Source: a virus
IMG/VR virus record: IMGVR_UViG_3300045971_000577
Coordinates: 248,001-312,000 of that record
DNA length: 64,000 nucleotides
Reading direction: 5' to 3' (one strand)
In this document: positions 1 to 64,000 of the stretch, in pieces
Layout of the letters: each line of letters begins with the position of its first letter
How positions within the stretch are numbered: position 1 is the first letter of the stretch
Position numbers and translations under genes: made by a program
The notes under the pieces: generated by a model
The model's database searches: none
What the model was told of the DNA's origin: nothing
What the model saw: the letters and a program-made list of their open reading frames with translations, nothing else

Positions 1-232
1 TGCTGCCATCACACTCGCCCGCCAAAATCTTTGCACTCAATACCCGGGTTAGTACCGAAGTGACTTCTAACAATACAACTGTGCCTTTCTGTAGCTTACT
101 AAACTCTATGCCTTCTGTGCGAGGATATAGATTGTAAACATTTCCATTCTGTACTTTTGCAAGTGCGATGTTTCCGTTTGGATGAACATCCACAACTTTA
201 CCTTCTACAAAGAATGGTATTTCACGTGCCAT
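1..232 (-). CDS. Hypothetical protein, 3' end outside window
   Basis: Open frame of 77 codons starting MAREIPFFVEGKVVDVHPNG and running off the left edge. The N-terminal half reads like a small beta-rich (OB/SH3-like) domain, but I do not recognise a family. The ATG lies only 4 nt after a GATAAATA late-type box (237-244), so the mRNA may be leaderless; an AAGG immediately before the ATG is too close to act as a normal Shine-Dalgarno. Confidence 0.6.
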   Translation of the reverse strand, partial: MAREIPFFVEGKVVDVHPNGNIALAKVQNGNVYNLYPRTEGIEFSKLQKGTVVLLEVTSVLTRVLSAKILAGECDGS

Positions 233-236
233 CCTT

Positions 237-244
237 TATTTATC
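237..244 (-). promoter_or_regulatory. Late-type promoter box GATAAATA
   Basis: GATAAATA on the minus strand, matching the T4 late consensus TATAAATA in 7 of 8 bases. It lies 4 nt before the ATG of the left-edge gene and just after the CCA end of tRNA-Thr. Confidence 0.55.
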
Positions 245-247
245 TTA

Positions 248-323
248 TGGTGCCCTTTGTCAGAATTGAACTGACCTTTCATCTATACCAAAGATGCGTG
301 TTCGCCAATGTCACTAAAAGGGC
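248..323 (-). tRNA. tRNA-Thr(GGT)
   Basis: Acceptor GCCCTTT/AAAGGGC, anticodon arm CATCT-TTGGTAT-AGATG giving GGT, T-arm GTCAG-TTCAATT-CTGAC, discriminator A and encoded CCA. Confidence 0.9.
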
Positions 324-532
324 TAAAGAGAATAGACATATAGAATTATTTTTATAATTCTATAATAAGGTCCAGGGGATATATCATTATTTATAATATA
401 ATTGCCTGCGACATATTCTATGAAAAATGTCGGTAAAAATAGTTAACAATTAAAAACTATTAAAGGTTTGCTGTCAATATAGTAATAGACACGGCGCTTT
501 CGCCATAACAAACATACCAACAAAAACGGTAC
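324..532 (-). other. Non-coding gap with hairpins
   Basis: No supported gene. It holds the hairpin TAGAATTAT-TTTT-ATAATTCTA (about 340-362), a second hairpin CGACAT...ATGTCG (about 409-432) and a TATAAATA box on the minus strand (388-395), probably serving tRNA-Thr. Confidence 0.35.
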
Positions 533-748
533 TTAGTCCGGTGCTACAGCGCCTCTTGGTTTGCCCTTGGCGGAACTGTCGTGGTCTTTCGACTTCAGTG
601 CTGCACGGCGCGCCGATTCTTCACACAACTGAGCATCAATCATCCCGCGCAGCCATGCACCTCGTTCGTGTGCATCCTTGAATTTGGTCAAGGTCAGCAT
701 GGTTTTAAGTTGCGGCTTCATACGGAAATTCTTATCAGGTGTCATCAT
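533..748 (-). CDS. Hypothetical small basic protein
   Basis: A 71-residue protein beginning MMTPDKNFRMKPQLKTML, rich in Lys/Arg with an alanine-rich C-terminus. It overlaps the stop of the upstream gene (745-1101) in an ATGA junction, so the two are probably translationally coupled. No family recognised. Confidence 0.6.
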   Translation of the reverse strand: MMTPDKNFRMKPQLKTMLTLTKFKDAHERGAWLRGMIDAQLCEESARRAALKSKDHDSSAKGKPRGAVAPD

Positions 749-1101
749 TGTGATTCTTTCTTTTCTGCTTGAATGCGTTGATTTATATGTTTTCTAACCG
801 AACCTACTTGCTCTGTCAATGCACGGGTTTTCTTCTCCGATGCATCTTGCCTCTTATTGAGTGCAACTATAGCATTGTTTACCGCGTTTAGTCTACCGGT
901 ATTATTTTCTGAAACGTTGACTGATCTTACAACATTTTCTTTGTAGTGAACTGTAATGGTTTCTGCCACAACGTCCCACACTACATCGTTTACCTTGAAG
1001 TATTCGTCGTCAAACATTAAAGAATCGCCAACACGTGGAATGTGGTTAGCAGTTCCTGCATTGTATATATTACCGTAATCGTCTTCGTATATTAGTTTCA
1101 T
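745..1101 (-). CDS. Hypothetical protein with C-terminal coiled coil
   Basis: 118 residues. The N-terminal half (MKLIYEDDYGNIYNAGTAN) looks like a small beta domain; the C-terminal half (about residues 70-118) is charged and helical with heptad-like spacing, suggesting a coiled coil. The ATG lies 7 nt after the CCA end of tRNA-Asn with no Shine-Dalgarno, so it may be translated leaderless after tRNA 3' processing. Coupled by ATGA overlap to 533-748. Confidence 0.6.
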   Translation of the reverse strand: MKLIYEDDYGNIYNAGTANHIPRVGDSLMFDDEYFKVNDVVWDVVAETITVHYKENVVRSVNVSENNTGRLNAVNNAIVALNKRQDASEKKTRALTEQVGSVRKHINQRIQAEKKESQ

Positions 1102-1108
1102 TTTATAT

Positions 1109-1183
1109 TGGCTCCCCAGGATGGGATCGAACCACCGACCACTCGATTAACAGTCGAGGGCTCTGCCGCTGAGCTACTAGGGA
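1109..1183 (-). tRNA. tRNA-Asn(GTT)
   Basis: Acceptor TCCCTAG/CTGGGGA, anticodon loop CTGTTAA, T-arm with GGTTCGATCCC, discriminator G and encoded CCA. It lies downstream of the HNH gene. Confidence 0.92.
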
Positions 1184-1190
1184 ATATTCT

Positions 1191-1589
1191 TTATCTATTT
1201 ATGCTTCTACTGCCTCGACCATTTCCTTTATTCTTAGCAGTAAATGTATCAGTCTGGCTATGGCAGTTTGGACAAAGTAATCTAACATTATCCGGTTTAT
1301 CATTACTTGCATCTCCGTCGATGTGGTCTAACTGTAACATCAATGGTTTCCCATTATGCTCGCCTTTATTCCCACAATCAACGCAAATATTTCCGTAAAG
1401 ATATTTCAATACCCGTTTCAGGGTTGGTCTCTCTTTTATTTCACCCTTAAGAAATCTCGGTATAGTTACTTCTTTTAGTTTATATTCCGACTGGCATTCT
1501 CTACTACAATATTTGTTAGGATTGGTAGTGGTGGTAGAATGCAAGATAGGACGAGAGTTACCGCAGTTTATACAAACTATACATTTCAT
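1191..1589 (-). CDS. HNH homing endonuclease
   Basis: 132 residues from the internal ATG (MKCIVCINCGNSRP); the longer open frame upstream would read through tRNA-Ala. Two zinc-type pairs near the N-terminus (CxxC, CSREC) precede an HNH core: CVDCGNKGEHNGKPLMLQLDH, then NVRLLCPNCHSQTDTF. This is the usual free-standing phage HNH layout (DNA nicking, self-propagation). The gene is inserted between tRNA-Ala and tRNA-Asn; its ATG is 5 nt after the tRNA-Ala CCA with no Shine-Dalgarno, and a CATAAATA box (1196-1203) lies inside its last codons before tRNA-Asn. Confidence 0.85.
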   Translation of the reverse strand: MKCIVCINCGNSRPILHSTTTTNPNKYCSRECQSEYKLKEVTIPRFLKGEIKERPTLKRVLKYLYGNICVDCGNKGEHNGKPLMLQLDHIDGDASNDKPDNVRLLCPNCHSQTDTFTAKNKGNGRGSRSINR

Positions 1590-1594
1590 GTTAT

Positions 1595-1668
1595 TGGTGG
1601 ACCTGGGGAGAATCGAACTCCCATAAATAGCTTGCAAAGCTACCGTAATCCCATTATACTACAGGCCC
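1595..1668 (-). tRNA. tRNA-Ala(TGC), copy 1
   Basis: Acceptor GGGCCTG/CAGGTCC, anticodon loop TTTGCAA, T-stem GGGAG/CTCCC, discriminator A and CCA. A GATAAATA box lies 28 nt upstream (1697-1704). Confidence 0.9.
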
Positions 1669-1696
1669 AATATTCTTACTGTTCTCACAGTGTACT

Positions 1697-1704
1697 TATT
1701 TATC
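1697..1704 (-). promoter_or_regulatory. Late-type promoter box GATAAATA
   Basis: GATAAATA on the minus strand 28 nt before the 5' end of tRNA-Ala, the same distance (25-28 nt) as before several other tRNAs here. Confidence 0.5.
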
Positions 1705-1718
1705 TCTCGTAAGTCAAG

Positions 1719-2423
1719 TCACAATATCTCTTCGGTTTTGAGATTGAAGTGTTCCATTTTGGACAGTGCAATCCAATGATGTGCTTCTTCCCAGTTGGAC
1801 ATATCCACTGCACTACGAACACTCATCTTATTGGGGATTTCCCAATAACCAAACTTCTCAGTAATCTCAAGTTCTTTAAATGGCACACGTTTCAAATCGA
1901 TGTAGCGAAGTTTCATTGAAGAATCATCTCCCCAAACACAACCACCGAGGAATCCAAAGTTACAATACTGTGTCCCTTTGCAACCTACAGAAAGTCCTTC
2001 GGCTGTGAACTCGTCAACAGATACTTCATTATCCACCAACGAGTACTCGTATTCGTGAATAGTATCGCCAACTCCGACAGAATCGGTCATTGTATGATAA
2101 CGTGGCACATAGATTTCCATAGGACAAAATCCATGTGCAACAGGTTCTTCACCACACCAATCTTCGATATGATCTGTATTCAATCGCATTACACGAAGTG
2201 CGGTATATGACACACTATATAATGCATACCATTGATCTTCGAGCTGAAAAGGATAGAATGTACCTACGCCATTTCCATAATTACGAAGATATTCACCGAC
2301 CAAAATATTATCACGGTAGATTGAGACTTTTTCAGAATCCCATATACCTGGTTGATTTTGGATTGTTTCGGCAACAATGTTGAATGGTGTGCCGATAAAT
2401 GATTTACCTTGTGATATTTTCAT
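1719..2423 (-). CDS. Hypothetical protein, 234 aa
   Basis: A 234-residue acidic protein (MKISQGKSFIGTPFNIVAET...) with many aromatic residues and a beta-rich profile, no signal peptide or membrane segment. Four cysteines occur in the middle (GCKGTQYCNFGFLGGCVWG). The ATG is preceded by GAGAAA at a good ribosome-binding distance. I do not recognise the family. Confidence 0.75.
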   Translation of the reverse strand: MKISQGKSFIGTPFNIVAETIQNQPGIWDSEKVSIYRDNILVGEYLRNYGNGVGTFYPFQLEDQWYALYSVSYTALRVMRLNTDHIEDWCGEEPVAHGFCPMEIYVPRYHTMTDSVGVGDTIHEYEYSLVDNEVSVDEFTAEGLSVGCKGTQYCNFGFLGGCVWGDDSSMKLRYIDLKRVPFKELEITEKFGYWEIPNKMSVRSAVDMSNWEEAHHWIALSKMEHFNLKTEEIL

Positions 2424-2887
2424 GATTTCTCTATAAAATAGGTGAATGTTTTGCTAATCGATCATCGAGCTATCATCGGACTTCCAGCGGATTACCAATC
2501 CTAAGTCTCAGTATTTGCGCATTTTCCCAACATCCAGCAGGAGATATAGTAAGACAGGAAAGCGGCTCTCGCAGTTTATCTATCTGTTGCAGCATATCCA
2601 CCGGTATATCTCTTTCTTCGCAGGCCTTTACCCGTAAAAAGTGCTATAGGTGGTAAACCCATTCTGACTAACGCATTTACGTGGCGTACACCACAACCTT
2701 GGCTTGATATCAGCTTTCGGGATCTAAGTCATATACGGTATCTAAAGCGAGATACGATGTACATTGTATGGCACATCCATTTCACCACGTACAGCCGGTG
2801 TACACCAACAGTTACCCACTGTCGAAGGATTGAAGTACCTTTACGGTATACCATCTTCAAGTCTTGGTCGGAACAATGTTCCAAAAA
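2424..2887 (-). ncRNA. Non-coding gap, candidate structured RNA
   Basis: 464 nt between a gene and tRNA-Pro without a plausible reading frame. Several hairpins are visible: GGAACAATGTTCC (near 2870) and a nested element in which TTGAAG and CTTCAA enclose TACC-TTTAC-GGTA (about 2827-2857). It is either a long spacer or one or more structured RNAs; no known family is recognised. Confidence 0.35.
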
Positions 2888-2966
2888 TGGTCTCGGTGGT
2901 GGGATTTGAACTCACATTATTCTTCGCCCCAAACGAAGCGCCATGACCAGATTAGGCGACACCGAG
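2888..2966 (-). tRNA. tRNA-Pro(TGG), copy 1
   Basis: Acceptor CTCGGTG/CACCGAG, anticodon arm CTTCG-TTTGGGG-CGAAG giving TGG, discriminator A and CCA. The T-stem has one mismatch. Its 5' end overlaps the 3' end of the HNH gene by 15 nt. Confidence 0.82.
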
Positions 2967-3536
2967 TTTATTCTGAAATTCTATTATATAGTTATTTATC
3001 TTTTCTTCTATCTTTGTAAATAATCCTCTGTGGCAATATGCGTGATGCGTAGGACACAATGGAATCAAGTTTGTAATCGAGTTATTATCTCTGTTGCAAT
3101 CTAAATGATGGACATCTACTGCATCTGTTTCGCCACAAACTACACACTTCTTTTCGTGGTGACTATAGCATATTGTCGAATACTGTGTATATCTTTCTGG
3201 CTTATTTCTTAATTCTCTAAAAAATTTATTCGAGCAACTATGCGAACATGTACCCTTGCTGTGCTTATAATCTTTTATTACATTTTCGCATACAACACAG
3301 TTCTTTGTGTTTGCTGGATTTAGATAACATGCATCCTGATGCTTGGTTCTATTCGGTTCCGATATATTCTTATTGCAAAATATGCAATTTATCTTTTTCT
3401 TATTTACTAAAATCCAGTTGCTCGGTTTGTCAGTTTTCTTATAGCTCAAATGAGCACGAAAGGCCTTTTCACTCTTGTAAACTTTACCATTATTTGGACT
3501 TGTGTATGTCCCATCGATGTTGCGATATTCTTGCAT
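2952..3536 (-). CDS. HNH homing endonuclease overlapping tRNA-Pro
   Basis: 194 residues from ATG 3534-3536 (MQEYRNIDGTYTSPNNG). Cysteine pairs CIFCNKN, CVVCENV and CVVCGETDAVDVHHLD lead into the HNH core: DVHHLDCNRDNNSITNLIPLCPTHHAYCH. The start sits 4 nt after a CATAAATA box. Its last codons overlap tRNA-Pro, and the coding sequence itself carries a GATAAATA box (2993-3000) 26 nt before the tRNA, so the endonuclease gene seems to bring the tRNA's promoter with it. Confidence 0.85.
   Translation of the reverse strand: MQEYRNIDGTYTSPNNGKVYKSEKAFRAHLSYKKTDKPSNWILVNKKKINCIFCNKNISEPNRTKHQDACYLNPANTKNCVVCENVIKDYKHSKGTCSHSCSNKFFRELRNKPERYTQYSTICYSHHEKKCVVCGETDAVDVHHLDCNRDNNSITNLIPLCPTHHAYCHRGLFTKIEEKINNYIIEFQNKLGVA
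2993..3000 (-). promoter_or_regulatory. Late-type box inside HNH gene, for tRNA-Pro
   Basis: GATAAATA spelled by the codons for Lys-Ile-Asn near the C-terminus of the HNH gene, 26 nt before the 5' end of tRNA-Pro. Confidence 0.5.
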
Positions 3537-3540
3537 CAAC

Positions 3541-3548
3541 TATTTATG
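3541..3548 (-). promoter_or_regulatory. Late-type promoter box CATAAATA
   Basis: CATAAATA on the minus strand with a 4-nt spacer to the HNH ATG. It is also the right arm of the hairpin TTATGCTC/GAGCATAA that ends the upstream non-coding block. Confidence 0.45.
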
Positions 3549-4079
3549 CTCGGAGCATAAGTTTTGCACAAATCGCGAACATCGACCATGAATTATTGCT
3601 TGTGTGGGTCTTTCCAAATACACCCTGGTCACTAACGATTCGGCCCCCGGTATGTTTGACGCATCCATGGATGCAAAGTGTTACTACTCACTCGGGCTGT
3701 TTACCGTAAACCCCACAAAACCGCCCAACTCTCGTGTGGCCATGTTGGCGAGACCCCTCTAAAATACGTCGCAAGGATTGACGGGTACACTTTTACATGC
3801 GGTACCGTACATGTGGAATTTGTGTTTCGCTCAGTGTTTTCGACGCACCTTGCTAACGTTTCAACTCACGTGGCAGTTGACTATACCAAAAGTTCGAGCA
3901 TAGTTAAGTATATCTCAAGTAACCCGACGCAGCAGGTTACAACTATTACCCAGTTTAGGAGCTTGGCAACTATTCTCCGCTACGATTTTACACCGCGTGC
4001 CTGGTGCGACTGGACTGGCCAAGGTTTTCACTCCTCGTTTTACCCGGCTTTCCGATCTCTCGGTGCCGCGCCATATTCT
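3549..4079 (-). ncRNA. Candidate large structured RNA (about 530 nt)
   Basis: 531 nt with no credible protein (the long open frame on the plus strand has no homologue-like pattern). It is dense in perfect short stems: TTATGCTC/GAGCATAA at the 3' edge, GCATCCATGGATGC, GTTTAC-C-GTAAAC, and GTAACC-(10 nt)-GGTTAC. Size, position inside a phage tRNA array and density of stems resemble the GOLLD/ROOL class of giant phage RNAs; assignment to those families is a guess without a covariance-model search. Confidence 0.45.
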
Positions 4080-4253
4080 TTACTTCAACAGACCCCAACT
4101 TGCGCCAATCGGCTCAGTATCGTATCCACATTCCCTGAGTTGAGTAGCAACCCACGCTGCTATCTCTTCTCTACTCTTGTTATGCATATATTCTGCACTT
4201 ACAAGAGCAACTTGGAACATAATATCGATTAGGTCTTGTTCTTTGCTTCTCAT
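4080..4253 (-). CDS. Hypothetical protein, 57 aa
   Basis: MRSKEQDLIDIMFQVALVSA... starts 6 nt after the CCA end of tRNA-Val and has no Shine-Dalgarno. It is mostly helical and acidic-amphipathic. The longer open frame upstream is rejected because it would translate the tRNA. Family unknown. Confidence 0.55.
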   Translation of the reverse strand: MRSKEQDLIDIMFQVALVSAEYMHNKSREEIAAWVATQLRECGYDTEPIGASWGLLK

Positions 4254-4259
4254 AATATT

Positions 4260-4334
4260 TGGTGGGCGGTGAGGGTTTCGAACCCCCGACAACCTGAATG
4301 TAAATCAGGGACTCTACCACTGAGCTAACCGCCC
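4260..4334 (-). tRNA. tRNA-Val(TAC), copy 1
   Basis: Acceptor GGGCGGT/ACCGCCC, anticodon arm CCTGA-TTTACAT-TCAGG, T-arm GGGGGTTCGAAACCCTC, discriminator A and CCA. Confidence 0.9.
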
Positions 4335-4342
4335 AAATATCT

Positions 4343-4621
4343 CTAACTTGACTCTATTTTACCGCCTAGCAATGCTACTGTCAATGACTCCGAATCTGGT
4401 TGTGTACCGTTTTTCAGTGTGATTGATGTCACCCATTCGTTGAATTCATCCATTAGCCAAACACAACCGGACCACTCAAATGTTCCTTCTGCGCCGTCTA
4501 AAAATCCTCGAGAGTGGGCGACCCATTTTACCAATCCACTATCGCATGCTCGTTTTATGAGCGGCAACAGTGCCTTATCAAATCCTGTACAACTAACATA
4601 TTCAAGTTCTGGCCAGGCCAT
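4343..4621 (-). CDS. Hypothetical protein, 92 aa
   Basis: MAWPELEYVSCTGFDKALLP... A soluble, Trp-rich small protein of unknown family directly upstream of tRNA-Val. It ends with a TAG stop, so UAG still serves as an ordinary terminator in some genes of this phage. Confidence 0.6.
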   Translation of the reverse strand: MAWPELEYVSCTGFDKALLPLIKRACDSGLVKWVAHSRGFLDGAEGTFEWSGCVWLMDEFNEWVTSITLKNGTQPDSESLTVALLGGKIESS

Positions 4622-4637
4622 ATTATTCTTTTAAAGT

Positions 4638-4759
4638 GTTGTAGCTATCGAAATACATGGGCCCGGTTATCGCTTCGATCACGTCGCAGGACTTTCACCT
4701 ACCCCGATATACCACCTAAATGGTAGTGACCATTACTCCCAACATACATAAACTACAAC
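4638..4759 (-). ncRNA. Gap RNA closed by a 7-bp inverted repeat
   Basis: The gap downstream of the 4880-5101 gene is bracketed by GTTGTAG (4638-4644) and CTACAAC (4753-4759). Inside is a T-arm-like GTAGG-TGAAAGT-CCTGC. One of a series of bracketed gaps in the array; no family recognised. Confidence 0.35.
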
Positions 4760-4879
4760 GGTATATTTAGTCAGAATGCGTTTTTTCAATTTTACGATTT
4801 GATTATTTTGAATTGCTGAATGCATTCTTTAGAAATTTAGACTTCGTAACTGCGTTGTCTATGCAGCTACTATAACACC

Positions 4880-5101
4880 TTACCGGGCTGCTGTCAAATA
4901 GTTCGCCCACATTCTTTTCTTGGCCCAGGGCAGTTCACCGTCCACAGCAAGCCAGGCCGGCTTACCGTCAATAGTGCGATTATCTCTTCCAGTTGTACTA
5001 TAGCAACCATCGAAGCAGTGAGTGGGCGAACCATTCACCTTTTCCCAATTGTGGGTCAACTTACCACAGCATACACATCGTTTACGCATAGTTTCTTTCA
5101 T
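4880..5101 (-). CDS. Hypothetical cysteine-rich small protein
   Basis: 73 residues with CVCCGK near the N-terminus and CFDGC about 20 residues later, a spacing that could bind zinc. The start at 5101 lies 6 nt after the closing stem of the upstream gap RNA and has no Shine-Dalgarno; the internal ATG at 5089 is an alternative. Function unknown. Confidence 0.5.
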   Translation of the reverse strand: MKETMRKRCVCCGKLTHNWEKVNGSPTHCFDGCYSTTGRDNRTIDGKPAWLAVDGELPWAKKRMWANYLTAAR

Positions 5102-5107
5102 ATTGAA

Positions 5108-5363
5108 TAGAATAGCTAAAGCCGCTTTTTCACCACAAATCCAATACCATAGTACCTACAGAATAAAGATGTATGCTTTATCCCTGCCTATAGTCGAAGG
5201 GCCAATTATTCCCTTACTTTAGCCCTCTGGCCCCCAAATACAGTGGTGACCAATTACGCTAATCGCTGTCTAAACTCCACCTCGGTCGATAACCGAAACT
5301 TGTTCGGGTGTTTCGAGTTCAGTTCAACGTGCTGGTATCGGCGTCGCCGTAGACGCTATTCTA
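5108..5363 (-). ncRNA. Gap RNA closed by a 9-bp inverted repeat
   Basis: TAGAATAGC (5108-5116) pairs perfectly with GCTATTCTA (5355-5363), enclosing 238 nt without a credible gene. The brackets lie right at the edges of the gap between the neighbouring gene and the tRNA-like RNA. Confidence 0.42.
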
Positions 5364-5366
5364 ACT

Positions 5367-5471
5367 TGGTGCCATGAGGATGGATTCGAACCATCACATT
5401 CGCTAGCCCGCACCGTTCCTCGAGACTGTTGCGGGCAAAATCACGTCCTCTACCGATTGGGATACTCTGGC
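5367..5471 (-). ncRNA. CCA-ended tRNA-like RNA with abnormal anticodon domain
   Basis: 105 nt. It has a tRNA-like 5' end GCCAGAG, a D-arm (TCC...GGTAGAGGA), a perfect T-arm GATGG-TTCGAAT-CCATC, and ends A-CCA. In place of a 5+7 anticodon arm there is a hairpin of GCCCGCA/TGCGGGC with a 17-nt loop. The acceptor pairs only with a bulge. Either a degraded class II tRNA or a tRNA-like RNA; anticodon not assignable. Confidence 0.55.
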
Positions 5472-5478
5472 TTATTCA

Positions 5479-5691
5479 AAATATAGAGGCTCCGGCGCCA
5501 CCGCATTCGCGACACTATTGCGCTTTTTTGGGGTGAAGTAACTTCACCAATACCGGTTTTATGCATATCACTGTATGGAAGGATTTTCACCTACAACACT
5601 GCACCTACTCAATATATCTAATACCATCCGTGGATCGTAGTGTAACATATTTTTTCAATGTCGTTCTGATAATTGAACTACATACATTATT
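5479..5691 (-). other. Non-coding gap with hairpins
   Basis: No credible gene. A clear palindromic hairpin GGTGAAGTAACTTCACC lies near 5529-5546, followed by a second T-arm-like segment (GTAGG-TGAAAAT-CCTTC on the minus strand). Confidence 0.3.
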
Positions 5692-5777
5692 TGGTGCCCC
5701 CTGGGAGACTCGAACTCCCAATGCCTTGCGGCGCCAGAACCTAAATCTGGTGCGTCTACCAATTTCGCCAAAGGGGC
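5692..5777 (-). tRNA. tRNA-Leu(TAG), class II
   Basis: Acceptor GCCCCTT/AGGGGGC, anticodon arm CCAGA-TTTAGGT-TCTGG, long variable arm, T-arm GGGAG-TTCGAGT-CTCCC, A73 and CCA. The only canonical class II leucine tRNA in the window. Confidence 0.92.
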
Positions 5778-5802
5778 AAATACTTGTCACATTATAGTAT
5801 GC

Positions 5803-5810
5803 TATTTATG
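5803..5810 (-). promoter_or_regulatory. Late-type promoter box CATAAATA
   Basis: CATAAATA on the minus strand 25 nt before tRNA-Leu, the spacing seen before other tRNAs. Confidence 0.45.
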
Positions 5811-5820
5811 AAAGATCAAT

Positions 5821-6006
5821 CTAACCGTTGTTGGTTTCTCTCTTTTTTGCACTGTGATTTATGATAATTATCGATCTGTCTTCAATCTCAAAGTCAATCT
5901 CATCACCCTCGAGCCAACCGTACTTCTTGATTAGCTCGGGCGGGAATGGGAGAATTACATCTCCGTTTTCATCTTCTTCGATTGTTACTGTCCAGGAGTT
6001 TTGCAT
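5821..6006 (-). CDS. AbrB/MazE-like (SpoVT-AbrB fold) small protein
   Basis: 61 residues: MQNSWTVTIEEDENGDVILP followed by FPPELIKKYGWLEGDEIDFE, the classic swapped-hairpin pattern of AbrB/MazE DNA-binding proteins (a two-strand hairpin, then P-x-E/D-L-h-x-x-x-G-h-x-x-G-D). Such domains act as transcription regulators or antitoxins; no toxin gene is adjacent, so regulator is the safer reading. It overlaps the 3' end of the upstream 57-aa gene and is the last gene of the denV operon. Confidence 0.68.
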   Translation of the reverse strand: MQNSWTVTIEEDENGDVILPFPPELIKKYGWLEGDEIDFEIEDRSIIIINHSAKKRETNNG

Positions 6007-6158
6007 GGTAGTTCTAATCCTTCGTTTGGCTCAATACCAAAGTGTTCTTTGATTTGTAACACAAGGAGTGAATCGTACGGATTGCTACCTTGCATATGTG
6101 CATTTATCATTTTGCAACATTCTCTTACGGCATTCTTGATGACTTGATCTTCTTCCAT
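5985..6158 (-). CDS. Hypothetical protein, 57 aa
   Basis: MEEDQVIKNAVRECCKMINA... Mostly helical. Its ATG overlaps the stop of the SLOG gene (TAATG) and its 3' end overlaps the start of the AbrB-like gene by 22 nt, so it is part of the same tightly packed operon. No family recognised. Confidence 0.6.
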   Translation of the reverse strand: MEEDQVIKNAVRECCKMINAHMQGSNPYDSLLVLQIKEHFGIEPNEGLELPCKTPGQ

Positions 6159-6550
6159 TATCTTTCCAGCACCGTAATTGGCCTACTGATTTTTCTTGCA
6201 TAACGAATTGCTGCCCAGGTTCCACTACGCAAGATCTCATAATCCTGCAGCGGTGAACCAAACATGTATTCTACATCATCGACAATTTCATGATCTCGCA
6301 CAAGGTACGGAAGCGGGTCAAGATAGTGATCACACTTCTTCCATGCCCTGTTACTGCTTGCTTTAGGCGGATGACAAAATATTTCTACATCGGGGAAAAA
6401 TTCTCGTACGATGTCATGTGCCTCGGCATCGGCGCCAATGCAATCGCCATGATGAAATTCAGTAGGATTTAGTTCGTACAATTTCAGTGCGAATTGTTCT
6501 TTCTGATGTTGCGACATTCCCTTACGTGTTCCTGTAAATCCTACTTTCAC
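6158..6550 (-). CDS. SLOG/YpsA-like nucleotide-binding protein
   Basis: 130 residues. It opens with MKVGFTGTRKGMS, then FHHGDCIGADAEAHDIV and a late SGTWAAIRYA. The GTR and GD-xG-AD motifs on successive strands are the ligand-binding features of the SLOG Rossmann-like superfamily (DprA, LOG, YspA/cpYpsA). Family members bind nucleotides or NAD/ADP-ribose derivatives; the substrate here is unknown. It sits in the overlapping operon 7470 to 5821 with denV. Confidence 0.72.
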   Translation of the reverse strand: MKVGFTGTRKGMSQHQKEQFALKLYELNPTEFHHGDCIGADAEAHDIVREFFPDVEIFCHPPKASSNRAWKKCDHYLDPLPYLVRDHEIVDDVEYMFGSPLQDYEILRSGTWAAIRYARKISRPITVLER

Positions 6551-6849
6551 TTAAATGAATCTCCCCACATCAAAATCAACATGGTCGCATCGCTTTCCTT
6601 CTTGAAGAAGATTTCAGCGAAGTACATGGGGTTGTCAAGGTATTCGCGAATATAGAATTCGCCCTTGAAAGTTGTTTGCAACCACTTTGTAATCTCTACC
6701 CAATTCTCTGGTTGCTGAATAGCAGTGAATTTGATTGCGTAGGGAGACTTCACCGGCAACTTGGACAAGTCGGTAATCCAATATTTGGCAGGAGGAGAAT
6801 CATCCTTGCCTGCAACGGGATCAGACAGATTGTGCAATATGGAGGTCAT
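6547..6849 (-). CDS. Hypothetical protein, 100 aa
   Basis: The start is placed at the internal ATG (MTSILHNLSDPVAGKDDSPP) because AAGG sits 6 nt before it and because it overlaps the end of denV by 29 nt, as is usual in this operon. Residues 55-100 resemble a small alpha/beta domain ending in ILMWGDSFK. The 3' end overlaps the SLOG gene by 4 nt. Family unknown. Confidence 0.6.
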   Translation of the reverse strand: MTSILHNLSDPVAGKDDSPPAKYWITDLSKLPVKSPYAIKFTAIQQPENWVEITKWLQTTFKGEFYIREYLDNPMYFAEIFFKKESDATMLILMWGDSFK

Positions 6850-7297
6850 ATAGTGCCTTAAAATAGTCAGGTGAAGTTGTTTTACCGTAATACTTATACC
6901 ATTCAGGTTTCTCACCCAGTCTCAGCATGATACGTTCAACATTTATTGTAATGTCGTCAGCAGTGGGTTGCCAATCGGTTATAATAAATTCGGTCGGAAT
7001 TCCGTAATAAAAGATTTTATTCGCATAGTGATGTTGAAGACTATAGTGTCGATTTTCGACCAGTTCTTGTGTGAGTGCTACATATCTGTTGTGCAGGAAT
7101 CGCATCTTATTATAGAAGAAACACACATGTCCTGCATTCAATGTGTAACGATCTGGAACACTGTCCAGCACATCGTCTAACATCTTTGTCTTCAGTGATC
7201 TACGAAGTGCTGCGGGAACCATCTTGAGTTCACGCCACTCAGCAAAAAGATGCTGATCGGCAAGGTCTTCCGGCCTTACCAAATTTACTCGTGTCAT
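6821..7297 (-). CDS. denV: Pyrimidine-dimer DNA glycosylase (T4 endonuclease V type)
   Basis: 158 residues from ATG 7295-7297 (MTRVNLVRPEDLADQHLFAE). The catalytic pair of T4 endonuclease V is present in register: Thr2, whose alpha-amino group attacks C1' after Met removal, and Glu23 in AEWREL. The family signatures GHVCFFYNK and PEWYKYYGK are also clear. It cleaves the glycosyl bond at UV cyclobutane dimers and nicks the strand. About 20 residues longer than T4 DenV because of a C-terminal tail (TTSPDYFKALYDLH). The TTG-initiated longer frame would put two residues before Thr2 and is rejected. It starts in an ATGA overlap with the preceding 58-aa gene. Confidence 0.95.
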   Translation of the reverse strand: MTRVNLVRPEDLADQHLFAEWRELKMVPAALRRSLKTKMLDDVLDSVPDRYTLNAGHVCFFYNKMRFLHNRYVALTQELVENRHYSLQHHYANKIFYYGIPTEFIITDWQPTADDITINVERIMLRLGEKPEWYKYYGKTTSPDYFKALYDLHIAQSV

Positions 7298-7470
7298 TGA
7301 CAAAGATCCGTAATGCGGCGAATGGTACGAGCCTGCATATGAACGTCACCCTGATATGTGAAATAGATTTCAGTCAATGCGCGGACACGCTCAGCCAATG
7401 TCCTTGCTGTATCATCAGCAATCTCGTTATTCTGTGCAATTCGCTCAAGAAAAATATCACGTCTATTCAT
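7294..7470 (-). CDS. Hypothetical protein, 58 aa
   Basis: MNRRDIFLERIAQNNEIADD... A helical, charged small protein that begins the denV operon. The open frame continues upstream through a tRNA gene, so this internal ATG is chosen. Its stop overlaps the denV start. Confidence 0.6.
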   Translation of the reverse strand: MNRRDIFLERIAQNNEIADDTARTLAERVRALTEIYFTYQGDVHMQARTIRRITDLCQ

Positions 7471-7489
7471 ATATGCTTTCTGTGTTATG

Positions 7490-7566
7490 TTGTTTGTGGT
7501 AGGGAACGATCCTACATTATTTCCACCGCACCATGAAGCAGAGGGTCGGGCCGCCTGGACAAACAA
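7490..7566 (-). ncRNA. Gap RNA closed by an 8-bp inverted repeat
   Basis: TTGTTTGT (7490-7497) pairs with ACAAACAA (7559-7566). Inside is GTAGG-ATCGTTC-CCTAC (minus strand), a 5-bp stem with a 7-nt loop. It lies directly after the CCA end of the amber-anticodon tRNA. Confidence 0.38.
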
Positions 7567-7569
7567 AAC

Positions 7570-7644
7570 TGGTGCGTCTGGAGGGAATCGAACCCTCGTC
7601 ATAGGATTTAGAATCCCGTACTCTAACCGCTGAGCTACAAACGC
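7570..7644 (-). tRNA. tRNA with CTA anticodon (amber suppressor)
   Basis: Acceptor GCGTTTG/CAGACGC, D-arm GCTC...GAGT, A26, then CGGGA-TTCTAAA-TCCTA, T-arm GAGGG-TTCGATT-CCCTC, A73 and CCA. With the D-stem closing at position 25, the anticodon loop is TTCTAAA and positions 34-36 are CTA, which reads UAG. A shift by one (TCT, Arg) leaves two mismatched stem pairs and no residue 26, so CTA is preferred, though the stem itself has one mismatch and one G-U. An in-frame UAG lies 360 nt away in the PTH2-like gene. Confidence 0.65.
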
Positions 7645-7653
7645 GAATTTAAT

Positions 7654-7761
7654 GATGTGATCGAAGACGCTACTCTCCGACCTTGCCGCTGCCAACCTTA
7701 TAAATAGATGGCCTCGGATGCTCTTTCGAGCAGTGAATGTGCGCTTTACACTAATCACATC
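7654..7761 (-). ncRNA. Gap RNA closed by an 8-bp inverted repeat
   Basis: GATGTGAT (7654-7661) pairs with ATCACATC (7754-7761), filling the gap between the PTH2-like gene and the amber-anticodon tRNA. Confidence 0.38.
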
Positions 7762-7793
7762 GTATGTACATTATACAGTCATACTACTGCACG

Positions 7794-8111
7794 TCAATCG
7801 GCGTGATTGTACAATTTCCACTTCTTGAAGAAGTTGCGATCTCGATTCTCAGTAATAGGCTGGGTGCAGATAGCACTATATCTCATTCCGTTATCAGGTT
7901 CATAGAACATGTAATATTGGATTCCACGTTCTTCCAGCTTCTCAGCAATGGATGCCAGATCATTCTCATCTTTGGCAGACAACAGGATCAAACTCGAAAT
8001 CCCCTAATTGTCCTGGAACTTCTTGCCTGCTTCATAACAGGCGTGCCCGATTTGAACGATCCTTTGAGCATGAGAAATATCCTCACGAATGAATGTGTAG
8101 ATGTAGCTCAT
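7794..8111 (-). CDS. PTH2-like peptidyl-tRNA hydrolase interrupted by in-frame UAG
   Basis: Read continuously from ATG 8109-8111 the frame gives MSYIYTFIREDISHAQRIVQ, then IGHACYEAGKKFQDN, a TAG codon (8004-8006), then GISSLILLSAKDENDLASIA and a C-terminus with MFYEPDNGMRYSAICTQPI. Both halves match the PTH2 fold: R-D-h-x-x-Q-x-x-Q-x-G-H-A helix, the h-h-x-x-KDExxL strand-helix, and the terminal EPD...A-h-x-x-P. PTH2 releases peptides from prematurely dropped peptidyl-tRNA. There is no frameshift; full-length protein (105 residues) needs UAG suppression, and a CTA tRNA is encoded next to it. Otherwise it is a pseudogene by a single CAG-to-TAG change. It starts in an ATGA overlap with the upstream gene. 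Confidence 0.72.
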
Positions 8112-8470
8112 TTGAATGCTTCCTTACGAAGTTCTTGTGCAATCTTCCAGACAGCATCTTGCTCCGACGGAGTAAGCCAACTGTATAACACCGATCCGCG
8201 AACAGACCAGAGTGCGCTATTCAGCGAACCGAATGGTGCTGCACCGTTATCGAGCTTGACTTTGTTAGTGATGGGGAAGAATGACTTACGCAGACGTGAC
8301 TCAGCACCTTCGAGACCTTCGCCCCTCATAACGGAACGATAGATGCACAAAGCGGCAATATCAGCACTGGTAATGTTACGGAGAGCAGCTCGTGCTTTCC
8401 ATTTTGCCCGAGTGTCCGTGAAAACGGGTTGGGACTTTTCTTCGGTAACTTGATTTGTAAAACTAAACAT
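8108..8470 (-). CDS. Hypothetical protein, 120 aa
   Basis: MFSFTNQVTEEKSQPVFTDT... Basic, mainly helical, with no recognised motif. AAGGAA precedes the ATG at a suitable distance. Its stop overlaps the start of the PTH2-like gene, so the two are probably co-translated. Confidence 0.65.
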   Translation of the reverse strand: MFSFTNQVTEEKSQPVFTDTRAKWKARAALRNITSADIAALCIYRSVMRGEGLEGAESRLRKSFFPITNKVKLDNGAAPFGSLNSALWSVRGSVLYSWLTPSEQDAVWKIAQELRKEAFK

Positions 8471-8590
8471 GATTTATTCCTTAAAAATTGGTTTGAATGA
8501 AAACAAAATTGCAATGTGAACTTCAAACGTTCTTAAGAAGAATCAAAATAAACCTACATCATGGTAGTATCTCCGGTTGTTGTAACTGTA

Positions 8591-8687
8591 TTTATGAATT
8601 GTGCAGATCCTCCCAGTTACATGCTGGGCGTGCCACTGTCCAAAGGTGCAACACCAATGGCAAACACTGTTATACACAATTCATAAA
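8591..8687 (-). ncRNA. Gap RNA closed by a 13-bp inverted repeat
   Basis: TTTATGAATTGTG (8591-8603) pairs perfectly with CACAATTCATAAA (8675-8687). Inside are CCCAG-(7 nt)-CTGGG, GCCA/TGGC and GGTG-CAA-CACC, giving a cloverleaf-like fold of 97 nt that is not a canonical tRNA. Its left arm contains a CATAAATA box on the minus strand (8589-8596). Confidence 0.5.
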
Positions 8688-8811
8688 CACAGATTATCAC
8701 TATAAATGATAATACTAACCCTGTCCGGTATCGCGCTTGCCGGCCTCCTAGCTAAAGAACCAGGTGTACACTTATACTACAGGATATGTGTTTATGACTT
8801 TGATACAGCAA

Positions 8812-8878
8812 GAAAGGCAGTTGGGTTCGAACCAACAACATTCGCGCAGGACGCCTCTTCCCGTTGGGCTACACCTAT
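8812..8878 (-). pseudogene. Truncated tRNA (pseudo-tRNA)
   Basis: The D-arm (GCC...GGC) and T-arm GTTGG-TTCGAAC-CCAAC are intact and the acceptor arms pair with one mismatch, but only about 16 nt separate D- and T-arms instead of about 23, so the anticodon arm is broken. No CCA is encoded. Probably a tRNA remnant. Confidence 0.5.
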
Positions 8879-8992
8879 TGCTATATCAGAGCGTTACTTC
8901 GATACATTGACCCACAGCACCTCTGGCTGATTCTTCCTTCTGGAAAAGAAGGCGTGCTCTATGAACACTACGGTATGTATCTCAGTAACTAA

Positions 8993-9919
8993 CTATAGCA
9001 GAGTCAAAGCTGTTCCGCAAGCTGAACAAAATTTGGCTGTTGCCTTATTTGTGTGGCTGCAGGTCGAGCACTTTTGGGTCGTTTTGACCGTAACTGGTGC
9101 AGCAACTTCAATTGCACCAACAACACCTGCCATACGAAGGATGATTACTTCGGACTTGGCTTCGGAGTTGAATCCGTAAACTGCTTGGAACGATTGCTCA
9201 ACCTTGGATCCCGGAACAGTGATACCTGCTTCGTTCACTTCGGGTGCAACATAGCTATCCATGGTAGGAGTAGATGCAGCAACGCTGTTGGAGAAAACTG
9301 CGTTCGAAGATTGCAAAGTTGCGCTGGTGGATGTTGCGTTGGCAGACATACCGCGCATGACACCCTTTGTCGCTGTGGCAGAAGACAAACTTCCGCCACC
9401 TGCTTCGCTGCTGTTGTAGGTAGCAGACTGTGTTGCATTAGTGGAACCATAGAACGGACCGTCACTGTAGGTATACTGGTCAAAGATTGACTTGCGATAC
9501 GGATGACGATAGCCATACCAGTATTCGTGATGATGAACAGTAGTTGTGATGGTTGGCTTTTCTTGTTCGAACCAATATTCGACACGAACAACACCGTCGT
9601 CAACCTTGATACCACGCGGGCCATCTTCGATTGCTGCGGTACGCTCGATGAACTTGAATGCGTTACCTTCTGTCATGTTGCCGTTGCGAATGAAACGCTT
9701 TAGCTCGACTTCGGAGTTTGCATTTACGATGATTTCTGTGCCGTCAAGGACGTCAGTACCATCGATGTGGAGTGTGAACTTTGCTCTGCGTGAATTTAGA
9801 TTTTTCACGAGGACGGTAAACTCACTACCAAACGGTAGGAGGACCAGGTCTTTTTGTTCACGAAGGATTTTGCCGTTGTGTTTGATTGCCACGGCCAGCT
9901 TATTTTTCATCATATTCAT
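8993..9919 (-). CDS. Protein with C-terminal zinc ribbon, 308 aa
   Basis: The N-terminal half (about 1-115) is a beta-rich domain (LAVAIKHNGKILREQKDLVL...). A His/Tyr-rich patch follows (VHHHEYWYGYRHPYRK), then a long Ser/Thr/Ala-rich linker, and a C-terminal zinc ribbon CSTCSHTNKATAKFCSACG (CxxC-12-CxxC). Good ribosome-binding site AAAGGAAA before the ATG. Low-complexity linkers joined to a zinc ribbon are seen in phage accessory or virion proteins; a specific role cannot be given. Confidence 0.75.
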   Translation of the reverse strand: MNMMKNKLAVAIKHNGKILREQKDLVLLPFGSEFTVLVKNLNSRRAKFTLHIDGTDVLDGTEIIVNANSEVELKRFIRNGNMTEGNAFKFIERTAAIEDGPRGIKVDDGVVRVEYWFEQEKPTITTTVHHHEYWYGYRHPYRKSIFDQYTYSDGPFYGSTNATQSATYNSSEAGGGSLSSATATKGVMRGMSANATSTSATLQSSNAVFSNSVAASTPTMDSYVAPEVNEAGITVPGSKVEQSFQAVYGFNSEAKSEVIILRMAGVVGAIEVAAPVTVKTTQKCSTCSHTNKATAKFCSACGTALTLL

Positions 9920-9969
9920 ATTTTCCTTTAAAACAGCACACAGAACAAGTGCTCAAAGTTTCAGTTCTG

Positions 9970-10554
9970 TTAGGTGCTACCCTGTGTAGCATTACTATTT
10001 ATATTTTTACAAAATCGTTCATGCCTTTTTATGTTACAAAATATTATGTTCTTCTTACCGCACCTAACGCATTCTATATATTTGGTGGGGCGAGATCTAT
10101 TAGAACATGCCTTAGAACAATAATATTCGTTGTATTGTCTTTTATCTCCTTTTGTAAAAATCTTAGAGAATGATACGCCGCAATAGCAGGTATACCTATT
10201 TGTTACTCTTTCTATTCGGCGCCCTAACAAAGATCTCTTAGCGATATGCGCTGCGGATTGTTTATACCCCGAAGTTCCTTCGCCACCGTCTGTTTTATTT
10301 CGGAGAATACCTGTACCAATATCTATTCGACCATACCACTGAATCATTCTGCGTTCAATCGCGAATGCACCTAACTCGGTGAGATTATTTTCTAATATCA
10401 ATATTAATGATTTATCCGGCGGTTGTATATGCTCGGTGCGGCTCTTTAGGTAAGCCCTGTTTCCCGAACCTTTACCGATATAATACGGTGTTCCGGCCTT
10501 TGCCGTTCGTGAATCTACTTTTCGTAAATACGCATAAACATAAAATGTTGTCAT
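9970..10554 (-). CDS. GIY-YIG homing endonuclease with zinc-finger C-terminus
   Basis: 194 residues. [11 protein letters not shown] ... [14 protein letters not shown] contains the GIY-YIG equivalents (YVY...YYIGKG); the catalytic-domain continuation is [19 protein letters not shown], with Arg and Glu in the helix, followed by [14 protein letters not shown]. The C-terminus carries CYCGVSF, YYCSKAC and [12 protein letters not shown] cysteine pairs, likely zinc-binding DNA-recognition modules. Good AAGGAG ribosome-binding site. Paralogous to the 14043 and 40938 genes. Confidence 0.85.
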
Positions 10555-10643
10555 TATTGCTCCTTATTAAGAAACAATAACACTTTCAAACGGTACACTG
10601 ACTAAGTACCCATTGATTAAAGTCAGTTGGCGTTATCGCTCAA

Positions 10644-10651
10644 TATTTATC
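10644..10651 (-). promoter_or_regulatory. Late-type promoter box GATAAATA
   Basis: GATAAATA on the minus strand about 90 nt before the GIY-YIG gene, in the gap after the glycosyltransferase. Confidence 0.4.
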
Positions 10652-10695
10652 TCAATGTCGAGACATACATAATATAAACGATCACAAACCGATTG

Positions 10696-11706
10696 TCAAC
10701 CGTTTCTAATAGGAACAAGATTATCTCTAAATATTGCCCAACATTCTTCCCATGTCCATTTACTAGATGATGCCTTTACTACGTCTCGGTTTAGTTTCGA
10801 TGCGGCTAATATTGCGGTGTCTAAATCTTCCGACATGACTCCGTTCACTCCTTGATCGATAATATCTATCGGCCCGGGTACCGGATAACCTGCGACAGGA
10901 GTACCAATGCTCAGTGCCTCAATGATAACAATGCCAAAGGTATCCGTCTTACTCGGAAATGCAAATACATCTGCCCTAGCATAGCTATTTGCAAGCTCTG
11001 TCCCGGATTGATATCCAAGGAACTTGACATTCTTATATTTCGACTTTAATTCTTCAAGGTGTGGTCCGCCACCTACTATTTCGACATTGTATTTGTCCTG
11101 TAACACGCAAAGTGCTTCTAAGTTTTTTTCCTTCGAAACACGACCTACATATAATACAATAGGTGTCAATCCAATGTATGCAGATCGATGAGTAATAGTC
11201 GGTGCAAGAGTAGTTCTATCCACACCACGTGTCCAGGAATATATTTCACCTACAAACCCGTGTTCCTTTAGTTCTTTTACCATTGTCTCGGTTGTTGTAA
11301 GCACTTTTCCACTGTGTCTATGAAACCATCTCACATACATGTATGTGAGATTTTCCGGAATACCATACATAGTTTTTAGAAATTCAGGAAACTTTGTGTG
11401 GTACGAGGTATTATATCTTAGATTATGCCAACCACAATATAATTGTGCTGCCAGGCCTAGTGGACCCTCGGTAGCAATATGTATATGATCTGGATTTTCT
11501 TTCTTGATATATTTTGCAATGAATGGCCAGGATATCTTTACTTCAGGATACCCCGGACAAGAAAAATGTGGTAGCAAAGACGGATTAATACATGCTATAT
11601 CATATCCTTCTCGCTTGGCTAGAATCTCAATATTAGTAAAGGTAGTTACGACACCATTTACTTGATTTGGCAAGTTATCTGTTATTATCAATATCTTTTT
11701 TGTCAT
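10696..11706 (-). CDS. GT4 glycosyltransferase, Agt/MgtA-like
   Basis: 336 residues. Starts MTKKILIITDNLPNQVNGVV, the acceptor-side loop of GT-B enzymes acting on lipid acceptors. HIATEGPLGLAAQLYC and SYHTKFPEFLKTMYGIP are signatures of the glycolipid glycosyltransferase branch (Agt, MgtA, GDP-mannose/UDP-glucose users). The C-terminal Rossmann half has VLYVGRVSKEKN and the donor-binding E-x7-E region FAFPSKTDTFGIVIIEALSIGTP. Its start overlaps the end of the PlcP-like gene by 32 nt. In bacteria this partner glycosylates the diacylglycerol released by PlcP. The exact sugar cannot be read from sequence. Confidence 0.85.
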   Translation of the reverse strand: MTKKILIITDNLPNQVNGVVTTFTNIEILAKREGYDIACINPSLLPHFSCPGYPEVKISWPFIAKYIKKENPDHIHIATEGPLGLAAQLYCGWHNLRYNTSYHTKFPEFLKTMYGIPENLTYMYVRWFHRHSGKVLTTTETMVKELKEHGFVGEIYSWTRGVDRTTLAPTITHRSAYIGLTPIVLYVGRVSKEKNLEALCVLQDKYNVEIVGGGPHLEELKSKYKNVKFLGYQSGTELANSYARADVFAFPSKTDTFGIVIIEALSIGTPVAGYPVPGPIDIIDQGVNGVMSEDLDTAILAASKLNRDVVKASSSKWTWEECWAIFRDNLVPIRNG

Positions 11707-12457
11707 ATATGTTACTTTCTTTCCAATGTATTAGTTCCCAGGAACCGTCGTGATGTTCGACCAATGCTGTTAGTGATTCTACCCAGTCTCCGTCATTCAT
11801 ATATATTATTCCATCTATGTCTTTTATTTCAGCATGATGAATATGGCCACATATAACTCCGTCAAATCCTCTTTTCTTGCAATAGTCTGCAATAGTCTTT
11901 TCAAATTTGAATATAAAATCTACGGACTTCTTAACTTTTATTTTCAGATATTTAGAGAGCGACCAATATCCAAATCCGAATTTATGTCTAATCCAGTTAA
12001 ATTTTGTATTCAATGACAGGATTAGATCGTATGCTCTATCACCTAAGAGGCTTAGCCACGGGGCAAGTCGAGTTATACCATCGAATAGATCTCCGTGGAC
12101 CACTAAGTAGTGTTTTCCGTCTAGCCCGATGTGTTCGGTTTGATTTTGAAATTCGATAGACCCGATGCTTATATGATAATTTAGCAAAGGGCGAATAAAC
12201 TCATCATGATTTCCAATTACATAAATTACTCTTGTCCCATGTTTTGCACATTTCAGCACTCGCCTAACAACATCGGAATGGCTTTGTTTCCATTTTAGTC
12301 TATTTTGTTGAATTTTCCAACCATCAATAATATCACCTACGAGATACAATGTCTCTGCTGTATTTGCCTTTAGAAAATTAGTCAGTTGCGATGCCTTACA
12401 TTCCTTAGATCCGAGATGAACATCGGAAATAAAAATAGATCGGTATTTCTTGATCAT
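11675..12457 (-). CDS. PlcP/LpxH-like metallophosphoesterase
   Basis: 260 residues with all calcineurin-type metal motifs in order: SDVHLG (D-x-H), LVGDIIDGW (GD-x2-D), VIGNHDEFIR (GNHDE), VVHGDLFDG (HGD) and ICGHIHHAE (GHxH). The intervening RLKWKQSHSDVVRR, GYWSLSKYLK and MNDGDWVESLTALVEH match the PlcP subgroup, often mis-annotated as UDP-2,3-diacylglucosamine hydrolase, that cleaves membrane phospholipids to diacylglycerol in phosphate-starved bacteria. AAAGG ribosome-binding site and a GATAAATA box 21 nt upstream. First gene of a two-gene operon with the glycosyltransferase. Confidence 0.85.
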   Translation of the reverse strand: MIKKYRSIFISDVHLGSKECKASQLTNFLKANTAETLYLVGDIIDGWKIQQNRLKWKQSHSDVVRRVLKCAKHGTRVIYVIGNHDEFIRPLLNYHISIGSIEFQNQTEHIGLDGKHYLVVHGDLFDGITRLAPWLSLLGDRAYDLILSLNTKFNWIRHKFGFGYWSLSKYLKIKVKKSVDFIFKFEKTIADYCKKRGFDGVICGHIHHAEIKDIDGIIYMNDGDWVESLTALVEHHDGSWELIHWKESNIYDKKDIDNNR

Positions 12458-12478
12458 ATATTCCTTTAAGTGTCAGCA

Positions 12479-12486
12479 TATTTATC
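12479..12486 (-). promoter_or_regulatory. Late-type promoter box for plcP-agt-like operon
   Basis: GATAAATA on the minus strand, 21 nt before the PlcP-like ATG; the structural genes show the same 22-28 nt spacing. Confidence 0.55.
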
Positions 12487-12537
12487 GCAAGTATAAATGA
12501 TCATTATTGCAGCATTATTACACTCTCTACGTATTTC

Positions 12538-12545
12538 GATAAATA
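12538..12545 (+). promoter_or_regulatory. Late-type promoter box for lipoprotein gene
   Basis: GATAAATA on the plus strand, 17 nt before the ATG at 12563; divergent to the plcP-like promoter. Confidence 0.5.
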
Positions 12546-12562
12546 TATGAAAAGGGATGTGT

Positions 12563-12952
12563 ATGAAGAAACTATGGCTTATCTTAGTTATATTTGCCGC
12601 GGGATGCGCTTCGTTACCTGCGGATTTCGATAACAACGAATATGCAATAGCAAATCGAATCTTTACGTTGGCCGAAGTTTACAAGGTCGGTTGTTCCGAT
12701 CCCGAAAAGACAAAGTTGAATTTCACTGAGCTGTCAACACTATCGCTCGAGTTGGTAAACTACAGTGCAGATATTCCTAACAATCAGGATACAGTGAAGC
12801 TAATTGCACCAATGCACAAGATGATTTCCGATGCGAGCGTAAAGTTCAACACAGAAACCCATACCGCAACATATTGCAAACTGAAGTTAGACAATATTGA
12901 ACTTGCGGCAGGTATTATCAAACATGCTATCGCTCAGAGGAGAATGAAATGA
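12563..12952 (+). CDS. Small lipoprotein
   Basis: About 129 residues from the second ATG (MKKLWLILVIFAAGC), chosen because AAAAGGG lies 6 nt before it. A basic n-region, hydrophobic core and lipobox FAAGC predict signal peptidase II processing and anchoring in the outer membrane or inner leaflet. The mature part is helical with two later cysteines (VGCSDPEK, TYCKLK). One of the few plus-strand genes of this half. It could contribute to lysis or superinfection exclusion, but this is guesswork. Confidence 0.7.
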   Translation: MKKLWLILVIFAAGCASLPADFDNNEYAIANRIFTLAEVYKVGCSDPEKTKLNFTELSTLSLELVNYSADIPNNQDTVKLIAPMHKMISDASVKFNTETHTATYCKLKLDNIELAAGIIKHAIAQRRMK

Positions 12953-13203
12953 GTTTTCAAACTAACCTAAACGAACTGTTTGCATCCGGTAACCCATATG
13001 CGGTGGCAATAGCAGAGAAGATAAAGAATATCGACGATGCGTATGCTAATAAACTCATCACTGCGGATGAAGCTAAAGACCTTCTCAACGATATGAAAAC
13101 GGAAGAAGCATTAGTTGATCTTGCCAACAATTTGCAAATAAAACTCTATGTTCAGCAAACAATCGATAAGTTGATATTTCTTGTCGAGAATGTGATTTTT
13201 TAG
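12949..13203 (+). CDS. Hypothetical protein, 84 aa
   Basis: MSFQTNLNELFASGNPYAVA... Overlaps the lipoprotein stop by 4 nt (ATGA). Helical and acidic; no family recognised. It stops with TAG, followed two codons later by TAA, so amber read-through would add only two residues. Confidence 0.65.
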   Translation: MSFQTNLNELFASGNPYAVAIAEKIKNIDDAYANKLITADEAKDLLNDMKTEEALVDLANNLQIKLYVQQTIDKLIFLVENVIF

Positions 13204-13207
13204 TCAT

Positions 13208-13233
13208 AAGAATAGGAACCGAAGTTCCTATTC
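13208..13233. terminator. Convergent hairpin terminator
   Basis: AGAATAGGAAC and GTTCCTATTCT form a perfect stem. On the minus strand the loop is the very stable C(UUCG)G tetraloop. It lies between the convergent 84-aa gene and the tmRNA and probably ends both. Confidence 0.7.
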
Positions 13234-13407
13234 TGGATTTTCTGTTGCCAGGCATTCCTGCCCCGTGGTTTACCGCTTTTTAGGCAGCAAGAGCCTCAGT
13301 GTAAAACGAATCATTTGCGTTTACTTTTTGTTTTCTTCGATTTACGGTCGTTGCTCACCGAGCGATAAGAAGCCTACTCAATACCCAGGCGATTCCGGAT
13401 CGGGCCC
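13234..13407 (-). ncRNA. ssrA: tmRNA coding piece of a permuted (two-piece) tmRNA
   Basis: The 5' end at 13407 reads GGGCCCGATCCGGAATCGCC, the counterpart of the conserved tmRNA 5' end (acceptor arm plus D-like loop). Its first 7 nt pair perfectly, with one G-U, with CGGGTCC of the acceptor piece. A small pseudoknot-like CGGT...ACCG region precedes the resume codon GCA at 13316-13318; the tag frame reads ANDSFYTEALAA and stops at TAA (13280-13282). The ALAA end is the ClpXP/ClpAP degron typical of tmRNA tags. The piece ends at the UUCG hairpin. Gene order (acceptor piece, 27-nt spacer, coding piece) is that of permuted tmRNA genes. Confidence 0.92.
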
Positions 13408-13434
13408 ATAACTAAAACTTCACAAAAGGCTTAG

Positions 13435-13489
13435 TGGTGGACCCGGGGGGATTCGAACCCCCTTGTTGAATGTCTTTCTGTTTCCTACT
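13435..13489 (-). ncRNA. ssrA: tmRNA acceptor piece
   Basis: T-arm GGGGG-TTCGAAT-CCCCC directly followed by the acceptor strand CGGGTCC, discriminator A and CCA at 13435-13437. There is no 5' acceptor strand upstream; it is supplied by the coding piece 27 nt downstream. The upstream boundary is estimated from the end of the preceding small gene. Confidence 0.88.
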
Positions 13490-13624
13490 TTACGCTGTTA
13501 TTTTCCTTAATTCTGATTCATAATAGTGTAGCAGACCTACAATAGTCATACGATCAAATCTGTTACCGTATCCTAAATGCCGTCTGTAGTAATCAATCTG
13601 TGATTCAATAAATGATTTACTCAT
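13490..13624 (-). CDS. Hypothetical protein, 44 aa
   Basis: [20 protein letters not shown]... Starts in an ATGA overlap with the smpB stop and ends just before the tmRNA acceptor piece. Helical, with many Tyr/Arg. Too short to classify; its position between smpB and ssrA suggests co-transcription. Confidence 0.5.
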   Translation of the reverse strand: MSKSFIESQIDYYRRHLGYGNRFDRMTIVGLLHYYESELRKITA

Positions 13625-14046
13625 GATAGCTTCTGACTCTTTACGATACGTCTAAGTTCGAGTTCTGTGTCTCGCTTCTTTTCCGTAGCTCGTTTGTCGT
13701 ACTCTTTCTTACCCTTTGCAAGTCCAATCGAGAGTTTGTATTTACCTCTCGTTGAATAAATCTTCAACGGCACAAGAGTTAGTCCACGTTCCTTTGTCTT
13801 ACCGATGAGACGTTGGATTTCTTTCTTATGCAAAAGCAACTTACGCGAACGGGTCATATCGTGCTCGGAGCCACCGATGTTAGCGCCCACAAGCATGATG
13901 TTACCATCCATAACTACGCAGTGAGTTCCGGCGATTGAACAGCTCTTAGCCGCAATCGCCTTTACTTCCCAGCCTTCCAGCTTCATTCCACACTCGTATT
14001 GCTCGAGTATTTCATAATCAAAGAAGGCCTTCTGATTTGAAATCAT
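13621..14046 (-). CDS. smpB: SmpB, tmRNA-binding protein
   Basis: 141 residues of SmpB length and layout: N-terminal [20 protein letters not shown] with the EVKA strand, the central [12 protein letters not shown] core, [20 protein letters not shown], and a basic C-terminal tail [20 protein letters not shown] that lies in the empty mRNA channel. SmpB binds the tRNA-like domain of tmRNA and brings it to stalled ribosomes. A permuted tmRNA lies immediately downstream, so a complete trans-translation pair is present. It overlaps the upstream GIY-YIG gene by 4 nt. Confidence 0.95.
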
Positions 14047-14810
14047 AATTTCTCTTTACAGTTATCAAAATGCCATCTATTCATCGATTCTTTACAGTTA
14101 TCAAAATGCCATCTATTCATCGATCCTTCACCGCCCGACCGTTGGCAGTGCGGGCACTCAACAGTATTTCTTTTTTTACCAAGCCTTGACAATCCGATGT
14201 TAATATTATGTTCTGCCGAATTAGGTTTACCTTTTGCTGCTAAACTCATTTTTTCACGAGTCTCTTGGCTTACTACCTTATTTCGCATTTTCTGTTTTGT
14301 TTCTTCGGACATATTTTGTTTGGCTATGCTCATCTTATATCTCGCATCATCTGACATTGTTTTGCCGATGTTAGCCTCGCGCATTTTCTGTTTTGTTTCT
14401 TCTGTCCGAATTTTACCTGTATTTTTATCACTTATTCTTTGACGAACTTCTTTGGGCATAGATTTACTAGCTAATCCGATAATTTTCCGGGTTGCTGCAG
14501 AATGACTATGACCGGATGCTCCTTCGCCGCCATCGGTTCTGTTTTCTAAAATCCCTGTGCCTAAATCTTTTCGACCATACCACCGAATCATTCTGCGTTC
14601 GATTGCAAATGCACCGAGCTCAGTTAGATTACATTCTAAAATTACAATACGTGATATATCTACAGGAGTGTGTACTCCTGTATTATTCTTTTTATTCCTA
14701 TGATCAACATAAGCTCGATCTCCTGTGCCTTTTCCGATATAGTACGGTGTGCCAACATTAGCGGTTGCCGAGTTACGTGATCTTAAATAGGCATATACAT
14801 AATAATTCAT
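14043..14810 (-). CDS. GIY-YIG homing endonuclease with NUMOD3 repeats
   Basis: 255 residues. GIY-YIG core YYVYAYLRS...[14 protein letters not shown] with [20 protein letters not shown]; then about five NUMOD3-type DNA-binding repeats of the form (S)[14 protein letters not shown]. The C-terminus ends CPHCQRSGG then a tandem duplication of about 12 residues ([12 protein letters not shown] twice), visible in DNA as a 36-bp direct repeat around 14052-14123. TATAAATA lies 5 nt before the ATG. It is inserted directly upstream of smpB, overlapping it by 4 nt. Confidence 0.88.
14052..14123 (-). repeat. Tandem 36-bp duplication in GIY-YIG C-terminus
   Basis: Two nearly identical 36-bp copies encode the WHFDNCK motif twice. 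The same C-terminal motif occurs once in the HNH gene at 45212-45862. Confidence 0.7.
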
Positions 14811-14815
14811 ATATG

Positions 14816-14823
14816 TATTTATA
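14816..14823 (-). promoter_or_regulatory. Perfect T4-late box TATAAATA
   Basis: TATAAATA on the minus strand with exactly 5 nt before the GIY-YIG ATG, so the predicted start of transcription is at or next to the A of the ATG. Confidence 0.6.
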
Positions 14824-14876
14824 CAAATTTTTGTATTAAGCCTTTTTATTTTCTATCATAGCGTATTATAACTTAC

Positions 14877-15545
14877 TTACCACATAAGGTCAAAGAAACC
14901 GCGTAACACCTTGTTAACGCTTCCTGTCTTTCCGCTGTTGTGATCCTTTACAACATCGTCTTGAAAACGGTATGTTTGTATCTTATCCCCGCGCATGCCA
15001 GAACCAACCTGTTCTTTGCGGCTTGAATCTAGCGCGAACTTGTGCTCTCTATGTGCGTGTGCGTTTAGTGCCTCTAGCAGGGCTTGCTTCGCCTGATCTT
15101 GGCTATTTTGCCTGGATCGACACTGTGCCGTGGCAGTTTGGCCTGTAGGCAAATACGTTATACGACACGAATTTTGATGTTTGTTGCGGTGTTGGCCGCC
15201 TGCGCCAGTACCGCTGTACCATTCTATTCTAAAATCCGAGTCTTTGAATTCGATATTACGCAATTCGGGATCAGTGATCGCAACTGTTACGGTGCTGGTA
15301 TGAACTCTGCCCTTGCGCTCGGTTGGTGGAATACGCTGTATGCGGTGCCCACCTGCTTCTTTCTCTAACTGTGATAAGTCTGCACCCTCAACTTCTATGA
15401 AAAGTTCTCCGGGGAGATTCCTTATCACGCGATTGATTCAGCCAACTCTGTCAAAGTGGCGTTGGTATGCTGCTGCAAGATCTACAGTGAATAGCTTGCT
15501 GTCTTCTCCGCCCTCAGCTGCGCGTATTTCAATAATTCTTTTCAC
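14877..15545 (-). CDS. Short RF1-type release factor with in-frame UGA at a Trp position
   Basis: Read from GTG 15543-15545 (GGAG 8 nt upstream) the frame is MKRIIEIRAAEGGEDSKLFT...YQRHFDRVG, UGA (15438-15440), INRVIRNLPGELFIEVEG... In bacterial release factors this spot is the conserved Trp of (R/G)-W, so UGA replaces UGG. The rest has GGHRIQRIPPTERKGRVHTS (a PxT-type codon-recognition motif, RF1-like, for UAA/UAG) and SGTGAGGQHRNKHQNS with the catalytic GGQ. About 222 residues; domain 1 is missing, as in PrfH-like factors. Full-length product needs UGA read-through; initiation downstream of the UGA would lose half of domain 2. Confidence 0.8.
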
Positions 15546-15735
15546 ATTTATCTCCAAATTTTACTAAAAAAGCCAAATAGTCCGATTCTTCGGAAAATTT
15601 GTATACAGAATCTCCCTCAGACGTCCATCGTATCCATTTACCATCTTCCCAGGACCCGATAGTAACATAGCACCACTCGAATGCATCATTAGATGCAATT
15701 CTATGTTTGTTTGATATAAAAGCTTTGTATTTTAT
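15529..15735 (-). CDS. Open frame without canonical start, 68 codons
   Basis: A strongly protein-like frame (NKHRIASNDAFEWCYVTIG, then SWEDGKWIRWTSEGDSVYKF) with no ATG, GTG or TTG. It begins at ATA overlapping the upstream stop (ATAA), where an ATGA junction is normal in this genome, and GAGAGA precedes it. Either AUA initiation, a -1 frameshift from the upstream gene, or a start lost by ATG-to-ATA change. It overlaps the release-factor start. Confidence 0.4.
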   Translation of the reverse strand: MKYKAFISNKHRIASNDAFEWCYVTIGSWEDGKWIRWTSEGDSVYKFSEESDYLAFLVKFGDKCEKNY

Positions 15736-15941
15736 AGTTTCTCTCTCAAATCAAACTGTAACTTCAAAAATAGATATTCTTCTTCTGTTATATCTACTCT
15801 ATATTTATAATATTTAATAACAACCATACCAGCAGCCTCGAAAGACATTCTGAAAAATGGCTCACATTCGAATGTATGATGCTCACAGATAAATTCAATA
15901 AATCTATCCTTATCTATCATCTTGATCAAAAACTCTTTCAC
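15732..15941 (-). CDS. Hypothetical protein, 69 aa
   Basis: MKEFLIKMIDKDRFIEFICE... Small alpha/beta-like protein; the ATGA overlap with the gene upstream suggests coupling. It shares a similar length and the pattern of a final short helix (EEEYLFLKLQFDL) with its neighbour 15938-16186, so the two may be distant paralogues. Function unknown. Confidence 0.55.
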   Translation of the reverse strand: MKEFLIKMIDKDRFIEFICEHHTFECEPFFRMSFEAAGMVVIKYYKYRVDITEEEYLFLKLQFDLREKL

Positions 15942-16186
15942 TTTGTGCCTAACGGAGTACCCCTAAGGATATTTTCATCCCAGTTATATTCTCTAATGAA
16001 TGCATCCCTACTATAAATCTTACAAGCGAACGATAGACTGATGAATAGGCATGTTTCTTCGTCCATGTTTGCACAATACTGTGTCCATGGTGCCGCCACA
16101 CTAAATATAGTGTGTCGAATGCCACGTGACTCCAAGTACGCCACGAGGGCATTCTTTTCTGTGTTTGCTACGCGGATTACATACAT
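15938..16186 (-). CDS. Hypothetical protein, 82 aa
   Basis: MYVIRVANTEKNALVAYLES... Begins an overlapping set of small genes that leads into the release factor. Residues 1-60 look like one beta-alpha-beta-beta-alpha unit ending EETCLFISLSFACK. No family recognised. Confidence 0.55.
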   Translation of the reverse strand: MYVIRVANTEKNALVAYLESRGIRHTIFSVAAPWTQYCANMDEETCLFISLSFACKIYSRDAFIREYNWDENILRGTPLGTK

Positions 16187-16190
16187 AAGG

Positions 16191-16299
16191 TTTGATTACT
16201 CTATAGTCAGGGTTCTGTGCTCTTACGAGTGACAATCCCTGCTCTATTCAGCCCTGAGCTTCCTCTACCATTATAGCAGCGATTGTCCAAGTAATCAAA
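16191..16299 (-). ncRNA. Gap RNA closed by a 10-bp inverted repeat
   Basis: TTTGATTACT (16191-16200) pairs perfectly with AGTAATCAAA (16290-16299). Inside, CAGGG...CCCTG and a GTGCTC...GAGTGAC hairpin are visible. It fills the gap between a CCA-ended RNA and the 82-aa gene. Confidence 0.45.
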
Positions 16300-16302
16300 A
16301 TT

Positions 16303-16415
16303 TGGTTGAGTTGCTACCAGATGGTGATCAAACCATCCTAGCTTCATTCATTCTCTAAATGCAGTTAAAGAGCCCGACTAGCTTACTAACGTCATTGTTG
16401 ATCAATAGCAACTCA
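16303..16415 (-). ncRNA. CCA-ended tRNA-like RNA, non-canonical
   Basis: 113 nt closed by TGAGTTGC/GCAACTCA (8 bp) and ending A-CCA. It has a GATGGT/ACCATC hairpin near the 3' end and CTCT...AGAG inside, but no canonical anticodon arm or standard T-arm next to the acceptor. Confidence 0.42.
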
Positions 16416-16455
16416 GATTTGTAGTATAACTGACCCTGTGGTCACTTGCAAACGG

Positions 16456-16788
16456 TTAGGACGACTTCAATAGTGCTGTGGCCGCTTCGACGGATATATT
16501 CAGTTTATACTTTGTTGATATGTATACTGCAAACATCTCGGTACGGTCATCATCGTACCATCTGAGTTGTTCTTTATATGCTTCTACCTCTGCATTAAGT
16601 CGATATTTCTTGCTCAGTAAATAAAATGCCCAAAATAAACCATAGGTCGATAGAAACTGTCTAAGGTGTACTTCCTCGTGCTTACGCAGACCGATGTCAT
16701 CCTTATATTGCGGCTTAATAAAAACAAAAGGCCATATAGTGATCGCCGCAAATCTATCCGGAACAAAAAAATTAGTGTATACTATCAT
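16456..16788 (-). CDS. Small HExxH protein, putative metalloprotease
   Basis: 110 residues with KHEEVHLRQFL (HExxH zinc-protease motif) near residue 40, followed by a hydrophobic helix (YGLFWAFYLLSK) and an ExEAYKEQ segment that could supply the third ligand, an arrangement seen in compact gluzincin-like phage proteins. Located directly downstream of the spanin genes. Protease activity is inferred from the motif only. Confidence 0.55.
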   Translation of the reverse strand: MIVYTNFFVPDRFAAITIWPFVFIKPQYKDDIGLRKHEEVHLRQFLSTYGLFWAFYLLSKKYRLNAEVEAYKEQLRWYDDDRTEMFAVYISTKYKLNISVEAATALLKSS

Positions 16789-16810
16789 ATAATCCTACAG
16801 GTCGTTTATC

Positions 16811-17119
16811 TCATTTACAAGACTTCAGTGCAGTTAACAATTCAGCCGAGTAGGCCTTATGTAGTTCCCTGTCTGCTAATAATACCTTATTTTTCTCAAA
16901 GATATCTTTGTCAATTGTCAAAGAATCAAAATTGAAGACGGGAGATTGTGGAATCTCTGCCTTGCATGGTACAGAAATAGGTATCTCAACCTTTTGGACC
17001 ACGGTTTGGATCACAGGCTTATCAAAGGCACATGCAGAAACTGACAATGCCACCACAATCATAAGGATTCTACTTAGCACGTTGAATCTCCTGGTTGATA
17101 AGTTGGTTAGCCGCATCAC
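16811..17119 (-). CDS. o-spanin (Rz1-like outer-membrane lipoprotein)
   Basis: A hydrophobic signal (VLSRILMIVVALSVSAC) ends in a lipobox (VSAC) followed by a short periplasmic domain with Pro-rich start (FDKPVIQTVVQKVEIPISVP). It overlaps the end of the i-spanin gene by 50 nt in another frame, a hallmark of spanin pairs. It would be anchored in the outer membrane and, with its partner, fuse the two membranes during lysis. The start may be internal (MRLTNLS). Confidence 0.75.
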   Translation of the reverse strand: MMRLTNLSTRRFNVLSRILMIVVALSVSACAFDKPVIQTVVQKVEIPISVPCKAEIPQSPVFNFDSLTIDKDIFEKNKVLLADRELHKAYSAELLTALKSCK

Positions 17120-17471
17120 ATTTTGAGATATTTTGCGGAGCCATTGCTGCCATTAGTTCGTCTGCCTTCTTCTTTGCAGAGATTGTAGTTGCCTTTGCTG
17201 TGGCGATTGCACCTGCGTGGGATCTTTCACGAGCGTCAGCCTGTATCTGCATGTTATCAATTGCATCGTTCTGATCATTGATAGCAATTTGTAGGCTCTT
17301 TACTGAAGATTGAGATACGTCAAGCTTAGCCTGAATAACCTGCTTTTCAGCATTCAGCGTGGAGATATTGCTATTTAGAAACTTGATATACATACCCATT
17401 CCTGCAATAGTAGCAAGAAGGAGAGCAGCAACGATTAGTTTCCAGTTTCTGAGTACGAGTTCGATAAACAT
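17070..17471 (-). CDS. i-spanin (Rz-like)
   Basis: 133 residues: a single N-terminal transmembrane helix (LIVAALLLATIAGMGMYIKF) and then a continuous coiled coil (about residues 35-115), the architecture of inner-membrane spanins. A GATAAATA box lies 7 nt before the ATG. Overlaps the lipoprotein partner gene. Confidence 0.78.
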   Translation of the reverse strand: MFIELVLRNWKLIVAALLLATIAGMGMYIKFLNSNISTLNAEKQVIQAKLDVSQSSVKSLQIAINDQNDAIDNMQIQADARERSHAGAIATAKATTISAKKKADELMAAMAPQNISKCDAANQLINQEIQRAK

Positions 17472-17478
17472 AGTGTAT

Positions 17479-17486
17479 TATTTATC
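17479..17486 (-). promoter_or_regulatory. Late-type promoter box for spanin genes
   Basis: GATAAATA on the minus strand, 7 nt before the i-spanin ATG. Confidence 0.5.
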
Positions 17487-17544
17487 ATTTGCGGACGCAT
17501 AAACGACGAAAGCCCTATACCGTTTCCAGTATAGGGCTTATAAG

Positions 17545-17617
17545 GGCAGAGGTGCTAGGATTCGAACCTAGGATAGTTGAGTCAAAGTCAACTGTGTTAC
17601 CATTACACTACACCCCA
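17545..17617 (-). tRNA. tRNA-Gln(TTG), copy 1
   Basis: Acceptor TGGGGTG/CACCTCT with the weak 1-72 pair typical of Gln tRNAs, anticodon arm GTTGA-CTTTGAC-TCAAC, T-arm CTAGG-TTCGAAT-CCTAG, G73. Encoded end is CCC rather than CCA. Confidence 0.85.
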
Positions 17618-17631
17618 ACAGTGATAGAAAA

Positions 17632-17760
17632 TTGATTAGGTTATTCTTCGTTATATCCTCCTAACAGGGACGTATAACAGGGCCTGCTCACCTTTGACGA
17701 AATATGTCGATCCGCTAATCGGCGCCAATAACTAACCTTCAACCCTTACGGGCTAATCAA
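17632..17760 (-). ncRNA. Gap RNA closed by an 8-bp inverted repeat
   Basis: TTGATTAG (17632-17639) pairs with CTAATCAA (17753-17760), spanning the whole gap between tRNA-Leu(TAA) and tRNA-Gln. Confidence 0.4.
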
Positions 17761-17764
17761 AATT

Positions 17765-17840
17765 TGGTACCCCACGCGGGATTCGAACCCGCACACTCGG
17801 AGTTTAAGACCGATACGACTGCCAATTACGTCAGCGGGGC
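17765..17840 (-). tRNA. tRNA with Leu(TAA) anticodon, short variable arm
   Basis: Acceptor GCCCCGC/GTGGGGT, leucine-like D-arm (ACG-TAATTGGCAG-TCGT), anticodon loop CTTAAAC, a 4-nt variable loop, T-arm GCGGG-TTCGAAT-CCCGC, A73 and CCA. Bacterial Leu tRNAs are class II; this one has lost the long arm. Same backbone as the CAA and TAG tRNAs at 24414 and 25245. Confidence 0.85.
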
Positions 17841-17848
17841 ATAAAAAA

Positions 17849-18016
17849 TGGTACATGGTTGATCTTTCTTACGTGGGAGCGACAGTGCTCTTATCCACCT
17901 GAAGGGTCCAATGGATTCAGCAGGATGTCCCCCGCTGAAAGCATTTATCAACTAACCTCAAACAAGTTTGCTCCATCACACCCCTACCGGAATGTGCTCT
18001 TGGCTCGCATGTACCA
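17849..18016 (-). ncRNA. Gap RNA closed by a 9-bp inverted repeat
   Basis: TGGTACATG (17849-17857) pairs with CATGTACCA (18008-18016), enclosing 150 nt with further hairpins (for example CAGCGGG...CCTGCTG). No credible gene. Confidence 0.45.
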
Positions 18017-18023
18017 ACACAAA

Positions 18024-18437
18024 TTATTTCGGCAAGCGTGCTGTTGGTAAACCTGTAAGGTCTACACCTAGTTCCTCTGCCAACTTGGAAAGCATCTTTT
18101 CCTTTGATGCCTTGTCCTTTAATTCCTTCTTGAACTTACGCGCAAGAGCTGCGTCTTCGCGCTCCTTCTTTTCCTTTGCTGCCTTGGCTTCTTCTGCCTT
18201 GGCGATAGCCTTATAGTCAGCAATGGTCTTCGCAATGTATGCAGGTGCGTCAACTGGACGTTCGATGATCTTGAATCCTACACGATAAGATGCTCGTTGA
18301 AGCAATAGGAACTCATCGTGTGTAACTTCATCCCAGTCAGTAATGCTGTTAGCAATCATAAGGGAGGTGTCATATCCGTCATAATCACTCACATTTATTT
18401 CACGTGTAGTGATAATAGCAATCTTGTGTGTTGTCAT
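18024..18437 (-). CDS. Hypothetical protein with charged coiled coil, 137 aa
   Basis: MTTHKIAIITTREINVSDYD... The first half is an alpha/beta-like domain with many aromatics; residues 75-125 are Ala/Lys/Glu-rich and predicted helical (AKAEEAKAAKEKKERED...). No recognised family. It follows the 59-aa gene upstream within 2 nt. Confidence 0.65.
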   Translation of the reverse strand: MTTHKIAIITTREINVSDYDGYDTSLMIANSITDWDEVTHDEFLLLQRASYRVGFKIIERPVDAPAYIAKTIADYKAIAKAEEAKAAKEKKEREDAALARKFKKELKDKASKEKMLSKLAEELGVDLTGLPTARLPK

Positions 18438-18439
18438 AA

Positions 18440-18619
18440 TTATTCTCCTGCCAGCTCTTTCATTCTTTTTAGAATATCGTTCAACTTTGCACCATCCATT
18501 GCTCTGCAGGATGTAATGTTGGTTGGACGAAACGGTCTCCCCTCATCTGTTTCTTCAACGATGTCAAGGATACGAAAGAAATCTCTTACGAGCTGTTTTA
18601 GTTCTTCTTCGTTTGTCAT
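18440..18619 (-). CDS. Hypothetical protein, 59 aa
   Basis: MTNEEELKQLVRDFFRILDI... ends RAMDGAKLNDILKRMKELAG. Two helical segments joined by a Pro/Arg-rich turn. It ends just before the 137-aa gene (GGAG near the junction) and is clearly coding by its regular amphipathic pattern; function unknown. Confidence 0.6.
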   Translation of the reverse strand: MTNEEELKQLVRDFFRILDIVEETDEGRPFRPTNITSCRAMDGAKLNDILKRMKELAGE

Positions 18620-18693
18620 ATCAGTATGTGCTTTTTATTTTCAGAATGAATGAAATTTTTATTTAGGTTTGCTGAATACATACTTTAGAAACT

Positions 18694-18767
18694 TGGTAGG
18701 GCTGCAGGGAATCAAACCCTGGTTGACCGGTTAAAAGCCGGATATTCTATCATTGAATTACAACCCC
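18694..18767 (-). tRNA. tRNA-Lys(TTT)
   Basis: Acceptor GGGGTTG/CAGCCCT, anticodon arm TCCGG-CTTTTAA-CCGGT, T-arm CAGGG-TTTGATT-CCCTG, A73 and CCA. Confidence 0.9.
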
Positions 18768-18934
18768 ATTAATCTATTTGGTTCTTTCTTTAGCTTATCA
18801 ACAACTGCTTGTCGTTGACATGCTTTCGTCTTACAGTAATAATCCTTTGCAAGACCTTTGTAATCATTCGGCTGTAACGAAAACAAATACTTTCTGCATG
18901 CTTCACAGCTAATATCGATTGTCCTACTTGTCAT
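18758..18934 (-). CDS. Small cysteine-rich protein, 58 aa
   Basis: Starts at the internal ATG (MTSRTIDISCEACRKYLFSL), in ATGA overlap with the upstream gene. CEAC and CKTKAC about 22 residues apart could form a zinc knuckle. Its last codons overlap the 5' end of tRNA-Lys by 10 nt. Confidence 0.55.
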   Translation of the reverse strand: MTSRTIDISCEACRKYLFSLQPNDYKGLAKDYYCKTKACQRQAVVDKLKKEPNRLMGL

Positions 18935-19257
18935 CAATGCTCCAATGTCCATTTAATCGCTGCCGAAGATGGAAATTGGTCACCCTTCTTAAACTTTTTA
19001 TCATTTAAGATAAATGGTTTGTTAACCATATCGCCATTCCACCAACCTCGCTCGATGATAATGTATCCTTCCTGCCCAAGTTGTTCTCTTAACTTTGCGA
19101 ATTCAGGATGATCTTCTGAATGTGTCGACGAATACATAGTATCTGAGTGTTTTAACGCGTCAACTAAGCCTTCTTCTGTATTTTCAAACTTTCGTTTCCA
19201 TTCGTTATGAACGGTTACAGAAGTGCAGTAAGCTATGTCAATAGTAAATGTTTTCAT
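18934..19257 (-). CDS. Hypothetical protein, 107 aa
   Basis: Starts MKTFTIDIAYCTSVTVHNEW 6 nt after the CCA end of tRNA-Ser; the longer frame would read through the tRNA. Alpha/beta pattern ending in PSSAAIKWTLEH. No family recognised; no Shine-Dalgarno, so leaderless translation after tRNA processing is possible. Confidence 0.6.
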   Translation of the reverse strand: MKTFTIDIAYCTSVTVHNEWKRKFENTEEGLVDALKHSDTMYSSTHSEDHPEFAKLREQLGQEGYIIIERGWWNGDMVNKPFILNDKKFKKGDQFPSSAAIKWTLEH

Positions 19258-19262
19258 ATTAT

Positions 19263-19353
19263 TGGCGGATGACCGGGGAGTCGAACCCCGAAGGCTGAGA
19301 TCATCAACCCGACAGATTAGCAATCTGCTCTGATACCATTACAGGAGTCATCC
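19263..19353 (-). tRNA. tRNA-Ser(GCT)
   Basis: Class II. Acceptor GGATGAC/GTCATCC, anticodon arm GCAGA-TTGCTAA-TCTGT, long variable arm, T-arm CGGGG-TTCGACT-CCCCG, G73 and CCA. Confidence 0.92.
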
Positions 19354-19375
19354 AAAAACGTAGTATACAACAAAA

Positions 19376-19412
19376 ACGGCGCAGAGTCAAGTAGACCGTG
19401 CGCCGTTTTGAT
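19376..19412 (-). terminator. Rho-independent terminator after cytochrome gene
   Basis: AAAACGGCGCA and TGCGCCGTTTT form an 11-bp stem followed on the minus strand by TTTTTG. It lies 15 nt after the cytochrome stop. Confidence 0.75.
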
Positions 19413-19426
19413 AAAATTAGGTATTC

Positions 19427-20131
19427 TTACGCAAATACGGTCATCAAGGTTACCCCGGCCTTACGGATATATATCTGCGCATAGTTGATTAGCTTATCAA
19501 CTGCTGATGCACACTTGAAACTATTATCAATACTATGGCATGTTTCGCATGCATCCGATGTAGTTGGATGCGATGCGTAGCTTGATTTACCTTTTGCATA
19601 GTTACCATCGTGGCATGTTACGCAACCTGTGGTAACACCTGCGTGGATAGCTGAGTGGCTTACATCCCAATTGTTTGTATTGTGGCAAGCCAAGCAATCA
19701 GCAGTTGTAGGAATGTGTTCTGAAGGTTTCTTTCTTGCGCCCTGACCGTTATATGTTGCATTATGGCAAGCGTCACATCTCATTGAGGCAACTGAGGTAT
19801 GGCTCATATGCGGACTCACGAATGTTGTTGTGGTGTGGCACGAAGAACATTCAACAATAGTGGTCGGAATATGTCCAGTCGAAAAACCCATCGCCATGTA
19901 TGGTGTAGTACCTGTGTGGCAAATGGTGCATTGGCGCGGAGTACCAACGAATATACCAGCCTTGTGGCAAGATGCGCATGTGCTACATTTGCCTGTCGAT
20001 AGGTGTGCGCCGGTTAGAGGCCACATTGGGTGAGATTGTTCGTACATGGTGCATTCAGCAGCTGATGCCGATACCGGTGATAGTAGTGTTATAAAGGCTA
20101 CTACGATAGCAGCAAGAAAGCGTGAAATCAT
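19427..20131 (-). CDS. Secreted seven-haem c-type cytochrome
   Basis: 234 residues from ATG 20129-20131, chosen because GGAGAAG precedes it and a clean Sec signal follows (MISRFLAAIVVAFITLLSPV, cleavage near SASAAE). Seven CXXCH haem-c motifs occur: CASCH, CTICH, CSSCH, CDACH, CLACH, CVTCH, CETCH, spaced about 20-35 residues with conserved H-(I/V)PTT-x-C phrases that supply distal His ligands, as in bacterial multihaem electron-transfer proteins. Periplasmic or extracellular electron carrier expected. It directly follows the outer-membrane barrel gene (41 nt) and ends at a strong terminator. Multihaem cytochromes are very unusual in phage. Confidence 0.88.
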   Translation of the reverse strand: MISRFLAAIVVAFITLLSPVSASAAECTMYEQSHPMWPLTGAHLSTGKCSTCASCHKAGIFVGTPRQCTICHTGTTPYMAMGFSTGHIPTTIVECSSCHTTTTFVSPHMSHTSVASMRCDACHNATYNGQGARKKPSEHIPTTADCLACHNTNNWDVSHSAIHAGVTTGCVTCHDGNYAKGKSSYASHPTTSDACETCHSIDNSFKCASAVDKLINYAQIYIRKAGVTLMTVFA

Positions 20132-20153
20132 GACTTCTCCAAAAATATAGAAG

Positions 20154-20161
20154 TATTTATC
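20154..20161 (-). promoter_or_regulatory. Late-type promoter box for cytochrome gene
   Basis: GATAAATA on the minus strand 22 nt before the cytochrome ATG, just before the end of the barrel gene. Confidence 0.5.
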
Positions 20162-20172
20162 AAAGGATGCAC

Positions 20173-21825
20173 TCAAAATTCCTTTCTGGCACCAATAAAA
20201 TACGAAACTGATGTCTTCTTAGAATTGAGTAATGCCAATCTATCTATCGCATGCATATTTGAGATAGATGCCTGACCTTCGATTGATATATCATCGTTTA
20301 TTTTTTTGCTTGCCTTGACTGAGATAGTGGATGAACTTGAGGAAATATTTGCTGTTGAATGATGTTCGAATCTCAAAACACCCTCGGTTCGTATCTCACC
20401 AAACGTCTCGTTCAACACAAATGCACCGTACACGGACTTAGTGTTCGATGACGAAGAGATACTTGTCATAAAGATTCCAGTAGAATCTGCAGACATTATT
20501 TTCGACACAAATAAGTGAGCGTCGAGTGTTATTCTTGCATCACCGGGCTGATTATTTACAGAAGACATGCTAGAAAATTGAGTTCCTAAATATCCTATAA
20601 GATTAGGGGCCAGTGTTGTACTGCTACCAATAACAAATGTGGATACAATAGGAGTATGGTCCCTGACATAATTCACAATGTCGTTATCACTAAAACTTTG
20701 CCGTATTTCGCGAATATTCGAAAACTGTCTTAGCAGTTGAGTATCTAATCCCATGTTCAAAGCCTTATCGGCTGTCAATATCGGGGATCGTCTAATATCA
20801 GCTAGGGTATATATGGTCGTATTTCCTAACGGAAACGAATATTGCACCAAAATAAAATTCAGCCGGCTGTATATCGTGTCGAACTCAGATATCGATGTTA
20901 AAATTCTACCGGCCTTGAATGATCTATATTCAAACCCTATAGCATCTCGTTCTGTAAATCCATCTACAGTCTGTCTATTCACATACATGTCGATATAGCT
21001 ACTATCATCAATCTTTTTTTCAAGGGATGCACCAAAAAATCTCTTTCGCATGAAGGAACTTTCAGGTGTACCTGCAGACAGGGAACCGGTAAGATCTTCT
21101 TGTAATCTATACTTCACCAATACTCCGTCAAACTGACCGGTTGATGCATTTATAGATGATTGTCGTCCAATCTTTATGCTGTATCTGTCAAGCGTATCTT
21201 CGTATTCAGCTGAAAATATTCTGACATTATGCTGATTATTTGTTAAGTTATGAAAGTTTTCTCTATCTGTTGCCCTAAAAACTATTGTAAGTTGGCGATT
21301 GTCTTCGCGGAAGAATCCGCGTGCCCTAATATTTGTTGTCAGCCTAACAATAGAGTCTGATGAGGTTAGGTATGTAGAAACAGACCCATCTACTTTTCTT
21401 TCAGACCCAGTCTTTGATACGTTAGGCTTAGTCCTATCTACTGGCGGGGCGGCTGGCGCTGCTATTTCAAGCGCGATAAGTTTATACTTTATTCTCTGAG
21501 CTGCTTGTGAATTCGGATATAAAGATAGATAAAGTTGACTTTCGATCTTTGCTTTTTTGAATTGTTTTGTCAATTCGTATGCTTCGATAATCAATTCGTG
21601 CGCTTCTTGTTGAAACTCTGTAGGTACCAGCAGTATCTCGTTCAATATTTCTATTGCGGCTGCTGCGTTATTACCTGCCTTTACTAATGAGCGCGCCTCT
21701 TCCATCATAACCGACGGTGCCCGCGATGTTATTATCGTTTCTTCAGCATGTGACACCGATACTGTGTGTAAAAATACAACAATAGACAGAATGCGAAGTA
21801 CACATAGAAGATTATTAGATTTCAT
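20173..21825 (-). CDS. Outer-membrane beta-barrel protein with TPR-like N-terminus
   Basis: About 550 residues. A Sec signal (MKSNNLLCVLRILSIVVFLH...VSHAEE) is followed by a helical TPR-like segment of about 90 residues (ARSLVKAGNNAAAAIEILNE...), an Ala/Pro linker, and about 400 residues of alternating amphipathic strands ending in Phe (FIGARKEF), the BAM signal of outer-membrane barrels. The arrangement recalls TPR-porins such as PgaA/BcsC and porin partners of electron conduits. With the adjacent multihaem cytochrome it could form a surface electron or binding module; this is inference. A GATAAATA box lies upstream. Confidence 0.72.
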   Translation of the reverse strand: MKSNNLLCVLRILSIVVFLHTVSVSHAEETIITSRAPSVMMEEARSLVKAGNNAAAAIEILNEILLVPTEFQQEAHELIIEAYELTKQFKKAKIESQLYLSLYPNSQAAQRIKYKLIALEIAAPAAPPVDRTKPNVSKTGSERKVDGSVSTYLTSSDSIVRLTTNIRARGFFREDNRQLTIVFRATDRENFHNLTNNQHNVRIFSAEYEDTLDRYSIKIGRQSSINASTGQFDGVLVKYRLQEDLTGSLSAGTPESSFMRKRFFGASLEKKIDDSSYIDMYVNRQTVDGFTERDAIGFEYRSFKAGRILTSISEFDTIYSRLNFILVQYSFPLGNTTIYTLADIRRSPILTADKALNMGLDTQLLRQFSNIREIRQSFSDNDIVNYVRDHTPIVSTFVIGSSTTLAPNLIGYLGTQFSSMSSVNNQPGDARITLDAHLFVSKIMSADSTGIFMTSISSSSNTKSVYGAFVLNETFGEIRTEGVLRFEHHSTANISSSSSTISVKASKKINDDISIEGQASISNMHAIDRLALLNSKKTSVSYFIGARKEF

Positions 21826-21837
21826 TTTATACAAATG

Positions 21838-21845
21838 AATATTTA
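21838..21845 (-). promoter_or_regulatory. Late-type promoter box for barrel-cytochrome genes
   Basis: GATAAATA on the minus strand 12 nt before the chosen ATG. Confidence 0.5.
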
Positions 21846-21848
21846 TCA

Positions 21849-21948
21849 GGCTGTCGAGCCAGGAATCGAACCTGGGATACCACTCTCTACGGAATCGAAC
21901 CGTCTCTTCGGGGTGCGCGCATTTCCCGGGGAACCAACCCTCACGACA
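21849..21948 (-). ncRNA. tRNA-like RNA with extra arm
   Basis: 100 nt. Acceptor TGTCGTG/CTCGACA (one mismatch), T-arm CCAGG-TTCGATT-CCTGG and a D-like GGG-TTGGTT-CCC. The middle has a CGGG/CCCG hairpin with a 12-nt loop and a second hairpin ACGG-TTCGATT-CCGT. The end is G-CCT. If the second hairpin were the anticodon arm it would read CGA (Ser), but the geometry is abnormal. Confidence 0.45.
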
Positions 21949-21952
21949 ATAT

Positions 21953-22029
21953 TGGCAAGGCAGGTGGGACTCGAACCCACGCAGTCATGGCTCAGAACCA
22001 CGCCACTCTTCCCCTTAAGCTACTGCCCA
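21953..22029 (-). tRNA. tRNA-Gln(CTG)
   Basis: Acceptor TGGGCAG/CTGCCTT, anticodon arm CGTGG-TTCTGAG-CCATG, T-arm GTGGG-TTCGAGT-CCCAC, G73 and CCA. Confidence 0.88.
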
Positions 22030-22036
22030 ACTGATT

Positions 22037-22111
22037 TGGCGTCCCTATGGGGAATCGAACCCCACTTACCGACGTGAAAGGCCGGCGTCCTAACCGATAG
22101 ACGATAGAGAC
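22037..22111 (-). tRNA. tRNA-Glu(TTC)
   Basis: Acceptor GTCTCTA/TAGGGAC, anticodon arm CCGGC-CTTTCAC-GTCGG, T-arm TGGGG-TTCGATT-CCCCA, G73 and CCA. Confidence 0.92.
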
Positions 22112-22119
22112 ATTGTATT

Positions 22120-22196
22120 TGGCAAGCCGAGTCGGACTCGAACCGACGTATTCCTCGTTCAAAGCGAGGTCACTCTTCCCCTTAAGCTACCGGCCA
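22120..22196 (-). tRNA. tRNA-Gln(TTG), copy 2
   Basis: Acceptor TGGCCGG/TCGGCTT, anticodon arm CCTCG-CTTTGAA-CGAGG, T-loop TTCGAGT, G73 and CCA. The D-arm matches the neighbouring Gln(CTG) tRNA, suggesting duplication. Confidence 0.88.
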
Positions 22197-22248
22197 ATTG
22201 TTTCAAGTAGGAAGTTTTTTCATGCTTACCTACAAGCGCATGTTCTTC

Positions 22249-22324
22249 TGGAACCCGCATCGGGAGTTGAACCCGAGTTTACATCTTGAGAGGATGTCGT
22301 CCTATACCGTTAGACGATGCGGAT
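22249..22324 (-). tRNA. tRNA-Glu(CTC)
   Basis: Acceptor ATCCGCA/TGCGGGT, anticodon arm ACATC-CTCTCAA-GATGT, T-arm TCGGG-TTCAACT-CCCGA, CCA encoded. Confidence 0.88.
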
Positions 22325-22329
22325 ATAAA

Positions 22330-22407
22330 TGGTGCACCTGGCAGGACTCGAACCTGCAACGCACAACTTTTCAGGCTGCCGCTCTACGCGATTGGAGCTA
22401 CAAGTGC
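22330..22407 (-). tRNA. tRNA-Phe(GAA), copy 1
   Basis: Acceptor GCACTTG/CAGGTGC, anticodon arm GCAGC-CTGAAAA-GTTGT, T-arm GCAGG-TTCGAGT-CCTGC, A73 and CCA. Confidence 0.9.
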
Positions 22408-22411
22408 ATAA

Positions 22412-22483
22412 TGGACCCACCGGAAGGATTCGAACCTTCGTAACTAACGTTCGTAGCGTCAGCACCTGTCCTCAGGCGGTGAG
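22412..22483 (-). tRNA. tRNA-Arg(ACG), reduced D-arm
   Basis: Acceptor CTCACCG/CGGTGGG, anticodon arm TGACG-CTACGAA-CGTTA, T-arm GAAGG-TTCGAAT-CCTTC and CCA. The D-arm is short (CCTG-AGGA-CAGG, no GG), which is unusual. Its 5' end abuts the stop of the 54-aa gene. Confidence 0.72.
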
Positions 22484-22484
22484 A

Positions 22485-22649
22485 TTAGAAGTATCTACCT
22501 TGAGTCTTACGACGCCAGAACTCTCGTTCTATGCGTTCTATTTCTTCCGGGGTAGACGGATTTCTCGATTTGATATATTGTTCAAGTTCTTGAGTGACAT
22601 GCGCCCCAGAGAAGAAATCCTTGAACCAAGCTATGACAGCAACTATCAT
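22485..22649 (-). CDS. Hypothetical protein, 54 aa
   Basis: MIVAVIAWFKDFFSGAHVTQ... ends STPEEIERIEREFWRRKTQG. It is a paralogue of the preceding gene (both have a hydrophobic N-terminus, then S-x-N-P-x-(S/T)-x-E-(D/E)-(V/I)-x-R-(L/I)-E-x-(E/Q)-F). Starts in an ATGA overlap with it. Function unknown. Confidence 0.6.
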   Translation of the reverse strand: MIVAVIAWFKDFFSGAHVTQELEQYIKSRNPSTPEEIERIEREFWRRKTQGRYF

Positions 22650-22822
22650 TCGTGAAAATATGTAAAGATGTTATTTCTACGTCGTTCGTAAAACTGATGC
22701 TCTAGCCGATCGACATCTTCTGCCGATTGCGGGTTAGCCGAGGCGATGAAAACTTCGAGATTATCAAAATTCTGTCGGGACTTGAAAATGTCCTGAATGT
22801 ATTGAAATAATGTGCTTAACAT
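22646..22822 (-). CDS. Hypothetical protein, 58 aa
   Basis: MLSTLFQYIQDIFKSRQNFD... contains SANPQSAEDVDRLEHQFYER. Tandem paralogue of the 54-aa gene downstream. A CATAAATA box (22850-22857) lies 27 nt upstream of the ATG. Confidence 0.6.
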   Translation of the reverse strand: MLSTLFQYIQDIFKSRQNFDNLEVFIASANPQSAEDVDRLEHQFYERRRNNIFTYFHE

Positions 22823-22923
22823 AATGTTTCCTTAGTGTTTGTACTTATGTATTTATGACAATGCGTGCTGCATTGCAACAAAACATAGTGTAATCGCTAA
22901 GAACCTGCATGTCAATAAACCGA

Positions 22924-22997
22924 TGGTGGTCAGTACAAGAATCGAACTTGTGAAGATAGCTTATGAAACTACCGGTATACCACTTACCTAACTGACC
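22924..22997 (-). tRNA. tRNA-Met(CAT)
   Basis: Acceptor GGTCAGT/ACTGACC, anticodon arm GTAGT-TTCATAA-GCTAT, T-arm ACAAG-TTCGATT-CTTGT, A73 and CCA. It could also be Ile with a lysidine-modified CAU; sequence alone does not decide. Confidence 0.8.
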
Positions 22998-23003
22998 AAA
23001 TGG

Positions 23004-23079
23004 TGGTGCCAAGGACCGGATTCGAACCAGTGACGCGCAACTTTTCAGGCTGCCGCTCTACCAACTGAGCTACCGAGGC
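23004..23079 (-). tRNA. tRNA-Phe(GAA), copy 2
   Basis: Anticodon arm GCAGC-CTGAAAA-GTTGC, T-loop TTCGAAT, A73 and CCA (CCA duplicated). The acceptor stem GCCTCGG/CCTTGGC has two mismatches, so this copy may be decaying. Confidence 0.8.
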
Positions 23080-23087
23080 ATAAAATA

Positions 23088-23161
23088 TGGTGCGGGCTAG
23101 GGGAATCGAACCCCTGCGGTAAAGTTGGCAACCTTACATTCTACCATTAAATTAAGCACGC
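23088..23161 (-). tRNA. tRNA-Gly(GCC)
   Basis: Acceptor GCGTGCT/AGCCCGC (one mismatch), anticodon arm TAAGG-TTGCCAA-CTTTA, T-arm AGGGG-TTCGATT-CCCCT, A73 and CCA. Confidence 0.9.
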
Positions 23162-23170
23162 ATTGTAACA

Positions 23171-23257
23171 TTGAGATAGTTGAAGTAGTGTATGTGGAGT
23201 CGAACCAACCTTTAGTTCCCGGGTACACGATGCCCGCTTCAATCAGGCCTATCTCAA
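23171..23257 (-). ncRNA. Small RNA closed by a 9-bp inverted repeat with T-loop-like motif
   Basis: TTGAGATAG (23171-23179) pairs with CTATCTCAA (23249-23257). Inside are a GGTTCGACTCC T-loop-like motif and GCGGGC...GCCCG-type pairing, but no anticodon arm and no CCA end. Confidence 0.45.
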
Positions 23258-23260
23258 ATA

Positions 23261-23352
23261 TGGCGGAAGTGGGCGGATTCGAACCCCCTAACCCTTGTTC
23301 AGGATCAAACAGTTTTCAAGACTGGGCTGCTCTCCAAGACAGTAGCACTTCC
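23261..23352 (-). tRNA. tRNA-Ser(TGA)
   Basis: Class II. Acceptor GGAAGTG/CACTTCC, anticodon arm CCAGT-CTTGAAA-ACTGT, long variable arm, G73 and CCA. Its 5' half overlaps the C-terminal codons of the endonuclease gene. Confidence 0.92.
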
Positions 23353-23970
23353 ATATAACTTTATAAAATCTTTCCCATATTTATCTATAACATATCTAAA
23401 TATAGGTTGCATATCTTTTTCATATAAAACTGTTACAGATGGATTGGCAGCTAGTTTAGCCTCCCACTGTTCAGATTTATATCCTTTTATTTCAATAAAA
23501 TTTCCATTAACTATAAAATCAGGAATGTAATTTCTATTCCTGTCATTCCATACATATGGCAATTTTGTGTTATTCTTCTGTATATTCGTTCCGTGATCTA
23601 AAGAATATATTACATAAGCCAATTCCCAACTACTGTCACAGAATATGCCTTTATACCAACCTTTCTTACCTCTACCCGATCCGTGTCTGTAACCACCAGT
23701 AGTTAATTTAGCCTTCTTACTGATTCTTTCTTTTCTTAGTTCTTCTAATTCGGGGGTAGATGCCCTGCCAGAGGTTGATCCTTTTATGCCTTTGTTCCAC
23801 GCTGTCTGCAACCCAGTCTTACCTGCATTCCAGGGAATAAATCCTTCATAAAAGCCGGATTTCCAATCTTTTATCTTGATTTTATGATTAGGATTTTCCT
23901 TGCAGTAAAGCTGATGTATTGAACATCCATTTACATTGGCTAAAATCCTCGAACAATAAATGCATTGCAT
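23305..23970 (-). CDS. PD-(D/E)XK homing endonuclease overlapping tRNA-Ser
   Basis: 221 residues. N-terminal cysteine motif MQCIYCSRILANVNGCSIHQ; basic linker with WNKGIKG; the nuclease core is SSWELAYVIYSLDHG ... YIPDFIVNGNFIEIKGYKS, giving E, PD and E-x-K in the order of Vsr/PD-(D/E)XK homing enzymes. GATAAATA lies 4 nt before the ATG. The last 16 codons (YGSATVLESSPVLKTV) are read from the tRNA-Ser gene, and a second GATAAATA (23378-23385) inside the coding region sits 25 nt before that tRNA. Confidence 0.82.
   Translation of the reverse strand: MQCIYCSRILANVNGCSIHQLYCKENPNHKIKIKDWKSGFYEGFIPWNAGKTGLQTAWNKGIKGSTSGRASTPELEELRKERISKKAKLTTGGYRHGSGRGKKGWYKGIFCDSSWELAYVIYSLDHGTNIQKNNTKLPYVWNDRNRNYIPDFIVNGNFIEIKGYKSEQWEAKLAANPSVTVLYEKDMQPIFRYVIDKYGKDFIKLYGSATVLESSPVLKTV
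23378..23385 (-). promoter_or_regulatory. Late-type box inside endonuclease gene, for tRNA-Ser
   Basis: GATAAATA encoded within VIDKYGK of the endonuclease, 25 nt before the 5' end of tRNA-Ser. Confidence 0.45.
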
Positions 23971-23974
23971 CTAT

Positions 23975-23982
23975 TATTTATC
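23975..23982 (-). promoter_or_regulatory. Late-type promoter box GATAAATA
   Basis: GATAAATA on the minus strand with a 4-nt spacer to the endonuclease ATG. Confidence 0.55.
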
Positions 23983-24094
23983 AGTCAAGACTGCTGCCGC
24001 TATGCCGATTCGGCTAACGTGTCCAAATAGTTCTCCATGCCCGAAAGCTAACAGTATGCCAAGGAGGTGGCGCAATTCTAATGTATTTATCTTC

Positions 24095-24172
24095 TGGTAC
24101 CCGGATAGAGAATCGAACTCTACATTTTTCCACTTGTAAGGAGGATGGCTTCACCAGCTGCACTCTCCGGGC
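24095..24172 (-). tRNA. tRNA-Val(TAC), copy 2
   Basis: Acceptor GCCCGGA/TCCGGGT, anticodon arm TCCTC-CTTACAA-GTGGA (one mismatch), T-arm TAGAG-TTCGATT-CTCTA, A73 and CCA. The D-arm is weak. Confidence 0.65.
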
Positions 24173-24413
24173 AAATCTTTCTCAACATAATGCGCCTAGG
24201 GCCGAGTAGGACACGGATCCCATGTTTGATTGTTGTATTCTAGCTTTTGCCAGGTTATTGTACTAGAACATCACGACGCTACATTAGGTAGGGGATTAGC
24301 CCTTTCTGCAACCTTGCACCTAACTCCGCTGCTCGATACCACATCTTGGTTTACATGAATAGAAACAGTTGCGTTATATATTCACAACACCAAGTCGTCC
24401 GGACAACAAATTT
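24173..24413 (-). other. Non-coding gap, nothing recognised
   Basis: About 240 nt between tRNA-Leu(CAA) and tRNA-Val(TAC) with no credible gene. Only a short TTGTTGT/ACAACAA bracket is visible. Confidence 0.3.
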
Positions 24414-24489
24414 TGGTACCCCATATGGGATTCGAACCCATACACTCAGTGTTTGAGACTGATACGACTGCCAATTACGTCAACGGGGC
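24414..24489 (-). tRNA. tRNA with Leu(CAA) anticodon, short variable arm
   Basis: Acceptor GCCCCGT/ATGGGGT, anticodon arm TCAGT-CTCAAAC-ACTGA, 4-nt variable loop, T-arm TATGGG-TTCGAAT-CCCATA, A73 and CCA. Same class-I leucine-like backbone as 17765 and 25245. Confidence 0.85.
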
Positions 24490-24498
24490 AAATAAGCA

Positions 24499-24664
24499 CA
24501 CTCTACGATTAGCTCCTATCCAGGCCTTCCCAGTTCAGCCAGGGCGTCAAGGGTCTCGTCCCCTACGGGATTAGATAGTCGGATATGGTTCCCCGACCAA
24601 GACGGACTGCTAATGCCTCCACACGGTTTGATATATTGTGCTCCCCACAATCCGGCGTAGAGTG
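24499..24664 (-). ncRNA. Gap RNA closed by a 9-bp inverted repeat
   Basis: CACTCTACG (24499-24507) pairs with CGTAGAGTG (24656-24664), enclosing 148 nt; nearly the same size as the bracketed RNA at 17849-18016. Confidence 0.45.
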
Positions 24665-24673
24665 AATCAAAAA

Positions 24674-24749
24674 TGGAGTCCAGGTAGGGAATCAAACCCT
24701 AGTGCTTTAGTTTTGCAGACTAAGACAATTATCATTCTGTCACCTGGAC
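24674..24749 (-). tRNA. tRNA-Cys(GCA)
   Basis: Acceptor GTCCAGG/CCTGGAC, anticodon arm TTAGT-CTGCAAA-ACTAA, T-loop TTTGATT, U73 typical of Cys, CCA encoded. Confidence 0.9.
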
Positions 24750-24755
24750 ATTATT

Positions 24756-24856
24756 TGGTCGGTGTAGTTGAACTCGCATCAACAAGCCGGGTCATGTCTT
24801 TTGTACATTATGCACAAGACCCGCTGAGGCTTCCTCAGTACCTAGGATATACACCA
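24756..24856 (-). ncRNA. CCA-ended tRNA-like RNA with replaced anticodon domain
   Basis: 101 nt. Acceptor TGGTGTA/TACACCG, D-arm TCC-TAGGTACTGA-GGA, T-arm GTTGA-TGCGAGT-TCAAC, A73 and CCA. Between D- and T-arms lies one long hairpin (GGGTC...GACCC with inner TTGT/ACAA) instead of an anticodon arm. Strong tRNA-like frame, no decoding site. Confidence 0.58.
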
Positions 24857-24865
24857 GTATGAAAA

Positions 24866-24940
24866 TGGGCAGACGGTTAGGAGTTGAACCTAATATATCT
24901 CTTTCACAGAGAGATGTGTTGCCGTTACACTACACGCTGC
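24866..24940 (-). tRNA. tRNA-His(GTG)
   Basis: Anticodon arm TCTCT-CTGTGAA-AGAGA, T-arm TTAGG-TTCAACT-CCTAA, C73 and CCA; an extra 5' G faces C73 as in His tRNAs. The acceptor middle has three mismatches, so function is uncertain. Confidence 0.75.
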
Positions 24941-24960
24941 ATTGAATAAATCGGGATGTT

Positions 24961-25046
24961 TGGCTAGGACCGGGAATCGAACCCTATTGCCGTGCCCCCA
25001 TCGGGCCAGTCCGCAGAGTTTTGGTTGCGAATTTAGATTGCTGAAG
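24961..25046 (-). other. tRNA-like remnant, unresolved
   Basis: The ends can pair (TGGCT/AGCCA) and a GGGTTCGATTCCC T-arm-like segment is present, but no anticodon arm can be drawn. Possibly a decayed tRNA. Confidence 0.35.
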
Positions 25047-25059
25047 CCATCCTTTGAAA

Positions 25060-25215
25060 CTATCTAACGATAACCCACTTTGTGTCAAATGGTTTATCCT
25101 TTTCTTTTCTTTTGAAAATCTTCTTCATCTGTTTACGAAAAAGATCTTTCTCTCGTCCTACATCATGCTCGATGCAGGCTTTGTACATTTCACTAATGAG
25201 TTTACGTTCTTTCAT
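25060..25215 (-). CDS. Hypothetical protein, 51 aa
   Basis: MKERKLISEMYKACIEHDVG... Highly basic and helical. GGAGGT precedes the ATG at a good distance. A CATAAATA box (25236-25243) lies upstream, immediately after the tRNA-Leu(TAG) CCA. Function unknown. Confidence 0.6.
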   Translation of the reverse strand: MKERKLISEMYKACIEHDVGREKDLFRKQMKKIFKRKEKDKPFDTKWVIVR

Positions 25216-25244
25216 AATACCTCCAGGAGATATTTTATTTATGA

Positions 25245-25320
25245 TGGTACCCCAGATGGGATTCGAACCCACACACCTACGGTCTAAACGTAGTACGACT
25301 GCCAATTACGTCACCGGGGC
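25245..25320 (-). tRNA. tRNA with Leu(TAG) anticodon, short variable arm
   Basis: Acceptor GCCCCGG/CTGGGGT, anticodon arm CTACG-TTTAGAC-CGTAG, 4-nt variable loop, T-loop TTCGAAT, A73 and CCA. A class II Leu(TAG) is also present at 5692. Confidence 0.85.
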
Positions 25321-25383
25321 AAAGAAAAATTCGGAATAGAAACAGTGTATTCCCCCTTGGAAATCTGTATATTCCTGTTGGTC

Positions 25384-25403
25384 TGTTGTGTGGCCACACA
25401 ACA
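25384..25403. repeat. Perfect 20-bp palindrome
   Basis: TGTTGTGTGGCCACACAACA is its own reverse complement. It lies between tRNA-Trp and tRNA-Leu(TAG) and could be a cruciform, a dimeric operator or an RNA hairpin. Confidence 0.7.
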
Positions 25404-25413
25404 TTCCACGTTT

Positions 25414-25490
25414 TGGTGACCCTGCACGGGATTGAACCGCGTCTATTCTGGTTTTGGAGACCAGCGCACCACCATTTATGCGTCAGAGCC
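25414..25490 (-). tRNA. tRNA-Trp(CCA)
   Basis: Acceptor GGCTCTG/CAGGGTC, anticodon arm CTGGT-CTCCAAA-ACCAG, T-loop TTCAATC, A73 and CCA. The only Trp tRNA seen; it reads UGG and at best weakly UGA. Confidence 0.88.
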
Positions 25491-25514
25491 ATATTTTATT
25501 TTATTATCATTGTT

Positions 25515-25601
25515 TGGCTCCAAAGGTAGGGATCGAACCTACGAAGGCTTGCGCCATATCCCGTTAACAGCGGGGACCGTTACCACTCCGGCCACTTTGG
25601 A
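25515..25601 (-). tRNA. Class II, serine-shaped tRNA with GTT (Asn) anticodon
   Basis: Acceptor TCCAAAG/CTTTGGA, Ser-like D-arm (TGGCCGGAGTGGTAACGG), anticodon arm CCCCG-CTGTTAA-CGGGA (one mismatch), long variable arm GGC-GCAA-GCC, T-arm GTAGG-TTCGATC-CCTAC, G73 and CCA. The body is serine-type; the anticodon reads Asn codons. Confidence 0.75.
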
Positions 25602-25606
25602 ATTGT

Positions 25607-25793
25607 TCATATAATTTGCATGTCTTTTAATTCTTTATGCATTAGAATTGTTAATTTTTTATCTGCAGGAAATTGATTCCATTTAGCAGTATCTTTTTCT
25701 GTTTTATATCCTTTGATCTCAATAAACTCATCTGTCCCTGGCAGATAGAAATCCGGAGTGATCTCGTGCAAATCCTTGATATACTTTTTTCAT
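25607..25793 (-). pseudogene. Truncated PD-(D/E)XK endonuclease remnant
   Basis: The frame ITPDFYLPGTDEFIEIKGYK, then TEKDTAKWNQFPADKKLTIL, matches the C-terminal half of the 23305-23970 enzyme. There is no start in that frame; the only ATG (25791-25793) is out of frame by one base in an A6 run. Removing one A would give a 61-residue product. Best read as a decayed copy lacking the N-terminal half. Confidence 0.65.
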
Positions 25794-25851
25794 GGGTACC
25801 TTTCTGTGTTAGTGGACATTGCTATTGTATATGTTTGCACGTCTTTGTCAA

Positions 25852-25972
25852 TGGCGTCGCCCCAGGGAATCGAACCCCGACTGCTCCTTTATGAGTGGAT
25901 TGAATTTTGTTGCTGAACGTATCCTTTACAGGATCACTTTCGTTTAGCATGCTACCGTTACATTAAAGCGAC
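25852..25972 (-). ncRNA. CCA-ended tRNA-like RNA with 45-nt enlarged middle
   Basis: 121 nt. Perfect acceptor GTCGCTT/GGGCGAC, D-arm ATG-TAACGGTAG-CAT, T-arm CGGGG-TTCGATT-CCCTG, G73 and CCA. About 70 nt lie between D- and T-arms instead of about 27, with ATCC/GGAT and TCC/GGA hairpins; no anticodon arm can be placed. Confidence 0.58.
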
Positions 25973-25976
25973 ATGA

Positions 25977-26035
25977 TGGAGTCATCCTTCTACTATATAC
26001 GGCTATAAGACCAGTTAGAGATAATAGGAGACGAC
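25977..26035 (-). ncRNA. Mini CCA-ended RNA 3 (59 nt)
   Basis: GTCGTCT and GGATGAC form a 7-bp acceptor-like stem followed by U73 and CCA. It is separated from mini RNA 2 by the linker ATCAAT. Confidence 0.5.
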
Positions 26036-26041
26036 ATTGAT

Positions 26042-26085
26042 TGGTGGACCCTTAAGGTGTATAGTGTAGTGACTTCTTAATGCCC
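26042..26085 (-). ncRNA. Mini CCA-ended RNA 2 (44 nt)
   Basis: GGGC/GTCC plus TTAAG/CTTAA make a bulged stem ending A-CCA. ATCAAT linkers flank it on both sides. Confidence 0.5.
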
Positions 26086-26091
26086 ATTGAT

Positions 26092-26135
26092 TGGCGGTCT
26101 AGAGGAAATATATCTTAGGGATCTCTATCCGGACC
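26092..26135 (-). ncRNA. Mini CCA-ended RNA 1 (44 nt)
   Basis: GGTC/GACC plus TAGAG/CTCTA make a bulged stem ending G-CCA. It follows tRNA-Lys(CTT) after AATCAAT and precedes mini RNA 2 after ATCAAT. Confidence 0.5.
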
Positions 26136-26142
26136 ATTGATT

Positions 26143-26218
26143 TGGTGGGAGTACTGGGATTCGAACCCAGACCAGTCGGATTAAGAGTCCGCTATGCAAC
26201 CTGTAACACCTCACTCCC
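26143..26218 (-). tRNA. tRNA-Lys(CTT)
   Basis: Acceptor GGGAGTG/TACTCCC, anticodon arm CGGA-CTCTTAA-TCCG, T-arm CTGGG-TTCGAAT-CCCAG, A73 and CCA. Its 5' end overlaps the PQ-loop gene stop. Confidence 0.85.
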
Positions 26219-26468
26219 GAATATTTTGTGGTCGATACTTATAGCGACCAATAATTGCAAGACATCCGATGTTGACTGCATAATTTAGCAGCAACGGATA
26301 GTCTTTCTTAGGGATAATATAGACTGCGGTAAGAACTTCTCCAGCAAACCATAACCCTAACATCCAGGACGAAATGCCCCGGGAATGCTTTTGTTTATAG
26401 GATTGTATTGCTTGTGGTACTGCACACAAGGCAAGCATCATACTTCCTATCCAGCCAATAATTTCCAT
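26211..26468 (-). CDS. PQ-loop (SemiSWEET-like) membrane protein
   Basis: 85 residues from MEIIGWIGSMMLALCAVPQA (AAAGGT before the ATG). The CAVPQAIQSYKQKHSRGIS segment is a PQ-loop; three hydrophobic helices follow (SSWMLGLWFAGEVL, LLLNYAVNIGCLAII). Single three-helix units dimerise in SemiSWEET sugar transporters; here substrate is unknown. The longer upstream frame reads through a tRNA. Confidence 0.78.
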   Translation of the reverse strand: MEIIGWIGSMMLALCAVPQAIQSYKQKHSRGISSWMLGLWFAGEVLTAVYIIPKKDYPLLLNYAVNIGCLAIIGRYKYRPQNIRE

Positions 26469-26481
26469 AGATACCTTTCGT

Positions 26482-26556
26482 TGGCATCCTGTACGAGAGT
26501 CGAACTCGTCTCCTCTGCTTGAAGGGCAGGTCACCTCACCCGAAGTGGAACAGGAC
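26482..26556 (-). tRNA. tRNA with UCA-like (or UUC) anticodon
   Basis: Acceptor GTCCTGT/ACAGGAT, D-arm CAC-TTCGGGTGAG-GTG, T-arm ACGAG-TTCGACT-CTCGT, G73 and CCA. The middle is CCTGC-CCTTCAA-GCAGA: strict pairing puts TTC at 34-36 but with C at position 33, where U is nearly invariant; sliding one base restores U33 and gives TCA (opal). The CTTCAA motif and D-loop resemble selenocysteine and opal tRNAs. Identity unresolved. Confidence 0.6.
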
Positions 26557-26565
26557 ATAAAATAC

Positions 26566-26627
26566 TATCTGCAGGGGAGTCGAACGCGCCACCCACTGTA
26601 CCATAGATTGGTACGATACACCAGATA
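26566..26627 (-). ncRNA. Small RNA closed by TATCTG/CAGATA
   Basis: A 62-nt segment with a 6-bp closing stem and a perfect inner hairpin GTACCA-ATCTA-TGGTAC plus a TTCGACT loop-like motif. No CCA. Confidence 0.35.
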
Positions 26628-26670
26628 CCGACCAAGCGACCAATCTCGCTTATGCACGGTTGCAGAACTC

Positions 26671-26747
26671 GGTGCCTCCGAAAGGAATCGAACCTTACGT
26701 CTGCCGATTATCAGTCGGATGCTCTAAAACCATTGAGCTACAGAGGC
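26671..26747 (-). tRNA. tRNA-Ile(GAT)
   Basis: Acceptor GCCTCTG/CGGAGGC, anticodon arm TCCGA-CTGATAA-TCGGC, T-arm TAAGG-TTCGATT-CCTTT, A73. The encoded end is CCG, not CCA. Confidence 0.88.
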
Positions 26748-26767
26748 AATATATCAAAACTTTGTGT

Positions 26768-26842
26768 CTGGGATGCAGGATTCGAACCTGCGACCTCTCA
26801 CTTCCAAGGCGAGCCGTCTGACCTGACTGACAATAATCCCAG
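26768..26842 (-). tRNA. tRNA-Pro(TGG), copy 2, inside extended stem
   Basis: Acceptor CTGGGAT/ATCCCAG, anticodon arm CTCGC-CTTGGAA-GTGAG, T-arm GCAGG-TTCGAAT-CCTGC. The flanks TTTGTGT and ACACAAA continue the acceptor pairing to 14 bp, and no CCA is encoded. Confidence 0.75.
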
Positions 26843-26912
26843 ACACAAAATTCGTCAACACTGTTCATCTCCAAAGGTGGGATGATACCATTTCATTATA
26901 CCCAGAATGTTA

Positions 26913-26986
26913 TGGTGCCCCAAGACAGAATCGAACTGCCGTTTTCTCCTTACAAGAGAGTTGTCCTACCACTAAACGATAAGGGC
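26913..26986 (-). tRNA. tRNA-Thr(TGT)
   Basis: Acceptor GCCCTTA/TTGGGGC, anticodon loop CTTGTAA, T-arm GGCAG-TTCGATT-CTGTC, A73 and CCA. Confidence 0.85.
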
Positions 26987-27032
26987 AATAATAAATCAGT
27001 GTTCTTATTTTTCAATTAACAGTTGCAGAATA

Positions 27033-27040
27033 GATAAATA
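27033..27040 (+). promoter_or_regulatory. Late-type promoter box GATAAATA
   Basis: GATAAATA on the plus strand with a 4-nt spacer to the ATG of the plus-strand endonuclease-like gene, mirroring minus-strand endonuclease genes. Confidence 0.55.
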
Positions 27041-27044
27041 TGTA

Positions 27045-27566
27045 ATGTTTAAACCTACCTGGCTATATGTAAAACAACACTCAAATACAAAATTATTGTA
27101 TTTTGGTAAAACCGTATCTAATCCTAACAAATATACCGGATCCGGTAAGGTATGGAAAAGACATTTAAAAATACATGGTAAAGAATATGTCCAAACTATA
27201 TGGTCAAAATTATTTACATCTAAAGATGAACTAAGTAATTTTGCAATAGCATTTTCCGAAATATTCGATATAGTTGAATCACCTATGTGGGCAAATCTTA
27301 TACCAGAGAATGGCATAGATGGCGGTGCACCAGGCAGAATTCAATCAATAGAAACAAAAAATAAAATAAGAAATTCTATCAACAATAGACCCAATTTTAA
27401 TCATCTAAAAGGTATTCCAAAATCGGATTCATTTAAAACAAATCACTCATTGTTAATGAAAAATAGGCCACAACTGCGATGCTGTTGTATATTATGCAGA
27501 CATGATATTTGCATAAACAAATTAGATGCACACCAAAACGGTAAACATTGTCTTACAAAAAATTAA
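27045..27566 (+). CDS. GIY-YIG-family homing endonuclease-like protein
   Basis: 173 residues: MFKPTWLYVKQHSNTKLLYF then GKT, GSGKVWKRHLKIHGKEY, ELSNFAIAFSEIFDIV and NLIPENGIDGGAPG, the divergent GIY-YIG domain of many phage endonucleases (LYVK...LYFGK). C-terminus has CCCILCRHDICINKLDAHQ. Closely paralogous to 29820-30473, which in addition carries NUMOD3 repeats. Lone plus-strand gene in the tRNA array. Confidence 0.78.
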   Translation: MFKPTWLYVKQHSNTKLLYFGKTVSNPNKYTGSGKVWKRHLKIHGKEYVQTIWSKLFTSKDELSNFAIAFSEIFDIVESPMWANLIPENGIDGGAPGRIQSIETKNKIRNSINNRPNFNHLKGIPKSDSFKTNHSLLMKNRPQLRCCCILCRHDICINKLDAHQNGKHCLTKN

Positions 27567-27631
27567 ACAGGTTGCTTATTTTTACATTAACAGTGTAATT
27601 TTTAATTTGCAGAACGCAACCTTTAGAAACT

Positions 27632-27707
27632 TGGCGACGCAGACGGGACTCAAACCCGTGTCGACCTCCTAGACAGGGAGGTGCATAATTCGCTATGCTA
27701 CTGCGCC
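27632..27707 (-). tRNA. tRNA-Asp(GTC)
   Basis: Acceptor GGCGCAG/CTGCGTC, anticodon arm CCTCC-CTGTCTA-GGAGG, T-arm ACGGG-TTTGAGT-CCCGT, G73 and CCA. Confidence 0.92.
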
Positions 27708-27773
27708 ATAATTGAATGATAATGTATTCCGCTGCTTGAACTACCAATGCAACATCGCAACACTATCAAAACT

Positions 27774-27847
27774 TGGTGGACCCACGGAGAATCGAACTCC
27801 GATCAACGACGTGCAAGGCCGCTGTAATCCCATTATACTATGGGCCC
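27774..27847 (-). tRNA. tRNA-Ala(TGC), copy 2
   Basis: Acceptor GGGCCCA/TGGGTCC, anticodon arm GCGGC-CTTGCAC-GTCGT, T-arm CGGAG-TTCGATT-CTCCG, A73 and CCA. Confidence 0.9.
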
Positions 27848-28003
27848 AATAATTGGTGTCGACCTCAGGAATTCTAGTCGACGTGTGCAGCATTACTAAA
27901 ATAGCCACTATCCAAGAACTCCGTGAAAGGGAGGAGGTAGTATCTGCATGATGTAGTTGGAGAACTTCCATCTCCGCCCTCCTGCTTCCGCGGGGGCTTA
28001 TTC

Positions 28004-28321
28004 TTACAAAGAATCGTGCTTATCTATTAAACTATTTCTTATAAACAAAAGTTTATCTAAATATGTACGAGTCTCTTCATCATCGTTACTCATATTATTA
28101 CAAAAATTATAGAAACTATCTATTTCATCAAGTTCAATACATATTATCGACACTAACGATTTGCGACTTCCTATGCCTGTTTTTATAAAATTATCTATCA
28201 TTTCTGTTGTCTCGGCATATGATTTTTCTATATCGCTTAATCGTGTTTCGACCGAGCGATTATGTTTATCTTTCATGATATGAGAGTTCCTATCTTCATT
28301 ATCGAACTCAGATAGTCTCAT
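28004..28321 (-). CDS. Hypothetical coiled-coil protein, 105 aa
   Basis: MRLSEFDNEDRNSHIMKDKH... Acidic, long helices with heptad-like hydrophobics; no motif recognised. In ATGA overlap with the gene upstream, so the two form a small operon driven by the GATAAATA box at 28585. Confidence 0.62.
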   Translation of the reverse strand: MRLSEFDNEDRNSHIMKDKHNRSVETRLSDIEKSYAETTEMIDNFIKTGIGSRKSLVSIICIELDEIDSFYNFCNNMSNDDEETRTYLDKLLFIRNSLIDKHDSL

Positions 28322-28560
28322 AATATAACTCCAGTGGATTTATATAACTCTAATTTTATCTCATATATTTTCGAAATAGCTGATAATACTTCTTTTTTTT
28401 GATGAAATTCTATAAGCTTTTTTGTAAATTCATTAGTTTCATCCCTGTGATTTCCGAGTATATCGTCAATTTCTTTAGAATATTCTCTCATTAACTTCTG
28501 TTCATTGTAGAACGGTAACGCTGAATTGAGCGGTCTATCAGGTAATGGTGGATAAATCAT
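28318..28560 (-). CDS. Hypothetical helical protein, 80 aa
   Basis: MIYPPLPDRPLNSALPFYNE... After a Pro-rich start it is a continuous helix (KEIDDILGNHRDETNEFTKK...). GATAAATA lies 24 nt before the ATG. Family unknown. Confidence 0.62.
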   Translation of the reverse strand: MIYPPLPDRPLNSALPFYNEQKLMREYSKEIDDILGNHRDETNEFTKKLIEFHQKKEVLSAISKIYEIKLELYKSTGVIL

Positions 28561-28584
28561 AAAATACTCCTAGCATAATAGCAG

Positions 28585-28592
28585 TATTTATC
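28585..28592 (-). promoter_or_regulatory. Late-type promoter box GATAAATA
   Basis: On the minus strand, 24 nt before the 80-aa gene. A hairpin TCGAGAC...GTCTCGA (about 28600-28637) lies just upstream. Confidence 0.5.
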
Positions 28593-28725
28593 TAATAAAT
28601 TCGAGACTACCGTACGATAGTTGCGTCTCGAAAGAGCAAGTCTTACACCATACTTCACGGCAATCTAAGGCTGGTTCACCAGCATCCGCTACTTGGGACT
28701 CTAACCCTTCGTCTATCCCGAAACT

Positions 28726-28808
28726 TGGTGGATCATTGCGGACTTGAACCGCAACATGAAGAGGCTCGCCGGGCGATAACGTTCATGCCATGCCGATCAA
28801 CATGACCC
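28726..28808 (-). ncRNA. CCA-ended tRNA-like RNA, unresolved anticodon
   Basis: Perfect acceptor GGGTCAT/ATGATCC, T-arm TTGCGG-TTCAAGT-CCGCAA, A73 and CCA. The middle folds as CATGAA...TTCATG with a TCGC-CCG-GCGA tip rather than a 7-nt anticodon loop. Confidence 0.5.
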
Positions 28809-28815
28809 ATATTTT

Positions 28816-28889
28816 TGGTGCACGGAGGTGGGTTCGCTCACCCTTTCGCCGGGTTTTAGCCGGTACCATCACTAATCTGGCTCTCGTGC
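28816..28889 (-). tRNA. Degenerate tRNA, apparent anticodon AAA
   Basis: 74 nt with acceptor GCACGAG/TCCGTGC (one mismatch), D-stem CCA/TGG, anticodon arm ACCGG-CTAAAAC-CCGGC and CCA. The T-stem has two mismatches and the loop AGCGAAC is not canonical. Confidence 0.45.
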
Positions 28890-28896
28890 GTTGATT

Positions 28897-28970
28897 TGGT
28901 GGACCGCCGGGGAATCGAACCCCGATCTGTGACGTGCAAGGCCAATATAATCCCATTATACTAGCGGCCC
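28897..28970 (-). tRNA. tRNA-Ala(TGC), copy 3
   Basis: Acceptor GGGCCGC/GCGGTCC, anticodon loop CTTGCAC, T-arm CGGGG-TTCGATT-CCCCG, A73 and CCA. Very similar to copy 2. Confidence 0.88.
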
Positions 28971-28975
28971 ATATT

Positions 28976-29062
28976 TGGTGATGACTATAGGATTCGAACC
29001 TATTCAGGCATAAGCCAACAGGGTTACAGCCTGTCACCGCTCTCCAACTCGATCGCGTCACC
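28976..29062 (-). tRNA. tRNA-Tyr(GTA)
   Basis: Class II. Acceptor GGTGACG/AGTCATC, anticodon loop CTGTAAC, variable arm GGC-TTAT-GCC, T-arm ATAGG-TTCGAAT-CCTAT, A73 and CCA. Confidence 0.9.
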
Positions 29063-29066
29063 AAAA

Positions 29067-29137
29067 ATTCTTGTAAGCACTGTCTGCGGCGTTTCAGCCC
29101 ATCTCAGATCAATGCTTATAGTAAAATACACAAGAAT
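29067..29137 (-). ncRNA. Gap RNA closed by an 8-bp inverted repeat
   Basis: ATTCTTGT (29067-29074) pairs with ACAAGAAT (29130-29137), with a nested TAAGCA/TGCTTA stem. The following stretch to 29345 has a GTAGGGC...GCCCTAC hairpin but no gene. Confidence 0.42.
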
Positions 29138-29348
29138 ATTCACTGTAGGGCGAATAATGACCGCCGTGCCCTACACCTACGCGAACTTGTATACTTTACT
29201 ATCCGGTTTTTACCACTCGCGTTATCGCCACGAGCTTCTCATCCCCGAACACGCCCTCTTTCTCCACATGTTTTTATACAGTGCGCGGACCGGGCTGCGT
29301 TCCCGGAATACTTCACACTGCCCGTAATACGCCGAAGCTTAACACGGG

Positions 29349-29384
29349 AATAAAAAAAGCCGCCTAGTTTCCTGGGCGGCTTCC
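29349..29384 (-). terminator. Rho-independent terminator
   Basis: GCCGCCCAG-GAAA-CTAGGCGGC on the minus strand followed by seven T. It lies 25 nt after the 62-aa gene. Confidence 0.8.
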
Positions 29385-29408
29385 TTTTATAAATTTTCTG
29401 GATACTTT

Positions 29409-29597
29409 TTAGTTGTGTCCAGACTCCTTATAAAAGGAAGCCGTCTTAATCGGATCTTGTTCACGGATACTATTTGTGGGTGTTGTAAACCCGACCAATG
29501 CCCAATAACCCTTACCGGCGCAGAGGCGCTCGGAGGCTAAAGCCACCTTATGCATCGCGTTCAGTTTTAGTGAGTTAGTAAACATTTGTAATTCCAA
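29409..29597 (-). CDS. Hypothetical protein, 62 aa
   Basis: MELQMFTNSLKLNAMHKVAL... No motif recognised; a later Met (MFTNS) is an alternative start. Transcription unit defined by a GATAAATA box at 29645-29652 and the strong terminator at 29349-29384. Confidence 0.55.
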   Translation of the reverse strand: MELQMFTNSLKLNAMHKVALASERLCAGKGYWALVGFTTPTNSIREQDPIKTASFYKESGHN

Positions 29598-29819
29598 AAT
29601 CCTAAGTTAGATCAGTTCGTGTGCTGGCATCACCTGCACAAAGTTATTTATCATCTGCGTAAAAAACCCTGGTTATATAGGTTCTTTACTACCTTGCCAT
29701 AAGTGTATGCGTTTATAGTGAATCTGTCAAGTCATTCAAGTTATCTTCTAAAGACAGATATATGTACTTATTTGCAATATATTTATCATCAACAAGTGTA
29801 ACAGTATACTAAATAGGTG

Positions 29820-30473
29820 TCAATCTAAACCTAAACCTTTATTCCAGGGAGTTCTACCCTTCATCGCAACTCTTATCTTTTCTTTAGTTTCAGCAGACAT
29901 CGGCTGTCTTTTACGAGCCTTTGCTGCTTCACTTATTTTTCTGCAATGCTCATTTGCTAGTTTTCTGCCTGTATTGGCTTCACTTATCTTTTTACGAGTT
30001 TCTTCAGACGAACTGCGATTATTCGCTCTCATTCTTATCTTTGTGTCTTCCGACACAATCCTGCCGGTAAGTTTTGCACTTTTCTTTTGTTTTTCTTCTT
30101 CTGAAACAAATCGACCTGTGTTGGCTAAACTTATTTTCTTTCGAGATTCTGCCGAAAAAGCATGTCCTGGGCGCCCCTTGTCACTACCACCATCTATCCC
30201 ATTCTCAACTATCAGATTTGCCCATCTATCAGATTTTACAATATCAAACAAACTCGAAAACAACTCTGCAAATTCTATCAAATCATCACGATCGGTAAAT
30301 AACTCGCACCAAATAGTGTCTATATATGTTCCGTGCATTGCTAAATGGCTTTTCCAATACTTACCCGAACCATTATACCCGTCCAGGTTTGTCAACATCG
30401 ATTTACCAAAATATAACAAGCCGGTAACGCGATGCTTCTTTACATATAGCCAAGTTGGTCTAAACTCTCTCAT
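29820..30473 (-). CDS. GIY-YIG-family homing endonuclease with NUMOD3 repeats
   Basis: 217 residues. N-terminal divergent GIY-YIG domain (TWLYVKKHRVTGLLYFGKSM ... WCELFTDRDDLIEFAELFSS ... NLIVENGIDGGSDKG) and four or five NUMOD3 repeats (ESRKKISLANTGR, ETRKKISEANTGR), ending in a TPWNKGLG motif. Paralogue of 27045-27566. Confidence 0.85.
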   Translation of the reverse strand: MREFRPTWLYVKKHRVTGLLYFGKSMLTNLDGYNGSGKYWKSHLAMHGTYIDTIWCELFTDRDDLIEFAELFSSLFDIVKSDRWANLIVENGIDGGSDKGRPGHAFSAESRKKISLANTGRFVSEEEKQKKSAKLTGRIVSEDTKIRMRANNRSSSEETRKKISEANTGRKLANEHCRKISEAAKARKRQPMSAETKEKIRVAMKGRTPWNKGLGLD

Positions 30474-30893
30474 GTCACTAATGTAGCATCTTGCTTAGTG
30501 TGTGTCAACCTTCAAAATGCTGTAGTGATCGGTCAGTGACACTGACCTCTCCTATATATAGCTATGCAAGTCACGTGCATCAGCAGTAAATGTAACATCG
30601 TTTTAGTTAGGTGTCAACCCTCGGATAACGGGAAGCTTTCTAAGGGGTTCGCGTCCTACTACCCATCACCATAAAACAAGAGGTTCATCACCACATGCGC
30701 CGGGTGGCGGCTCTCAGAGGACGGTAACCATCTGGTTACACCTTGCTATCCATGAGATGTCCGGGGAGTGTTATAGAAAGGGACCTACTCTGTGCAAAAT
30801 TTATGCCAGTTGCAGTCCATATAACACTGTGATCTTGCCGCTATTTTATATTAGCGGCATTGTTTGTCAACCTATCGGTGCCGAATGAAATCC
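30474..30893 (-). ncRNA. Non-coding gap with structured elements
   Basis: 420 nt with no credible gene. It contains GGTCAGTG-A-CACTGACC (30528-30545), GTAACC-ATCT-GGTTAC, a 9-bp bracket AGTGTTATA/TATAACACT (30767-30775 with 30820-30828) and GCCGCTA/TAGCGGC (about 30837-30859), the last probably ending the fibre transcript. Confidence 0.4.
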
Positions 30894-33566
30894 TTAGGTG
30901 ATCAAATACATGAACGAGAAGTACACGTTCGCATTCCCGGTGGCGCTAGATTCGCCCATGAACCTTGCTCGGCCGTTCGTACCGTCAACGCCAATCGCAA
31001 AAGCCGTGGTAATGTACCCTGCCGTGGCAGTTCCACCAACGGCCCCGGTATTCGAAGCCGTGGATGCGATCGGATATGACATCGTGAAGTCCGTAGTCGC
31101 ACCTGCACCAAGTGACACGAATACGTATCCACTGACTGTCACTATGTTACCGACGCGCATCCAGTTACATGGCACGGCTGCCGATGAGTTTACATTCGCG
31201 CCATTGACGATTGTTGGAGTATACGTGCCAGAAGCGATGTACTGGTTTGTTGCTCCGGTGGCGCCGGCTGAGTTATTGTGCAGCGCGGTTCCGTACAACT
31301 GTCCGGTGCCGGTGACACGAAGCTTCTCAGATGAGCCAGCACCGCCCGTTGTGTTCGTACGGACAACGAACTGCGCTGGGATCGAGCCGTGGTAGCAGTC
31401 GAGTGTTGTGATGCCGGTTGAGAGGGCGCCGAGCGTAGTGATTCCGTCGCCGTTCGTTGGTTGAATTCCTAAGCCCGCGTCGCCGGTGATCTGTAACTTA
31501 CGCTGTGGAGAGTTAGTTCCGATGCCAACATTGCCAGTGCTGTCGATGCGCATGCGCTCCGGCAGCCCTGATCCAGAATAAAACCGCAGGCCAACGCTGT
31601 CATCAAATCCAGTCTCTGAGTAACCAGCCAACAGCGAACCACCGGGGTACGCACCAGTTTTGTAGCCGATGTTCATCACCTGACGTGCTGCGGTGTTTGC
31701 AGAAGTTTGGGAAAAGGTGATGGTTTCACTAACAGTAGTACCACCAATATCTAGTTTTGACCCAGGTGTAGTTGTGCCAATGCCAACATCACCCGCAGCA
31801 GTGATGCGCATCCGCTCAGTTGGGTTCGCGAATGAACCGCTTACCAACTGTGTACCAAATATCAAGTCACCGCCATATCCCGAATACCGAGATGACCAAA
31901 TTGCAGCATTTGGGTTTGAACCTGAAAATGTCAGTGCCGGGGATACCGACCCAGTATTAACAGCACCACCTTCAAGGAGGATGCCAACACGGTACGTCGA
32001 ACTGTCGGTGCCGGTCGTCACTGTAAGGCTGCCGGTCATCGTGTCACCGGTCTTCAACACATTGAGCGAAGACGCTCCGGTTACGTTTCCAGTTAGCGGG
32101 CCAGAGAATGTACCAGCAGTCATCGTACCAGCGATCGTGATTGCCGATGGTAACGAAACGGTTACGCCACCTGTTGAGGCCGAGACCGTTACTTGGTTTG
32201 CTGTACCGGTTAGTGATGTCACGCCAGTGTTCGCAAATGTATTTCCAGTCAATGAGATCCCAGTGCCGGCAGTGTATGTCCCAGATCCAGAGAACTGAAC
32301 GTACACGACGTTATCGGTGCCGAGCGTTGTTACTACAGCAGTTTCAGTCCAGCCAGTATCAGCTAGTGTTGTACCTTGAAGTACAAAGACTGCCGATCCG
32401 TCGACTTCAGCAGCCGTGTCAGCATCTGTACTGCGAGTCCATGCACCTGCAGCGACTACATATACGCCATTCTGCGAAACTGTTGTTTGGTTTTTCACCA
32501 GCACGCGATCTCCAACAGACAAGATAACATTATCAATTACTTGTGTACCGGACAGCGTGATATTCGTAGTCGTTGCAGCCTTCACCGATGTCTTCCAGTT
32601 TAGTCCGGCAATAGCGGCATCAACATAGTTTTTAGTTGTCAGATCGGTTCCGACAGTCGGCGCAGCCGCATTCGCAACCGAGAACCCACCCATGTTCAAG
32701 CTCTGCTGTTGAGTGCCAAGTGAAGTCAACGACGATGCTGTAACAGTGCTGTTCAGCGTTGATCCTGTTAGTGTGCCGGCGGCAGCAGCAACGGTAATAT
32801 CAGTAGATCCGTTAAACGAGACACCATTGATGTTCCGTGCGGTAGCCAGTGTTGTTGCAGTAGAAGCGTTACCAGTTAGTGGACCAGAAAATGCACCGGC
32901 AGTCACAGTACCTGTGACACCAAGCGAACCAAGCGTGCCTACAGAAGTTAGTGATGACGAAACTACATTCGATGCGAGCGTAGTGCCAGTTAGTGTGCCG
33001 GCAGTCGATGTGATTGCCGAGCCGTTGACTGTCGGGGCTGCTTTGAAATCAACTACGCCTGTAGAGCGTGCTACAGTGAACACCTGATTTTGCGTTGCTC
33101 CGTTATCGGCAACGCGAACAAACTCAAAGTTTGTACCGGCATCACCGCCGCCCTCGGCGGTACTGTTTGCCTGTAGCAACCAACGATCACTACCAGCTGT
33201 TTGTAGTTTTAACGAACGTATTGTTGACGCTGCATCAGAAACCAATATACCACGATTTGTTAGTGTACTGGTAGATGTGATTGCACCGGTTGTCTTGTTA
33301 ATTGACAGAAAAGATCCACCACCGAAAGTACCTGCATCATTGTATTGGATCTGGGTATCGGCACCACCAGGTGATCCGCCGGCGGCGGCTGACCACGAAA
33401 CATTAGTTCCGTCACTGGACAAAACTTTACCGGACTGGCCGATCTGTGTAGGAAGTAATGCATTGATTGCTGTTGGGGAAGTGGTCTGTCCTGTGCCACC
33501 TGCCGAGATCGGCAGAGGCCCGCCATTTGATTGAATTAAAATATTACCTGCAAATTGCACACCCAT
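30894..33566 (-). CDS. Tail fibre/adhesin, 890 aa
   Basis: Start at the second ATG (MGVQFAGNILIQSNGGPLPI) with GGGGG 6 nt before it. The first ~140 residues are nearly identical to the fibre at 39063. Then Gly/Thr/Ser/Ala-rich fibre repeats (LTGTTLASNVVSSSLTSVGT), a LSVGDRVLVKNQTTVSQNGV module found in many phage fibres, VGIGT-(S/T)-P repeats, and a C-terminal ~130-residue domain (TNQYIASGTYTPTI...) shared with 33761-38122. Virion surface, receptor binding expected. Confidence 0.85.
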   Translation of the reverse strand: MGVQFAGNILIQSNGGPLPISAGGTGQTTSPTAINALLPTQIGQSGKVLSSDGTNVSWSAAAGGSPGGADTQIQYNDAGTFGGGSFLSINKTTGAITSTSTLTNRGILVSDAASTIRSLKLQTAGSDRWLLQANSTAEGGGDAGTNFEFVRVADNGATQNQVFTVARSTGVVDFKAAPTVNGSAITSTAGTLTGTTLASNVVSSSLTSVGTLGSLGVTGTVTAGAFSGPLTGNASTATTLATARNINGVSFNGSTDITVAAAAGTLTGSTLNSTVTASSLTSLGTQQQSLNMGGFSVANAAAPTVGTDLTTKNYVDAAIAGLNWKTSVKAATTTNITLSGTQVIDNVILSVGDRVLVKNQTTVSQNGVYVVAAGAWTRSTDADTAAEVDGSAVFVLQGTTLADTGWTETAVVTTLGTDNVVYVQFSGSGTYTAGTGISLTGNTFANTGVTSLTGTANQVTVSASTGGVTVSLPSAITIAGTMTAGTFSGPLTGNVTGASSLNVLKTGDTMTGSLTVTTGTDSSTYRVGILLEGGAVNTGSVSPALTFSGSNPNAAIWSSRYSGYGGDLIFGTQLVSGSFANPTERMRITAAGDVGIGTTTPGSKLDIGGTTVSETITFSQTSANTAARQVMNIGYKTGAYPGGSLLAGYSETGFDDSVGLRFYSGSGLPERMRIDSTGNVGIGTNSPQRKLQITGDAGLGIQPTNGDGITTLGALSTGITTLDCYHGSIPAQFVVRTNTTGGAGSSEKLRVTGTGQLYGTALHNNSAGATGATNQYIASGTYTPTIVNGANVNSSAAVPCNWMRVGNIVTVSGYVFVSLGAGATTDFTMSYPIASTASNTGAVGGTATAGYITTAFAIGVDGTNGRARFMGESSATGNANVYFSFMYLIT

Positions 33567-33644
33567 ATAAACCCCCAATGTTTTTTATTTGTATATTTGT
33601 TAATACTTCTTTACGATGTACGAAGTATGTATATCTAGCTAGTA

Positions 33645-33652
33645 TATTTATC
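33645..33652 (-). promoter_or_regulatory. Late-type promoter box for fibre gene
   Basis: GATAAATA on the minus strand in an upstream region that is a diverged copy of the region before the fibre at 39063. Confidence 0.45.
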
Positions 33653-33760
33653 ATTTTACAAAGATTGATAAACTTGATAGGCATAGGCAAGCATTCTCGA
33701 ATTGCCGGTGATGTCTTCAGCGGTAAAACAATGCACACAGTCATAGATGGCATACATGCA

Positions 33761-36700
33761 TTAGAGCACCTGATAAGTGAATGTGTAAAACAGATTATTT
33801 GTACCGGCATTTATAGTAGTGCCGGTGAATGTGACACGACTATTAGTCGTGTCACCCATAATTGCTCCAAATCCGGTACCGTTGTTGGTCGCAGCGGTGC
33901 CGGCGGCCTGCGTAGCTGATGAGAATGTAGATGCAACAGGAATGCTGATACCGAGCTGTGTAGAGGCATTTTGTGTCGAGCACGACATGAATACATATCC
34001 GCTAACAGTTACCACATTCCCGACACGCATCCACTGCGCCGCTGCAGAACTGGCGGCGGTAACATTGGCGCCCGCTGTTGCTGTCGGAGTATATGTGCCC
34101 GAAGCGATGTACTGGTTTGTTGTACCGGCGGCCCCGGCTGAGTTGTTGTGAATCGCGGTGCCGTAGATCTGACCGGTAGACGTAATACGCATACGTTCAA
34201 TTGAACCAGATCCGGACGGTGTAGTATTGAAGGCAAGTGCCTGCCCAGGTCCAGAGTATGCTGAAATTGTTGTGACACCAGTTGTTGCAGAAAACTGGCC
34301 AAGATACGATTCTGAACTGTCCATCACCGCAATAGTGCCCTTAGCGGTAATAATGCCCTGAACACCAGTTGCGCCACCGACTACCAGGCTACCCGTCGAA
34401 GTAATACGCATGCGCTCCGTCGTAGCAACTGTGTTCGTTGATTTCGAGTCCATCATGAATACTAGAGAGCCTGCATTTGCTGCGTCCATTCCGATTCGAG
34501 TCGCCCAATGTTGTGTGGCCGAGCCGTCCCACCGACGGAGGTCGAGTCCCGGAACATCAGTACCGTTCCCGACAGAATCACCACTAATTCGAGCACTGAT
34601 TTGTTGAGTTGGACCGGGGAACGAGGTTGATGTCGATAATACACCGAGGCCACCGTGTGCATGAAGCTTTGCTGCTGGTGTTGTTATACCGATGCCAAGG
34701 TTACCACTTGTGTCGATACGCATACGCTCAGCCGCACATGAGAATACCATCGGGCGATTGATGGACGAACCAATATAGTTAGTCCAGGCCGGAGCTTGAT
34801 ATGCATTTGTAGAAGCAGTATCATTGCAGCCAATAGCCATATTGGTCACGCCATTGACGTTGGCCGCAATGACTGCGTCACCGCTAGCGGCTACCACGTT
34901 TGCAATAGTACCTGCCACTTCTAGCATTGACCCCGAGCTGGTACGACCGATACCGACGTTACCAGAAGCATCGATACGCACTCGCGCTGCACTACCCGTT
35001 GCGAACACCAAAGGGAACCCATTGCCATTAGCAACATAGGCGCAGCCGGTAGGAACTCCGGAAACGTTTGTCGATCCGGAGTTATTCGTCCCAATATATG
35101 TATTCGATACCCCCGAATTGGTAACGTCAATGCACGAATCTGACGTTGCGGGGCCTTCAAATTGAGCTGTATTTCCAACCGTAGTCGACTTAACGTGCAA
35201 ACGATTCGATGGTGATGCGGTTCCAATGCCAAGGTTACCACTTGTGTCGATCCGCATGCGCTCCGCATTTACAGTTGAAAATACCAATGGTGTTGATGTG
35301 TTTGCATTCAACCATGTCGTATTGCTGCGCGATGTATGATTTGAGCCATATGCAGATAGGCGTAGTGTTGCATCATTGCCTACCACAGCTATTTCTGAGA
35401 ACTCAGTGCTCGTTGTTGCAGTAGACTTAACCAATGCGCTTGCAGTGGTTGCTGACTCGACGTGAAGATTTGCTGTCGGTACGAACGTGCCGATACCGAC
35501 CTTGCCGGTGCTGTCGATACGCATCGCTTCTGATTGTGCATTGGCGGACTGCGAGTAGAAAACTAGGGCCGACTGACGTTCGCCAGCTGCCGCATTCGTC
35601 CAAGCACTTGCGATTCGGTTCGAGTTGATTAGCGAACCGGCGGCATCTTGCAGAACGAACTGCATACCAACACCGAAGTTGTTCGCTGCGGTGCCAGATG
35701 TCGTATGCGTGAGTGCTATGCTGTTCGGAATGTTCGTGGTGCCTGCATCGGAGACAATCGAGTCAAGCCGAGCAGTTGCAGTTGCACCACCGACGCTGAC
35801 GTTCCCAGAGCCATCGATCCGGATACCCTTTGCGGATGCGGACCACGGGCCAATCACGATACCGGTGGTTCCGTCAGCAGCACCGCCGGACTGAGCAATG
35901 ATCGATGCGTCGTTCGCTTGAACGAGCGTGTTCCAGCCGCCGACTGTGCTCTTCGAGATGAACAGGAACCCGTTCCCAGCACCGTTGATTACTGACAGAC
36001 CGTGCGTGGTCGATGCGGTGCCACCACCAACGTTCACGTCCAACGTGCCAGTCATAGTGTCGCCAGACTTCAGGACGTTCAGCGATGAGGCACCGGTTAG
36101 GGCACCCACGAATGTAGTTGATGTTACCGACGAAAGCCCGGTAATAGTCGAAGGTAAGCTTAGTGTTACCGCACCGGATGATGCCGAAGATGTAATCTGA
36201 TTTGCAGTACCTGCTATGGAAATAACCCCTGTATTAGAAACAGTTACGTTACCTGTTGCACCCGAGACAGATATGCCTGTGCCTGCAATATTACTAAGAA
36301 CACCTGTGTTAGATATTACATTTGTAGAAATATTAACCCCGGATCCTTGCACATAGGTACCGGCGCCCGCAAACTGTGTCCACACGATAGGATTGGTACC
36401 GACAATAATATAGTCGTTCGGTGAACCGGTACCTATGCTCGAAACAATCCATTGTGTGCCGCCGAGCGTTCCTTCTTGCACATACGACATATCGCCGGCC
36501 TGGACTTCGGAGGTCGGCGATCCATCGAGATCGGTGGAACGAGTAAGTATCCACGGAGAGACACCCGCAGAGCCAAGGCTAGTCACAGTGTAGATACCGT
36601 TCTGTACTGTCGAAACCTGGTCTTTTACCAGCAATCGCGAGCCAACTACAAGACCTGCATATCCACCAATAGTTCCAAGAACTATGTTGGTGTTACAGGT

Positions 36701-38122
36701 AAGAGTTGCGCCGACACCGGCTGTACCATTGTTATATGTACAGGTAGCTAGGGCGGATGTCGTAACGGTTTCACACGATGCATGAATTTGTACGCCAGCA
36801 GCTATACCATCAGCATATTGCTTTGTAACGGCACCTAGTAAATTGGTAGGATCGGCGTTTAGTATCAATGGACCGGACATTGTATCGCCAGCAAGATTTA
36901 CCGGAGTATATGTCAACACGGATGTAATGTCCGTAGCCGTTACAGCAGATGTAGCGGTAATAAGTCCTTTGCCATTGACCGTTACCTTGCGGAACGTGTC
37001 GGTCTGTGGTGAGCTATTGACTGTTGCAAGCGTTAGTGCCGATGTTGTATTAGCACTACCATCGAAGCTTACAGTCCACGTTGCATCACCGCTTGCCGAA
37101 ATGTTTCTTGCTGTAGCGAGCGTCGTTGCTGTGTCGGCGTTTCCTTGAAGTGCCCCGATAAAGGTGGTGGCTGTTACTGCATTTAGGAAAGTGGCTGCGC
37201 CGGATGATGTTACACTTAATGGAACAATAGTCGTAGGGCCGCTGGTGTCAATATGAACCAATCTAAATTGGCCAGTTGTTCTGTCAGCTAACAGTTCCCA
37301 ATTTAGTCCATCTAGATTATTAAATGTTATATTGGCATCATAATTCTCTAGGAGAAGATTTCCGCCGACATGTAATTGTTGTAATGGAGATTGTACTCCA
37401 ATACCAACATACCCGGTGGTGCCACCGACTAAATCCTCGCCGGCAATAACAATATTATCGGCGCCGCCTGATGTGATCTTGACTCTTAATAGATTATCAC
37501 GAGATCCAATATATACTGCATCACCGGTGCTAATTCCTAGTATGCGGTCGATTGTCGTGCCGTCAGTGTGTTTTGCACGAATATATTTCCCGTTATCCAA
37601 TACAATATCGGCAGACATATTTAGATTGCCGGTCATAGTATCACCGACAAGATTTACCGGGGTATACCCCAATGTAGAAATAATATCAGATGATGATGCC
37701 GCAGATAATGCCGTGCCATTCCCTTTTACCACACCAGTGACGGTAGTGCTCAGTGTGATAGCTGGAGTTGTTGTGGAGGTAGCAACTGTACCAGCAAGAC
37801 CGTTGGCACTAACAACAGACACATCAGTTACAGTACCGGTGCCTGCGGCAGAAAAAGATAGATTGCCCGAGCCGTCAGAAACTAATGTCTGTCCGTTGCT
37901 GCCGGTCCCCGAAGGGAAGGTAAGTTGATTTAGTTTCGGTGCTGCCCATGTTCCTCCAATTCTGGCCTTCATACTACCGGATGTACTATCAAACCAATAG
38001 TCGCCGTTGGCTACAGAATACGACCCGGTGGGATCTGAGAAACCTTGGAAAAGTGTAATACCACTTTTTCCAATCTTGAAGAAAGGTACGCTCGTACCTT
38101 TAGCGTTAATAGTTACTGACAT
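33761..38122 (-). CDS. Large tail fibre protein, 1453 aa
   Basis: MSVTINAKGTSVPFFKIGKS with GGAGAG before the ATG. N-terminal particle-binding region ending GTWAAPKLNQLTFPSGTGSN, long Ser/Thr/Gly repeats, VLTYTPVNLAGDTMSGPLIL modules, LVKDQVSTVQNGIYTVTSLG, and at least eight (G)NVGIG-x-x-x-P / ERMRI-(D/T) repeats typical of trimeric fibre shafts. The C-terminal ~130 residues are homologous to the 30894 fibre, so the two probably share a receptor-binding tip or chaperone domain. A GATAAATA box at 38183-38190 precedes it. Confidence 0.85.
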   Translation of the reverse strand: MSVTINAKGTSVPFFKIGKSGITLFQGFSDPTGSYSVANGDYWFDSTSGSMKARIGGTWAAPKLNQLTFPSGTGSNGQTLVSDGSGNLSFSAAGTGTVTDVSVVSANGLAGTVATSTTTPAITLSTTVTGVVKGNGTALSAASSSDIISTLGYTPVNLVGDTMTGNLNMSADIVLDNGKYIRAKHTDGTTIDRILGISTGDAVYIGSRDNLLRVKITSGGADNIVIAGEDLVGGTTGYVGIGVQSPLQQLHVGGNLLLENYDANITFNNLDGLNWELLADRTTGQFRLVHIDTSGPTTIVPLSVTSSGAATFLNAVTATTFIGALQGNADTATTLATARNISASGDATWTVSFDGSANTTSALTLATVNSSPQTDTFRKVTVNGKGLITATSAVTATDITSVLTYTPVNLAGDTMSGPLILNADPTNLLGAVTKQYADGIAAGVQIHASCETVTTSALATCTYNNGTAGVGATLTCNTNIVLGTIGGYAGLVVGSRLLVKDQVSTVQNGIYTVTSLGSAGVSPWILTRSTDLDGSPTSEVQAGDMSYVQEGTLGGTQWIVSSIGTGSPNDYIIVGTNPIVWTQFAGAGTYVQGSGVNISTNVISNTGVLSNIAGTGISVSGATGNVTVSNTGVISIAGTANQITSSASSGAVTLSLPSTITGLSSVTSTTFVGALTGASSLNVLKSGDTMTGTLDVNVGGGTASTTHGLSVINGAGNGFLFISKSTVGGWNTLVQANDASIIAQSGGAADGTTGIVIGPWSASAKGIRIDGSGNVSVGGATATARLDSIVSDAGTTNIPNSIALTHTTSGTAANNFGVGMQFVLQDAAGSLINSNRIASAWTNAAAGERQSALVFYSQSANAQSEAMRIDSTGKVGIGTFVPTANLHVESATTASALVKSTATTSTEFSEIAVVGNDATLRLSAYGSNHTSRSNTTWLNANTSTPLVFSTVNAERMRIDTSGNLGIGTASPSNRLHVKSTTVGNTAQFEGPATSDSCIDVTNSGVSNTYIGTNNSGSTNVSGVPTGCAYVANGNGFPLVFATGSAARVRIDASGNVGIGRTSSGSMLEVAGTIANVVAASGDAVIAANVNGVTNMAIGCNDTASTNAYQAPAWTNYIGSSINRPMVFSCAAERMRIDTSGNLGIGITTPAAKLHAHGGLGVLSTSTSFPGPTQQISARISGDSVGNGTDVPGLDLRRWDGSATQHWATRIGMDAANAGSLVFMMDSKSTNTVATTERMRITSTGSLVVGGATGVQGIITAKGTIAVMDSSESYLGQFSATTGVTTISAYSGPGQALAFNTTPSGSGSIERMRITSTGQIYGTAIHNNSAGAAGTTNQYIASGTYTPTATAGANVTAASSAAAQWMRVGNVVTVSGYVFMSCSTQNASTQLGISIPVASTFSSATQAAGTAATNNGTGFGAIMGDTTNSRVTFTGTTINAGTNNLFYTFTYQVL

Positions 38123-38182
38123 AAGCTCTCCTGTTCAGGTATAAACCTGTCTAATACTGGTGTATTAGTCTTTACTTTTGCT

Positions 38183-38190
38183 TATTTATC
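38183..38190 (-). promoter_or_regulatory. Late-type promoter box for large fibre gene
   Basis: GATAAATA on the minus strand about 60 nt before the 1453-aa fibre gene. Confidence 0.45.
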
Positions 38191-38285
38191 TCTGAACAGA
38201 GGGACCGCACATTAGTTAGGCACGAAGTGTGTTGCCCGTTGGCGCACTATATGAAATATTTAGTTTTGGTATCTATGTATCACCA

Positions 38286-38315
38286 ATAGTCATGATGACT
38301 GGCATCATGACTATG
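38286..38315 (-). terminator. Hairpin after LamG-like gene
   Basis: ATAGTCATGATG and CATCATGACTAT make a 12-bp stem with a 5-nt loop just past the end of the LamG-like gene. No U-run, so it may be a processing or T4-type weak terminator. Confidence 0.5.
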
Positions 38316-38327
38316 TAGGTTGATGAT

Positions 38328-39053
38328 TTATCCGGCGTCTGCGACAGTATATGGTGTTGTGGTAGGTGTAAATCCGGTGGCATAATTGTAGAGCGCCACG
38401 CCTTGCACAATACGCAATTCATCTATGTACCCGGACATATAGGCCACATTGTTACCATCAGCATACCAACAGCCGACGCGCAGATCCTTGTTGCCGGCCG
38501 CAAACGGTATGCAGCCGGGACCGGAGAATGATGAAAATGTACCATCGGGCACGCCGTTATAAAAGTATTGAATTGTCGAACCCGATCGTTGGCATGTTAT
38601 ATGCACCCATGTGTTCACTGGAATCAGAGTGCTACCATTTGTTGGCATATTAACACCAGTGGAGGCGGGGCCGCCGTGCATACCGTAGAGTCCGTATGTT
38701 TCCTGCACACCAATATTCCACCCGCCATTATATCCTGCCTGCCACTGAAAGGTTCCACAGAACCCGTATAAACCTGCAGCGGCGCGGCGCACCCAGCACT
38801 CGATTGTGAAGTCACCTACGATATCAAAACGGCCGTCATTCGTGATATTCAACCGAGATGCGCCGTTAAAAAACCCTGTAGATGAGCCAACCTTTGTCTG
38901 CACTGTGCTTGTTGTCACAGAAGTGTTAGTGACAGAAAGCCCAGTAGCATCGGTGATGGTTGTACCACCGTTGCTGCCCTCAAAGTGCAGCAGCAGTTTT
39001 GTCCTGAAAGACGTTGCTGCCTTCTTCGCGTTTATTGCCATGCGTGCAAACAT
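38328..39053 (-). CDS. LamG/concanavalin-like tail protein, 241 aa
   Basis: After a short start (MFARMAINAKKAATSFRTKL) comes LLLHFEGSNGGTTITDATG, FDIVGDFTIECWVRR, WVHITCQRSGSTIQYFYNGV and GYIDELRIVQGVALY: the strand order of LamG-like jelly-roll (LamG_3) carbohydrate-binding domains. It lies between fibre genes and probably binds surface glycans as part of the tail. Confidence 0.82.
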   Translation of the reverse strand: MFARMAINAKKAATSFRTKLLLHFEGSNGGTTITDATGLSVTNTSVTTSTVQTKVGSSTGFFNGASRLNITNDGRFDIVGDFTIECWVRRAAAGLYGFCGTFQWQAGYNGGWNIGVQETYGLYGMHGGPASTGVNMPTNGSTLIPVNTWVHITCQRSGSTIQYFYNGVPDGTFSSFSGPGCIPFAAGNKDLRVGCWYADGNNVAYMSGYIDELRIVQGVALYNYATGFTPTTTPYTVADAG

Positions 39054-39062
39054 AGTGTTTCC

Positions 39063-40832
39063 TTAGAAGTTTTGGCCGGCTATAAACCCGAGCCAGTTGT
39101 TGCCGCCATCATAAGTGACCATAGATACCACGTCGATCTTGCTAGCTGTCGCAGTGATCGTTGGTGCGGTTCCACCGGCCCACTTAATGGTCTTGCTGAC
39201 ACCAGCAACTGACACGCTATTGAGCGCCATCGTTCGGCTACCTGTACCGTCCTGTGTAATGTACAGCGTGCATGAATAACTGCGGCCTGCTGCAGGAACG
39301 TTTGTGAAGTTGATTGATGTGATTGCTGTGGCACTAAGAGCAACTGTGAAGTTATTACCTAGTGAGCAGTCGATTGGGAATGCGGCAGCCAGCGTCGGTG
39401 TCGTCTGAGTTTCGACGTACGACTTGCCGAAAATAAGCTGGCCACCCATAGTTGTCGTCATGTCACTCCGTGTGATGGAGATAGCATTACCGATGGCAGC
39501 GCCGGTGTCATTCAGCGAGGTAAGGAAGAAATCAGAACCGGCGTTTGACCCAGACTCAGCAGTTGCCGACTTACCAAAAACCCAACGATTCGAGCTAGCA
39601 GTTGCCAGGTAGATGCTCGTGCTCTGGCCCGAGGCCGCTGCATTCATCTGGATAACTGGATTTGCATACGCAATTGTCAGGAAACCGGTCATTGTGTCAC
39701 CTGTCTTCAGCATGCTGCCTGCGGGAGGTGTAGGTGTTGTCCAGGTAGGTGCCGATGATACGCCACTTGACGTTAATACTTGCCCAGAGGTCCCGCCATT
39801 TCCGCTTGATGTTGTGTTCAGGTTCCACGCACCATTGCTGTCGATGTACAAACGTGTCGAGGCGCCAGCGCGAAGAAAGATACCTGCACTACCAGCAGAA
39901 GACAGCACCAGGCCGCCGGCTGTAGTGCCGAAGCCAGATGACGTGCTAGTGTAACCAATATAGGCGTCACTTGAGTTAGCCAGAGACGCGGTTAGATAGC
40001 CGATACGCAGTGCAGCGTTTGCACCAGATGACGTTATACCAGTTGCTCCGCCCGGGGTGCCAATTGCGATACCTGCAGAGCCAAGGCCTGCATAGTTGGT
40101 TAGGAATAGTTGTGCATGATCCGATCCACCCGAATTACCAATTTCGACGCTACCGGAAGAGTTAGTGAAGACTGGACCATTCACGGTCAGAGACGTCAGT
40201 GTGCCAACAGAAGTCAGTGATGACGAAACTACATTCGATGCGAGTGTAGTTCCAGTTAATGTGCTCGCAGCTGATGTAATCAATGAGCCGTTGATTGTCG
40301 GGGCTGCTTTGAAATCAACTACATGAGTTGCTCTCGAAATACTGTATGCAATGTTCTGTGTCGCTCCATTATCTGCCACGGCGACGCATTCGAAATCCGA
40401 ACCAACTGAGGAGCCGGTTTCGGCGGTACTATTTGCCTGTAGCAGCCAACGATCACTGCCGGCTGTTTGAAACTTCAATGTGCGCATTGTTGCTTCTGGC
40501 CACGTGATAGTAACACCGGTATTTGTTAGTGTACTGGTTGATGTGATTGCGCCGGTTGACTTATTCACCACTAAGAATGCGTTGCCACCGAAAGTACCTG
40601 CATCATTGTATTGGATCTGGGTGTTGGCACCACCAGGTGATCCGCCTGCAGCGGCTGACCACGAAACATTAGTTCCGTCACTGGACAAAACTTTACCGGA
40701 CTGGCCTGCTTGAGTTGGAAGCAATGCATTGATTGCTGTCGGGGAAGTGGTCTGTCCTGTGCCACCTGCCGATATCGGCAGAGGACCGCCGTTTGACTGA
40801 ACTAAAATATTACCTGCGAACTGCACACCCAT
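39063..40832 (-). CDS. Tail fibre/adhesin, 589 aa
   Basis: Start at MGVQFAGNILVQSNGGPLPI with GGAGG before it. The N-terminal ~140 residues match the 30894 fibre; then the shaft differs (VEIGNSGGSDHAQLFLTNYA ...). The C-terminal domain (FPIDCSLGNNFTVALSATAI ... WAGGTAPTITATASKIDVVS) resembles the C-terminus of other phage fibres. The shared N-terminus with different tips points to alternative or duplicated fibres on one attachment point. Confidence 0.85.
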   Translation of the reverse strand: MGVQFAGNILVQSNGGPLPISAGGTGQTTSPTAINALLPTQAGQSGKVLSSDGTNVSWSAAAGGSPGGANTQIQYNDAGTFGGNAFLVVNKSTGAITSTSTLTNTGVTITWPEATMRTLKFQTAGSDRWLLQANSTAETGSSVGSDFECVAVADNGATQNIAYSISRATHVVDFKAAPTINGSLITSAASTLTGTTLASNVVSSSLTSVGTLTSLTVNGPVFTNSSGSVEIGNSGGSDHAQLFLTNYAGLGSAGIAIGTPGGATGITSSGANAALRIGYLTASLANSSDAYIGYTSTSSGFGTTAGGLVLSSAGSAGIFLRAGASTRLYIDSNGAWNLNTTSSGNGGTSGQVLTSSGVSSAPTWTTPTPPAGSMLKTGDTMTGFLTIAYANPVIQMNAAASGQSTSIYLATASSNRWVFGKSATAESGSNAGSDFFLTSLNDTGAAIGNAISITRSDMTTTMGGQLIFGKSYVETQTTPTLAAAFPIDCSLGNNFTVALSATAITSINFTNVPAAGRSYSCTLYITQDGTGSRTMALNSVSVAGVSKTIKWAGGTAPTITATASKIDVVSMVTYDGGNNWLGFIAGQNF

Positions 40833-40901
40833 ATAAACCTCCAATGTTCTTTATTTGTATATTTATCAATACTTCACGATATACGAAGTATGTAGCTGGT
40901 T

Positions 40902-40909
40902 TATTTATC
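40902..40909 (-). promoter_or_regulatory. Late-type promoter boxes for fibre gene
   Basis: GATAAATA here and again at 40860-40867 on the minus strand, upstream of the 39063 fibre. Confidence 0.45.
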
Positions 40910-40923
40910 ACTTTACTAACTTT

Positions 40924-40931
40924 GATAAATA
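40924..40931 (+). promoter_or_regulatory. Late-type promoter box GATAAATA
   Basis: On the plus strand, 6 nt before the GIY-YIG ATG; back-to-back with the minus-strand fibre promoter. Confidence 0.5.
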
Positions 40932-40937
40932 ATAGAA

Positions 40938-41555
40938 ATGGGGTACAAAGTGTCACTAAGATTCTATGTTTATGCTTATATAAGGTCAGAAGATTCAGTA
41001 ACTGCAAAAGCAGGGACACCGTATTACATCGGTAAAGGAACCGGTAACAGGGCATTTTCGAAACATACATTTACTATACCCGATAAATCAAGAATCATAT
41101 TTATGGAACAGGGACTCACAGAGCTTGGCGCACTGGCACTAGAACGAAGATATATCAAGTGGTGGGGAAGAAAAGATCTCGGCACAGGTGTATTACTAAA
41201 CCGCACCGATGGCGGCGATAGTCCGAAGATGGACGAATATAGAAAATTGCATCTATCAAAAATTAACACAGGAAAAGTGCTGAAAGAGGAAACCTGTATA
41301 AAGATGAGTAAAACAAGAACTGGAAAAAAGAGACCGGAATTAAGTAATAGATCCCGCACGCCTGCTGAATTGAGCAATCTTGCTGGCATGACTCAGAAAG
41401 TTAAATTGATAGTTGAGATTCAAGGAATTACATATGACTCAATAACGGCTGCATCTATGGTCACCGGAATTCATCATGAAACTCTGCGATATAGGTGCCG
41501 CGCTACAGGATTTCCTGATTATAAGATATTAGGGAGATCGACATGCCCCGCATAA
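40938..41555 (+). CDS. GIY-YIG homing endonuclease
   Basis: 205 residues: [57 protein letters not shown] and [14 protein letters not shown] are the GIY-YIG motifs in order; a NUMOD3-type repeat ([18 protein letters not shown]) and a NUMOD1-type HTH ([20 protein letters not shown]) follow. It overlaps the start of the gp14-like gene by 13 nt. Closely related to 9970 and 14043 genes. Confidence 0.88.
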
Positions 41556-42781
41556 GCCTATGGAATCCCCAAAAAGGTGCCGATTTCAACTTTACAGATA
41601 GGACTATCGGCGAGAATTTTCGCATATCCGGTGACGGCATTCTTGTACACCTATACGAGGGGCCGACTACTGATGCTAACGGAAATACCGACACATCAAT
41701 TACAACGATTCAGGATGTGTTGTTCCTTACCAATAACAACAGAAAGTATAATCCTAATGTGATTGAACTTAGAGGGCACCACGTGCCACAGGATGTAAAC
41801 TATGATTTATCTCAGTTCGGTATTTTCCTTAGTTCTGATGTTATTCGTATACAATTTCACTACAACGATATGCTCGATTCGCTTGGGCGAAAGCTTATTG
41901 CAGGGGACGTCCTTGAATTTCCGAGCATGCGAGACGTTCCAATTTTCGACAATGCGGTGGGTATAAACCGATATTATGTTGTGCAGGATGCATTGTATGC
42001 GGCCGGCGGATACGGGCAAAAATGGTTTCCACACATATGGTTGGTAAGAGCTAAACTCATTACCGCTGCTCCAGAATTTTCGCAGATTATTGAACAAGCA
42101 GGAACAGGACAGACGGCAGGTGGTGCTGGGCAGGGTATCGGCATTATGCCACCAGGCTTTGCCGAAACCACAGATGCAGATGGTAACCCAGGTACAGGAT
42201 GCGATCCAGATATTTCTAATTCGCTAAATCTATTCTGTAAGATTATTGGGCTGTCGGACGCGGTAGTTGCTGAAGCTGAAAAGAATGCTTTCTTTGATCC
42301 AAAGTTTTTCGAAAGTGCAAACTTGTATATCTATCTCGACGAAAAGGGATACCCTGTTGTCGGTGCTAACTATTACGGCGGCGACGGTGCTCCACCCGAT
42401 CAGTCTACTTCATTGACTCCGAGTGGACCATTGGTTGGTGCTGGCATTGCATTCCCTCCAGGTATGCAAGATGGACAATACTACCTACGTATCGACTATT
42501 ATCCTGAAAGACTTTTCCAGAAACAAGGTAGTTGCTATAAACTCATAGAGGTAAATGTTTTGAAGAATTGGACTGCATACAATAGAGTATTGGACACGTT
42601 TATTGATAACAATAATGATACAGTGCTTCCAGACGGAACAGTTATTCCAGAAAAACAAGCAGTTTCGCAGGTAGTGAAACAGAAGGTCGATTTGTATGCT
42701 GATAGAAAGGTAAGTACAACCGCAGCAGAAGCAACTCGTTCCGCTATAGCAGAAGAACGTGCTAAAAAGAAACCTAACTAA
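41543..42781 (+). CDS. Neck protein, gp14-like
   Basis: 412 residues. [55 protein letters not shown] and [18 protein letters not shown] follow the layout of T4 gp14 (RGVECYYVPRE ... EGDLIYFPMDNSLFE ... LGQ ... ITAGKFIYSGE), the neck protein joining head and tail. The C-terminal half is longer than T4 gp14 and ends in a charged coil. GGGAGATC ribosome-binding site. The next structural gene is gp15-like, in keeping with T4 order. Confidence 0.68.
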
Positions 42782-42785
42782 AACT

Positions 42786-43232
42786 ATGAAAGAATACGAA
42801 TTCAACTCACATAGCATAGGGGATTCTTTATTGTTCGAAATGCATAAAGAATTAGAACTACGAGGCCTATTAGAAAATCAGCAAAATGTGCAAGATTATA
42901 CTACCTTTATGGCTAATGAAAAGACACAAACTGTCGATATATCTAATCTAGTAAAAGGACATGTATACTTCCCGATAGGATTGCAAGCAGTACCCGTAGG
43001 CGAAATTATACTACTGAAATATGCAGAATATCCGTCCGAATATATTGATAATAAAAATGGCAAATTTTATTTCAAGTCAAATAATAATATAATCGATTTT
43101 CCTCTATCGCGGGATATAGGTGACGGCTTTCTTGAAACACTCATATACACCTCGCAAAGTGATCAGAAACATTTTATATCAATGATAGGTCTAAAATTTT
43201 CAACATGGTCCATAAGACCTAAAAAGGTATAA
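42786..43232 (+). CDS. Hypothetical protein, 148 aa
   Basis: MKEYEFNSHSIGDSLLFEMH..., starting 5 nt after the gp14-like stop. It is AT-rich relative to its structural neighbours, like the following GIY-YIG gene, suggesting both came in together. No family recognised. Its first residues could alternatively be the displaced N-terminus of the gp15-like protein. Confidence 0.55.
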   Translation: MKEYEFNSHSIGDSLLFEMHKELELRGLLENQQNVQDYTTFMANEKTQTVDISNLVKGHVYFPIGLQAVPVGEIILLKYAEYPSEYIDNKNGKFYFKSNNNIIDFPLSRDIGDGFLETLIYTSQSDQKHFISMIGLKFSTWSIRPKKV

Positions 43233-43235
43233 AAT

Positions 43236-43766
43236 ATGATAGTCTATAAACATACCTGTCTTGTTAACGGAAAACCTTATATAGGTTTAACTGTAAAATC
43301 TATGGAAGCAAGATGGCAAGAACATTGTTCTGATGCTAATCGAAATAAGAAAAGAAAATTCTTTGCCGCGTTAAATAAGTATGGCATAGAAAATTGGTCA
43401 CATGAAATTTTATTTGAATCTAATGTAGAGCAAGAAATTTTAGATAAAGAAGTAGAATTTATAGATCTGTTTGATTCTGTTAAAAATGGATATAATACGT
43501 CAAAAGAAAGATTTAGGACAGGTATAACTCATAGAGAAGATTCTATAGAAAAAATGCGAGAGTCACAGAAAGCAGCACATGCCCGACGTAGGCAAGAAAA
43601 TAACGGAATAGAAAAAACAAAGCCACACAAAAAACATGTTTGGGGCACCTCTCACCCAAGAAAAGGTAAGAGTAATCCAAATTGTGGCCCAACAACAGGA
43701 AAAATGGGATGGAAAAAAATAAATGGTGTTCGTACTTGGTTTCTAAAACAGGAGGCGACAGTTTAA
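43236..43766 (+). CDS. GIY-YIG homing endonuclease
   Basis: 176 residues: MIVYKHTCLVNGKPYIGLTV is the GIY-YIG start (VYKHT...YIGLT), with ARWQEHC, ALNKYGIENWSHEILFE and VEFIDLFDSVKNGYNTSKE; the C-terminal part is basic (HTRR-type). It ends at a hairpin CGACAG-TTTAACG-CTGTCG (43756-43774) and is in the same frame as the gp15-like gene, from which it is separated by one TAA. Confidence 0.85.
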   Translation: MIVYKHTCLVNGKPYIGLTVKSMEARWQEHCSDANRNKKRKFFAALNKYGIENWSHEILFESNVEQEILDKEVEFIDLFDSVKNGYNTSKERFRTGITHREDSIEKMRESQKAAHARRRQENNGIEKTKPHKKHVWGTSHPRKGKSNPNCGPTTGKMGWKKINGVRTWFLKQEATV

Positions 43767-43829
43767 CGCTGTCGGACTATCTCGGACTTCTTCTATGATG
43801 CTCAGGTAAGACGCTATCTTGTTCAGTTC

Positions 43830-45221
43830 ATGCGTATATTCTCTGATATAAAAGTCAGGAATGGCCCGGATGCGAACGGACTATATTCTATTCAACGTGT
43901 GCCTATCATGTACGGTGATCCATCGTGGGTGGTTGCGCAGATTATCAAGGGCGGTAGTGAAAATACATTGCTACCTACACCTATGTTTAGTGCATGGATT
44001 GAGACTATAAAACTGGATCCAAAGCGTAGACAAGATACTCAGTTCGTAGGTAAGGTGTCTACAGTAGAACGTGAATTTGATCCGCTGACTCAGACGTACG
44101 GAAGCGGTCCAGGAGTAAGGCAAGACGTTGAACGATACATGCCTGTTCCATACGAACTAACACTGAAGCTCGATGTATGGACATCAAACATCACTACCAA
44201 GTTACAGTTATTTGAGCAGATTGGCATTATTTTCAATCCATCTATTCAACTTCAACAAAACAGTAATCTATTAGACTGGACTAGCATCTTTGAGGTATGG
44301 ATTGAAGATTATACATTCACAAGTAGATCTATTCCGCAGGGCGGAAACGAAGATAGAGATGTTATGAGTTTCAAGTTCAAGGTACCTATCTGGATCAACC
44401 CTCCAGCTAAGTTGAAGAGGAGCGGGCTCGTTGCAGAGATTGTCGCCAACGTGTTTGAGGGCAGAGTCGACGGGCTAGAAGGTGAAGAGTTTGATCCGTT
44501 CCGCACATGCATTGATGCTAAACCTATTCAGATTATTACTACAGAAGGCGATTACAAAATACAAGTGTCGCGTGGAACAGGCGGTGATATCATCACGTTG
44601 CTCAACGAATACGGTGCTGTAGATCCGGTGTTGAACTGGGAAAGCCTCATACAAAAATACGGACAGATCAACCCCGAAATCACCAAAATTCGGCTAAAGC
44701 TAGACCCTAACATCGAGTCTAGTGCTAACGACATAATCGGCAATATCGCGCTAGATTCTCTGCATAAAACCCAGCTTTTGTTCACTCCCGATCTCGATAC
44801 GTTGCCCGGAAATACATTGTCACCTATAGTGACAATTATAGATCCTGCCGAAGTATATCCCGGTCACGGATTGCCTGCGGCTGGACCTGGCCAACGATAT
44901 TTGATTACTTCGTCAGACAGTCATGGCGAGGAACCTGCAATCCCAATCGGAATACCTACATCGCCGTGGGGCACCATGCTTGTTGCATATCCAAACGATA
45001 TCATCGAGTATAACGGATCTGCCTGGAGTGTAGTATTTGATTCACGAAATGCTGTCGGTAAAAGTTATGTAGTCAATCAGAATAATGCTACACAATACAC
45101 ATTCGATGCTATTATTGGCGAGTGGACTTATACCTACTACGGGGTATATAATCAAGGTCACTGGCGTATCGACAATATAATACAGTCCCCTAATGGGACA
45201 ACTATAAGTATTTACGAATAA
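43830..45221 (+). CDS. Tail sheath stabiliser/completion protein, gp15-like
   Basis: 463 residues from the first ATG. RVPIMYGDPSWVVAQIIKGG, LPTPMFSAWIETIKLDPKRR, YMPVPYELTLKLDVWTSNIT and LQLFEQIGIIFNPSIQLQ parallel the core of T4 gp15. The frame continues in-phase upstream to 43767 as SDFFYDAQVRRYLVQF without a start codon, so the real N-terminus seems displaced by the inserted endonuclease. The C-terminal ~200 residues are an extra domain (ITSSDSHGEEPAIP...). Confidence 0.7.
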   Translation: MRIFSDIKVRNGPDANGLYSIQRVPIMYGDPSWVVAQIIKGGSENTLLPTPMFSAWIETIKLDPKRRQDTQFVGKVSTVEREFDPLTQTYGSGPGVRQDVERYMPVPYELTLKLDVWTSNITTKLQLFEQIGIIFNPSIQLQQNSNLLDWTSIFEVWIEDYTFTSRSIPQGGNEDRDVMSFKFKVPIWINPPAKLKRSGLVAEIVANVFEGRVDGLEGEEFDPFRTCIDAKPIQIITTEGDYKIQVSRGTGGDIITLLNEYGAVDPVLNWESLIQKYGQINPEITKIRLKLDPNIESSANDIIGNIALDSLHKTQLLFTPDLDTLPGNTLSPIVTIIDPAEVYPGHGLPAAGPGQRYLITSSDSHGEEPAIPIGIPTSPWGTMLVAYPNDIIEYNGSAWSVVFDSRNAVGKSYVVNQNNATQYTFDAIIGEWTYTYYGVYNQGHWRIDNIIQSPNGTTISIYE

Positions 45222-45862
45222 TTCTTACAATTATCGAAATGCCATCGAGGCATTACAATTCTATTTCCAGACTTACCACAGTGCGGGCAAATAATTACTG
45301 GCATAGCAATGCCTCGCTTCGATTCATACACAGTCGCCATTGTCGAAACAATTTTTCGTTTTGTCTCTTCAGATCTCGGAATACCTTTGTTAGTCGGCGC
45401 TCTACCAATATTTGCCTTGCATAAAGCTTCTCGTGTTTTATCGGGCATGGGTGGACGCGATTGACCTATCTGTGATCTTGATATTTTATTTCTGGTTTCG
45501 TCGGAGTGCTGTTTACCGGTGTGTGATATTGACATCTTTAGTTTTGTCTCGATCGAGTGCGGTGCCCTTGTCATGGCATGCCTCTTTTTTAGCCATCCAT
45601 ATAATTTATTATTACATTGTCTACCTACTTTACGCCCACTCATAATTACTACAGCCGATACCAATTTATAATTGTCGGGATACATTTTTACTAATAACTG
45701 ATGTGCTACAAAATGCTCTTCCGGAGTAAGCTCTACAATATTAGATAGATCATCATTCCCACCAATGCATCGTGGAATAATATGGTGCGATTCGGTATAG
45801 GAATCTAAAATCCTTTCTCGTGCTCTCTCAATCAATAGATCATAATGCTTTTTATAGTTCAT
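45212..45862 (-). CDS. HNH homing endonuclease with NUMOD3 repeats
   Basis: 216 residues from MNYKKHYDLLIERARERILD. HNH core ESHHIIPRCIGGNDDLSNIV then ELTPEEHFVAHQLL; NUMOD3-type repeats follow (ETKLKMSISHTGKQHS, DETRNKISRSQIGQS), and a C-terminal zinc-finger-like CPHCGKSGN...RWHFDNCK, the same ending as the GIY-YIG gene at 14043. It overlaps the end of gp15-like by 10 nt. AATAAATA lies 5 nt before the ATG. Confidence 0.85.
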   Translation of the reverse strand: MNYKKHYDLLIERARERILDSYTESHHIIPRCIGGNDDLSNIVELTPEEHFVAHQLLVKMYPDNYKLVSAVVIMSGRKVGRQCNNKLYGWLKKRHAMTRAPHSIETKLKMSISHTGKQHSDETRNKISRSQIGQSRPPMPDKTREALCKANIGRAPTNKGIPRSEETKRKIVSTMATVYESKRGIAMPVIICPHCGKSGNRIVMPRWHFDNCKNYS

Positions 45863-45867
45863 AGTAA

Positions 45868-45882
45868 TATTTATTATAAATA
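45868..45882. promoter_or_regulatory. Overlapping divergent late-type promoters
   Basis: AATAAATA (minus, 45868-45875) and TATAAATA (plus, 45875-45882) overlap by one base; each is 5 nt from the ATG of its gene (HNH and Nudix). Confidence 0.6.
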
Positions 45883-45887
45883 GTTTT

Positions 45888-46346
45888 ATGACCAACAACG
45901 ACCAAATAATATCCCTGAATAAGACCGGCTGCGGAACAATATTTGTTTCGACCAAAACTTACCGAGTTCTCCTAAACCTCAGAGCACCACATAAGACACA
46001 TTCAATGTGTTGGTCACTGTGGGGTGGAATGATTGAGGACGGGGAACAACCCAAGGATGCTCTACTTAGAGAGCTGTCTGAAGAGATGGGGTTTGTGCCG
46101 GATATTGAAAAGATCTATCCGTTTGATGTTTATCAAAGTAAAGATAAACACTTCAAATACTATTCGTTCGTGAGCATAGTTGCAGACGAATTCGTACCTG
46201 TACTAAATGCAGAGAGTTGTGGGTATTGTTGGATAGATTTGGGCTGCTGGCCGAAGCCAATGCATCAGGGTGCAAGAGTGAGCTTTTGCAATGAAAGAGC
46301 GATAGATAAAATCAGAATCATGTTATCACAGCATCCGACAGAATAG
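45888..46346 (+). CDS. Nudix hydrolase
   Basis: 152 residues with a perfect Nudix box GGMIEDGEQPKDALLRELSE-EMGF (G-x5-E-x7-R-E-h-x-E-E-x-G-h), preceded by the strand WSLWGG. It would hydrolyse a nucleoside diphosphate linked to another moiety; possible substrates are (d)NTPs, NADH, ADP-ribose or capped RNA. TATAAATA is 5 nt before the ATG. T4 has NudE in a similar role. Confidence 0.88.
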   Translation: MTNNDQIISLNKTGCGTIFVSTKTYRVLLNLRAPHKTHSMCWSLWGGMIEDGEQPKDALLRELSEEMGFVPDIEKIYPFDVYQSKDKHFKYYSFVSIVADEFVPVLNAESCGYCWIDLGCWPKPMHQGARVSFCNERAIDKIRIMLSQHPTE

Positions 46347-47049
46347 CTTTTTCTTTATACCGGGTCTTTACCGATTCGCTAATCTTTCTTTTGGTTTCTT
46401 CTGATCGTGGTTTACCTTTTGACGGCTGCGATTTTCCCTTTTTCGCATCACTTATTTTCTTTTTTGTTTCATCACTTAGTTTTCTTCCAAGTGCGCTGGG
46501 CGGAGCGGTACCGAGTTCCCGGTGAGTTTTACCTATTTTATCTTTTTGTTCTTGTGACAACGGAATACCCTTATGCGGTGCACCCATCCGTTGTCGCTGT
46601 TCGACAGTAGGTGGATTAGCCTCTCTGTAGATTCTTACATTTTCGTTGTGAGACTCTGACCGCTGTCTACCTTTTATAGCGTCTGATATCTTCTGCCTAA
46701 CTTCCGGTCGCTTTGATGGATTATTATCTCCGACATTTCGTCCTTGCCGAACTTCTCTATTCTTTCTTTTTATCCACCCATACACTTTATTCAGTGATCT
46801 ATGTAGATGTTGATTCGATACTGTCATCAACATGCAAGCATATATTAGTTTTGGTTCGCCTGGATATATTTTCACCAAAAGTTGGTGAGCAACAAAATGT
46901 TCTTCTGGAGTCAAATCTACAAGATTGGATTTTAGATTCGAGCCTCCGATGCATTTAGGAATAATATGATGTGACTCAACATACTCTTCCGTAAGAGTTC
47001 GCTGTTGTGCCTTTTCTATTAGTCTGTTATAATGTTTTTGATAATCCAC
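46318..47049 (-). CDS. HNH homing endonuclease with NUMOD3 repeats
   Basis: 243 residues. MDYQKHYNRLIEKAQQRTLT, HNH core ESHHIIPKCIGGSNLKSNLV then DLTPEEHFVAHQLL, and four NUMOD3 repeats (PEVRQKISDAIKGRQR, QEQKDKIGKTHRE, ETKKKISDAKKGK, EETKRKISESVK). Paralogue of 45212-45862. Its 3' end overlaps the Nudix gene end-to-end by 29 nt. Confidence 0.85.
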   Translation of the reverse strand: MDYQKHYNRLIEKAQQRTLTEEYVESHHIIPKCIGGSNLKSNLVDLTPEEHFVAHQLLVKIYPGEPKLIYACMLMTVSNQHLHRSLNKVYGWIKRKNREVRQGRNVGDNNPSKRPEVRQKISDAIKGRQRSESHNENVRIYREANPPTVEQRQRMGAPHKGIPLSQEQKDKIGKTHRELGTAPPSALGRKLSDETKKKISDAKKGKSQPSKGKPRSEETKRKISESVKTRYKEKAILSDAVIT

Positions 47050-47097
47050 GAAACATTATAACAGTGTTAGTAATCAAAATCAAGTGAAGTCAACATT

Positions 47098-47718
47098 CTA
47101 TCGACGTCTAATCTGGCAAACAACTTCAAAGTCTTCACACTGATAAAACATTTCAGGTGTGAGGTTCTTTCTCTTTGCAATCATTGCTTCAAAATGTGCA
47201 AAGTTAGTTGCATAGTCGGGATCAGCTTGTAGAGCATCTCTAACTAATTCAACACAACTCATTGCGTTGTCGTTTTTCAAATCAAAAAGATTGTCGTAAG
47301 GTTTACCTTCATTTCTTTTTGCCTCGTCAAGAATAGCAGTCCATTTCTCGATTGTTAGATTCTTTGGCTTCAACAAAACAACACTGTTTACATCGAATAC
47401 ATTGTCAAAATGTGTTTCGTGAACTCCTGTACCAACGGCTTCAACGAAAATAAAATCATCATCTGTCTTTACTTCATCTTCGAGGTTCATAAAAGCATGA
47501 CCCCAATAACTAAATTTACCAGTTAGAACAAAGTTAGCAAAAGAAATCATATATGTCGAAAAATGATTATTACGACGAGTTAGAATAACATAGTAATCGA
47601 AAACAAGTAGTTCTCGTATGCGTTGTTTTTCAGAGTCGATAATCAAGTTCTTTGGAGACCAATGCATTTTACCTAATGTTACAACAACACTAACCCAGGC
47701 TCTCTGAAAAATGTTCAT
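47098..47718 (-). CDS. YiiX/YebB-like permuted papain-fold (NlpC/P60-type) protein
   Basis: About 206 residues from the internal ATG at 47716-47718 (MNIFQRAWVSVVVTLGKMHW). FSYWGHAFMNL supplies a His and AMSCVELVRDALQ a Cys, in the circularly permuted order of YiiX/YebB (C92-type) members of the NlpC/P60 superfamily. Such enzymes hydrolyse amide or thioester bonds in peptidoglycan or lipids. The 11 codons upstream of this Met overlap the preceding gene and are less likely. Confidence 0.65.
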   Translation of the reverse strand: MNIFQRAWVSVVVTLGKMHWSPKNLIIDSEKQRIRELLVFDYYVILTRRNNHFSTYMISFANFVLTGKFSYWGHAFMNLEDEVKTDDDFIFVEAVGTGVHETHFDNVFDVNSVVLLKPKNLTIEKWTAILDEAKRNEGKPYDNLFDLKNDNAMSCVELVRDALQADPDYATNFAHFEAMIAKRKNLTPEMFYQCEDFEVVCQIRRR

Positions 47719-47722
47719 GATA

Positions 47723-48235
47723 CTACTCTCCGTATATTTTAGGCCATCCACTTAGATAGTCATAGTTTAGCAGATCATTGCCCGACAATTGAAGCATTGC
47801 TGCCTTCTTTGCTTCTGCCGTAGCAAAGATTGTCATATCCGAAACCATTGCTGACTGGAAAATTTGCATAGCAAGTGTCGGGGTCATTTGTACGAAGTCT
47901 CCCGACATTGTTTTCCACATCACATTATTAGGCATGTTCGCACCTAACATTACAAGACCAATTTGCTGAATACGCGACGTATCGTCGGAGTGATACCAGT
48001 TTCCACCTGCTTTATATCCGCCGGCGGTTTTTCTACGATCGCGTTCGGCTTTTATTTTGGTCCATCCACATTCTTTAATCTTTGCTGCAATCCATGCGTC
48101 AAGGACTTCCTTTGGAGGAATTGCATCACCTTGATCATAGATGATATTTTCATATACCGTACCATCATCGAAACAATGACATTGAGTGTTGGGGAATCCT
48201 TCCCCGATAGCAGCTATATATGTATAGACAGTCAT
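47723..48235 (-). CDS. Tail fibre assembly-like protein (DUF4376 type)
   Basis: 170 residues. The C-terminal part (AERDRRKTAGGYKAGGNWYH followed by SDDTSRIQQIGLVMLG ... FATAEAKKAAM) matches the DUF4376 domain found in phage tail-fibre proteins and fibre-assembly chaperones. N-terminal ~45 residues form a small beta-rich lead. Located directly after a set of fibre genes, which fits. Confidence 0.72.
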   Translation of the reverse strand: MTVYTYIAAIGEGFPNTQCHCFDDGTVYENIIYDQGDAIPPKEVLDAWIAAKIKECGWTKIKAERDRRKTAGGYKAGGNWYHSDDTSRIQQIGLVMLGANMPNNVMWKTMSGDFVQMTPTLAMQIFQSAMVSDMTIFATAEAKKAAMLQLSGNDLLNYDYLSGWPKIYGE

Positions 48236-48245
48236 TCTTATTTCC

Positions 48246-48998
48246 TTATAGTATTTCAGTAATAATGTAGTCGGTGACTAGGGCGCCGCCGAACAATGCC
48301 GTAGCATGTGAGTTGATATAACAAGTGGATGTCGCCATTGGCCCGCATCTTGCCGAAATAGTTATTGCAGCAGTCGAACCTGGAGCCCAACTTACGCGAT
48401 TTGATAGGCTATAAAGCACACCAGTTGTGCCAGTTGAAGTTGCACATCTCGTTACACAGCCACTCATATTTGTTGTTCCAGCGAACACAAAGGTAGCCAC
48501 TGTAATGTTGTTAGTGGAGCATCCGACGCTAATGCTGTACGAAACTACAATTCGCGATGATGCAGATAGTGGGGTAAACGATGTGGTAAAAATCTGTACA
48601 CCTTCTGTACTGGTAGGAATAGTGTTGTCCAACGGAATGACAGCAGTCGTGCTCACCGCGCTGACTGTTCCTGTAACCATCTGCAATACGCGGCCGGGTG
48701 GCAACCATGTTGCACCAGCATAATATTCTGGATAGCCAGTTGTGGTGTTAAATCGAATATCTCCATTTCCACCTGTTGGTCTATCAGCAGTTGCGCCGGA
48801 CGGTATTCTCATTCTTTGCAATCCAGGAATGATCGGATCATTTGCAAGAGATGCAGTATAGGATGGCAATGTGCCAGTAATATCTATTTGATTTGCCGTG
48901 CCCGAAACTGATGTCACCGCATCATTGACTGTAAGAACTAGAACCCCGTTTACATCAGGAGTATCAAGGAATGATAGACCACCAAGAACATTAGACAT
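48246..48998 (-). CDS. Tail fibre-like protein, 250 aa
   Basis: MSNVLGGLSFLDTPDVNGVL, TSVSGTANQIDITG, then PSGATADRPTGGNGDIRFNT (a trimeric fibre motif shared with the other fibres) and a beta-rich C-terminus (SSRIVVSYSISVGCSTNNIT...). It overlaps the LamG-like gene upstream by one base. Confidence 0.75.
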   Translation of the reverse strand: MSNVLGGLSFLDTPDVNGVLVLTVNDAVTSVSGTANQIDITGTLPSYTASLANDPIIPGLQRMRIPSGATADRPTGGNGDIRFNTTTGYPEYYAGATWLPPGRVLQMVTGTVSAVSTTAVIPLDNTIPTSTEGVQIFTTSFTPLSASSRIVVSYSISVGCSTNNITVATFVFAGTTNMSGCVTRCATSTGTTGVLYSLSNRVSWAPGSTAAITISARCGPMATSTCYINSHATALFGGALVTDYIITEIL

Positions 48999-49714
48999 TA
49001 TGACTGAACCACCCGTAAGTTGGAATCTGCAAACGATCCCACATAGTTGTAGGTCATTGCAGTTCCGTTACCATTATTTACCAGATTATTGCCATTCCCG
49101 GACATATCCACTACAGATGTTACTGTTGCTCCTTGGCCGAGTTCGTCAAACTCGTATCGAGCTAACAAGCCCTGTGTTACTCCATGCCTGAAACCGGCGG
49201 CACCATACATACATGTTATCTCGCCAGGCGAAAGTTGTCTATTGTAATAGCAGTATGAGTCAACTTGAAATGCTGCTGTTTCCGATGTTGCATCTCCCGG
49301 TGGGTATCCGTTAATGTAAACCTGCGTAAATGTACCTGCTATCTGTGCTGCTACTGCGGTGTTCAGTAAGGTATCATTTCTGTAGACGGAGTGCGTTGTT
49401 CCATCATAGGTATAAGTCATCATAACCCAAGTATTATTGTACGGAGTCATAACACCGTTGGCGCTAGCGACCATTATTCCGCCGCCATAGGTCCAGCATG
49501 TCACTTCGCCCGCGCCATTACCTGTACCAATTTGTAAACCTGTTGTAGTTCCAGAAGTAATAGTGCCATCGTACATGCCCACGAAGCTAAGACGTGTGCC
49601 ACCGTTCCATACTACATTTATCCATACGCTAATAGAAAATGGTGCAGTTGATGCAGTAAAATTGGTGCTGGTGCTATAAAGATGTCTATTTACAGCAGCG
49701 GTTTGAATTGACAT
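48998..49714 (-). CDS. LamG-like tail protein, 238 aa
   Basis: FTASTAPFSISVWINVVWNG, WVMMTYTYDGTTHSVYRNDT and YCYYNRQLSPGEITCMYGA form a concanavalin/LamG-like jelly roll. Probably a glycan-binding module of the tail. Overlaps both neighbours by one base, so it is in one operon with them. Confidence 0.78.
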   Translation of the reverse strand: MSIQTAAVNRHLYSTSTNFTASTAPFSISVWINVVWNGGTRLSFVGMYDGTITSGTTTGLQIGTGNGAGEVTCWTYGGGIMVASANGVMTPYNNTWVMMTYTYDGTTHSVYRNDTLLNTAVAAQIAGTFTQVYINGYPPGDATSETAAFQVDSYCYYNRQLSPGEITCMYGAAGFRHGVTQGLLARYEFDELGQGATVTSVVDMSGNGNNLVNNGNGTAMTYNYVGSFADSNLRVVQS

Positions 49715-50883
49715 TATACGAACTCCAGTGTCAACTCCGCCATATAGAAAAACGAAGCTAAATTAGTACCAGTGACACCAGTAACACGACGAGTAACTTC
49801 GAGTTGATACATATTACCCGCAGTCAATCCCAACGTTGCTAATGTAACTGTCTGCGACGAATATTGGAAGTTTGCGTTCGTAGGAATTGCGATGTTAGCT
49901 AGTTCCTGTGCTGCCGACCAAGTGCTTACTGCTGCGTTGTTAGGTAGATTGCGATAATATAATCTTGGCTGAACTACTGATGCTGCACCAGGTGCAGTCT
50001 GCGCTCTTCCTTTGATCTTTATGGTTACAGATGTGGCGCCTGTAGGTATTGACACAACACATGCCACACCGGTTTCAGTTGTATTACTGAATGATCTGAT
50101 ATTCAACGAAGTATAGGTAGGATCTGTTGCAACAGGAGCCAATGCGTTGATTGCGAAGTCAGCATTACTCGGTGTATCAAGGGAGTTGGCAAAATATGTA
50201 AAACGCTGAAGAACTGTAGAACCAATTGCTATATTCGACTGTCCTCCACCAGCATCGGTAACTGTTACAGATCCGGTAAAGTTTAGAACAGACACACCGG
50301 AAGTAACAGTCGTTCCGTTTAGTTTTGTATCTACTGCGCCATTTGCGATTGCAGCGGCATTTGCCATTGCAACCATTTTTAGTGTTTTGGTATTACCTGT
50401 GACAGTAATACGAAGAGTGGTTGTACTTGTGGTTACGACACTCTGTGGAATAACAATAGAATTGTCAGCAGTATCCCATACCGTAACTGTTAGATTTGTT
50501 GTACCAATGTTGTGAACAAAGTCAGCATAGTATCTGTTACCGGAGATAAGTGTCCACGATGTACCACCACCAGTCGGTGTTACGCCAATATTACCAGATG
50601 CATTAGCACCAAGAATGCTTGTGTTTACCCAATTTGTGCCATTGTACGAAACAACCTGATTTGTTACAGGAGATGTAACAACAACTGGTAGAAAGTTTAC
50701 CCAAGAAGATCCAACGTAAAACTCGATTATCGAATCGGTTGTGTTATATCTTAGAAGTCCGGTAGTAGGAGTTGGCCGTTGGGCAGTTGTACCCACAGGT
50801 ACAAGAACACCGCCCGTACCACCTATTGTGAGGTATGGCAAAAGAAGCGGCGTTATAGTATCAGAGCTGATGTCAAAATCCAT
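49714..50883 (-). CDS. Tail fibre-like protein, 389 aa
   Basis: MDFDISSDTITPLLLPYLTI, then GGVLVPVGTTAQRPTPTTGL and LRYNTTDSIIEFYVGSSWVN: the N-terminal attachment module (MDF-(D/N)-x-(D/S)-T...) shared with the fibres at 50954 and 53551. C-terminal ~190 residues are beta-rich and differ from the others (IRSFSNTTETGVACVVSIPT...). A GATAAATA box lies 22 nt before the ATG. Confidence 0.8.
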   Translation of the reverse strand: MDFDISSDTITPLLLPYLTIGGTGGVLVPVGTTAQRPTPTTGLLRYNTTDSIIEFYVGSSWVNFLPVVVTSPVTNQVVSYNGTNWVNTSILGANASGNIGVTPTGGGTSWTLISGNRYYADFVHNIGTTNLTVTVWDTADNSIVIPQSVVTTSTTTLRITVTGNTKTLKMVAMANAAAIANGAVDTKLNGTTVTSGVSVLNFTGSVTVTDAGGGQSNIAIGSTVLQRFTYFANSLDTPSNADFAINALAPVATDPTYTSLNIRSFSNTTETGVACVVSIPTGATSVTIKIKGRAQTAPGAASVVQPRLYYRNLPNNAAVSTWSAAQELANIAIPTNANFQYSSQTVTLATLGLTAGNMYQLEVTRRVTGVTGTNLASFFYMAELTLEFV

Positions 50884-50905
50884 TGAAGTTCCTTGTATAA
50901 CCCAC

Positions 50906-50913
50906 TATTTATC
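50906..50913 (-). promoter_or_regulatory. Late-type promoter box for fibre operon
   Basis: GATAAATA on the minus strand 22 nt before the 389-aa fibre gene, which starts the 50883-to-48246 operon. Confidence 0.55.
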
Positions 50914-50953
50914 ATCGAAATAGCCAGCCTGTAGACTGGCTATTTACTAGACT

Positions 50954-53536
50954 TTAGTTAGTTACTTGAGTCAACTCAACAGTGGCAACCCAACGGATTG
51001 TTTTGGCTGCCTGACCTGTTACTGTGATGTTCAACGAGCCGTTTGTTGTATCAGCCGCAACGGTAGCATTCCATGCAGCGTCAGACTTGAACACTGTTGT
51101 TCTCGACGATGCTGGCAAAACTGTCGATGCTGCGTTGGCGTCACGAACAATAGCGCCGTTGAATGTATACATTGCATATCCACCTGTAGCATCTGTTCTG
51201 CGGCCAACAAGCTGGATATTGAATGTCCAGGCTGAATTGTTTGGAAGAGCAAGACGCTGTGTAGCACCGTCAATAAAGAGCTGAGTTGCTGTTGCGGTTG
51301 TTGTGCTGTTTCTAAGGACTACACGAACTTGTTGAGCATCACCAGCTGTTGCAAAACTTCCGTTTGCTGTAGCAATAATACTTGCTGCGTTGGCAGAAGA
51401 TCCTGCACCAATAGCAATAGCGTTTGCTGCTGTCGACGATGCACCAGAACCAATCGCAACAGAGTTGTTACCAGACGCAACAAGTGCTACCGGGCTCGAT
51501 GGATTTTCCTTGAACAATACGATTGGGAGATCAGCATAAGCAAGTGTACGGAACGATGGTGCACCAGCAGAACCGTTAGGTGCTGCGAATACAGTATTCG
51601 CTGTCTGGCTTGCCAATGTTGCTGTCAATGTACCAGTTGTTGTTACTGGAGAACCTGTAACAGTGAACATAGCTGGTAGCGACAAACCAACGCTTGTAAC
51701 ACCGGTGTTGTTCAATGTAATCGAACCTGCGGCGTTTGTAATGCTCATTCCTGTACCAGCAGTCAATGTTGCTGCTACTGGTGCTGCGCCAGTCGAACCA
51801 ATTAGGATCTGACCGTTTGTTGGTGCTGCGGTAGTTGTTAGAAGACCAGCTGTACCAGAATACAAGAAACTGTTTGCTGTCAATCCAGAAACTGTCAAGC
51901 TTGTTCCGATTGTAACTGCTGCTGGAAGACCTAGTGTGACTGCGCCAGTTGCTGCCGAAACAGTAACTTGGTTTGCAGTACCTGCAAGCGATGTAACACC
52001 AGTGTTGGCGATTGTAACTGTACCGACACCTTGTGTAACAGAAATTGCTGTACCTGCTGTAACTGTCTTATATTCAAGTCCAGTTGCGCCTGCGTTTACA
52101 CCAAGAATCTGGTTAGCTGTACCAAGTGCCGAAAGGTTTGTACCACCGTTTGCAACTGGAAGAATGCCAGTTACGTGAGTTGTCAATCCAACCTTGCCCC
52201 AGCTTGGTGCTGTATTTACGCCACCGGAAATCAATACGTTGCCAGTTGCAACGTCTGCTAGCTTCGAAAGAGCAGATGTCGAACTTGCGTAAAGAATATC
52301 ACCAATTGCGTAAGTTGTCTGACCAGTGCCACCTAGTGTTGCTGCAACAGGAGATGTTAGCGAGAAAGAGTTACCTGTAAGTGTTAGACCTGTACCGGCA
52401 GTATATGATCCAGAACCGGAGAACTGAGCCCAAACAATATTTGATGACCCGATTGTGATTGGTGCTGCTGTTGTTTGTGTCCAACCCGAATCTGCTTGTG
52501 TGGAACCTTGGTCAACGTAAACTGTTGCACCAACTAGCTCTGTACCAACGTCTGCGTCTGTTGCGCGAGTTGGTGTACCTGCTGTAACGATATAGATACC
52601 GTTTTCAGTTTGTGCTGCTTGGTTCTTGATAAGGATACGATCACCAGTTGTAAGTGTGATACCGTCAACTGAAGAGCCGTTTGTGAACGATGTTGCAAGA
52701 GTACCAGCTACTGTGGTTGCTACGCGAACTGCTTGCTTCCACGATAGACCTGCAACAGAAGCGTCAACGTAGTTCTTGTTGGCTGCATCTGTACCTGCTG
52801 TAGGAAGTGGAAGACCAGTAACTGTGAAACCACCAGTCATTGTCAAGTTGCCTGACATTGAATCGCCAGCCTTGTTTACAGGCGTGTAACCAAGTGCGGT
52901 AGTGATATCAGACGTTGTAACTGCTGATGTAGCTGTTACCAAACCCTTACCGTTTACTGTAATCTTACGGAATGTGTCAGACTGCGGCGAAGCGTTAACT
53001 GTTGCCAAAGTAAGTGCAATACCTGCGCCAGACGATGTACCTGTTGCGTCACCGGTGGCTGCCAAGTTTGTTGCCGCGGTGACAAGACCTTTGGCATTCA
53101 CTGTCTGAACTGCAAATTGTCCAACGTTCGAGTTAACTGTTGCAAGAGTGGTTGCAGCACCAGACGATGTAATGTCGCCTGTTAGGTTACCTGCTGCTGT
53201 TACCAATCCCTTGCCGTTTACAGTCACGGAAGCAAATGTGCCAACGTTTGAGTTAACGGTTGCAAGTGTTGTTCCGATTGTGCCTGCGCCAGAGCCAGTA
53301 ACGTCACCGGTTAGGGTGATTGTTGTTGTGCCTGTTGCAATAGTTGTCCATGCACCTGCGATATAACCTTCGACATTGCTGATGTCGGTGTTGTAACGTA
53401 GAGCACCGTTTGAAAGACCAGTCACTGGTCTTTCAAGTGTTGTACCTAGTGGTAGCTCGAATCCGCCTGACCCACCAACTGTCAATAAGTTGGTAAGCTC
53501 CGGCGTGATCGTCTCGGTGGAATAGTCAAAATCCAT
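50954..53536 (-). CDS. Tail fibre/adhesin, 860 aa
   Basis: N-terminal attachment module MDFDYSTETITPELTNLLTV ... ERPVTGLSNGALRYNT; shaft repeats LATVNSNVGTFASVTVNGKG; VTGLPLPTAGTDAANKNYVD and ILIKNQAAQTENGIYIVTAG modules; then YadA-head-like NSVAIGSGASSTAANAIAIG and a ~110-residue C-terminal domain (ATAGDAQ...IRWVATVELTQVTN). The C-terminal ~190 residues are shared with 53551 and 56300 fibres. Confidence 0.85.
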   Translation of the reverse strand: MDFDYSTETITPELTNLLTVGGSGGFELPLGTTLERPVTGLSNGALRYNTDISNVEGYIAGAWTTIATGTTTITLTGDVTGSGAGTIGTTLATVNSNVGTFASVTVNGKGLVTAAGNLTGDITSSGAATTLATVNSNVGQFAVQTVNAKGLVTAATNLAATGDATGTSSGAGIALTLATVNASPQSDTFRKITVNGKGLVTATSAVTTSDITTALGYTPVNKAGDSMSGNLTMTGGFTVTGLPLPTAGTDAANKNYVDASVAGLSWKQAVRVATTVAGTLATSFTNGSSVDGITLTTGDRILIKNQAAQTENGIYIVTAGTPTRATDADVGTELVGATVYVDQGSTQADSGWTQTTAAPITIGSSNIVWAQFSGSGSYTAGTGLTLTGNSFSLTSPVAATLGGTGQTTYAIGDILYASSTSALSKLADVATGNVLISGGVNTAPSWGKVGLTTHVTGILPVANGGTNLSALGTANQILGVNAGATGLEYKTVTAGTAISVTQGVGTVTIANTGVTSLAGTANQVTVSAATGAVTLGLPAAVTIGTSLTVSGLTANSFLYSGTAGLLTTTAAPTNGQILIGSTGAAPVAATLTAGTGMSITNAAGSITLNNTGVTSVGLSLPAMFTVTGSPVTTTGTLTATLASQTANTVFAAPNGSAGAPSFRTLAYADLPIVLFKENPSSPVALVASGNNSVAIGSGASSTAANAIAIGAGSSANAASIIATANGSFATAGDAQQVRVVLRNSTTTATATQLFIDGATQRLALPNNSAWTFNIQLVGRRTDATGGYAMYTFNGAIVRDANAASTVLPASSRTTVFKSDAAWNATVAADTTNGSLNITVTGQAAKTIRWVATVELTQVTN

Positions 53537-53550
53537 TTTTATGGTTCCCT

Positions 53551-56286
53551 TTAGTTAGTTACTTCTGTTGTTTGCACTGTTGCAACCCAACGAATTGTTT
53601 TAGCAGTTTCGCCTGTGACACGAACTCTCAACGAACCAGCAGTTGTATCAACAGTTACAGCGGCATCCCATGCATTGTTTGTTTCGCCGATGATTGTCTT
53701 CGATGGTGTGCCAACGAATGTGATCGACCCAGCGGTAGCGTCTTTCTTTGCTACGCCAACAAATCTATATCCAGCGCCACCACCTGTTGCATCTGTTCTA
53801 CGACCTGCAACCAAGATGTCGAATGTAAACAACGAGTTGTCAGGAAGAACTAGACGCTCAGATGCTCCGTCAAGGAATAGTTCTGTAACACCGTTTGTTG
53901 TGGTGATGTTACGAAGAACATACATGCCTCTTTGTGCGTCGCCTGCTGTAGCGAAGCTGCCGTTTGCAAAGGCTTTTTGCCCATAAAGTGTTGCATTTGC
54001 GCCGGTTCCTACAGCAAGAGAATCAACTGCTGTTGCTGCTGATCCGCTACCTAGAGCGACTGCATTTGTACCTGTTGCTACTGGAGTAACTGGTGTTGAT
54101 GGATTTTCTCTGTATAGCTTCAATGCGCCTGTTAGGTCAGCGAATACAAGTCCGCGGAATGCAGGCTGGCCTGATGCTGCGTCTGGTGCTGCAAATACTG
54201 AATTAGCAGATTGGCTGTTTAGAGTCAATGTCAATGTACCGGTGCTTGTTACTGGAGAACCTGTAACTGCGTAGATTGGTGTTGTAGATGCATCTGCAAG
54301 CGCGACCGAAGTAACACCTGTGTTTGCTACAGTGATAACACCTGCAGAGTTTGTAACGCTAATACCTGTGCCTGCTGTTACAGTCTTGTACTCAGATGAT
54401 GTTCCTGCAGCATTTACGCCAAGGACTTGGTTAGCTGTTCCAAGTGCTGTCAATCCAGATCCACCGTTAGCTGGGTTCAATGTACCTGCCATTGTGATGA
54501 CGCCGGATGTTGTTACTGGGCCACCGCTGAATGTCAAGCCAGTTGTGCCACCGCTAACATCGATAGAAGTAACAGTACCACCTGTTGAGCTAATTGTGAT
54601 TGCACCCGCTGCGTTGCCGATGCTGATACCAGTTCCTGCTGTTAGTGTTGCTAGGGTATATCCGCTACCGTTGCCGATTAGAAGTTCACCGTTGCCAACT
54701 GGACCTGCTACACCTGTGCCGCCATATGCTGCGCCAATGACACCTGCATTCCATGTGCCTGTTGTTACTGTACCAAGTGTCGTGATGGATGATTGACCAA
54801 CGTAACCAGAAGCGATATCAACAGTGTATGTTGGGCCTGCTGCCAATGCTGTTGTGATACGGTTAGCCGTACCTTGAATCATCAATGTGCCACCTAGGGA
54901 AATAGTTTCTGTACCAACGTTATCAGCGTCAAGTGTAATCGAAGAGTTCTGAAGCATTGCGTTTGTTACGCCAGCTGCATTTACCTTCAATCCTGATGAC
55001 GATTGTGTCAAGCTCGAACCTTCAAGAACCAATGTTAGTTGGCCGGAAGTCAATACAGAAGTAAGTTGAACTGCCTGGTTTGCAACAATGTCAAGACCAA
55101 TTTCTTGTGTTGGTAAGTTAGTAATACCAGCACCAAGATCGGCACTAATAACGTTACCGGCAACAGTAATACCTGTACCGCCGGTGTATGCGCCTGCGCC
55201 TGAGAATTGTGTCCATGTTTGACCAGCGAAGCTGCTCAATGTTGCTGTTTGTACCCAACCGGAGTCAGCGTAGGTTGTTCCTTCATTAACAAATACTGCC
55301 GCACCATTTAGGTCAGTGTAAGGCGTTGCATCCGAAGCACGAGCCATAGTGTATGTTGCACCAGTTACTGTTACGACATAGATACCGTTATCGGCTCCAG
55401 ATGTTTCTGCAGTTAGCAAAACTCTGTCTTGGTCGAGAATAGTATAACCGTCGATAACCAATGGTGTAGAACCAGCTAGTGGTACGTTCACATCAGCAAA
55501 TGCTGCAACGGCTTGCTTCCAGCTTAGGCCAGATACCAAGTTGTCGACATAATTCTTATTTGCTGCATCTGTTGCGTTAGTTGGATCTGGAAGGCCAGTA
55601 ACTGTTGCTCCACCAATAAACGATAGGTTGCCGGACATGGAATCGCCGGTGATGTTTACATATGTACCATCTACAAGTGCGGTAATATCACCTGTTGTTA
55701 CAGCGGTGTTACCAGTTACGCGGCCCTTAGTGTCAAGTGTAACCTTAACAAAGTTACCTGTCGAAGCCTGTGTAACTGTAGCAAGATCGATAGTTGGAGA
55801 CGAAGCTTGGCCGTCACCGTTTGTTACGTCGATATTGCCGGCTGTACCGGTAATGCTACGATCAACAAATCCACCTGCGGTTTGAACTACAAATCCTGTT
55901 CCGGTCAATGCTGAAAGATCTTGCAAATTCTGCGACAATGCCAACGCAAATGTACCGCTGTTGGTAATAGTTTGTGTTGCGCCTGCGCTAACACTCAAAC
56001 CAGTACCAGTTGTTACGGTTACAGATGTTACTGTACCACCGCCCGTGGACAATGCTACCCATGTTGTTCCGTCGTGAAATTCGAGGTCGTTTGCATCGTC
56101 GTTAAAACGCAACATAGCCGCAGTAGGCGATGCTGGACGCTCTGCAAGAGTTCCTGATGGTAGTGTTAGTGCGCCTGTGCCGATAATTGTAAGTACACCA
56201 GCTTGACCGCCTAGTGGTGGTAGTTCTGTTACGTCAAGCGTTTGAAGTCCACCGTAAATCGCGCCTGTATCAAAGTTGAAATCCAT
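53551..56286 (-). CDS. Tail fibre/adhesin, 911 aa
   Basis: Same architecture as 50954: MDFNFDTGAIYGGLQTLDVT attachment region, GTLAERPASPTAAMLRFNDD, repeats, VTGLPDPTNATDAANKNYVD, RVLLTAETSGADNGIYVVTV, NAVALGSGSAATAVDSLAVG head repeats and the IRWVATVQTTEVTN ending. Probably generated by duplication; shaft lengths differ. Confidence 0.85.
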   Translation of the reverse strand: MDFNFDTGAIYGGLQTLDVTELPPLGGQAGVLTIIGTGALTLPSGTLAERPASPTAAMLRFNDDANDLEFHDGTTWVALSTGGGTVTSVTVTTGTGLSVSAGATQTITNSGTFALALSQNLQDLSALTGTGFVVQTAGGFVDRSITGTAGNIDVTNGDGQASSPTIDLATVTQASTGNFVKVTLDTKGRVTGNTAVTTGDITALVDGTYVNITGDSMSGNLSFIGGATVTGLPDPTNATDAANKNYVDNLVSGLSWKQAVAAFADVNVPLAGSTPLVIDGYTILDQDRVLLTAETSGADNGIYVVTVTGATYTMARASDATPYTDLNGAAVFVNEGTTYADSGWVQTATLSSFAGQTWTQFSGAGAYTGGTGITVAGNVISADLGAGITNLPTQEIGLDIVANQAVQLTSVLTSGQLTLVLEGSSLTQSSSGLKVNAAGVTNAMLQNSSITLDADNVGTETISLGGTLMIQGTANRITTALAAGPTYTVDIASGYVGQSSITTLGTVTTGTWNAGVIGAAYGGTGVAGPVGNGELLIGNGSGYTLATLTAGTGISIGNAAGAITISSTGGTVTSIDVSGGTTGLTFSGGPVTTSGVITMAGTLNPANGGSGLTALGTANQVLGVNAAGTSSEYKTVTAGTGISVTNSAGVITVANTGVTSVALADASTTPIYAVTGSPVTSTGTLTLTLNSQSANSVFAAPDAASGQPAFRGLVFADLTGALKLYRENPSTPVTPVATGTNAVALGSGSAATAVDSLAVGTGANATLYGQKAFANGSFATAGDAQRGMYVLRNITTTNGVTELFLDGASERLVLPDNSLFTFDILVAGRRTDATGGGAGYRFVGVAKKDATAGSITFVGTPSKTIIGETNNAWDAAVTVDTTAGSLRVRVTGETAKTIRWVATVQTTEVTN

Positions 56287-56299
56287 TTTGTTATTTTCC

Positions 56300-57481
56300 T
56301 TAGTTTGTAATCTCGACTGTTTCGACTAAAGCGACCCATCGTATTGTTTTTGATGCTTCTCCCGTGACTGAAATTTTCAGTGATCCGTTAATTGCATCCG
56401 CAGTTATATTTATATCCCATACTGGATTAGACTCCGCTAACACAGTCTTTTGTACTGATCCTTGAATAGCCGTTGACGCTACTCCCGCATTTCTATATAT
56501 TACCCCGGCGGCAGTGTAACCTGCATGGCCATTTCCTATATCTGTTCTATGTGCTGTAACTGTTACCTTAAACGTCCAGGTGGAATCATCCGGTAATACT
56601 ATACGTTGATTTCCACCTGTACCATCAACAAATAGTTCCTGTGCCGCTGGACTAATAGTAGTCCCACGAACAATGTATCTACCTACTTGTGCATCACCGG
56701 GATTTGTAAATCTTCCTGCAGACTGAACAAATCCGCCCGGAATTCTTGAGTATGATTGTTTACCAATAGCCAATGAGTTTGTGCCGGATGGTGCTGTTTC
56801 TGCACCAGAACCGATTGCAACAGAATCCAATGCTTGTGCAACTGGTGCTGTAAATCCATTTACTTTTTCGTTGTAAAGACGCGGACTCTTGGCAATGACA
56901 TCCCATGTAGCCCCGTTAAATCGGTAAATTGCATTACCGTCAGTAACTGCCTGATCAATATAGATTGCACCAATTGCATCTGTCCCGGTAGGAGGACCTA
57001 CATCCTCTCGTACACTCGGTGCGCCGCCGCCATTGATAACTTGTAGTTGATTTACAACATTGTTTAGTCCGGCTTGCGACGGAGTAATAATTATCGGTGC
57101 ATTTGTTGCAGCGGTAATTCTACCTTTAGAGTTTACTGTAAAAATACCAACTGTTGAAGTTGTACCATAAATACCGGCATTCACTCCAGTGTCTGATAGA
57201 GTGGTCGTTACAGGAGAAATTCCCGATCCAGTAATATCACCGACAAGAGTAATAGGACCGTCTACAGGATCTTGCCAGGTTGTGGTACCAACACCGTCGG
57301 TTGTTAGGACTTGTCCTGGATTACCAGCGATTAGTGGATAACTATTTCCGGTAATTATTACCGGATTGCCGCCGTTAACAATCGGAAAGTTATTTGTTGT
57401 AAGTGGACCGCCGAGAGTCGGTGACGTATCAACTACAACATCGGTATTGGCTTTTAACAGTGTGCTGACTTTGATTACCAT
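56300..57481 (-). CDS. Tail fibre/adhesin, 393 aa
   Basis: Shorter paralogue: MVIKVSTLLKANTDVVVDTS start, TTTLSDTGVNAGIYGTTSTV repeat, GPPTGTDAIGAIYIDQAVTD, then DSVAIGSGAETAPSGTNSLA and the shared C-terminal domain (FTNPGDAQVGRYIVRG...IRWVALVETVEITN). GATAAATA 28 nt before the ATG makes it the first gene of a fibre transcript. Confidence 0.83.
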   Translation of the reverse strand: MVIKVSTLLKANTDVVVDTSPTLGGPLTTNNFPIVNGGNPVIITGNSYPLIAGNPGQVLTTDGVGTTTWQDPVDGPITLVGDITGSGISPVTTTLSDTGVNAGIYGTTSTVGIFTVNSKGRITAATNAPIIITPSQAGLNNVVNQLQVINGGGAPSVREDVGPPTGTDAIGAIYIDQAVTDGNAIYRFNGATWDVIAKSPRLYNEKVNGFTAPVAQALDSVAIGSGAETAPSGTNSLAIGKQSYSRIPGGFVQSAGRFTNPGDAQVGRYIVRGTTISPAAQELFVDGTGGNQRIVLPDDSTWTFKVTVTAHRTDIGNGHAGYTAAGVIYRNAGVASTAIQGSVQKTVLAESNPVWDINITADAINGSLKISVTGEASKTIRWVALVETVEITN

Positions 57482-57509
57482 GCGTTCCGATTCCTAATAG
57501 GCTTTTTCA

Positions 57510-57517
57510 TATTTATC
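57510..57517 (-). promoter_or_regulatory. Late-type promoter box for fibre operon
   Basis: GATAAATA on the minus strand, 28 nt before the 393-aa fibre gene. Confidence 0.55.
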
Positions 57518-57601
57518 ACAAATGTGAAAAATTTACACCCGTTTATTGTATGTCGGGTGAATCGAGTCGCTATATACCGGCGGGCATACCCTGCCACACT
57601 A

Positions 57602-58174
57602 TTATCCTATAACTATTCTGCCCGACATTTGAACTCCGTTCAATATGGATCGGCCCGGGGATGAAGATCCGATACCAGAAAATCCGGCAGCACTGTCAAC
57701 ATCGACTTCTACACTAAATGTTCCAGGACCGGAATAAGTATGTGTAGGATTTTGCAAGGTACTTGTGCCTCCGTCGCCAAATCTCCAAGCCCATTGTGTT
57801 ATGCCACCACCCGAGGGACCGCTGAATGCCCATGTCTGTGTAGTCGATGGAACGTATACAGAAGAGGTTATTGTTGTACTGGCGGTCGGGTCAACTGTAA
57901 TAGTAAAACTTGATGTTACCGGGGTTATGATATTAACATCAGTGTTATATGTCATCACAGGATAATATATACCAGCTAACGAATATATATGGGCGGTAGT
58001 GAACTGTGTTGTACCAATTCCTCCGCTCTGGGTATAATCGGTAGATCCATCGCCGAAGACAATCCGAATGTTATAGATATAGCTGGCTGCAAAACTAGCC
58101 TGGCCATGATATGTTACGTCGAGTGGCACGGCGCCACTCGACGGTGTTGCTGTATTGAGTATTGCTACTGGCAT
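57602..58174 (-). CDS. PKD-domain protein, 190 aa
   Basis: Two PKD-type Ig folds: residues ~1-95 (VDVTYHGQASFA ... IVFGDGSTDY ... TAHIYSLAGIYYPV) and ~95-175 (WAFSGPSGGGITQWAWRFGD then GGTSTLQNPTHTYSGPGTF). The FGDG and TH-(T/I)Y motifs are diagnostic. In phages such domains decorate virion surfaces or fibres and bind glycans weakly. Confidence 0.82.
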   Translation of the reverse strand: MPVAILNTATPSSGAVPLDVTYHGQASFAASYIYNIRIVFGDGSTDYTQSGGIGTTQFTTAHIYSLAGIYYPVMTYNTDVNIITPVTSSFTITVDPTASTTITSSVYVPSTTQTWAFSGPSGGGITQWAWRFGDGGTSTLQNPTHTYSGPGTFSVEVDVDSAAGFSGIGSSSPGRSILNGVQMSGRIVIG

Positions 58175-58175
58175 G

Positions 58176-58577
58176 TCAATCCTTTATTATTATGTCATAG
58201 CAAATTCTAAAAACTTGTCTATAATCGGCTGTTATTTCTTCATCTATATGTATATCTCTAATAGCGATTAATAAATAATCGCCAGTAGCGTAAATATATG
58301 CGTTAGCGTCCAATGAATGATTTAGATACCGACCGGCCTGTGTTGTATAATTATCAATAGTAGCAGATTCTATAATACTACCCATTTCAATAAAGTTCTT
58401 TGCAAAAAGTCCTAATCCCTCAATATTACTATTTCTAACTTCGGTATTCAATAACCTGCATTCTTTATAAAACGTTGGATTTTTTAGTTTGTCTTCGGCG
58501 ATGTCCTTAGATAGGCTGAGCGATTCTATTATGCGAATATAGTCTTGATGATTTACATCAAGCATGTCATGCTGCAT
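58176..58577 (-). CDS. SET-domain protein, putative lysine methyltransferase
   Basis: 133 residues. SNIEGLGLFAKNFIEMGSII (first SET strand pair), AGRYLNHSLDANAYIYATGD (the RYhNHS pseudoknot motif) and LLIAIRDIHIDEEITADYRQ (xEEhTxDY) are the SET signatures in order. SET enzymes methylate lysine with S-adenosylmethionine. No pre-SET; a compact viral-type SET. It lies 2 bp from the PKD gene and overlaps the glycine-rich gene, so a virion protein may be the target. Confidence 0.78.
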   Translation of the reverse strand: MQHDMLDVNHQDYIRIIESLSLSKDIAEDKLKNPTFYKECRLLNTEVRNSNIEGLGLFAKNFIEMGSIIESATIDNYTTQAGRYLNHSLDANAYIYATGDYLLIAIRDIHIDEEITADYRQVFRICYDIIIKD

Positions 58578-59433
58578 TATTAGGAAACGATCTACCAGAA
58601 CCCCATATTACTCTGACGGCGCCGTGAGCACCGTTGCCGCCAGTATATGTAGGTTGTAAACGAGTTCCTCCTGCGCCAACCACAACAGTGTAGTCACTAC
58701 CGGGTGTTACAGAAATATTATTATACCATCCTAGTCCGCCGCCACCACCACCGTAACCGACCGCGAAGCCGCCTGAACCGCCGCCGCCGTAGAGTCCGCC
58801 GTCGCCGGTGTGACGACCTGCAGAGTTTCCCGAATCAGCAGCAGAACCCGTTGCGCCGGCAGAACCGCCTTCGCCCGGTGAGCCAAAACTGCCGGATCCT
58901 GCAGCGCCGCCGGCGCCGTTAGTTCCCTGCCCATACAATCCTACACCACCACCACCACCGCCCCATCCGGTGGTGGTGGTGGCTGGACCGCAACCCGCAC
59001 CACCACCACCACCACCGGATCCTGATTGCCCTGCAGAGTTATATGTTGTACCATTGCCACCATTGCCGATATATCCGCCGGCACCAGCACCGGTTACAGG
59101 ACCACCATGGCCCCCATTACCGCCGCCCTGCCCGGTATATGATCCACCTGCGCCGCCGCTGGGTGAAACACCTTTAAGGCCGCCGGTGCCGGAAACTATA
59201 GCCGAATCCCAAAAATATGATATACTGCCATCACTACCGCCGGTGGTGCCGGTGGCACCACCTCCCCAGCCGCCGCCACCGATACAGACAGCACATACTG
59301 ATGTTACCCCCGCTGGTACAGTAAACGTATATGTACCCGGTGTTGTGAATAATTGTTCAGATGATAGTGGTGCAGATTCTGCTGATAATACAACTCTGCC
59401 CGATGTGAAGATGCTATTTAGATTTACCGACAT
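58567..59433 (-). CDS. Glycine-rich tail tip/adhesin-like protein, 288 aa
   Basis: After a ~55-residue N-terminus (EQLFTTPGTYTFTVPAGVTS) the protein is dominated by Gly runs (GGGGGGAGCGPATTTTGWGG and similar) and ends GGTRLQPTYTGGNGAHGAVR-VIWG, the common 'glycine-rich domain' C-terminus of phage fibre proteins. Polyglycine-II lattices of this sort form receptor-binding tips such as in S16 gp38. GATAAATA 22 nt upstream. Confidence 0.78.
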   Translation of the reverse strand: MSVNLNSIFTSGRVVLSAESAPLSSEQLFTTPGTYTFTVPAGVTSVCAVCIGGGGWGGGATGTTGGSDGSISYFWDSAIVSGTGGLKGVSPSGGAGGSYTGQGGGNGGHGGPVTGAGAGGYIGNGGNGTTYNSAGQSGSGGGGGGAGCGPATTTTGWGGGGGGVGLYGQGTNGAGGAAGSGSFGSPGEGGSAGATGSAADSGNSAGRHTGDGGLYGGGGSGGFAVGYGGGGGGLGWYNNISVTPGSDYTVVVGAGGTRLQPTYTGGNGAHGAVRVIWGSGRSFPNNAA

Positions 59434-59455
59434 ATATGTCCTTTAAGAGTCTGTA

Positions 59456-59463
59456 TATTTATC
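59456..59463 (-). promoter_or_regulatory. Late-type promoter box
   Basis: GATAAATA on the minus strand, 22 nt before the glycine-rich gene. Confidence 0.55.
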
Positions 59464-59549
59464 GCGCAAAGGTAAAAAGAAGTACCGTGGACAGAAGAAA
59501 GAAAAGCTGCTCGAAGAAAATTACTAGCAGAAAAATTTAGCCAAGAAAA

Positions 59550-59575
59550 AAGCCCCGATTAAGGGGCTTTTTGTT
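59550..59575 (-). terminator. Rho-independent terminator after capsid gene
   Basis: GCCCC-TTAATC-GGGGC stem flanked by A/T runs (TTTTTT on the minus strand), about 40 nt after the major capsid stop. Confidence 0.82.
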
Positions 59576-59611
59576 TCTATTACACTTTCCGTAATATCAA
59601 TCCAATGCAGA

Positions 59612-60784
59612 TTAATAAAACTTCAATGTCGAGCTGTCAATACCAACCTTCGACAAATAGTCAGCTGCGTTACCGAAGCTGTTTGCTGTGTTAGTAAGTT
59701 CTAGGTAGCCGTAACGTGTCATGAACGATACAACTGGTTCGAACGTTTGTGGATCCATAACTGGACCGACGCTCATCAATGGAATGTATGGGCAGTAGTA
59801 AGCTGCGGCGTCAGTTTCTGTAGGACCCTTGTAACCCATAAGGATTGGGTCGCCATCGCTAGCGTACTGGTTGACATACACGCGCATTGTGCTGTTCAAT
59901 GTACCAACAAACTTTGTGTTTGTAGGTGCTTCGAATGTACCTTCTGTGGTACGAGCAAACGACGATGTTGTTGCAGACTGAAGAATTGTCAACGCTGTTG
60001 GCGAAACAACTGCCCAGTTAGCAGCACCACGACGTGTGCGTGCAGCAATCAAGTTGGCCTGCTGGTTGATCATAACTGCTAGCGCAGCCATTTCATCACC
60101 AACGTATGTAGCTGTACCAGATACAGCGGCTTGGTTGAATGTTGTTGGAGCGACAGGAACTAGAGCGCCTAGCTTGTAGAGCATTTCCTGGTCGATTTCA
60201 ACTGTGATTTCTTGTGCAAGAGCTTGCATGATTTCAGCTTCGATGTCGATACCGTGAATAGCATTAGCATCTTGAGCGGCTTCGAATGTCCAACGAGCAG
60301 ATAGTCTGCGTGTCTTAGCTTCGACAGTCTCTTTCAAGATCTGAATGCTCATCTTGTTACCTGGTACACCTTCCATACGTGCTGTAGAAGCAGCAGCAGG
60401 GTCAGCTTGAACTTCGTTACCCGAATATGCCTTAGCAATTTCGAATGGACCAAGAGCTTCTGTACCAGCTGTTACACCAGCGGCTGTGTTTGCATAGCGA
60501 ACACGAAGAGTGTGGATCTGACCGACGGGGCCTGTCATTGGCTGAACGCCCATGATTTCGTTAGCGATAACGGTAGGCATAACACGACGGATTAGGGGTA
60601 GCATCACCTTGTTTAGTACAGCGATGTTACCAGCTTGTGTAGCACCTGCGGTTGCCGATTCAGCCAAGTAACGACGAGTGTTTTCAAACACGACGTCCAT
60701 GGACTGTCTACGGGTACCCGAAAGGCCTTCTAGAAGGGCTTCTTTTGTTGCGCCCCAGTTTGATTCAAATAGCTTTGTTGCCAT
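59612..60784 (-). CDS. gp23: Major capsid protein, gp23-like
   Basis: 390 residues. MATKLFESNWGATKEALLEG with RRYLAE-SATAG, a match to the gp21 cleavage rule (L-x-E), so the first ~42 residues are likely removed in maturation. VLPLIRRVMPTVIANEIMGV QPMTG, then QIHTLRVRY and KTRRLSARWTFEAAQDANAI-HG, PYIPLMSVGPVMDPQTFEPV and MTRYGYLEL are gp23/HK97-fold markers. Shorter than T4 gp23 (521 aa). Located last in the 67-21-22-23 order, with its own terminator. Confidence 0.93.
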   Translation of the reverse strand: MATKLFESNWGATKEALLEGLSGTRRQSMDVVFENTRRYLAESATAGATQAGNIAVLNKVMLPLIRRVMPTVIANEIMGVQPMTGPVGQIHTLRVRYANTAAGVTAGTEALGPFEIAKAYSGNEVQADPAAASTARMEGVPGNKMSIQILKETVEAKTRRLSARWTFEAAQDANAIHGIDIEAEIMQALAQEITVEIDQEMLYKLGALVPVAPTTFNQAAVSGTATYVGDEMAALAVMINQQANLIAARTRRGAANWAVVSPTALTILQSATTSSFARTTEGTFEAPTNTKFVGTLNSTMRVYVNQYASDGDPILMGYKGPTETDAAAYYCPYIPLMSVGPVMDPQTFEPVVSFMTRYGYLELTNTANSFGNAADYLSKVGIDSSTLKFY

Positions 60785-60800
60785 TGTAAAATTCTCCTAT

Positions 60801-61922
60801 TTACTTTCTGATTCCGGCTAAGGATAAAATCTTCTTTAGATCCGAAGAGTCCGATTCGGCATCTTCGACTTGAGCGACCTCCGCTCTATTACCTGTCTTT
60901 GCAGACAATGTTGCTTCGTTCAACTGTGGCTTTGCAGCTACAGGTTTACGTTCTACAGCTTCATTTAGAACGCTTGGTAGGTATTTGTTGTACTGACCTT
61001 GCAAATTCTTTGTCTGAACTGATTCAAGCAATTCCTTCATTACAGCCTTCTTGTCTTTCGACAATGGGGCCAGTAACTCGCTCATAACTTTTTGTCTTTC
61101 AACTAGGTCCTGAGTTGCCTTCAACTTGGTGTCCATGCCTTCCATTACTGTCTTTGTCTTCTTTACCGACTCTTTTAGGGTCGACAATTCAGCAGTCTTG
61201 GACTCTAGAACCTTCTGCATCTTGCGTAGTTCAGTGCCTTCGTTTAGATACGAAGTCATGAATTCAGCTGCGAAGCTTTCAAACATCTTGCGACCGAACT
61301 CGTTTTCGCGGGCGACACGAATGTCATCCTTAAATTGACCGATTTCAGAACGCAGAGTCTTTTCAATGTTAGACTCGACGATTGTTGCTGCACGCTTGAT
61401 AAACTGTGCCTTTGTTTCTTGTAGCTTCTTGTTACCTTCGGCAACCATCTTGACTTTCTGTTCCACTAGGGACTTCTTGTCAGCACGGAACTCGCGAATT
61501 TCTTCTGCAAGTTGCTTCAATAGGAAGTTCTCAAGCTTCTTGAAGTTTTCCTTCATTGCTGACTTCTCAGCGTGAAACTCTTTCATTTCCTTAGCTACGG
61601 CTTCTGTAACGAACTTGTTTAGCATTCCTGTGTGTTCGACGAGTTTGCTCTTGTAAGCAACACGTTCTTCGACAAGTTTTCTCTTGTCACTGGCGAATTC
61701 TTCGAGTTCAACGCGGACCTTGTCTGTCAAGAAACGATCCATTGACTCAACCAAAACTCCCTTGTCATGTTCAAACTTGCGTGCAAATTCCTCGCGGAGT
61801 GTTGCAGCAACTTCTTCACGTGCTTCGGTGATCTTTGATTCCCACAATCCAACGATCTGATTGCGGATGTCTTCGGATAGCCCAACGCTTTCGCTCAAGA
61901 TCTCATCTATTTTTTTTGCCAT
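60801..61922 (-). CDS. gp22: Prohead core scaffold protein, gp22-like
   Basis: 373 residues, nearly all charged helix (REEFARKFEHDKGVLVESMD, KVRVELEEFASDKRKLVEER ...), the long coiled-coil composition of the gp22 core scaffold, placed between protease and capsid genes exactly as in T4-like phages. Contains several h-x-E sites for gp21. C-terminus ends SSDLKKILSLAGIRK. Assembles the internal core and is degraded on maturation. Confidence 0.85.
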   Translation of the reverse strand: MAKKIDEILSESVGLSEDIRNQIVGLWESKITEAREEVAATLREEFARKFEHDKGVLVESMDRFLTDKVRVELEEFASDKRKLVEERVAYKSKLVEHTGMLNKFVTEAVAKEMKEFHAEKSAMKENFKKLENFLLKQLAEEIREFRADKKSLVEQKVKMVAEGNKKLQETKAQFIKRAATIVESNIEKTLRSEIGQFKDDIRVARENEFGRKMFESFAAEFMTSYLNEGTELRKMQKVLESKTAELSTLKESVKKTKTVMEGMDTKLKATQDLVERQKVMSELLAPLSKDKKAVMKELLESVQTKNLQGQYNKYLPSVLNEAVERKPVAAKPQLNEATLSAKTGNRAEVAQVEDAESDSSDLKKILSLAGIRK

Positions 61923-61933
61923 CTTGAGTTCTC

Positions 61934-62569
61934 CTATTGTATCTTTAACTCTTGAATAAATCGATGAAGGTCCTTAACAAGCTGTTTTTGTGCGGTGGCT
62001 TCTGTAAGTGCTTCCCTTGCGGTTGTCACAATACGCGAACCACCCTTCATGTTAAAAAGACTTTCGTATATCGTTCTTGGAAATGCATTTGGTGCACTTG
62101 GTTGTGCCACGATGTCAACAGTTACAATTTCAAAATCTGAAACTGCACCATCGTCACCAACATTACCAGAACCACGGGATGAAACCCCCAACTTTGCACC
62201 CGAAAGTAACAATGTCTTAACTATGTTACCCATCGGAGTTGGAACAATCTTCAACTTACCGTATCCATCAGCACCTTCAATCCACATTTCTGTGATAAGG
62301 TGTGCGACGCGGTCAAGGTTAATAGAGAGCTCTTCCGGATGGTCGAGTTCTCCCATTACTGTATGACCGGTACTTAACTTTTCTGTGATAGAGTTTACAG
62401 CGCGGGCAATCTCTCGGGCTGGATAAACACGCTGGTTTTGGTTTCTTACGTCACCCTGGATAAAGATCCCTTTCATGCAGAGATCCTTACCACCAGCTTT
62501 GTTATCTTCTTCAAGAAGTTGAACGTGTGCCTTGTCGAAAGACAGGAACTCGTACAGTTTATTTGCCAT
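61934..62569 (-). CDS. gp21: Prohead core protein protease, gp21-like
   Basis: 211 residues. MGELDHPEELSINLDRVAHL supplies the catalytic His and LGVSSRGSGNV the catalytic Ser of herpes-type (S78/U9-like) prohead proteases; DFEIVTVDIVAQPSAPNAFP is the following family strand. It cleaves scaffold and capsid N-termini at h-x-E. Ends in TAG, so the phage still uses amber as a terminator for an essential late gene. Confidence 0.92.
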   Translation of the reverse strand: MANKLYEFLSFDKAHVQLLEEDNKAGGKDLCMKGIFIQGDVRNQNQRVYPAREIARAVNSITEKLSTGHTVMGELDHPEELSINLDRVAHLITEMWIEGADGYGKLKIVPTPMGNIVKTLLLSGAKLGVSSRGSGNVGDDGAVSDFEIVTVDIVAQPSAPNAFPRTIYESLFNMKGGSRIVTTAREALTEATAQKQLVKDLHRFIQELKIQ

Positions 62570-62583
62570 TTCTGTTTTCTACC

Positions 62584-63639
62584 TTACGCTGGCTTCTTCG
62601 AAAGAGGAGACTTTGTAAATCCTGGACCTGCAGCCTTACCACCAGTAAACTTAGCAGTTGTGTCAGCCTTTACGCCATTCTTCTTTGGCTCTAGACCCAC
62701 GTTGTCAGTGATTGTTTCGTCCTTAGCAGAGTCACCATGGTACTTGCCGTATTCGCCGCCAGTTCCGCCGTTGCCGCCGATCTTGGTTGGGCTTCCGCCG
62801 TAGTCCTTACGAGCAGGAATGCTTGTGTAAGGTGACTTACCTTGTTCGGCACCAAGAGTCATACCCTTGCCTGTACCTACTAGCTTTGCGGTGCCGCGTT
62901 GGCCGGTATCAGCAACCTTGTTCAGGAACTTGGTTTCTTCGTCGACCTTCTTTTCGCCCTTCTTCTTTAGCTCGCCCTTCTTTACTTCGGGGGCCTTCTT
63001 TAGTTCAGGCTTCTTTTTCTTTTCGAACATTGTGGCAACTACTTCGCCGACAACTTTTTCTTCGCCGCCCATTCCGCCCATGCCTGGTGCGTCGCCCATT
63101 TCGTCCCCGCCGAAATCATCAGCTGGTTCTACTTCGTCTTCTCCGCCAAACTCGTCATCCATGCCCATATCGGCGTGGTTAGGTTCTTGCATTTCTTCGC
63201 CCATTAGTGCGTCGAATTCTGCACGAAGATCAGCAAGTTGAGACTCTAGGTCTTCAATGCGATCTTCTGTGGAACCTTCGCTTTCCTCGCCGCCGAATGG
63301 GTCATCACCCTCGTCATCGCTTTCTTCGTCGCTTTCTTCGTCGTCGAATTCGCTGTCGTCGCCACCGGCTTCGCCAGCGTTCTGTTCGTCTGCGTCGATT
63401 TCTTCTTTGTCTGATCCGATTTCGTCTGTGAAATCTTTATTTGGTTCGCCACCGACTTCATCTGCTTCATCAAGCTTTTCATCTTCATCTTCGACTTCTT
63501 CTTCGTCGACAATGCTTTCATAGATGACACGAGCTTTTTCTACAATGATCTGATGGAGAATTTCAGCGGCTTGTTCTGAGTCTTCCGATAGTAGAAGATC
63601 CAAAACCTGTTCAAGCTTTTGTTGTTGTGACATGCCCAA
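62584..63639 (-). CDS. Acidic prohead core protein (gp67/gp68-like)
   Basis: 351 residues. The N-terminal helix (MSQQQKLEQVLDLLLSEDSE ... AAEILHQIIVEKARVIYESI) leads into a very acidic tract (VDEEEVEDEDEKLDEADEVG..., DDEESDEESDDEGDDPFGG), then Gly/Met-rich and Lys/Pro-rich parts ending FTKSPLSKKPA. An acidic internal core protein precedes gp21 in T4 (gp67/gp68), and the N-terminus has the same helical, 'A-R-x-I-x-E' character. The length is unusual. Confidence 0.65.
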   Translation of the reverse strand: MGMSQQQKLEQVLDLLLSEDSEQAAEILHQIIVEKARVIYESIVDEEEVEDEDEKLDEADEVGGEPNKDFTDEIGSDKEEIDADEQNAGEAGGDDSEFDDEESDEESDDEGDDPFGGEESEGSTEDRIEDLESQLADLRAEFDALMGEEMQEPNHADMGMDDEFGGEDEVEPADDFGGDEMGDAPGMGGMGGEEKVVGEVVATMFEKKKKPELKKAPEVKKGELKKKGEKKVDEETKFLNKVADTGQRGTAKLVGTGKGMTLGAEQGKSPYTSIPARKDYGGSPTKIGGNGGTGGEYGKYHGDSAKDETITDNVGLEPKKNGVKADTTAKFTGGKAAGPGFTKSPLSKKPA

Positions 63640-63743
63640 TCTCTCCTTGGTTGTTAGTTCAAAGTACCACTTCTGTGGTATTCTAGGTATTTAACCCGGA
63701 GAGAGGGATTGGGTGGTGATATAGCCGAAAAAGAGGCTGAAAT

Positions 63744-64000
63744 TTAGATATAGAAGAATTTGTCGGGATATTTATTAACCCAACTACTAATTGTCTTAGG
63801 ACTAATTTTATAAAATTCGGCTGCCGATTTTCTGCTATCAAACTTTCCAACAGGTGTAGAAATATACTTACTGTTCTTACCTATGGAATTTTTACTCATT
63901 AAGTCTCGAGTCATTGCAGATTTAGTCTTACCTAAATCTCTCCCTTTACTTAATTTACTAAGAAATTGTTTAGTATCATCACTATGTCTGAATGTTTTCA
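63744..64000 (-). CDS. C-terminus of a homing endonuclease (NUMOD1), 5' end outside
   Basis: A frame open to the right edge gives KTFRHSDDTKQFLSKLSKGR ... KNSKYISTPVGKFDSRKSAA then EFYKISPKTISSWVNKYPDK. STPVGKFDSRKSAAEFYKIS is a NUMOD1-type helix-turn-helix DNA-binding unit, found at the C-terminus of phage GIY-YIG and HNH endonucleases. Stop TAA at 63744-63746. Confidence 0.72.
   Translation of the reverse strand, partial: KTFRHSDDTKQFLSKLSKGRDLGKTKSAMTRDLMSKNSIGKNSKYISTPVGKFDSRKSAAEFYKISPKTISSWVNKYPDKFFYI

Follow-up and report, generated by a model that had tools for sequence, protein, structure and literature searches.

The window, a 64,000-nucleotide stretch of huge-phage DNA (positions 248001-312000 of a 369,145-base IMG/VR virus record, G000), carries an RF1-like release factor gene interrupted by an in-frame UGA, an smpB gene and a permuted two-piece tmRNA gene, which probably constitute a phage-borne termination and rescue module that depends on stop-codon recoding for the synthesis of its release factor. 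This reading draws on anatomy, RNA pairing, conservation, synteny and the universality of the UGA, each read directly from the DNA.

The genes lie on the minus strand, in the order RF1-like factor, NUMOD3-motif ORF, smpB and permuted tmRNA. The release factor gene, located 0.8 kb upstream of smpB in the same array, was overlooked in the first-pass annotation, which had the site of smpB and the tmRNA right but gave the features, unmarked, as plus-strand ones, and which set a lower bound of 13234, beyond which the RNA continues to about 13209-13189 (the RF01850 and ARAGORN ends). The NUMOD3-motif ORF, of homing-endonuclease type (14043..14810, minus strand; PF07460, 35.4 bits), sits between the release factor gene and smpB, shares 4 nt with the beginning of smpB and is probably an inserted selfish gene. 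No DNA-level relatives were detected among 50,697 phage records, and the protein relatives in these records were distant genes for release factors or SmpB, many of which evidently come from the host.

Elsewhere in the window, the major head protein (59612-60784, minus strand) was at least 93% identical over most of 80 retrieved viral contigs, and judging from this protein the huge-phage group of the window is widespread and well conserved. An apparently secreted protein that contains seven CXXCH haem motifs (19427-20176, minus strand), weakly similar to cytochrome c7 and DmsE-decahaem proteins, is preceded by a possible outer-membrane barrel protein of 553 aa (20173-21834, minus strand); as a phage electron-transfer pair the two would be unusual.

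The smpB gene and the two-piece tmRNA

The smpB gene (14046-13621, minus strand) encodes an SsrA-binding protein of 141 aa, and the ORF was whole, as the first-pass annotation had described it, upstream of the tmRNA acceptor piece. The product scored 156.5 bits with PF01668, 147.2 with TIGR00086 (cut-off 119.1) and 160.2 with NF003843 (cut-off 130), and it matched SmpB chains in the PDB over residues 3-136 (E 3.5e-32), with a full OB-fold and a basic C-terminal tail in which the DKR motif is intact. In the record with the closest SmpB relative (G001), a GOLLD RNA (RF02032, 212 bits) was found about 2.5 kb downstream of smpB, at L002 5866-6284 (plus strand); a match in G002 was sub-threshold, and G000 contained no GOLLD RNA.

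The permuted tmRNA was recovered by the Rfam covariance models tmRNA_permuted, RF04321 (89.6 bits, cut-off 47, E 6.6e-16; 13496-13280, minus strand), and beta_tmRNA, RF01850 (87.7 bits, cut-off 84; 13535-13209, minus strand), and ARAGORN called a tmRNA* at 13528-13189 with the tag ANDSFYTEALAA and the stop UAA; our own pairing checks concurred. The acceptor piece (13435..13500, minus strand, ends approximate) contains a P2 strand, a T arm (GGGGG-UUCGAAU-CCCCC), the acceptor strand CGGGUCC, A73 and an encoded CCA, with CGGGUCC-A-CCA occupying 13445-13435. It is separated by a 27-nt spacer (13434-13408, minus strand) from the coding piece (13209..13407, minus strand; the 3' end is 13209 by RF01850 and 13189 by ARAGORN), which begins with GGGCCCG at 13407 and contains a P2 strand, a tag ORF running from GCA to UAA and a 3' helix. 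The tag ORF (13318-13280, minus strand) encodes the 12-aa tag, and its frame closes with the stop that had been claimed for it.

GGGCCCG and CGGGUCC form 7/7 pairs, including G3.U70, across the spacer, which bears out the pairing and the 27-nt distance reported at first reading. Cofolding of the two pieces gave 26 inter-piece pairs, of which 7 belong to the acceptor stem and 19 to P2, with a gain of -14.4 kcal/mol against -6.5 +/- 3.5 for shuffled sequences, about 2.3 s.d. better. The 7/7 acceptor pairs and G3.U70 were kept across 8 acceptor sequences in 18 parsed phage relatives, a covariation to be expected of a working alanine-accepting RNA. The proposal of a complete rescue pair in the phage held up, in that all tested functional features of tmRNA and SmpB are intact, whereas the idea that the source lineage can be told from the two-piece form was not established, because RF01850 barely passes its cut-off and the generic RF04321 scores about the same.

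The window tmRNA shares with the RNAs of RF04321 and RF01850 the T arm, the G3.U70 acceptor, the encoded CCA, the inter-piece P2 and the UAA-ended tag ORF. It differs from the usual permuted tmRNA in having the D-loop segment GGAAUCGCC instead of GGUUUCGAC, in its location in a huge phage that has an smpB gene as well, and in its 12-aa tag. Long tags in four relatives (L023, L123, L131 and L133) have a common (L/F)DLSA(L/F).D-like stretch, as in ANNVSTEFASFDLSAFADAEVAFA and ANAITTETALDLSALADSDMMLLAA, and some long tags of relatives lack the usual AA end, so the fate of the tagged proteins may differ.

The tmRNA/SmpB pair by itself is not unprecedented, since tmRNA, its two-piece form and SmpB have each been described in phages before. 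Al-Shayeb et al. 2020 reported huge phages with tmRNA and SmpB (PMC7162821), the Melnitz paper lists 53 phage tmRNA structures of the two-piece form (PMC9004378), and RF04321 unites the three permuted tmRNA models (PMC11915505). The systems in the first two papers are likewise phage-borne parts of trans-translation; the window differs from them in that its parts are adjacent, its tmRNA is permuted and a UGA-interrupted release factor gene lies nearby. Among 30 relatives that carry this release factor, permuted tmRNA was found in 19 and SmpB in only 5, indicating that most of them must borrow SmpB from the host.

The RF1-like release factor gene and its possible link to the tmRNA

The release factor gene (14877..15545, minus strand) encodes 222 aa with one readthrough. 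The frame opens with a GTG at 15545 after GGAG, runs for 35 codons to a UGA (15440-15438, minus strand; context GGC UGA A) and goes on without a change of frame through the GGQ domain to the final TAA at 14877. The product lacks domain 1 and contains the PPT (PxT) and GGQ motifs of RF1, and it matched TIGR00019, PF00472 and PF03462. With the UGA read as Trp, the phmmer alignment to RF1 (E 1.2e-37) began where domain 2 starts and ran through to the end, and the UGA codon fell at the position of RF1's invariant Trp, aligning with the Trp of the aligned RF1 structures. An AlphaFold model of the readthrough product, built with 40 aligned relatives, folded as one RF1 (pLDDT 88), and its best PDB match was ribosome-bound RF1 (TM 0.90).

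The window factor resembles bacterial RF1 (prfA) in domains 2-4, the PxT and GGQ motifs and the fold, but it differs in the absence of domain 1, in its in-frame UGA and in a TIGR00019 score of 143 bits against the 423-bit cut-off for full-length prfA. PrfH (RF-H) is likewise a class-I release factor without domain 1; a PrfH/RtcB identity was rejected, as the PrfH model TIGR03072 gave 39 bits against a cut-off of 166.65, PPT is retained, and we found no frame interruption of PrfH reported in the literature consulted. Like prfB (RF2), the gene would have its expression gated by its own in-frame stop; unlike prfB, it lacks the combined Shine-Dalgarno (SD) and CUU-stop site of the +1 frameshift, carries a same-frame UGA for readthrough instead, and specifies an RF1-like product. 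A viral precedent is the eRF1-like gene R726/mg280 of Mimivirus and Megavirus, which needs UGA readthrough plus a frameshift (PMC3521657). Both are viral release factors requiring UGA readthrough, although R726/mg280 is of eukaryotic/archaeal type and belongs to an amoeba virus, whereas the phage gene is of bacterial RF1 type.

The release factor and tmRNA genes were close neighbours on one strand, 25-1400 nt apart, in six records (the window, G001, G007, G008, G009 and G011), and the order RF-smpB-tmRNA recurred in G011, with tRNA genes between the release factor gene and smpB. Among records over 200 kb, permuted tmRNA was present in 13/13 with the release factor and in 1/7 without it (G003, G034, G040 and four named huge phages), the records being few and related and the four named phages having been scored with stricter filters. 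The adjacency, the repeated gene order and, small and related as the sample is, the co-occurrence argue against an alternative, that only tmRNA/SmpB matters, as an ordinary host-derived rescue set recycling ribosomes, and that the release factor is an unrelated neighbour. This alternative, which we consider possible yet rather unlikely, is favoured by the prior reports of phage tmRNA and SmpB cited above, by the permuted tmRNA without the release factor in G040, a related 347-kb phage, by the usual absence of SmpB, and by the distance between the release factor and tmRNA genes, which in most phages is tens to hundreds of kb. Because the genes are mostly far apart, because G040 has the tmRNA alone and because the records are few and related, the functional link of the release factor with the tmRNA is suggestive only.

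Conservation of the UGA and recoding in relatives

Two scans of viral contigs yielded 160 loci, many contigs having been fetched twice. TGA stood at the Trp site in all 162 loci that reached far enough upstream, 4 of them bacterial, corresponding to 95 distinct proteins after collapsing; no TAA, TAG or TGG was found at this site in the clade, except for a TGG in one frameshift copy from Hahella. The Gly codon preceding the UGA was GGC in 68/86 contexts, compared with 30% of Gly codons elsewhere in these genes, and the base after the UGA was never T, though 11% of the codons start with T; the sequences are related, so that p-values for these contexts overstate significance.

In the genomes of Thalassospira, Jiella, Sphingomonas (a MAG) and Gemmobacter, the UGA-bearing gene provided a third class-I factor in addition to ordinary, uninterrupted genes for RF1 and RF2, and plasmids of Bosea and Rhizobium also carried it, with the UGA at the identical place. 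It was present in 0/384 further alphaproteobacterial genomes, suggesting that it is sporadic, and the bacterial copies are possibly phage-derived. The Hahella MAG copy, with TGG at the Trp site, requires a +1 shift at a CTT-TAG-C located 18 nt beyond it. In effect this copy is a natural control, pointing to UGA standing for Trp and to recoding kept by another route.

A relative on a Variovorax plasmid carries its in-frame UGA at a different place in the gene and is annotated by PGAP as two CDSs (L337 1324-1494 and 1510-2028); databases probably hold many release factor genes split in this way. Its viral relatives formed a sister family of 53 loci, which were counted together with the Hahella copy. 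A +1 shift was required in 37 loci (CTT-TGA in 28, CTT-TAG in 8 and CTT-TAA in 1), a same-frame UGA was present in 11, and 6 were not parsed. Most shift sites had an SD-like GGAGG three bases upstream of CTT, giving a prfB-type GGAGG-NNN-CTT-TGA/TAG/TAA cassette. The same GGAGG-CTT-stop cassette was found in the 485-kb phage LR745208; LR756502 and LR745206 had in-frame UGAs, and LR756511 had an open gene. As judged from these genes, recoding is the rule among accessory RF1-like factors, LR756511 being the one exception seen. The shift sites of the sister family and the UGAs placed elsewhere in the Variovorax and huge-phage genes look like separate routes to one outcome, which favours recoding as the way in which the window factor is made.

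The range of interrupting stops, mostly UGA over the two families, with UAG and UAA as additional stops in the frameshift group, would fit an accessory factor that reads all three stops, including UGA, and regulates itself exactly like RF2. We hold this to be doubtful, as the codon-reading residues are RF1-like (PPT) in nearly all members. RF1 reads UAA and UAG, and because PxT predicts the same reading here, the factor should not terminate at its own UGA and a simple RF2-type feedback does not follow. If the factor does read UGA, the feedback would be direct.

Purifying selection acted on both halves of the gene, with a dN/dS of about 0.21 before the UGA and 0.12 after it, showing that coding selection goes on in frame beyond the conserved stop, as in a readthrough gene. 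Together with the occurrence of TGA, and never TAA or TAG, in the 95 distinct proteins, this makes it very improbable that the gene is a pseudogene or split gene in which the UGA ends a 35-aa peptide and the remainder is dead or separately initiated. Such a reading agrees with the two ORFs that standard annotation gives (as in Variovorax), and a GTG that follows the UGA by 4 codons makes a re-initiated product possible for the window itself; the relative in G001, however, has no ATG, GTG or TTG in the codons right after the UGA, and domain 2 of the modelled fold includes the N-terminal strand and helix as integral elements.

Several tRNA genes bear on the decoding of stops. The window encodes a tRNA with a CUA anticodon, of amber suppressor type (7570-7644, minus strand), and its long ORFs gave no sign of TAG recoding; CUA tRNAs were also present in other relatives. 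Two tRNAs with UCA anticodons lie beside the permuted tmRNA (L128 2359-2435 and 2495-2571, plus strand) in G028, a 343-kb phage that also bears the UGA-interrupted release factor; the window has none. A special UGA-reading tRNA-Trp is characterized by a 4-bp anticodon stem, A9C and G24A (PMC13092985). In the window tRNA-Trp the stem has the normal 5 bp and position 24 is G, with only C9 matching, and tRNA-Trp genes near the relatives showed no consistent change either, so this candidate was rejected. Genome-wide recoding of TAG or TGA was rejected for the window and likewise for two further huge phages, judged on 45-kb stretches.

The weakest alternative, that a phage suppressor tRNA broadly reassigns UGA (or UAG) and that the in-frame UGA is one of many, draws on the CUA and UCA tRNAs above and is most improbable, since the standard code leaves large structural ORFs open, with no in-frame TAG, UGA is ordinarily a stop in the window, where it ends 17/56 main ORFs, smpB included, no UCA tRNA is encoded there, and a CUA tRNA is unable to read UGA.

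A model for phage control of termination and rescue

For the working of the termination and rescue module we infer RNA processing, charging, readthrough, Trp identity, codon specificity, RF2 sensing, a trigger and a benefit to the phage. The tmRNA precursor would be cut by host tRNA-processing enzymes, its two pieces would stay joined through the acceptor stem and P2, and host AlaRS would charge it with Ala via G3.U70. The tmRNA would then bind phage or host SmpB, free ribosomes on broken or read-through mRNAs and append ANDSFYTEALAA. The release factor would be made only if a ribosome inserts an amino acid at the UGA, most likely Trp from a near-cognate tRNA-Trp. Infection may disturb termination, possible causes being mRNA breakage, stop-reading tRNAs (CUA in the window, UCA in G028) and RF2 limitation; weak or slow termination at UGA by RF2 would lead to more readthrough and more RF1-like factor, although what triggers the readthrough is a guess. 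The factor, without domain 1 and with the codon-reading and GGQ domains kept, would add termination capacity, predicted from PxT to act at UAA and UAG, and tmRNA-SmpB would clear ribosomes that miss termination or run off the 3' end.

When the RF2 sequence was still to come, it had already been proposed that a bacterial release factor might regulate itself through plain readthrough of an in-frame UGA in its gene (PMC5009743). According to Atkins et al. 2016, neither RF2 genes of the readthrough type nor an RF1/UAG counterpart were known, apart from the giant amoeba virus (PMC5009743; PMC3521657), and the survey of Prince et al. 2025 saw no prfA with a programmed frameshift and no prfB motif containing TAG (PMC12421855). 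Both kinds of recoding, readthrough and frameshifting that includes TAG, appear in the RF1-like phage genes described here. No earlier report of these recoded phage genes was found in the literature searched, and a prior description is still possible.

On balance we lean towards a third kind of class-I release factor in huge phages and some proteobacteria, RF1-like, without domain 1 and with a synthesis that almost always needs stop recoding, which may read all three stops and which in phages, together with a phage tmRNA and sometimes SmpB, would amount to a self-adjusting takeover of termination and rescue. If this is true, common gene callers cut these release factor genes in two, and huge phages control translation termination through sensing stop-codon competition. 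The UGA-interrupted factor gives the phage tmRNA/SmpB pair a concrete context, in which phage control of termination becomes testable by reporters.

Follow-up and report, generated by a model that had tools for sequence, protein, structure and literature searches.

A seven-haem cytochrome and an outer-membrane barrel encoded together in a T4-like jumbo phage, probably part of a miniature PCC3-derived electron conduit

Do some phages encode a path for electrons through the outer membrane of their hosts? The question is raised by two neighbouring genes in a 64,000-nucleotide stretch of DNA (hereafter the window), which corresponds to bases 248001-312000 of a 369,145-base IMG/VR virus record (G000). 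A preliminary description, made from the letters of the sequence, reported a gene for a secreted cytochrome with seven CXXCH motifs, preceded immediately by one for a secreted TPR and beta-barrel protein, and read the pair as an auxiliary module of porin-cytochrome type, acting in electron transfer or in modification of the cell surface. We propose that the pair probably specifies the outer-membrane end of a miniaturised, PCC3-derived electron conduit, an auxiliary function in some T4-like jumbo phages.

The record carrying the window is a T4-like jumbo phage (369 kb). Its gp23-type major capsid gene (Table 1) served both as evidence of phage identity and as a handle for finding relatives; the capsid protein is 78% identical to that of Pseudomonas phage PA5oct and about 66% identical to those of jumbo phages such as CBB and PBECO4, and additional head and tail genes are also encoded in the window. 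The window contains 34 tRNA and tmRNA genes, concentrated in a cargo region, and the barrel and cytochrome genes are co-directional and lie between tRNA genes of this region. The base composition and codon usage of the module are inside the range of the remaining window genes.

The cargo region (window positions 1-29100, with more than 30 tRNA genes) is a mosaic, and the tRNA regions of two relatives (G004 and G008) hold scattered pieces that match it. It includes a NUMOD3 gene of homing-endonuclease type (14043-14810) and a Phage_endo_I-like gene (23305-23970). At 13189-15428 and 7570-7644 the phage encodes a tmRNA and an SmpB of its own, the C-terminal half of peptide chain release factor 1 and a tRNA with the anticodon CTA. 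The release-factor fragment has 183 residues and aligns to positions 159-332 of the 347 in RF1. The tRNA is assigned to Pyl by ARAGORN and is possibly an amber suppressor; despite this tRNA, TAG is the stop codon in four of 38 sampled genes.

Table 1. Coordinates of the module and of other features discussed, in window positions.
Feature	Position	Strand	Evidence and remarks
Secreted seven-haem c-type cytochrome (CytB type), 234 aa	19427..20131 (including stop)	-	Pfam Cytochrome_C7, 1.5e-8; Paired_CXXCH_1, 9e-7
Outer-membrane sheath protein (barrel), 550 aa	20173..21825	-	AlphaFold; homologues in phages and bacteria
Late-type promoter box GATAAATA, barrel gene	21840..21847	-	14 nt before ATG; box enriched in window
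Late-type promoter box GATAAATA, cytochrome gene	20154..20161	-	22 nt before ATG; box enriched in window
Intrinsic-terminator-like hairpin with T-rich tail	19370..19410 (approximate)	-	-23.2 kcal/mol, z -4.25; just past cytochrome stop
gp23-type major capsid protein	59612..60784	-	PHROG 138, E 1e-93; outside module

The cytochrome gene is read from ATG 20131 in preference to TTG 20176, with GGAGAAG upstream of the ATG, and the N-terminus of its product is a signal peptide (...SASA-AEC). The seven CXXCH motifs that had been described behind it are indeed present, at residues 52, 68, 95, 119, 146, 170 and 195; in 20,000 composition-preserving shuffles the mean number of such motifs is 0.08 and the maximum is 2. 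No other open reading frame in the window has at least two CXXCH motifs, and no second C7-type cytochrome is encoded across the whole 369-kb record. An alignment of 12 seven-haem cytochromes shows no variation at any of the seven CXXCH motifs, and outside these exactly seven histidines are likewise invariant (residues 34, 43, 87, 111, 139, 163 and 188). Since this is the number needed for seven bis-histidine haems, we infer that these residues are the distal ligands, one per CXXCH haem. With one conserved, putatively distal histidine per motif and a Pfam C7 match above the cut-off, the protein has the features of a bis-His c7/c3-type cytochrome; against a DmsE/MtrA-type decahaem model it scores 26 bits, far under the 192-bit cut-off. 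An AlphaFold model of the cytochrome, made without haems, is meaningless and was set aside.

The barrel gene starts at ATG 21825, and its product has a signal peptide and a final Phe, as the preliminary description had it. The architecture described there is borne out by the AlphaFold model (mean pLDDT 88), in which five TPR-type helices (residues 37-122) come before a barrel domain of 22 strands (141-549) that is interrupted at 352-389 by a helical insert; the TPR domain is predicted to be short and periplasmic. The calculated backbone radius of an ideal 22-strand barrel is near 20 Å, so the geometry would permit a short haem wire at or through the barrel. PHROGs, Pfam and NCBIfam hold no model specific to the barrel, and PHROGs has no family for the cytochrome either. 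The barrel has no Pfam or NCBIfam match to the MtrB/PioB family, and no MtrB-like structure is among the best 50 matches in a fold search with its model. Those fold matches are generic porins and ushers, with TM-scores up to 0.5 (by target length), and the search therefore names no family. A Pfam match to DUF5424 and PDB matches to parvalbumin and spike structures were rejected as chance.

The late-type boxes and the terminator noted in the preliminary description are both upheld (Table 1). The window contains 31 copies of KATAAATA where 7.35 would be expected, a count reached in none of 100 shuffles, and in a related phage record (G012) GATAAATA also lies directly ahead of the barrel gene. 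Late-type boxes were not found at the majority of the remaining viral loci that carry the module.

How widely the pair is distributed among viruses was not apparent from single-sequence scans: with either protein these found no relatives in IMG/VR or among 50,697 GenBank phages, because members of the family have diverged too far to be reached from a single seed. Searching whole phage records related through the capsid gene revealed the pair in G012. The capsid proteins of G012 and the window are 96% identical, the barrels share 28-29% identity and the cytochromes 45-47%; the G012 barrel also has an N-terminal AMIN domain, which the window barrel lacks. Alignment of the two pairs led to 16 viral loci and, with added members, to 21 IMG/VR loci other than the window, representing about 14 distinct types besides it once near-identical contigs are set aside. 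The barrel gene precedes the cytochrome gene in all viral loci with enough upstream sequence, and in most of them a second small cytochrome with four to six motifs (CytA) is encoded between the barrel and the CytB-type cytochrome; loci without CytA are the window, L090/L100 and L176. In five carriers the contig that bears the module also has a gp23-type capsid gene, and the capsid proteins of G012, G026, G029 and G034 are 68-96% identical to the window's. The module is often within tRNA arrays (L085, L086, L091, L093 and L173).

A number of further features were observed in these carriers. The barrels of L092, L093, L094, L099 and L178 have, instead of the AMIN domain, an N-terminal extension of 160-170 residues with a hydrophobic, lipobox-like stretch (ATALYASSC) late in it, and the carriers are phages of about 327 kb and their kin. 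L093, a locus of a 327-kb phage, has near the module a full-length S-adenosylhomocysteine hydrolase gene (8817-10106; Pfam E 2e-130). Response-regulator genes with a near-identical N-terminus (MRTQ/MKTQRKILVVDDDPVVG...) are present in the tRNA regions of two carriers (L085:1137-1829 and L173:5374-6060). One phage that already has CytA, CytB and an inner-membrane protein (G021) encodes an extra secreted cytochrome with four CXXCH motifs about 39 kb off (L174:5670-6311).

That inner-membrane protein (IMP, about 150 residues), with two WX3HX13H motifs and SGXXG, is encoded in five phage records (G021, G026, G029, G034 and G035), in a form without the long loop of its bacterial counterpart; no specific model of it exists in Pfam or NCBIfam. 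Its gene adjoins the module except in G034, where it is about 60 kb away; the window's phage (G000) has none. A search of six carrier phage records for Ccm-type assembly genes (PF01578) was negative, and cytochrome maturation would therefore have to come from the host, as had been anticipated.

Profile searches did not find the module in the large relatives G004, G008 and G016, and its absence from such close relatives marks it as accessory cargo. When an empty insertion site was sought in G004 and G008, only scattered matches in the tRNA regions were seen, since reshuffling of the cargo region has left no clean site. In the pair of loci L092 and L099, dN/dS (NG86) is 0.13 for the barrel, 0.04 for CytA and 0.07 for CytB, values that indicate purifying selection on the module genes in these relatives. 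With a capsid gene on the same contig, dN/dS of 0.04-0.13 in relatives and homologues in bacteria, the module has the attributes by which auxiliary metabolic genes are recognised.

The bacterial homologues belong to a described type of gene cluster. As defined by He et al. 2017, PCC3 comprises a porin, extracellular and periplasmic cytochromes with medians of 34 and 21 haems respectively, and a five-helix IMP; Methylotenera versatilis is among its carriers, and its role in electron transfer is a hypothesis from genomics (PMC5566968). Putative novel PCCs have also been reported in Methylotenera and Methyloversatilis MAGs from the humic Trout Bog (PMC6344600). In the bacterial clusters that we read, barrels of 580-1000 residues have as encoded neighbour a cytochrome that carries as many as 62 motifs; a 24-27-haem cytochrome is usually present too where the contig extends far enough, and six loci also have an IMP with two WX3HX13H motifs and SGXXG. 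Judged by gene content, these Burkholderiales clusters fit the published PCC3 description. Phage CytB can be aligned with roughly the first 200 residues of the bacterial long cytochrome (39% identity, E 8e-32; L132) and CytA to its C-terminus (47%, E 9e-49; L149), so that both look like cut-down forms of what is presumed to be the surface cytochrome. The comparison with bacterial clusters that the preliminary description proposed thus finds both proteins homologous to cluster parts, and supports its assignment of the pair to an auxiliary module of porin-cytochrome type.

One bacterial chromosome, a 2-Mb contig of the Methylophilaceae MAG P-RSF-NP-02 (G036), carries the same three genes as a small trio (L084) in the order CytB-barrel-CytA. 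Its barrel groups with the phage barrels: in an unrooted tree, the phages and L084 (12 rows) split from the standard bacterial PCC3-type barrels with 100/100 support. A tree of the shared N-terminal part of the cytochromes gives no clean separation of CytA and CytB. Searches with the L084 barrel recover homologues from 22 of the 399 genomes examined in its order, and the barrel profile has matches in 25 of 187 genomes of the family. In G036 the trio holds the only PCC3-type barrel found, with an IMP and 27-haem cytochrome locus elsewhere in the genome; the small outer part would there have to connect to a standard inner part. The trio (L084:6653-12355), the sole chromosomal one found, is flanked by transposase-like and ammonium-transporter-like genes. 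Transfer of the module between phage and bacterium may have run either way.

The main rival to an electron conduit is remodelling of the host surface against other phages, in which a diverged phage version would replace or mask a PCC3-type receptor complex of the host and exclude superinfection, the haems serving for folding only. The barrel has indeed changed more quickly than the cytochrome (the window and G012 share 28% identity in the former and 45% in the latter), as exposed loops in an arms race would, and late expression is compatible with such a role. Yet all seven haem sites and the seven extra histidines are retained without exception, and a decoy needs neither the second cytochrome present in most carriers nor the quinone-side IMP of five records. 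We consider this reading unlikely; the surface modification named in the preliminary description is kept as this rival.

Somewhat less probable again is a part in redox or haem buffering, with the cytochrome as a periplasmic sink for electrons or haem (for instance against oxidants) and the barrel as an unrelated nutrient porin. A cytochrome of this small size could be soluble, and C7-type domains are often periplasmic, but the linkage of barrel and cytochrome in all carriers and in bacterial clusters, and the homology of both proteins to parts of one bacterial cluster, argue against it. It is very improbable that the module is a recently captured host cluster, decaying and useless to the phage: its patchiness among close relatives and the lack of a second cytochrome in the window and two other types would agree with decay, but the L092/L099 dN/dS values are well below 1, the haem sites are invariant over large divergence, and late boxes and terminator are fitted to the pair. 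Least probable of all is that the segment is host DNA or a misassembly foreign to the phage; although G004, G008 and G016 lack the module, the contamination that the preliminary description named as a refutation is contradicted by the pair's occurrence in the 21 other viral loci, on independent phage contigs with capsid genes among them, by the phage late boxes on both genes and by composition and codon usage typical of the window.

For the electron conduit that we favour, the following scheme is suggested. Late in infection, phage late promoters would drive transcription of both genes, and the host's Sec, Bam and Ccm machineries would export and assemble the two proteins. The 22-strand barrel would form a wide sheath in the outer membrane with the TPR domain facing the periplasm, and the cytochrome, loaded with its seven bis-histidine haems and held in complex with the barrel, would provide a short wire at or through it. 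Electrons could then move between a periplasmic multihaem cytochrome of the host and an extracellular donor or acceptor, such as humic substances or iron. The window's phage has neither an IMP nor a periplasmic many-haem cytochrome and its module would therefore rely on the host, which would supply the quinol-side and periplasmic carriers as well as cytochrome maturation; sister phages add a second small cytochrome, and some also a compact PCC3-type IMP, and would thereby encode a larger part of the chain themselves. The host is probably a Burkholderiales bacterium, perhaps one of the Methylophilaceae. The phage may benefit through respiration sustained over a long infection.

A broader proposition, which we hold to be evenly balanced, is that some jumbo phages encode a compact trans-envelope conduit (at its fullest an IMP, one or two small cytochromes and a barrel) that is made during infection and routes host electrons to or from outside partners, which would make viruses direct drivers of extracellular respiration where waters are humic or rich in iron. 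Recurrence of the gene set in related viral sequences suggests that viruses can take over such respiration. Known phage cargo includes genes for photosynthesis, for sulfur oxidation and for haem-derived pigments; if the module is functional, phages would also co-determine carbon respiration in anoxic humic water. With about 550 plus 210 residues and 7 haems, the phage-encoded proteins would amount to a minimal conduit made by nature, simpler to produce and to solve structurally than their bacterial counterparts, which carry tens of haems, and they would open the PCC3 hypothesis to direct test. No earlier report of a phage-borne porin-cytochrome system was found in the open-access literature searched.

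Among known systems the module is closest to PCC3. The barrel is homologous to those of clusters matching the published definition, with 22 strands predicted, and the IMP motifs recur in five sister records; three defining features are nevertheless wanting. The homologue of the extracellular cytochrome has only 7 motifs instead of tens, the 369-kb record encodes no periplasmic cytochrome of about 21 haems, and the IMP is missing from G000 and a short form of about 150 residues, against some 300 in PCC3, in the sister phages. The module is also phage-encoded, has another gene order and falls in a separate barrel clade, and its sequence features place it as a PCC3-derived miniature porin-cytochrome module rather than as PCC3. 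With MtrCAB, MtoAB and PioAB it shares a multihaem cytochrome encoded beside an outer-membrane barrel, but it lacks both the MtrB/PioB-family barrel and the decahaem MtrA-type partner of MtrAB and PioAB, having 7 haems; the MtrB barrel has 26 strands, against the 22 predicted here. The L084 trio has the same proteins in the same size class; it differs in its chromosomal location and gene order and in having no late-type boxes. The nearest earlier idea is that of the Borg extrachromosomal elements, which are also mobile, carry multihaem cytochromes and may boost extracellular electron transfer by their hosts (PMC11208441); unlike the phage module, Borgs are archaeal elements of methane oxidisers and are without an outer-membrane barrel. 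Phage sulfur-oxidation genes, including SoxD with cytochrome c motifs, would likewise sustain an energy pathway of the host (PMC8190135), but those phages carry sulfur-oxidation enzymes, whereas the module described here would be an electron conduit of the cell envelope.
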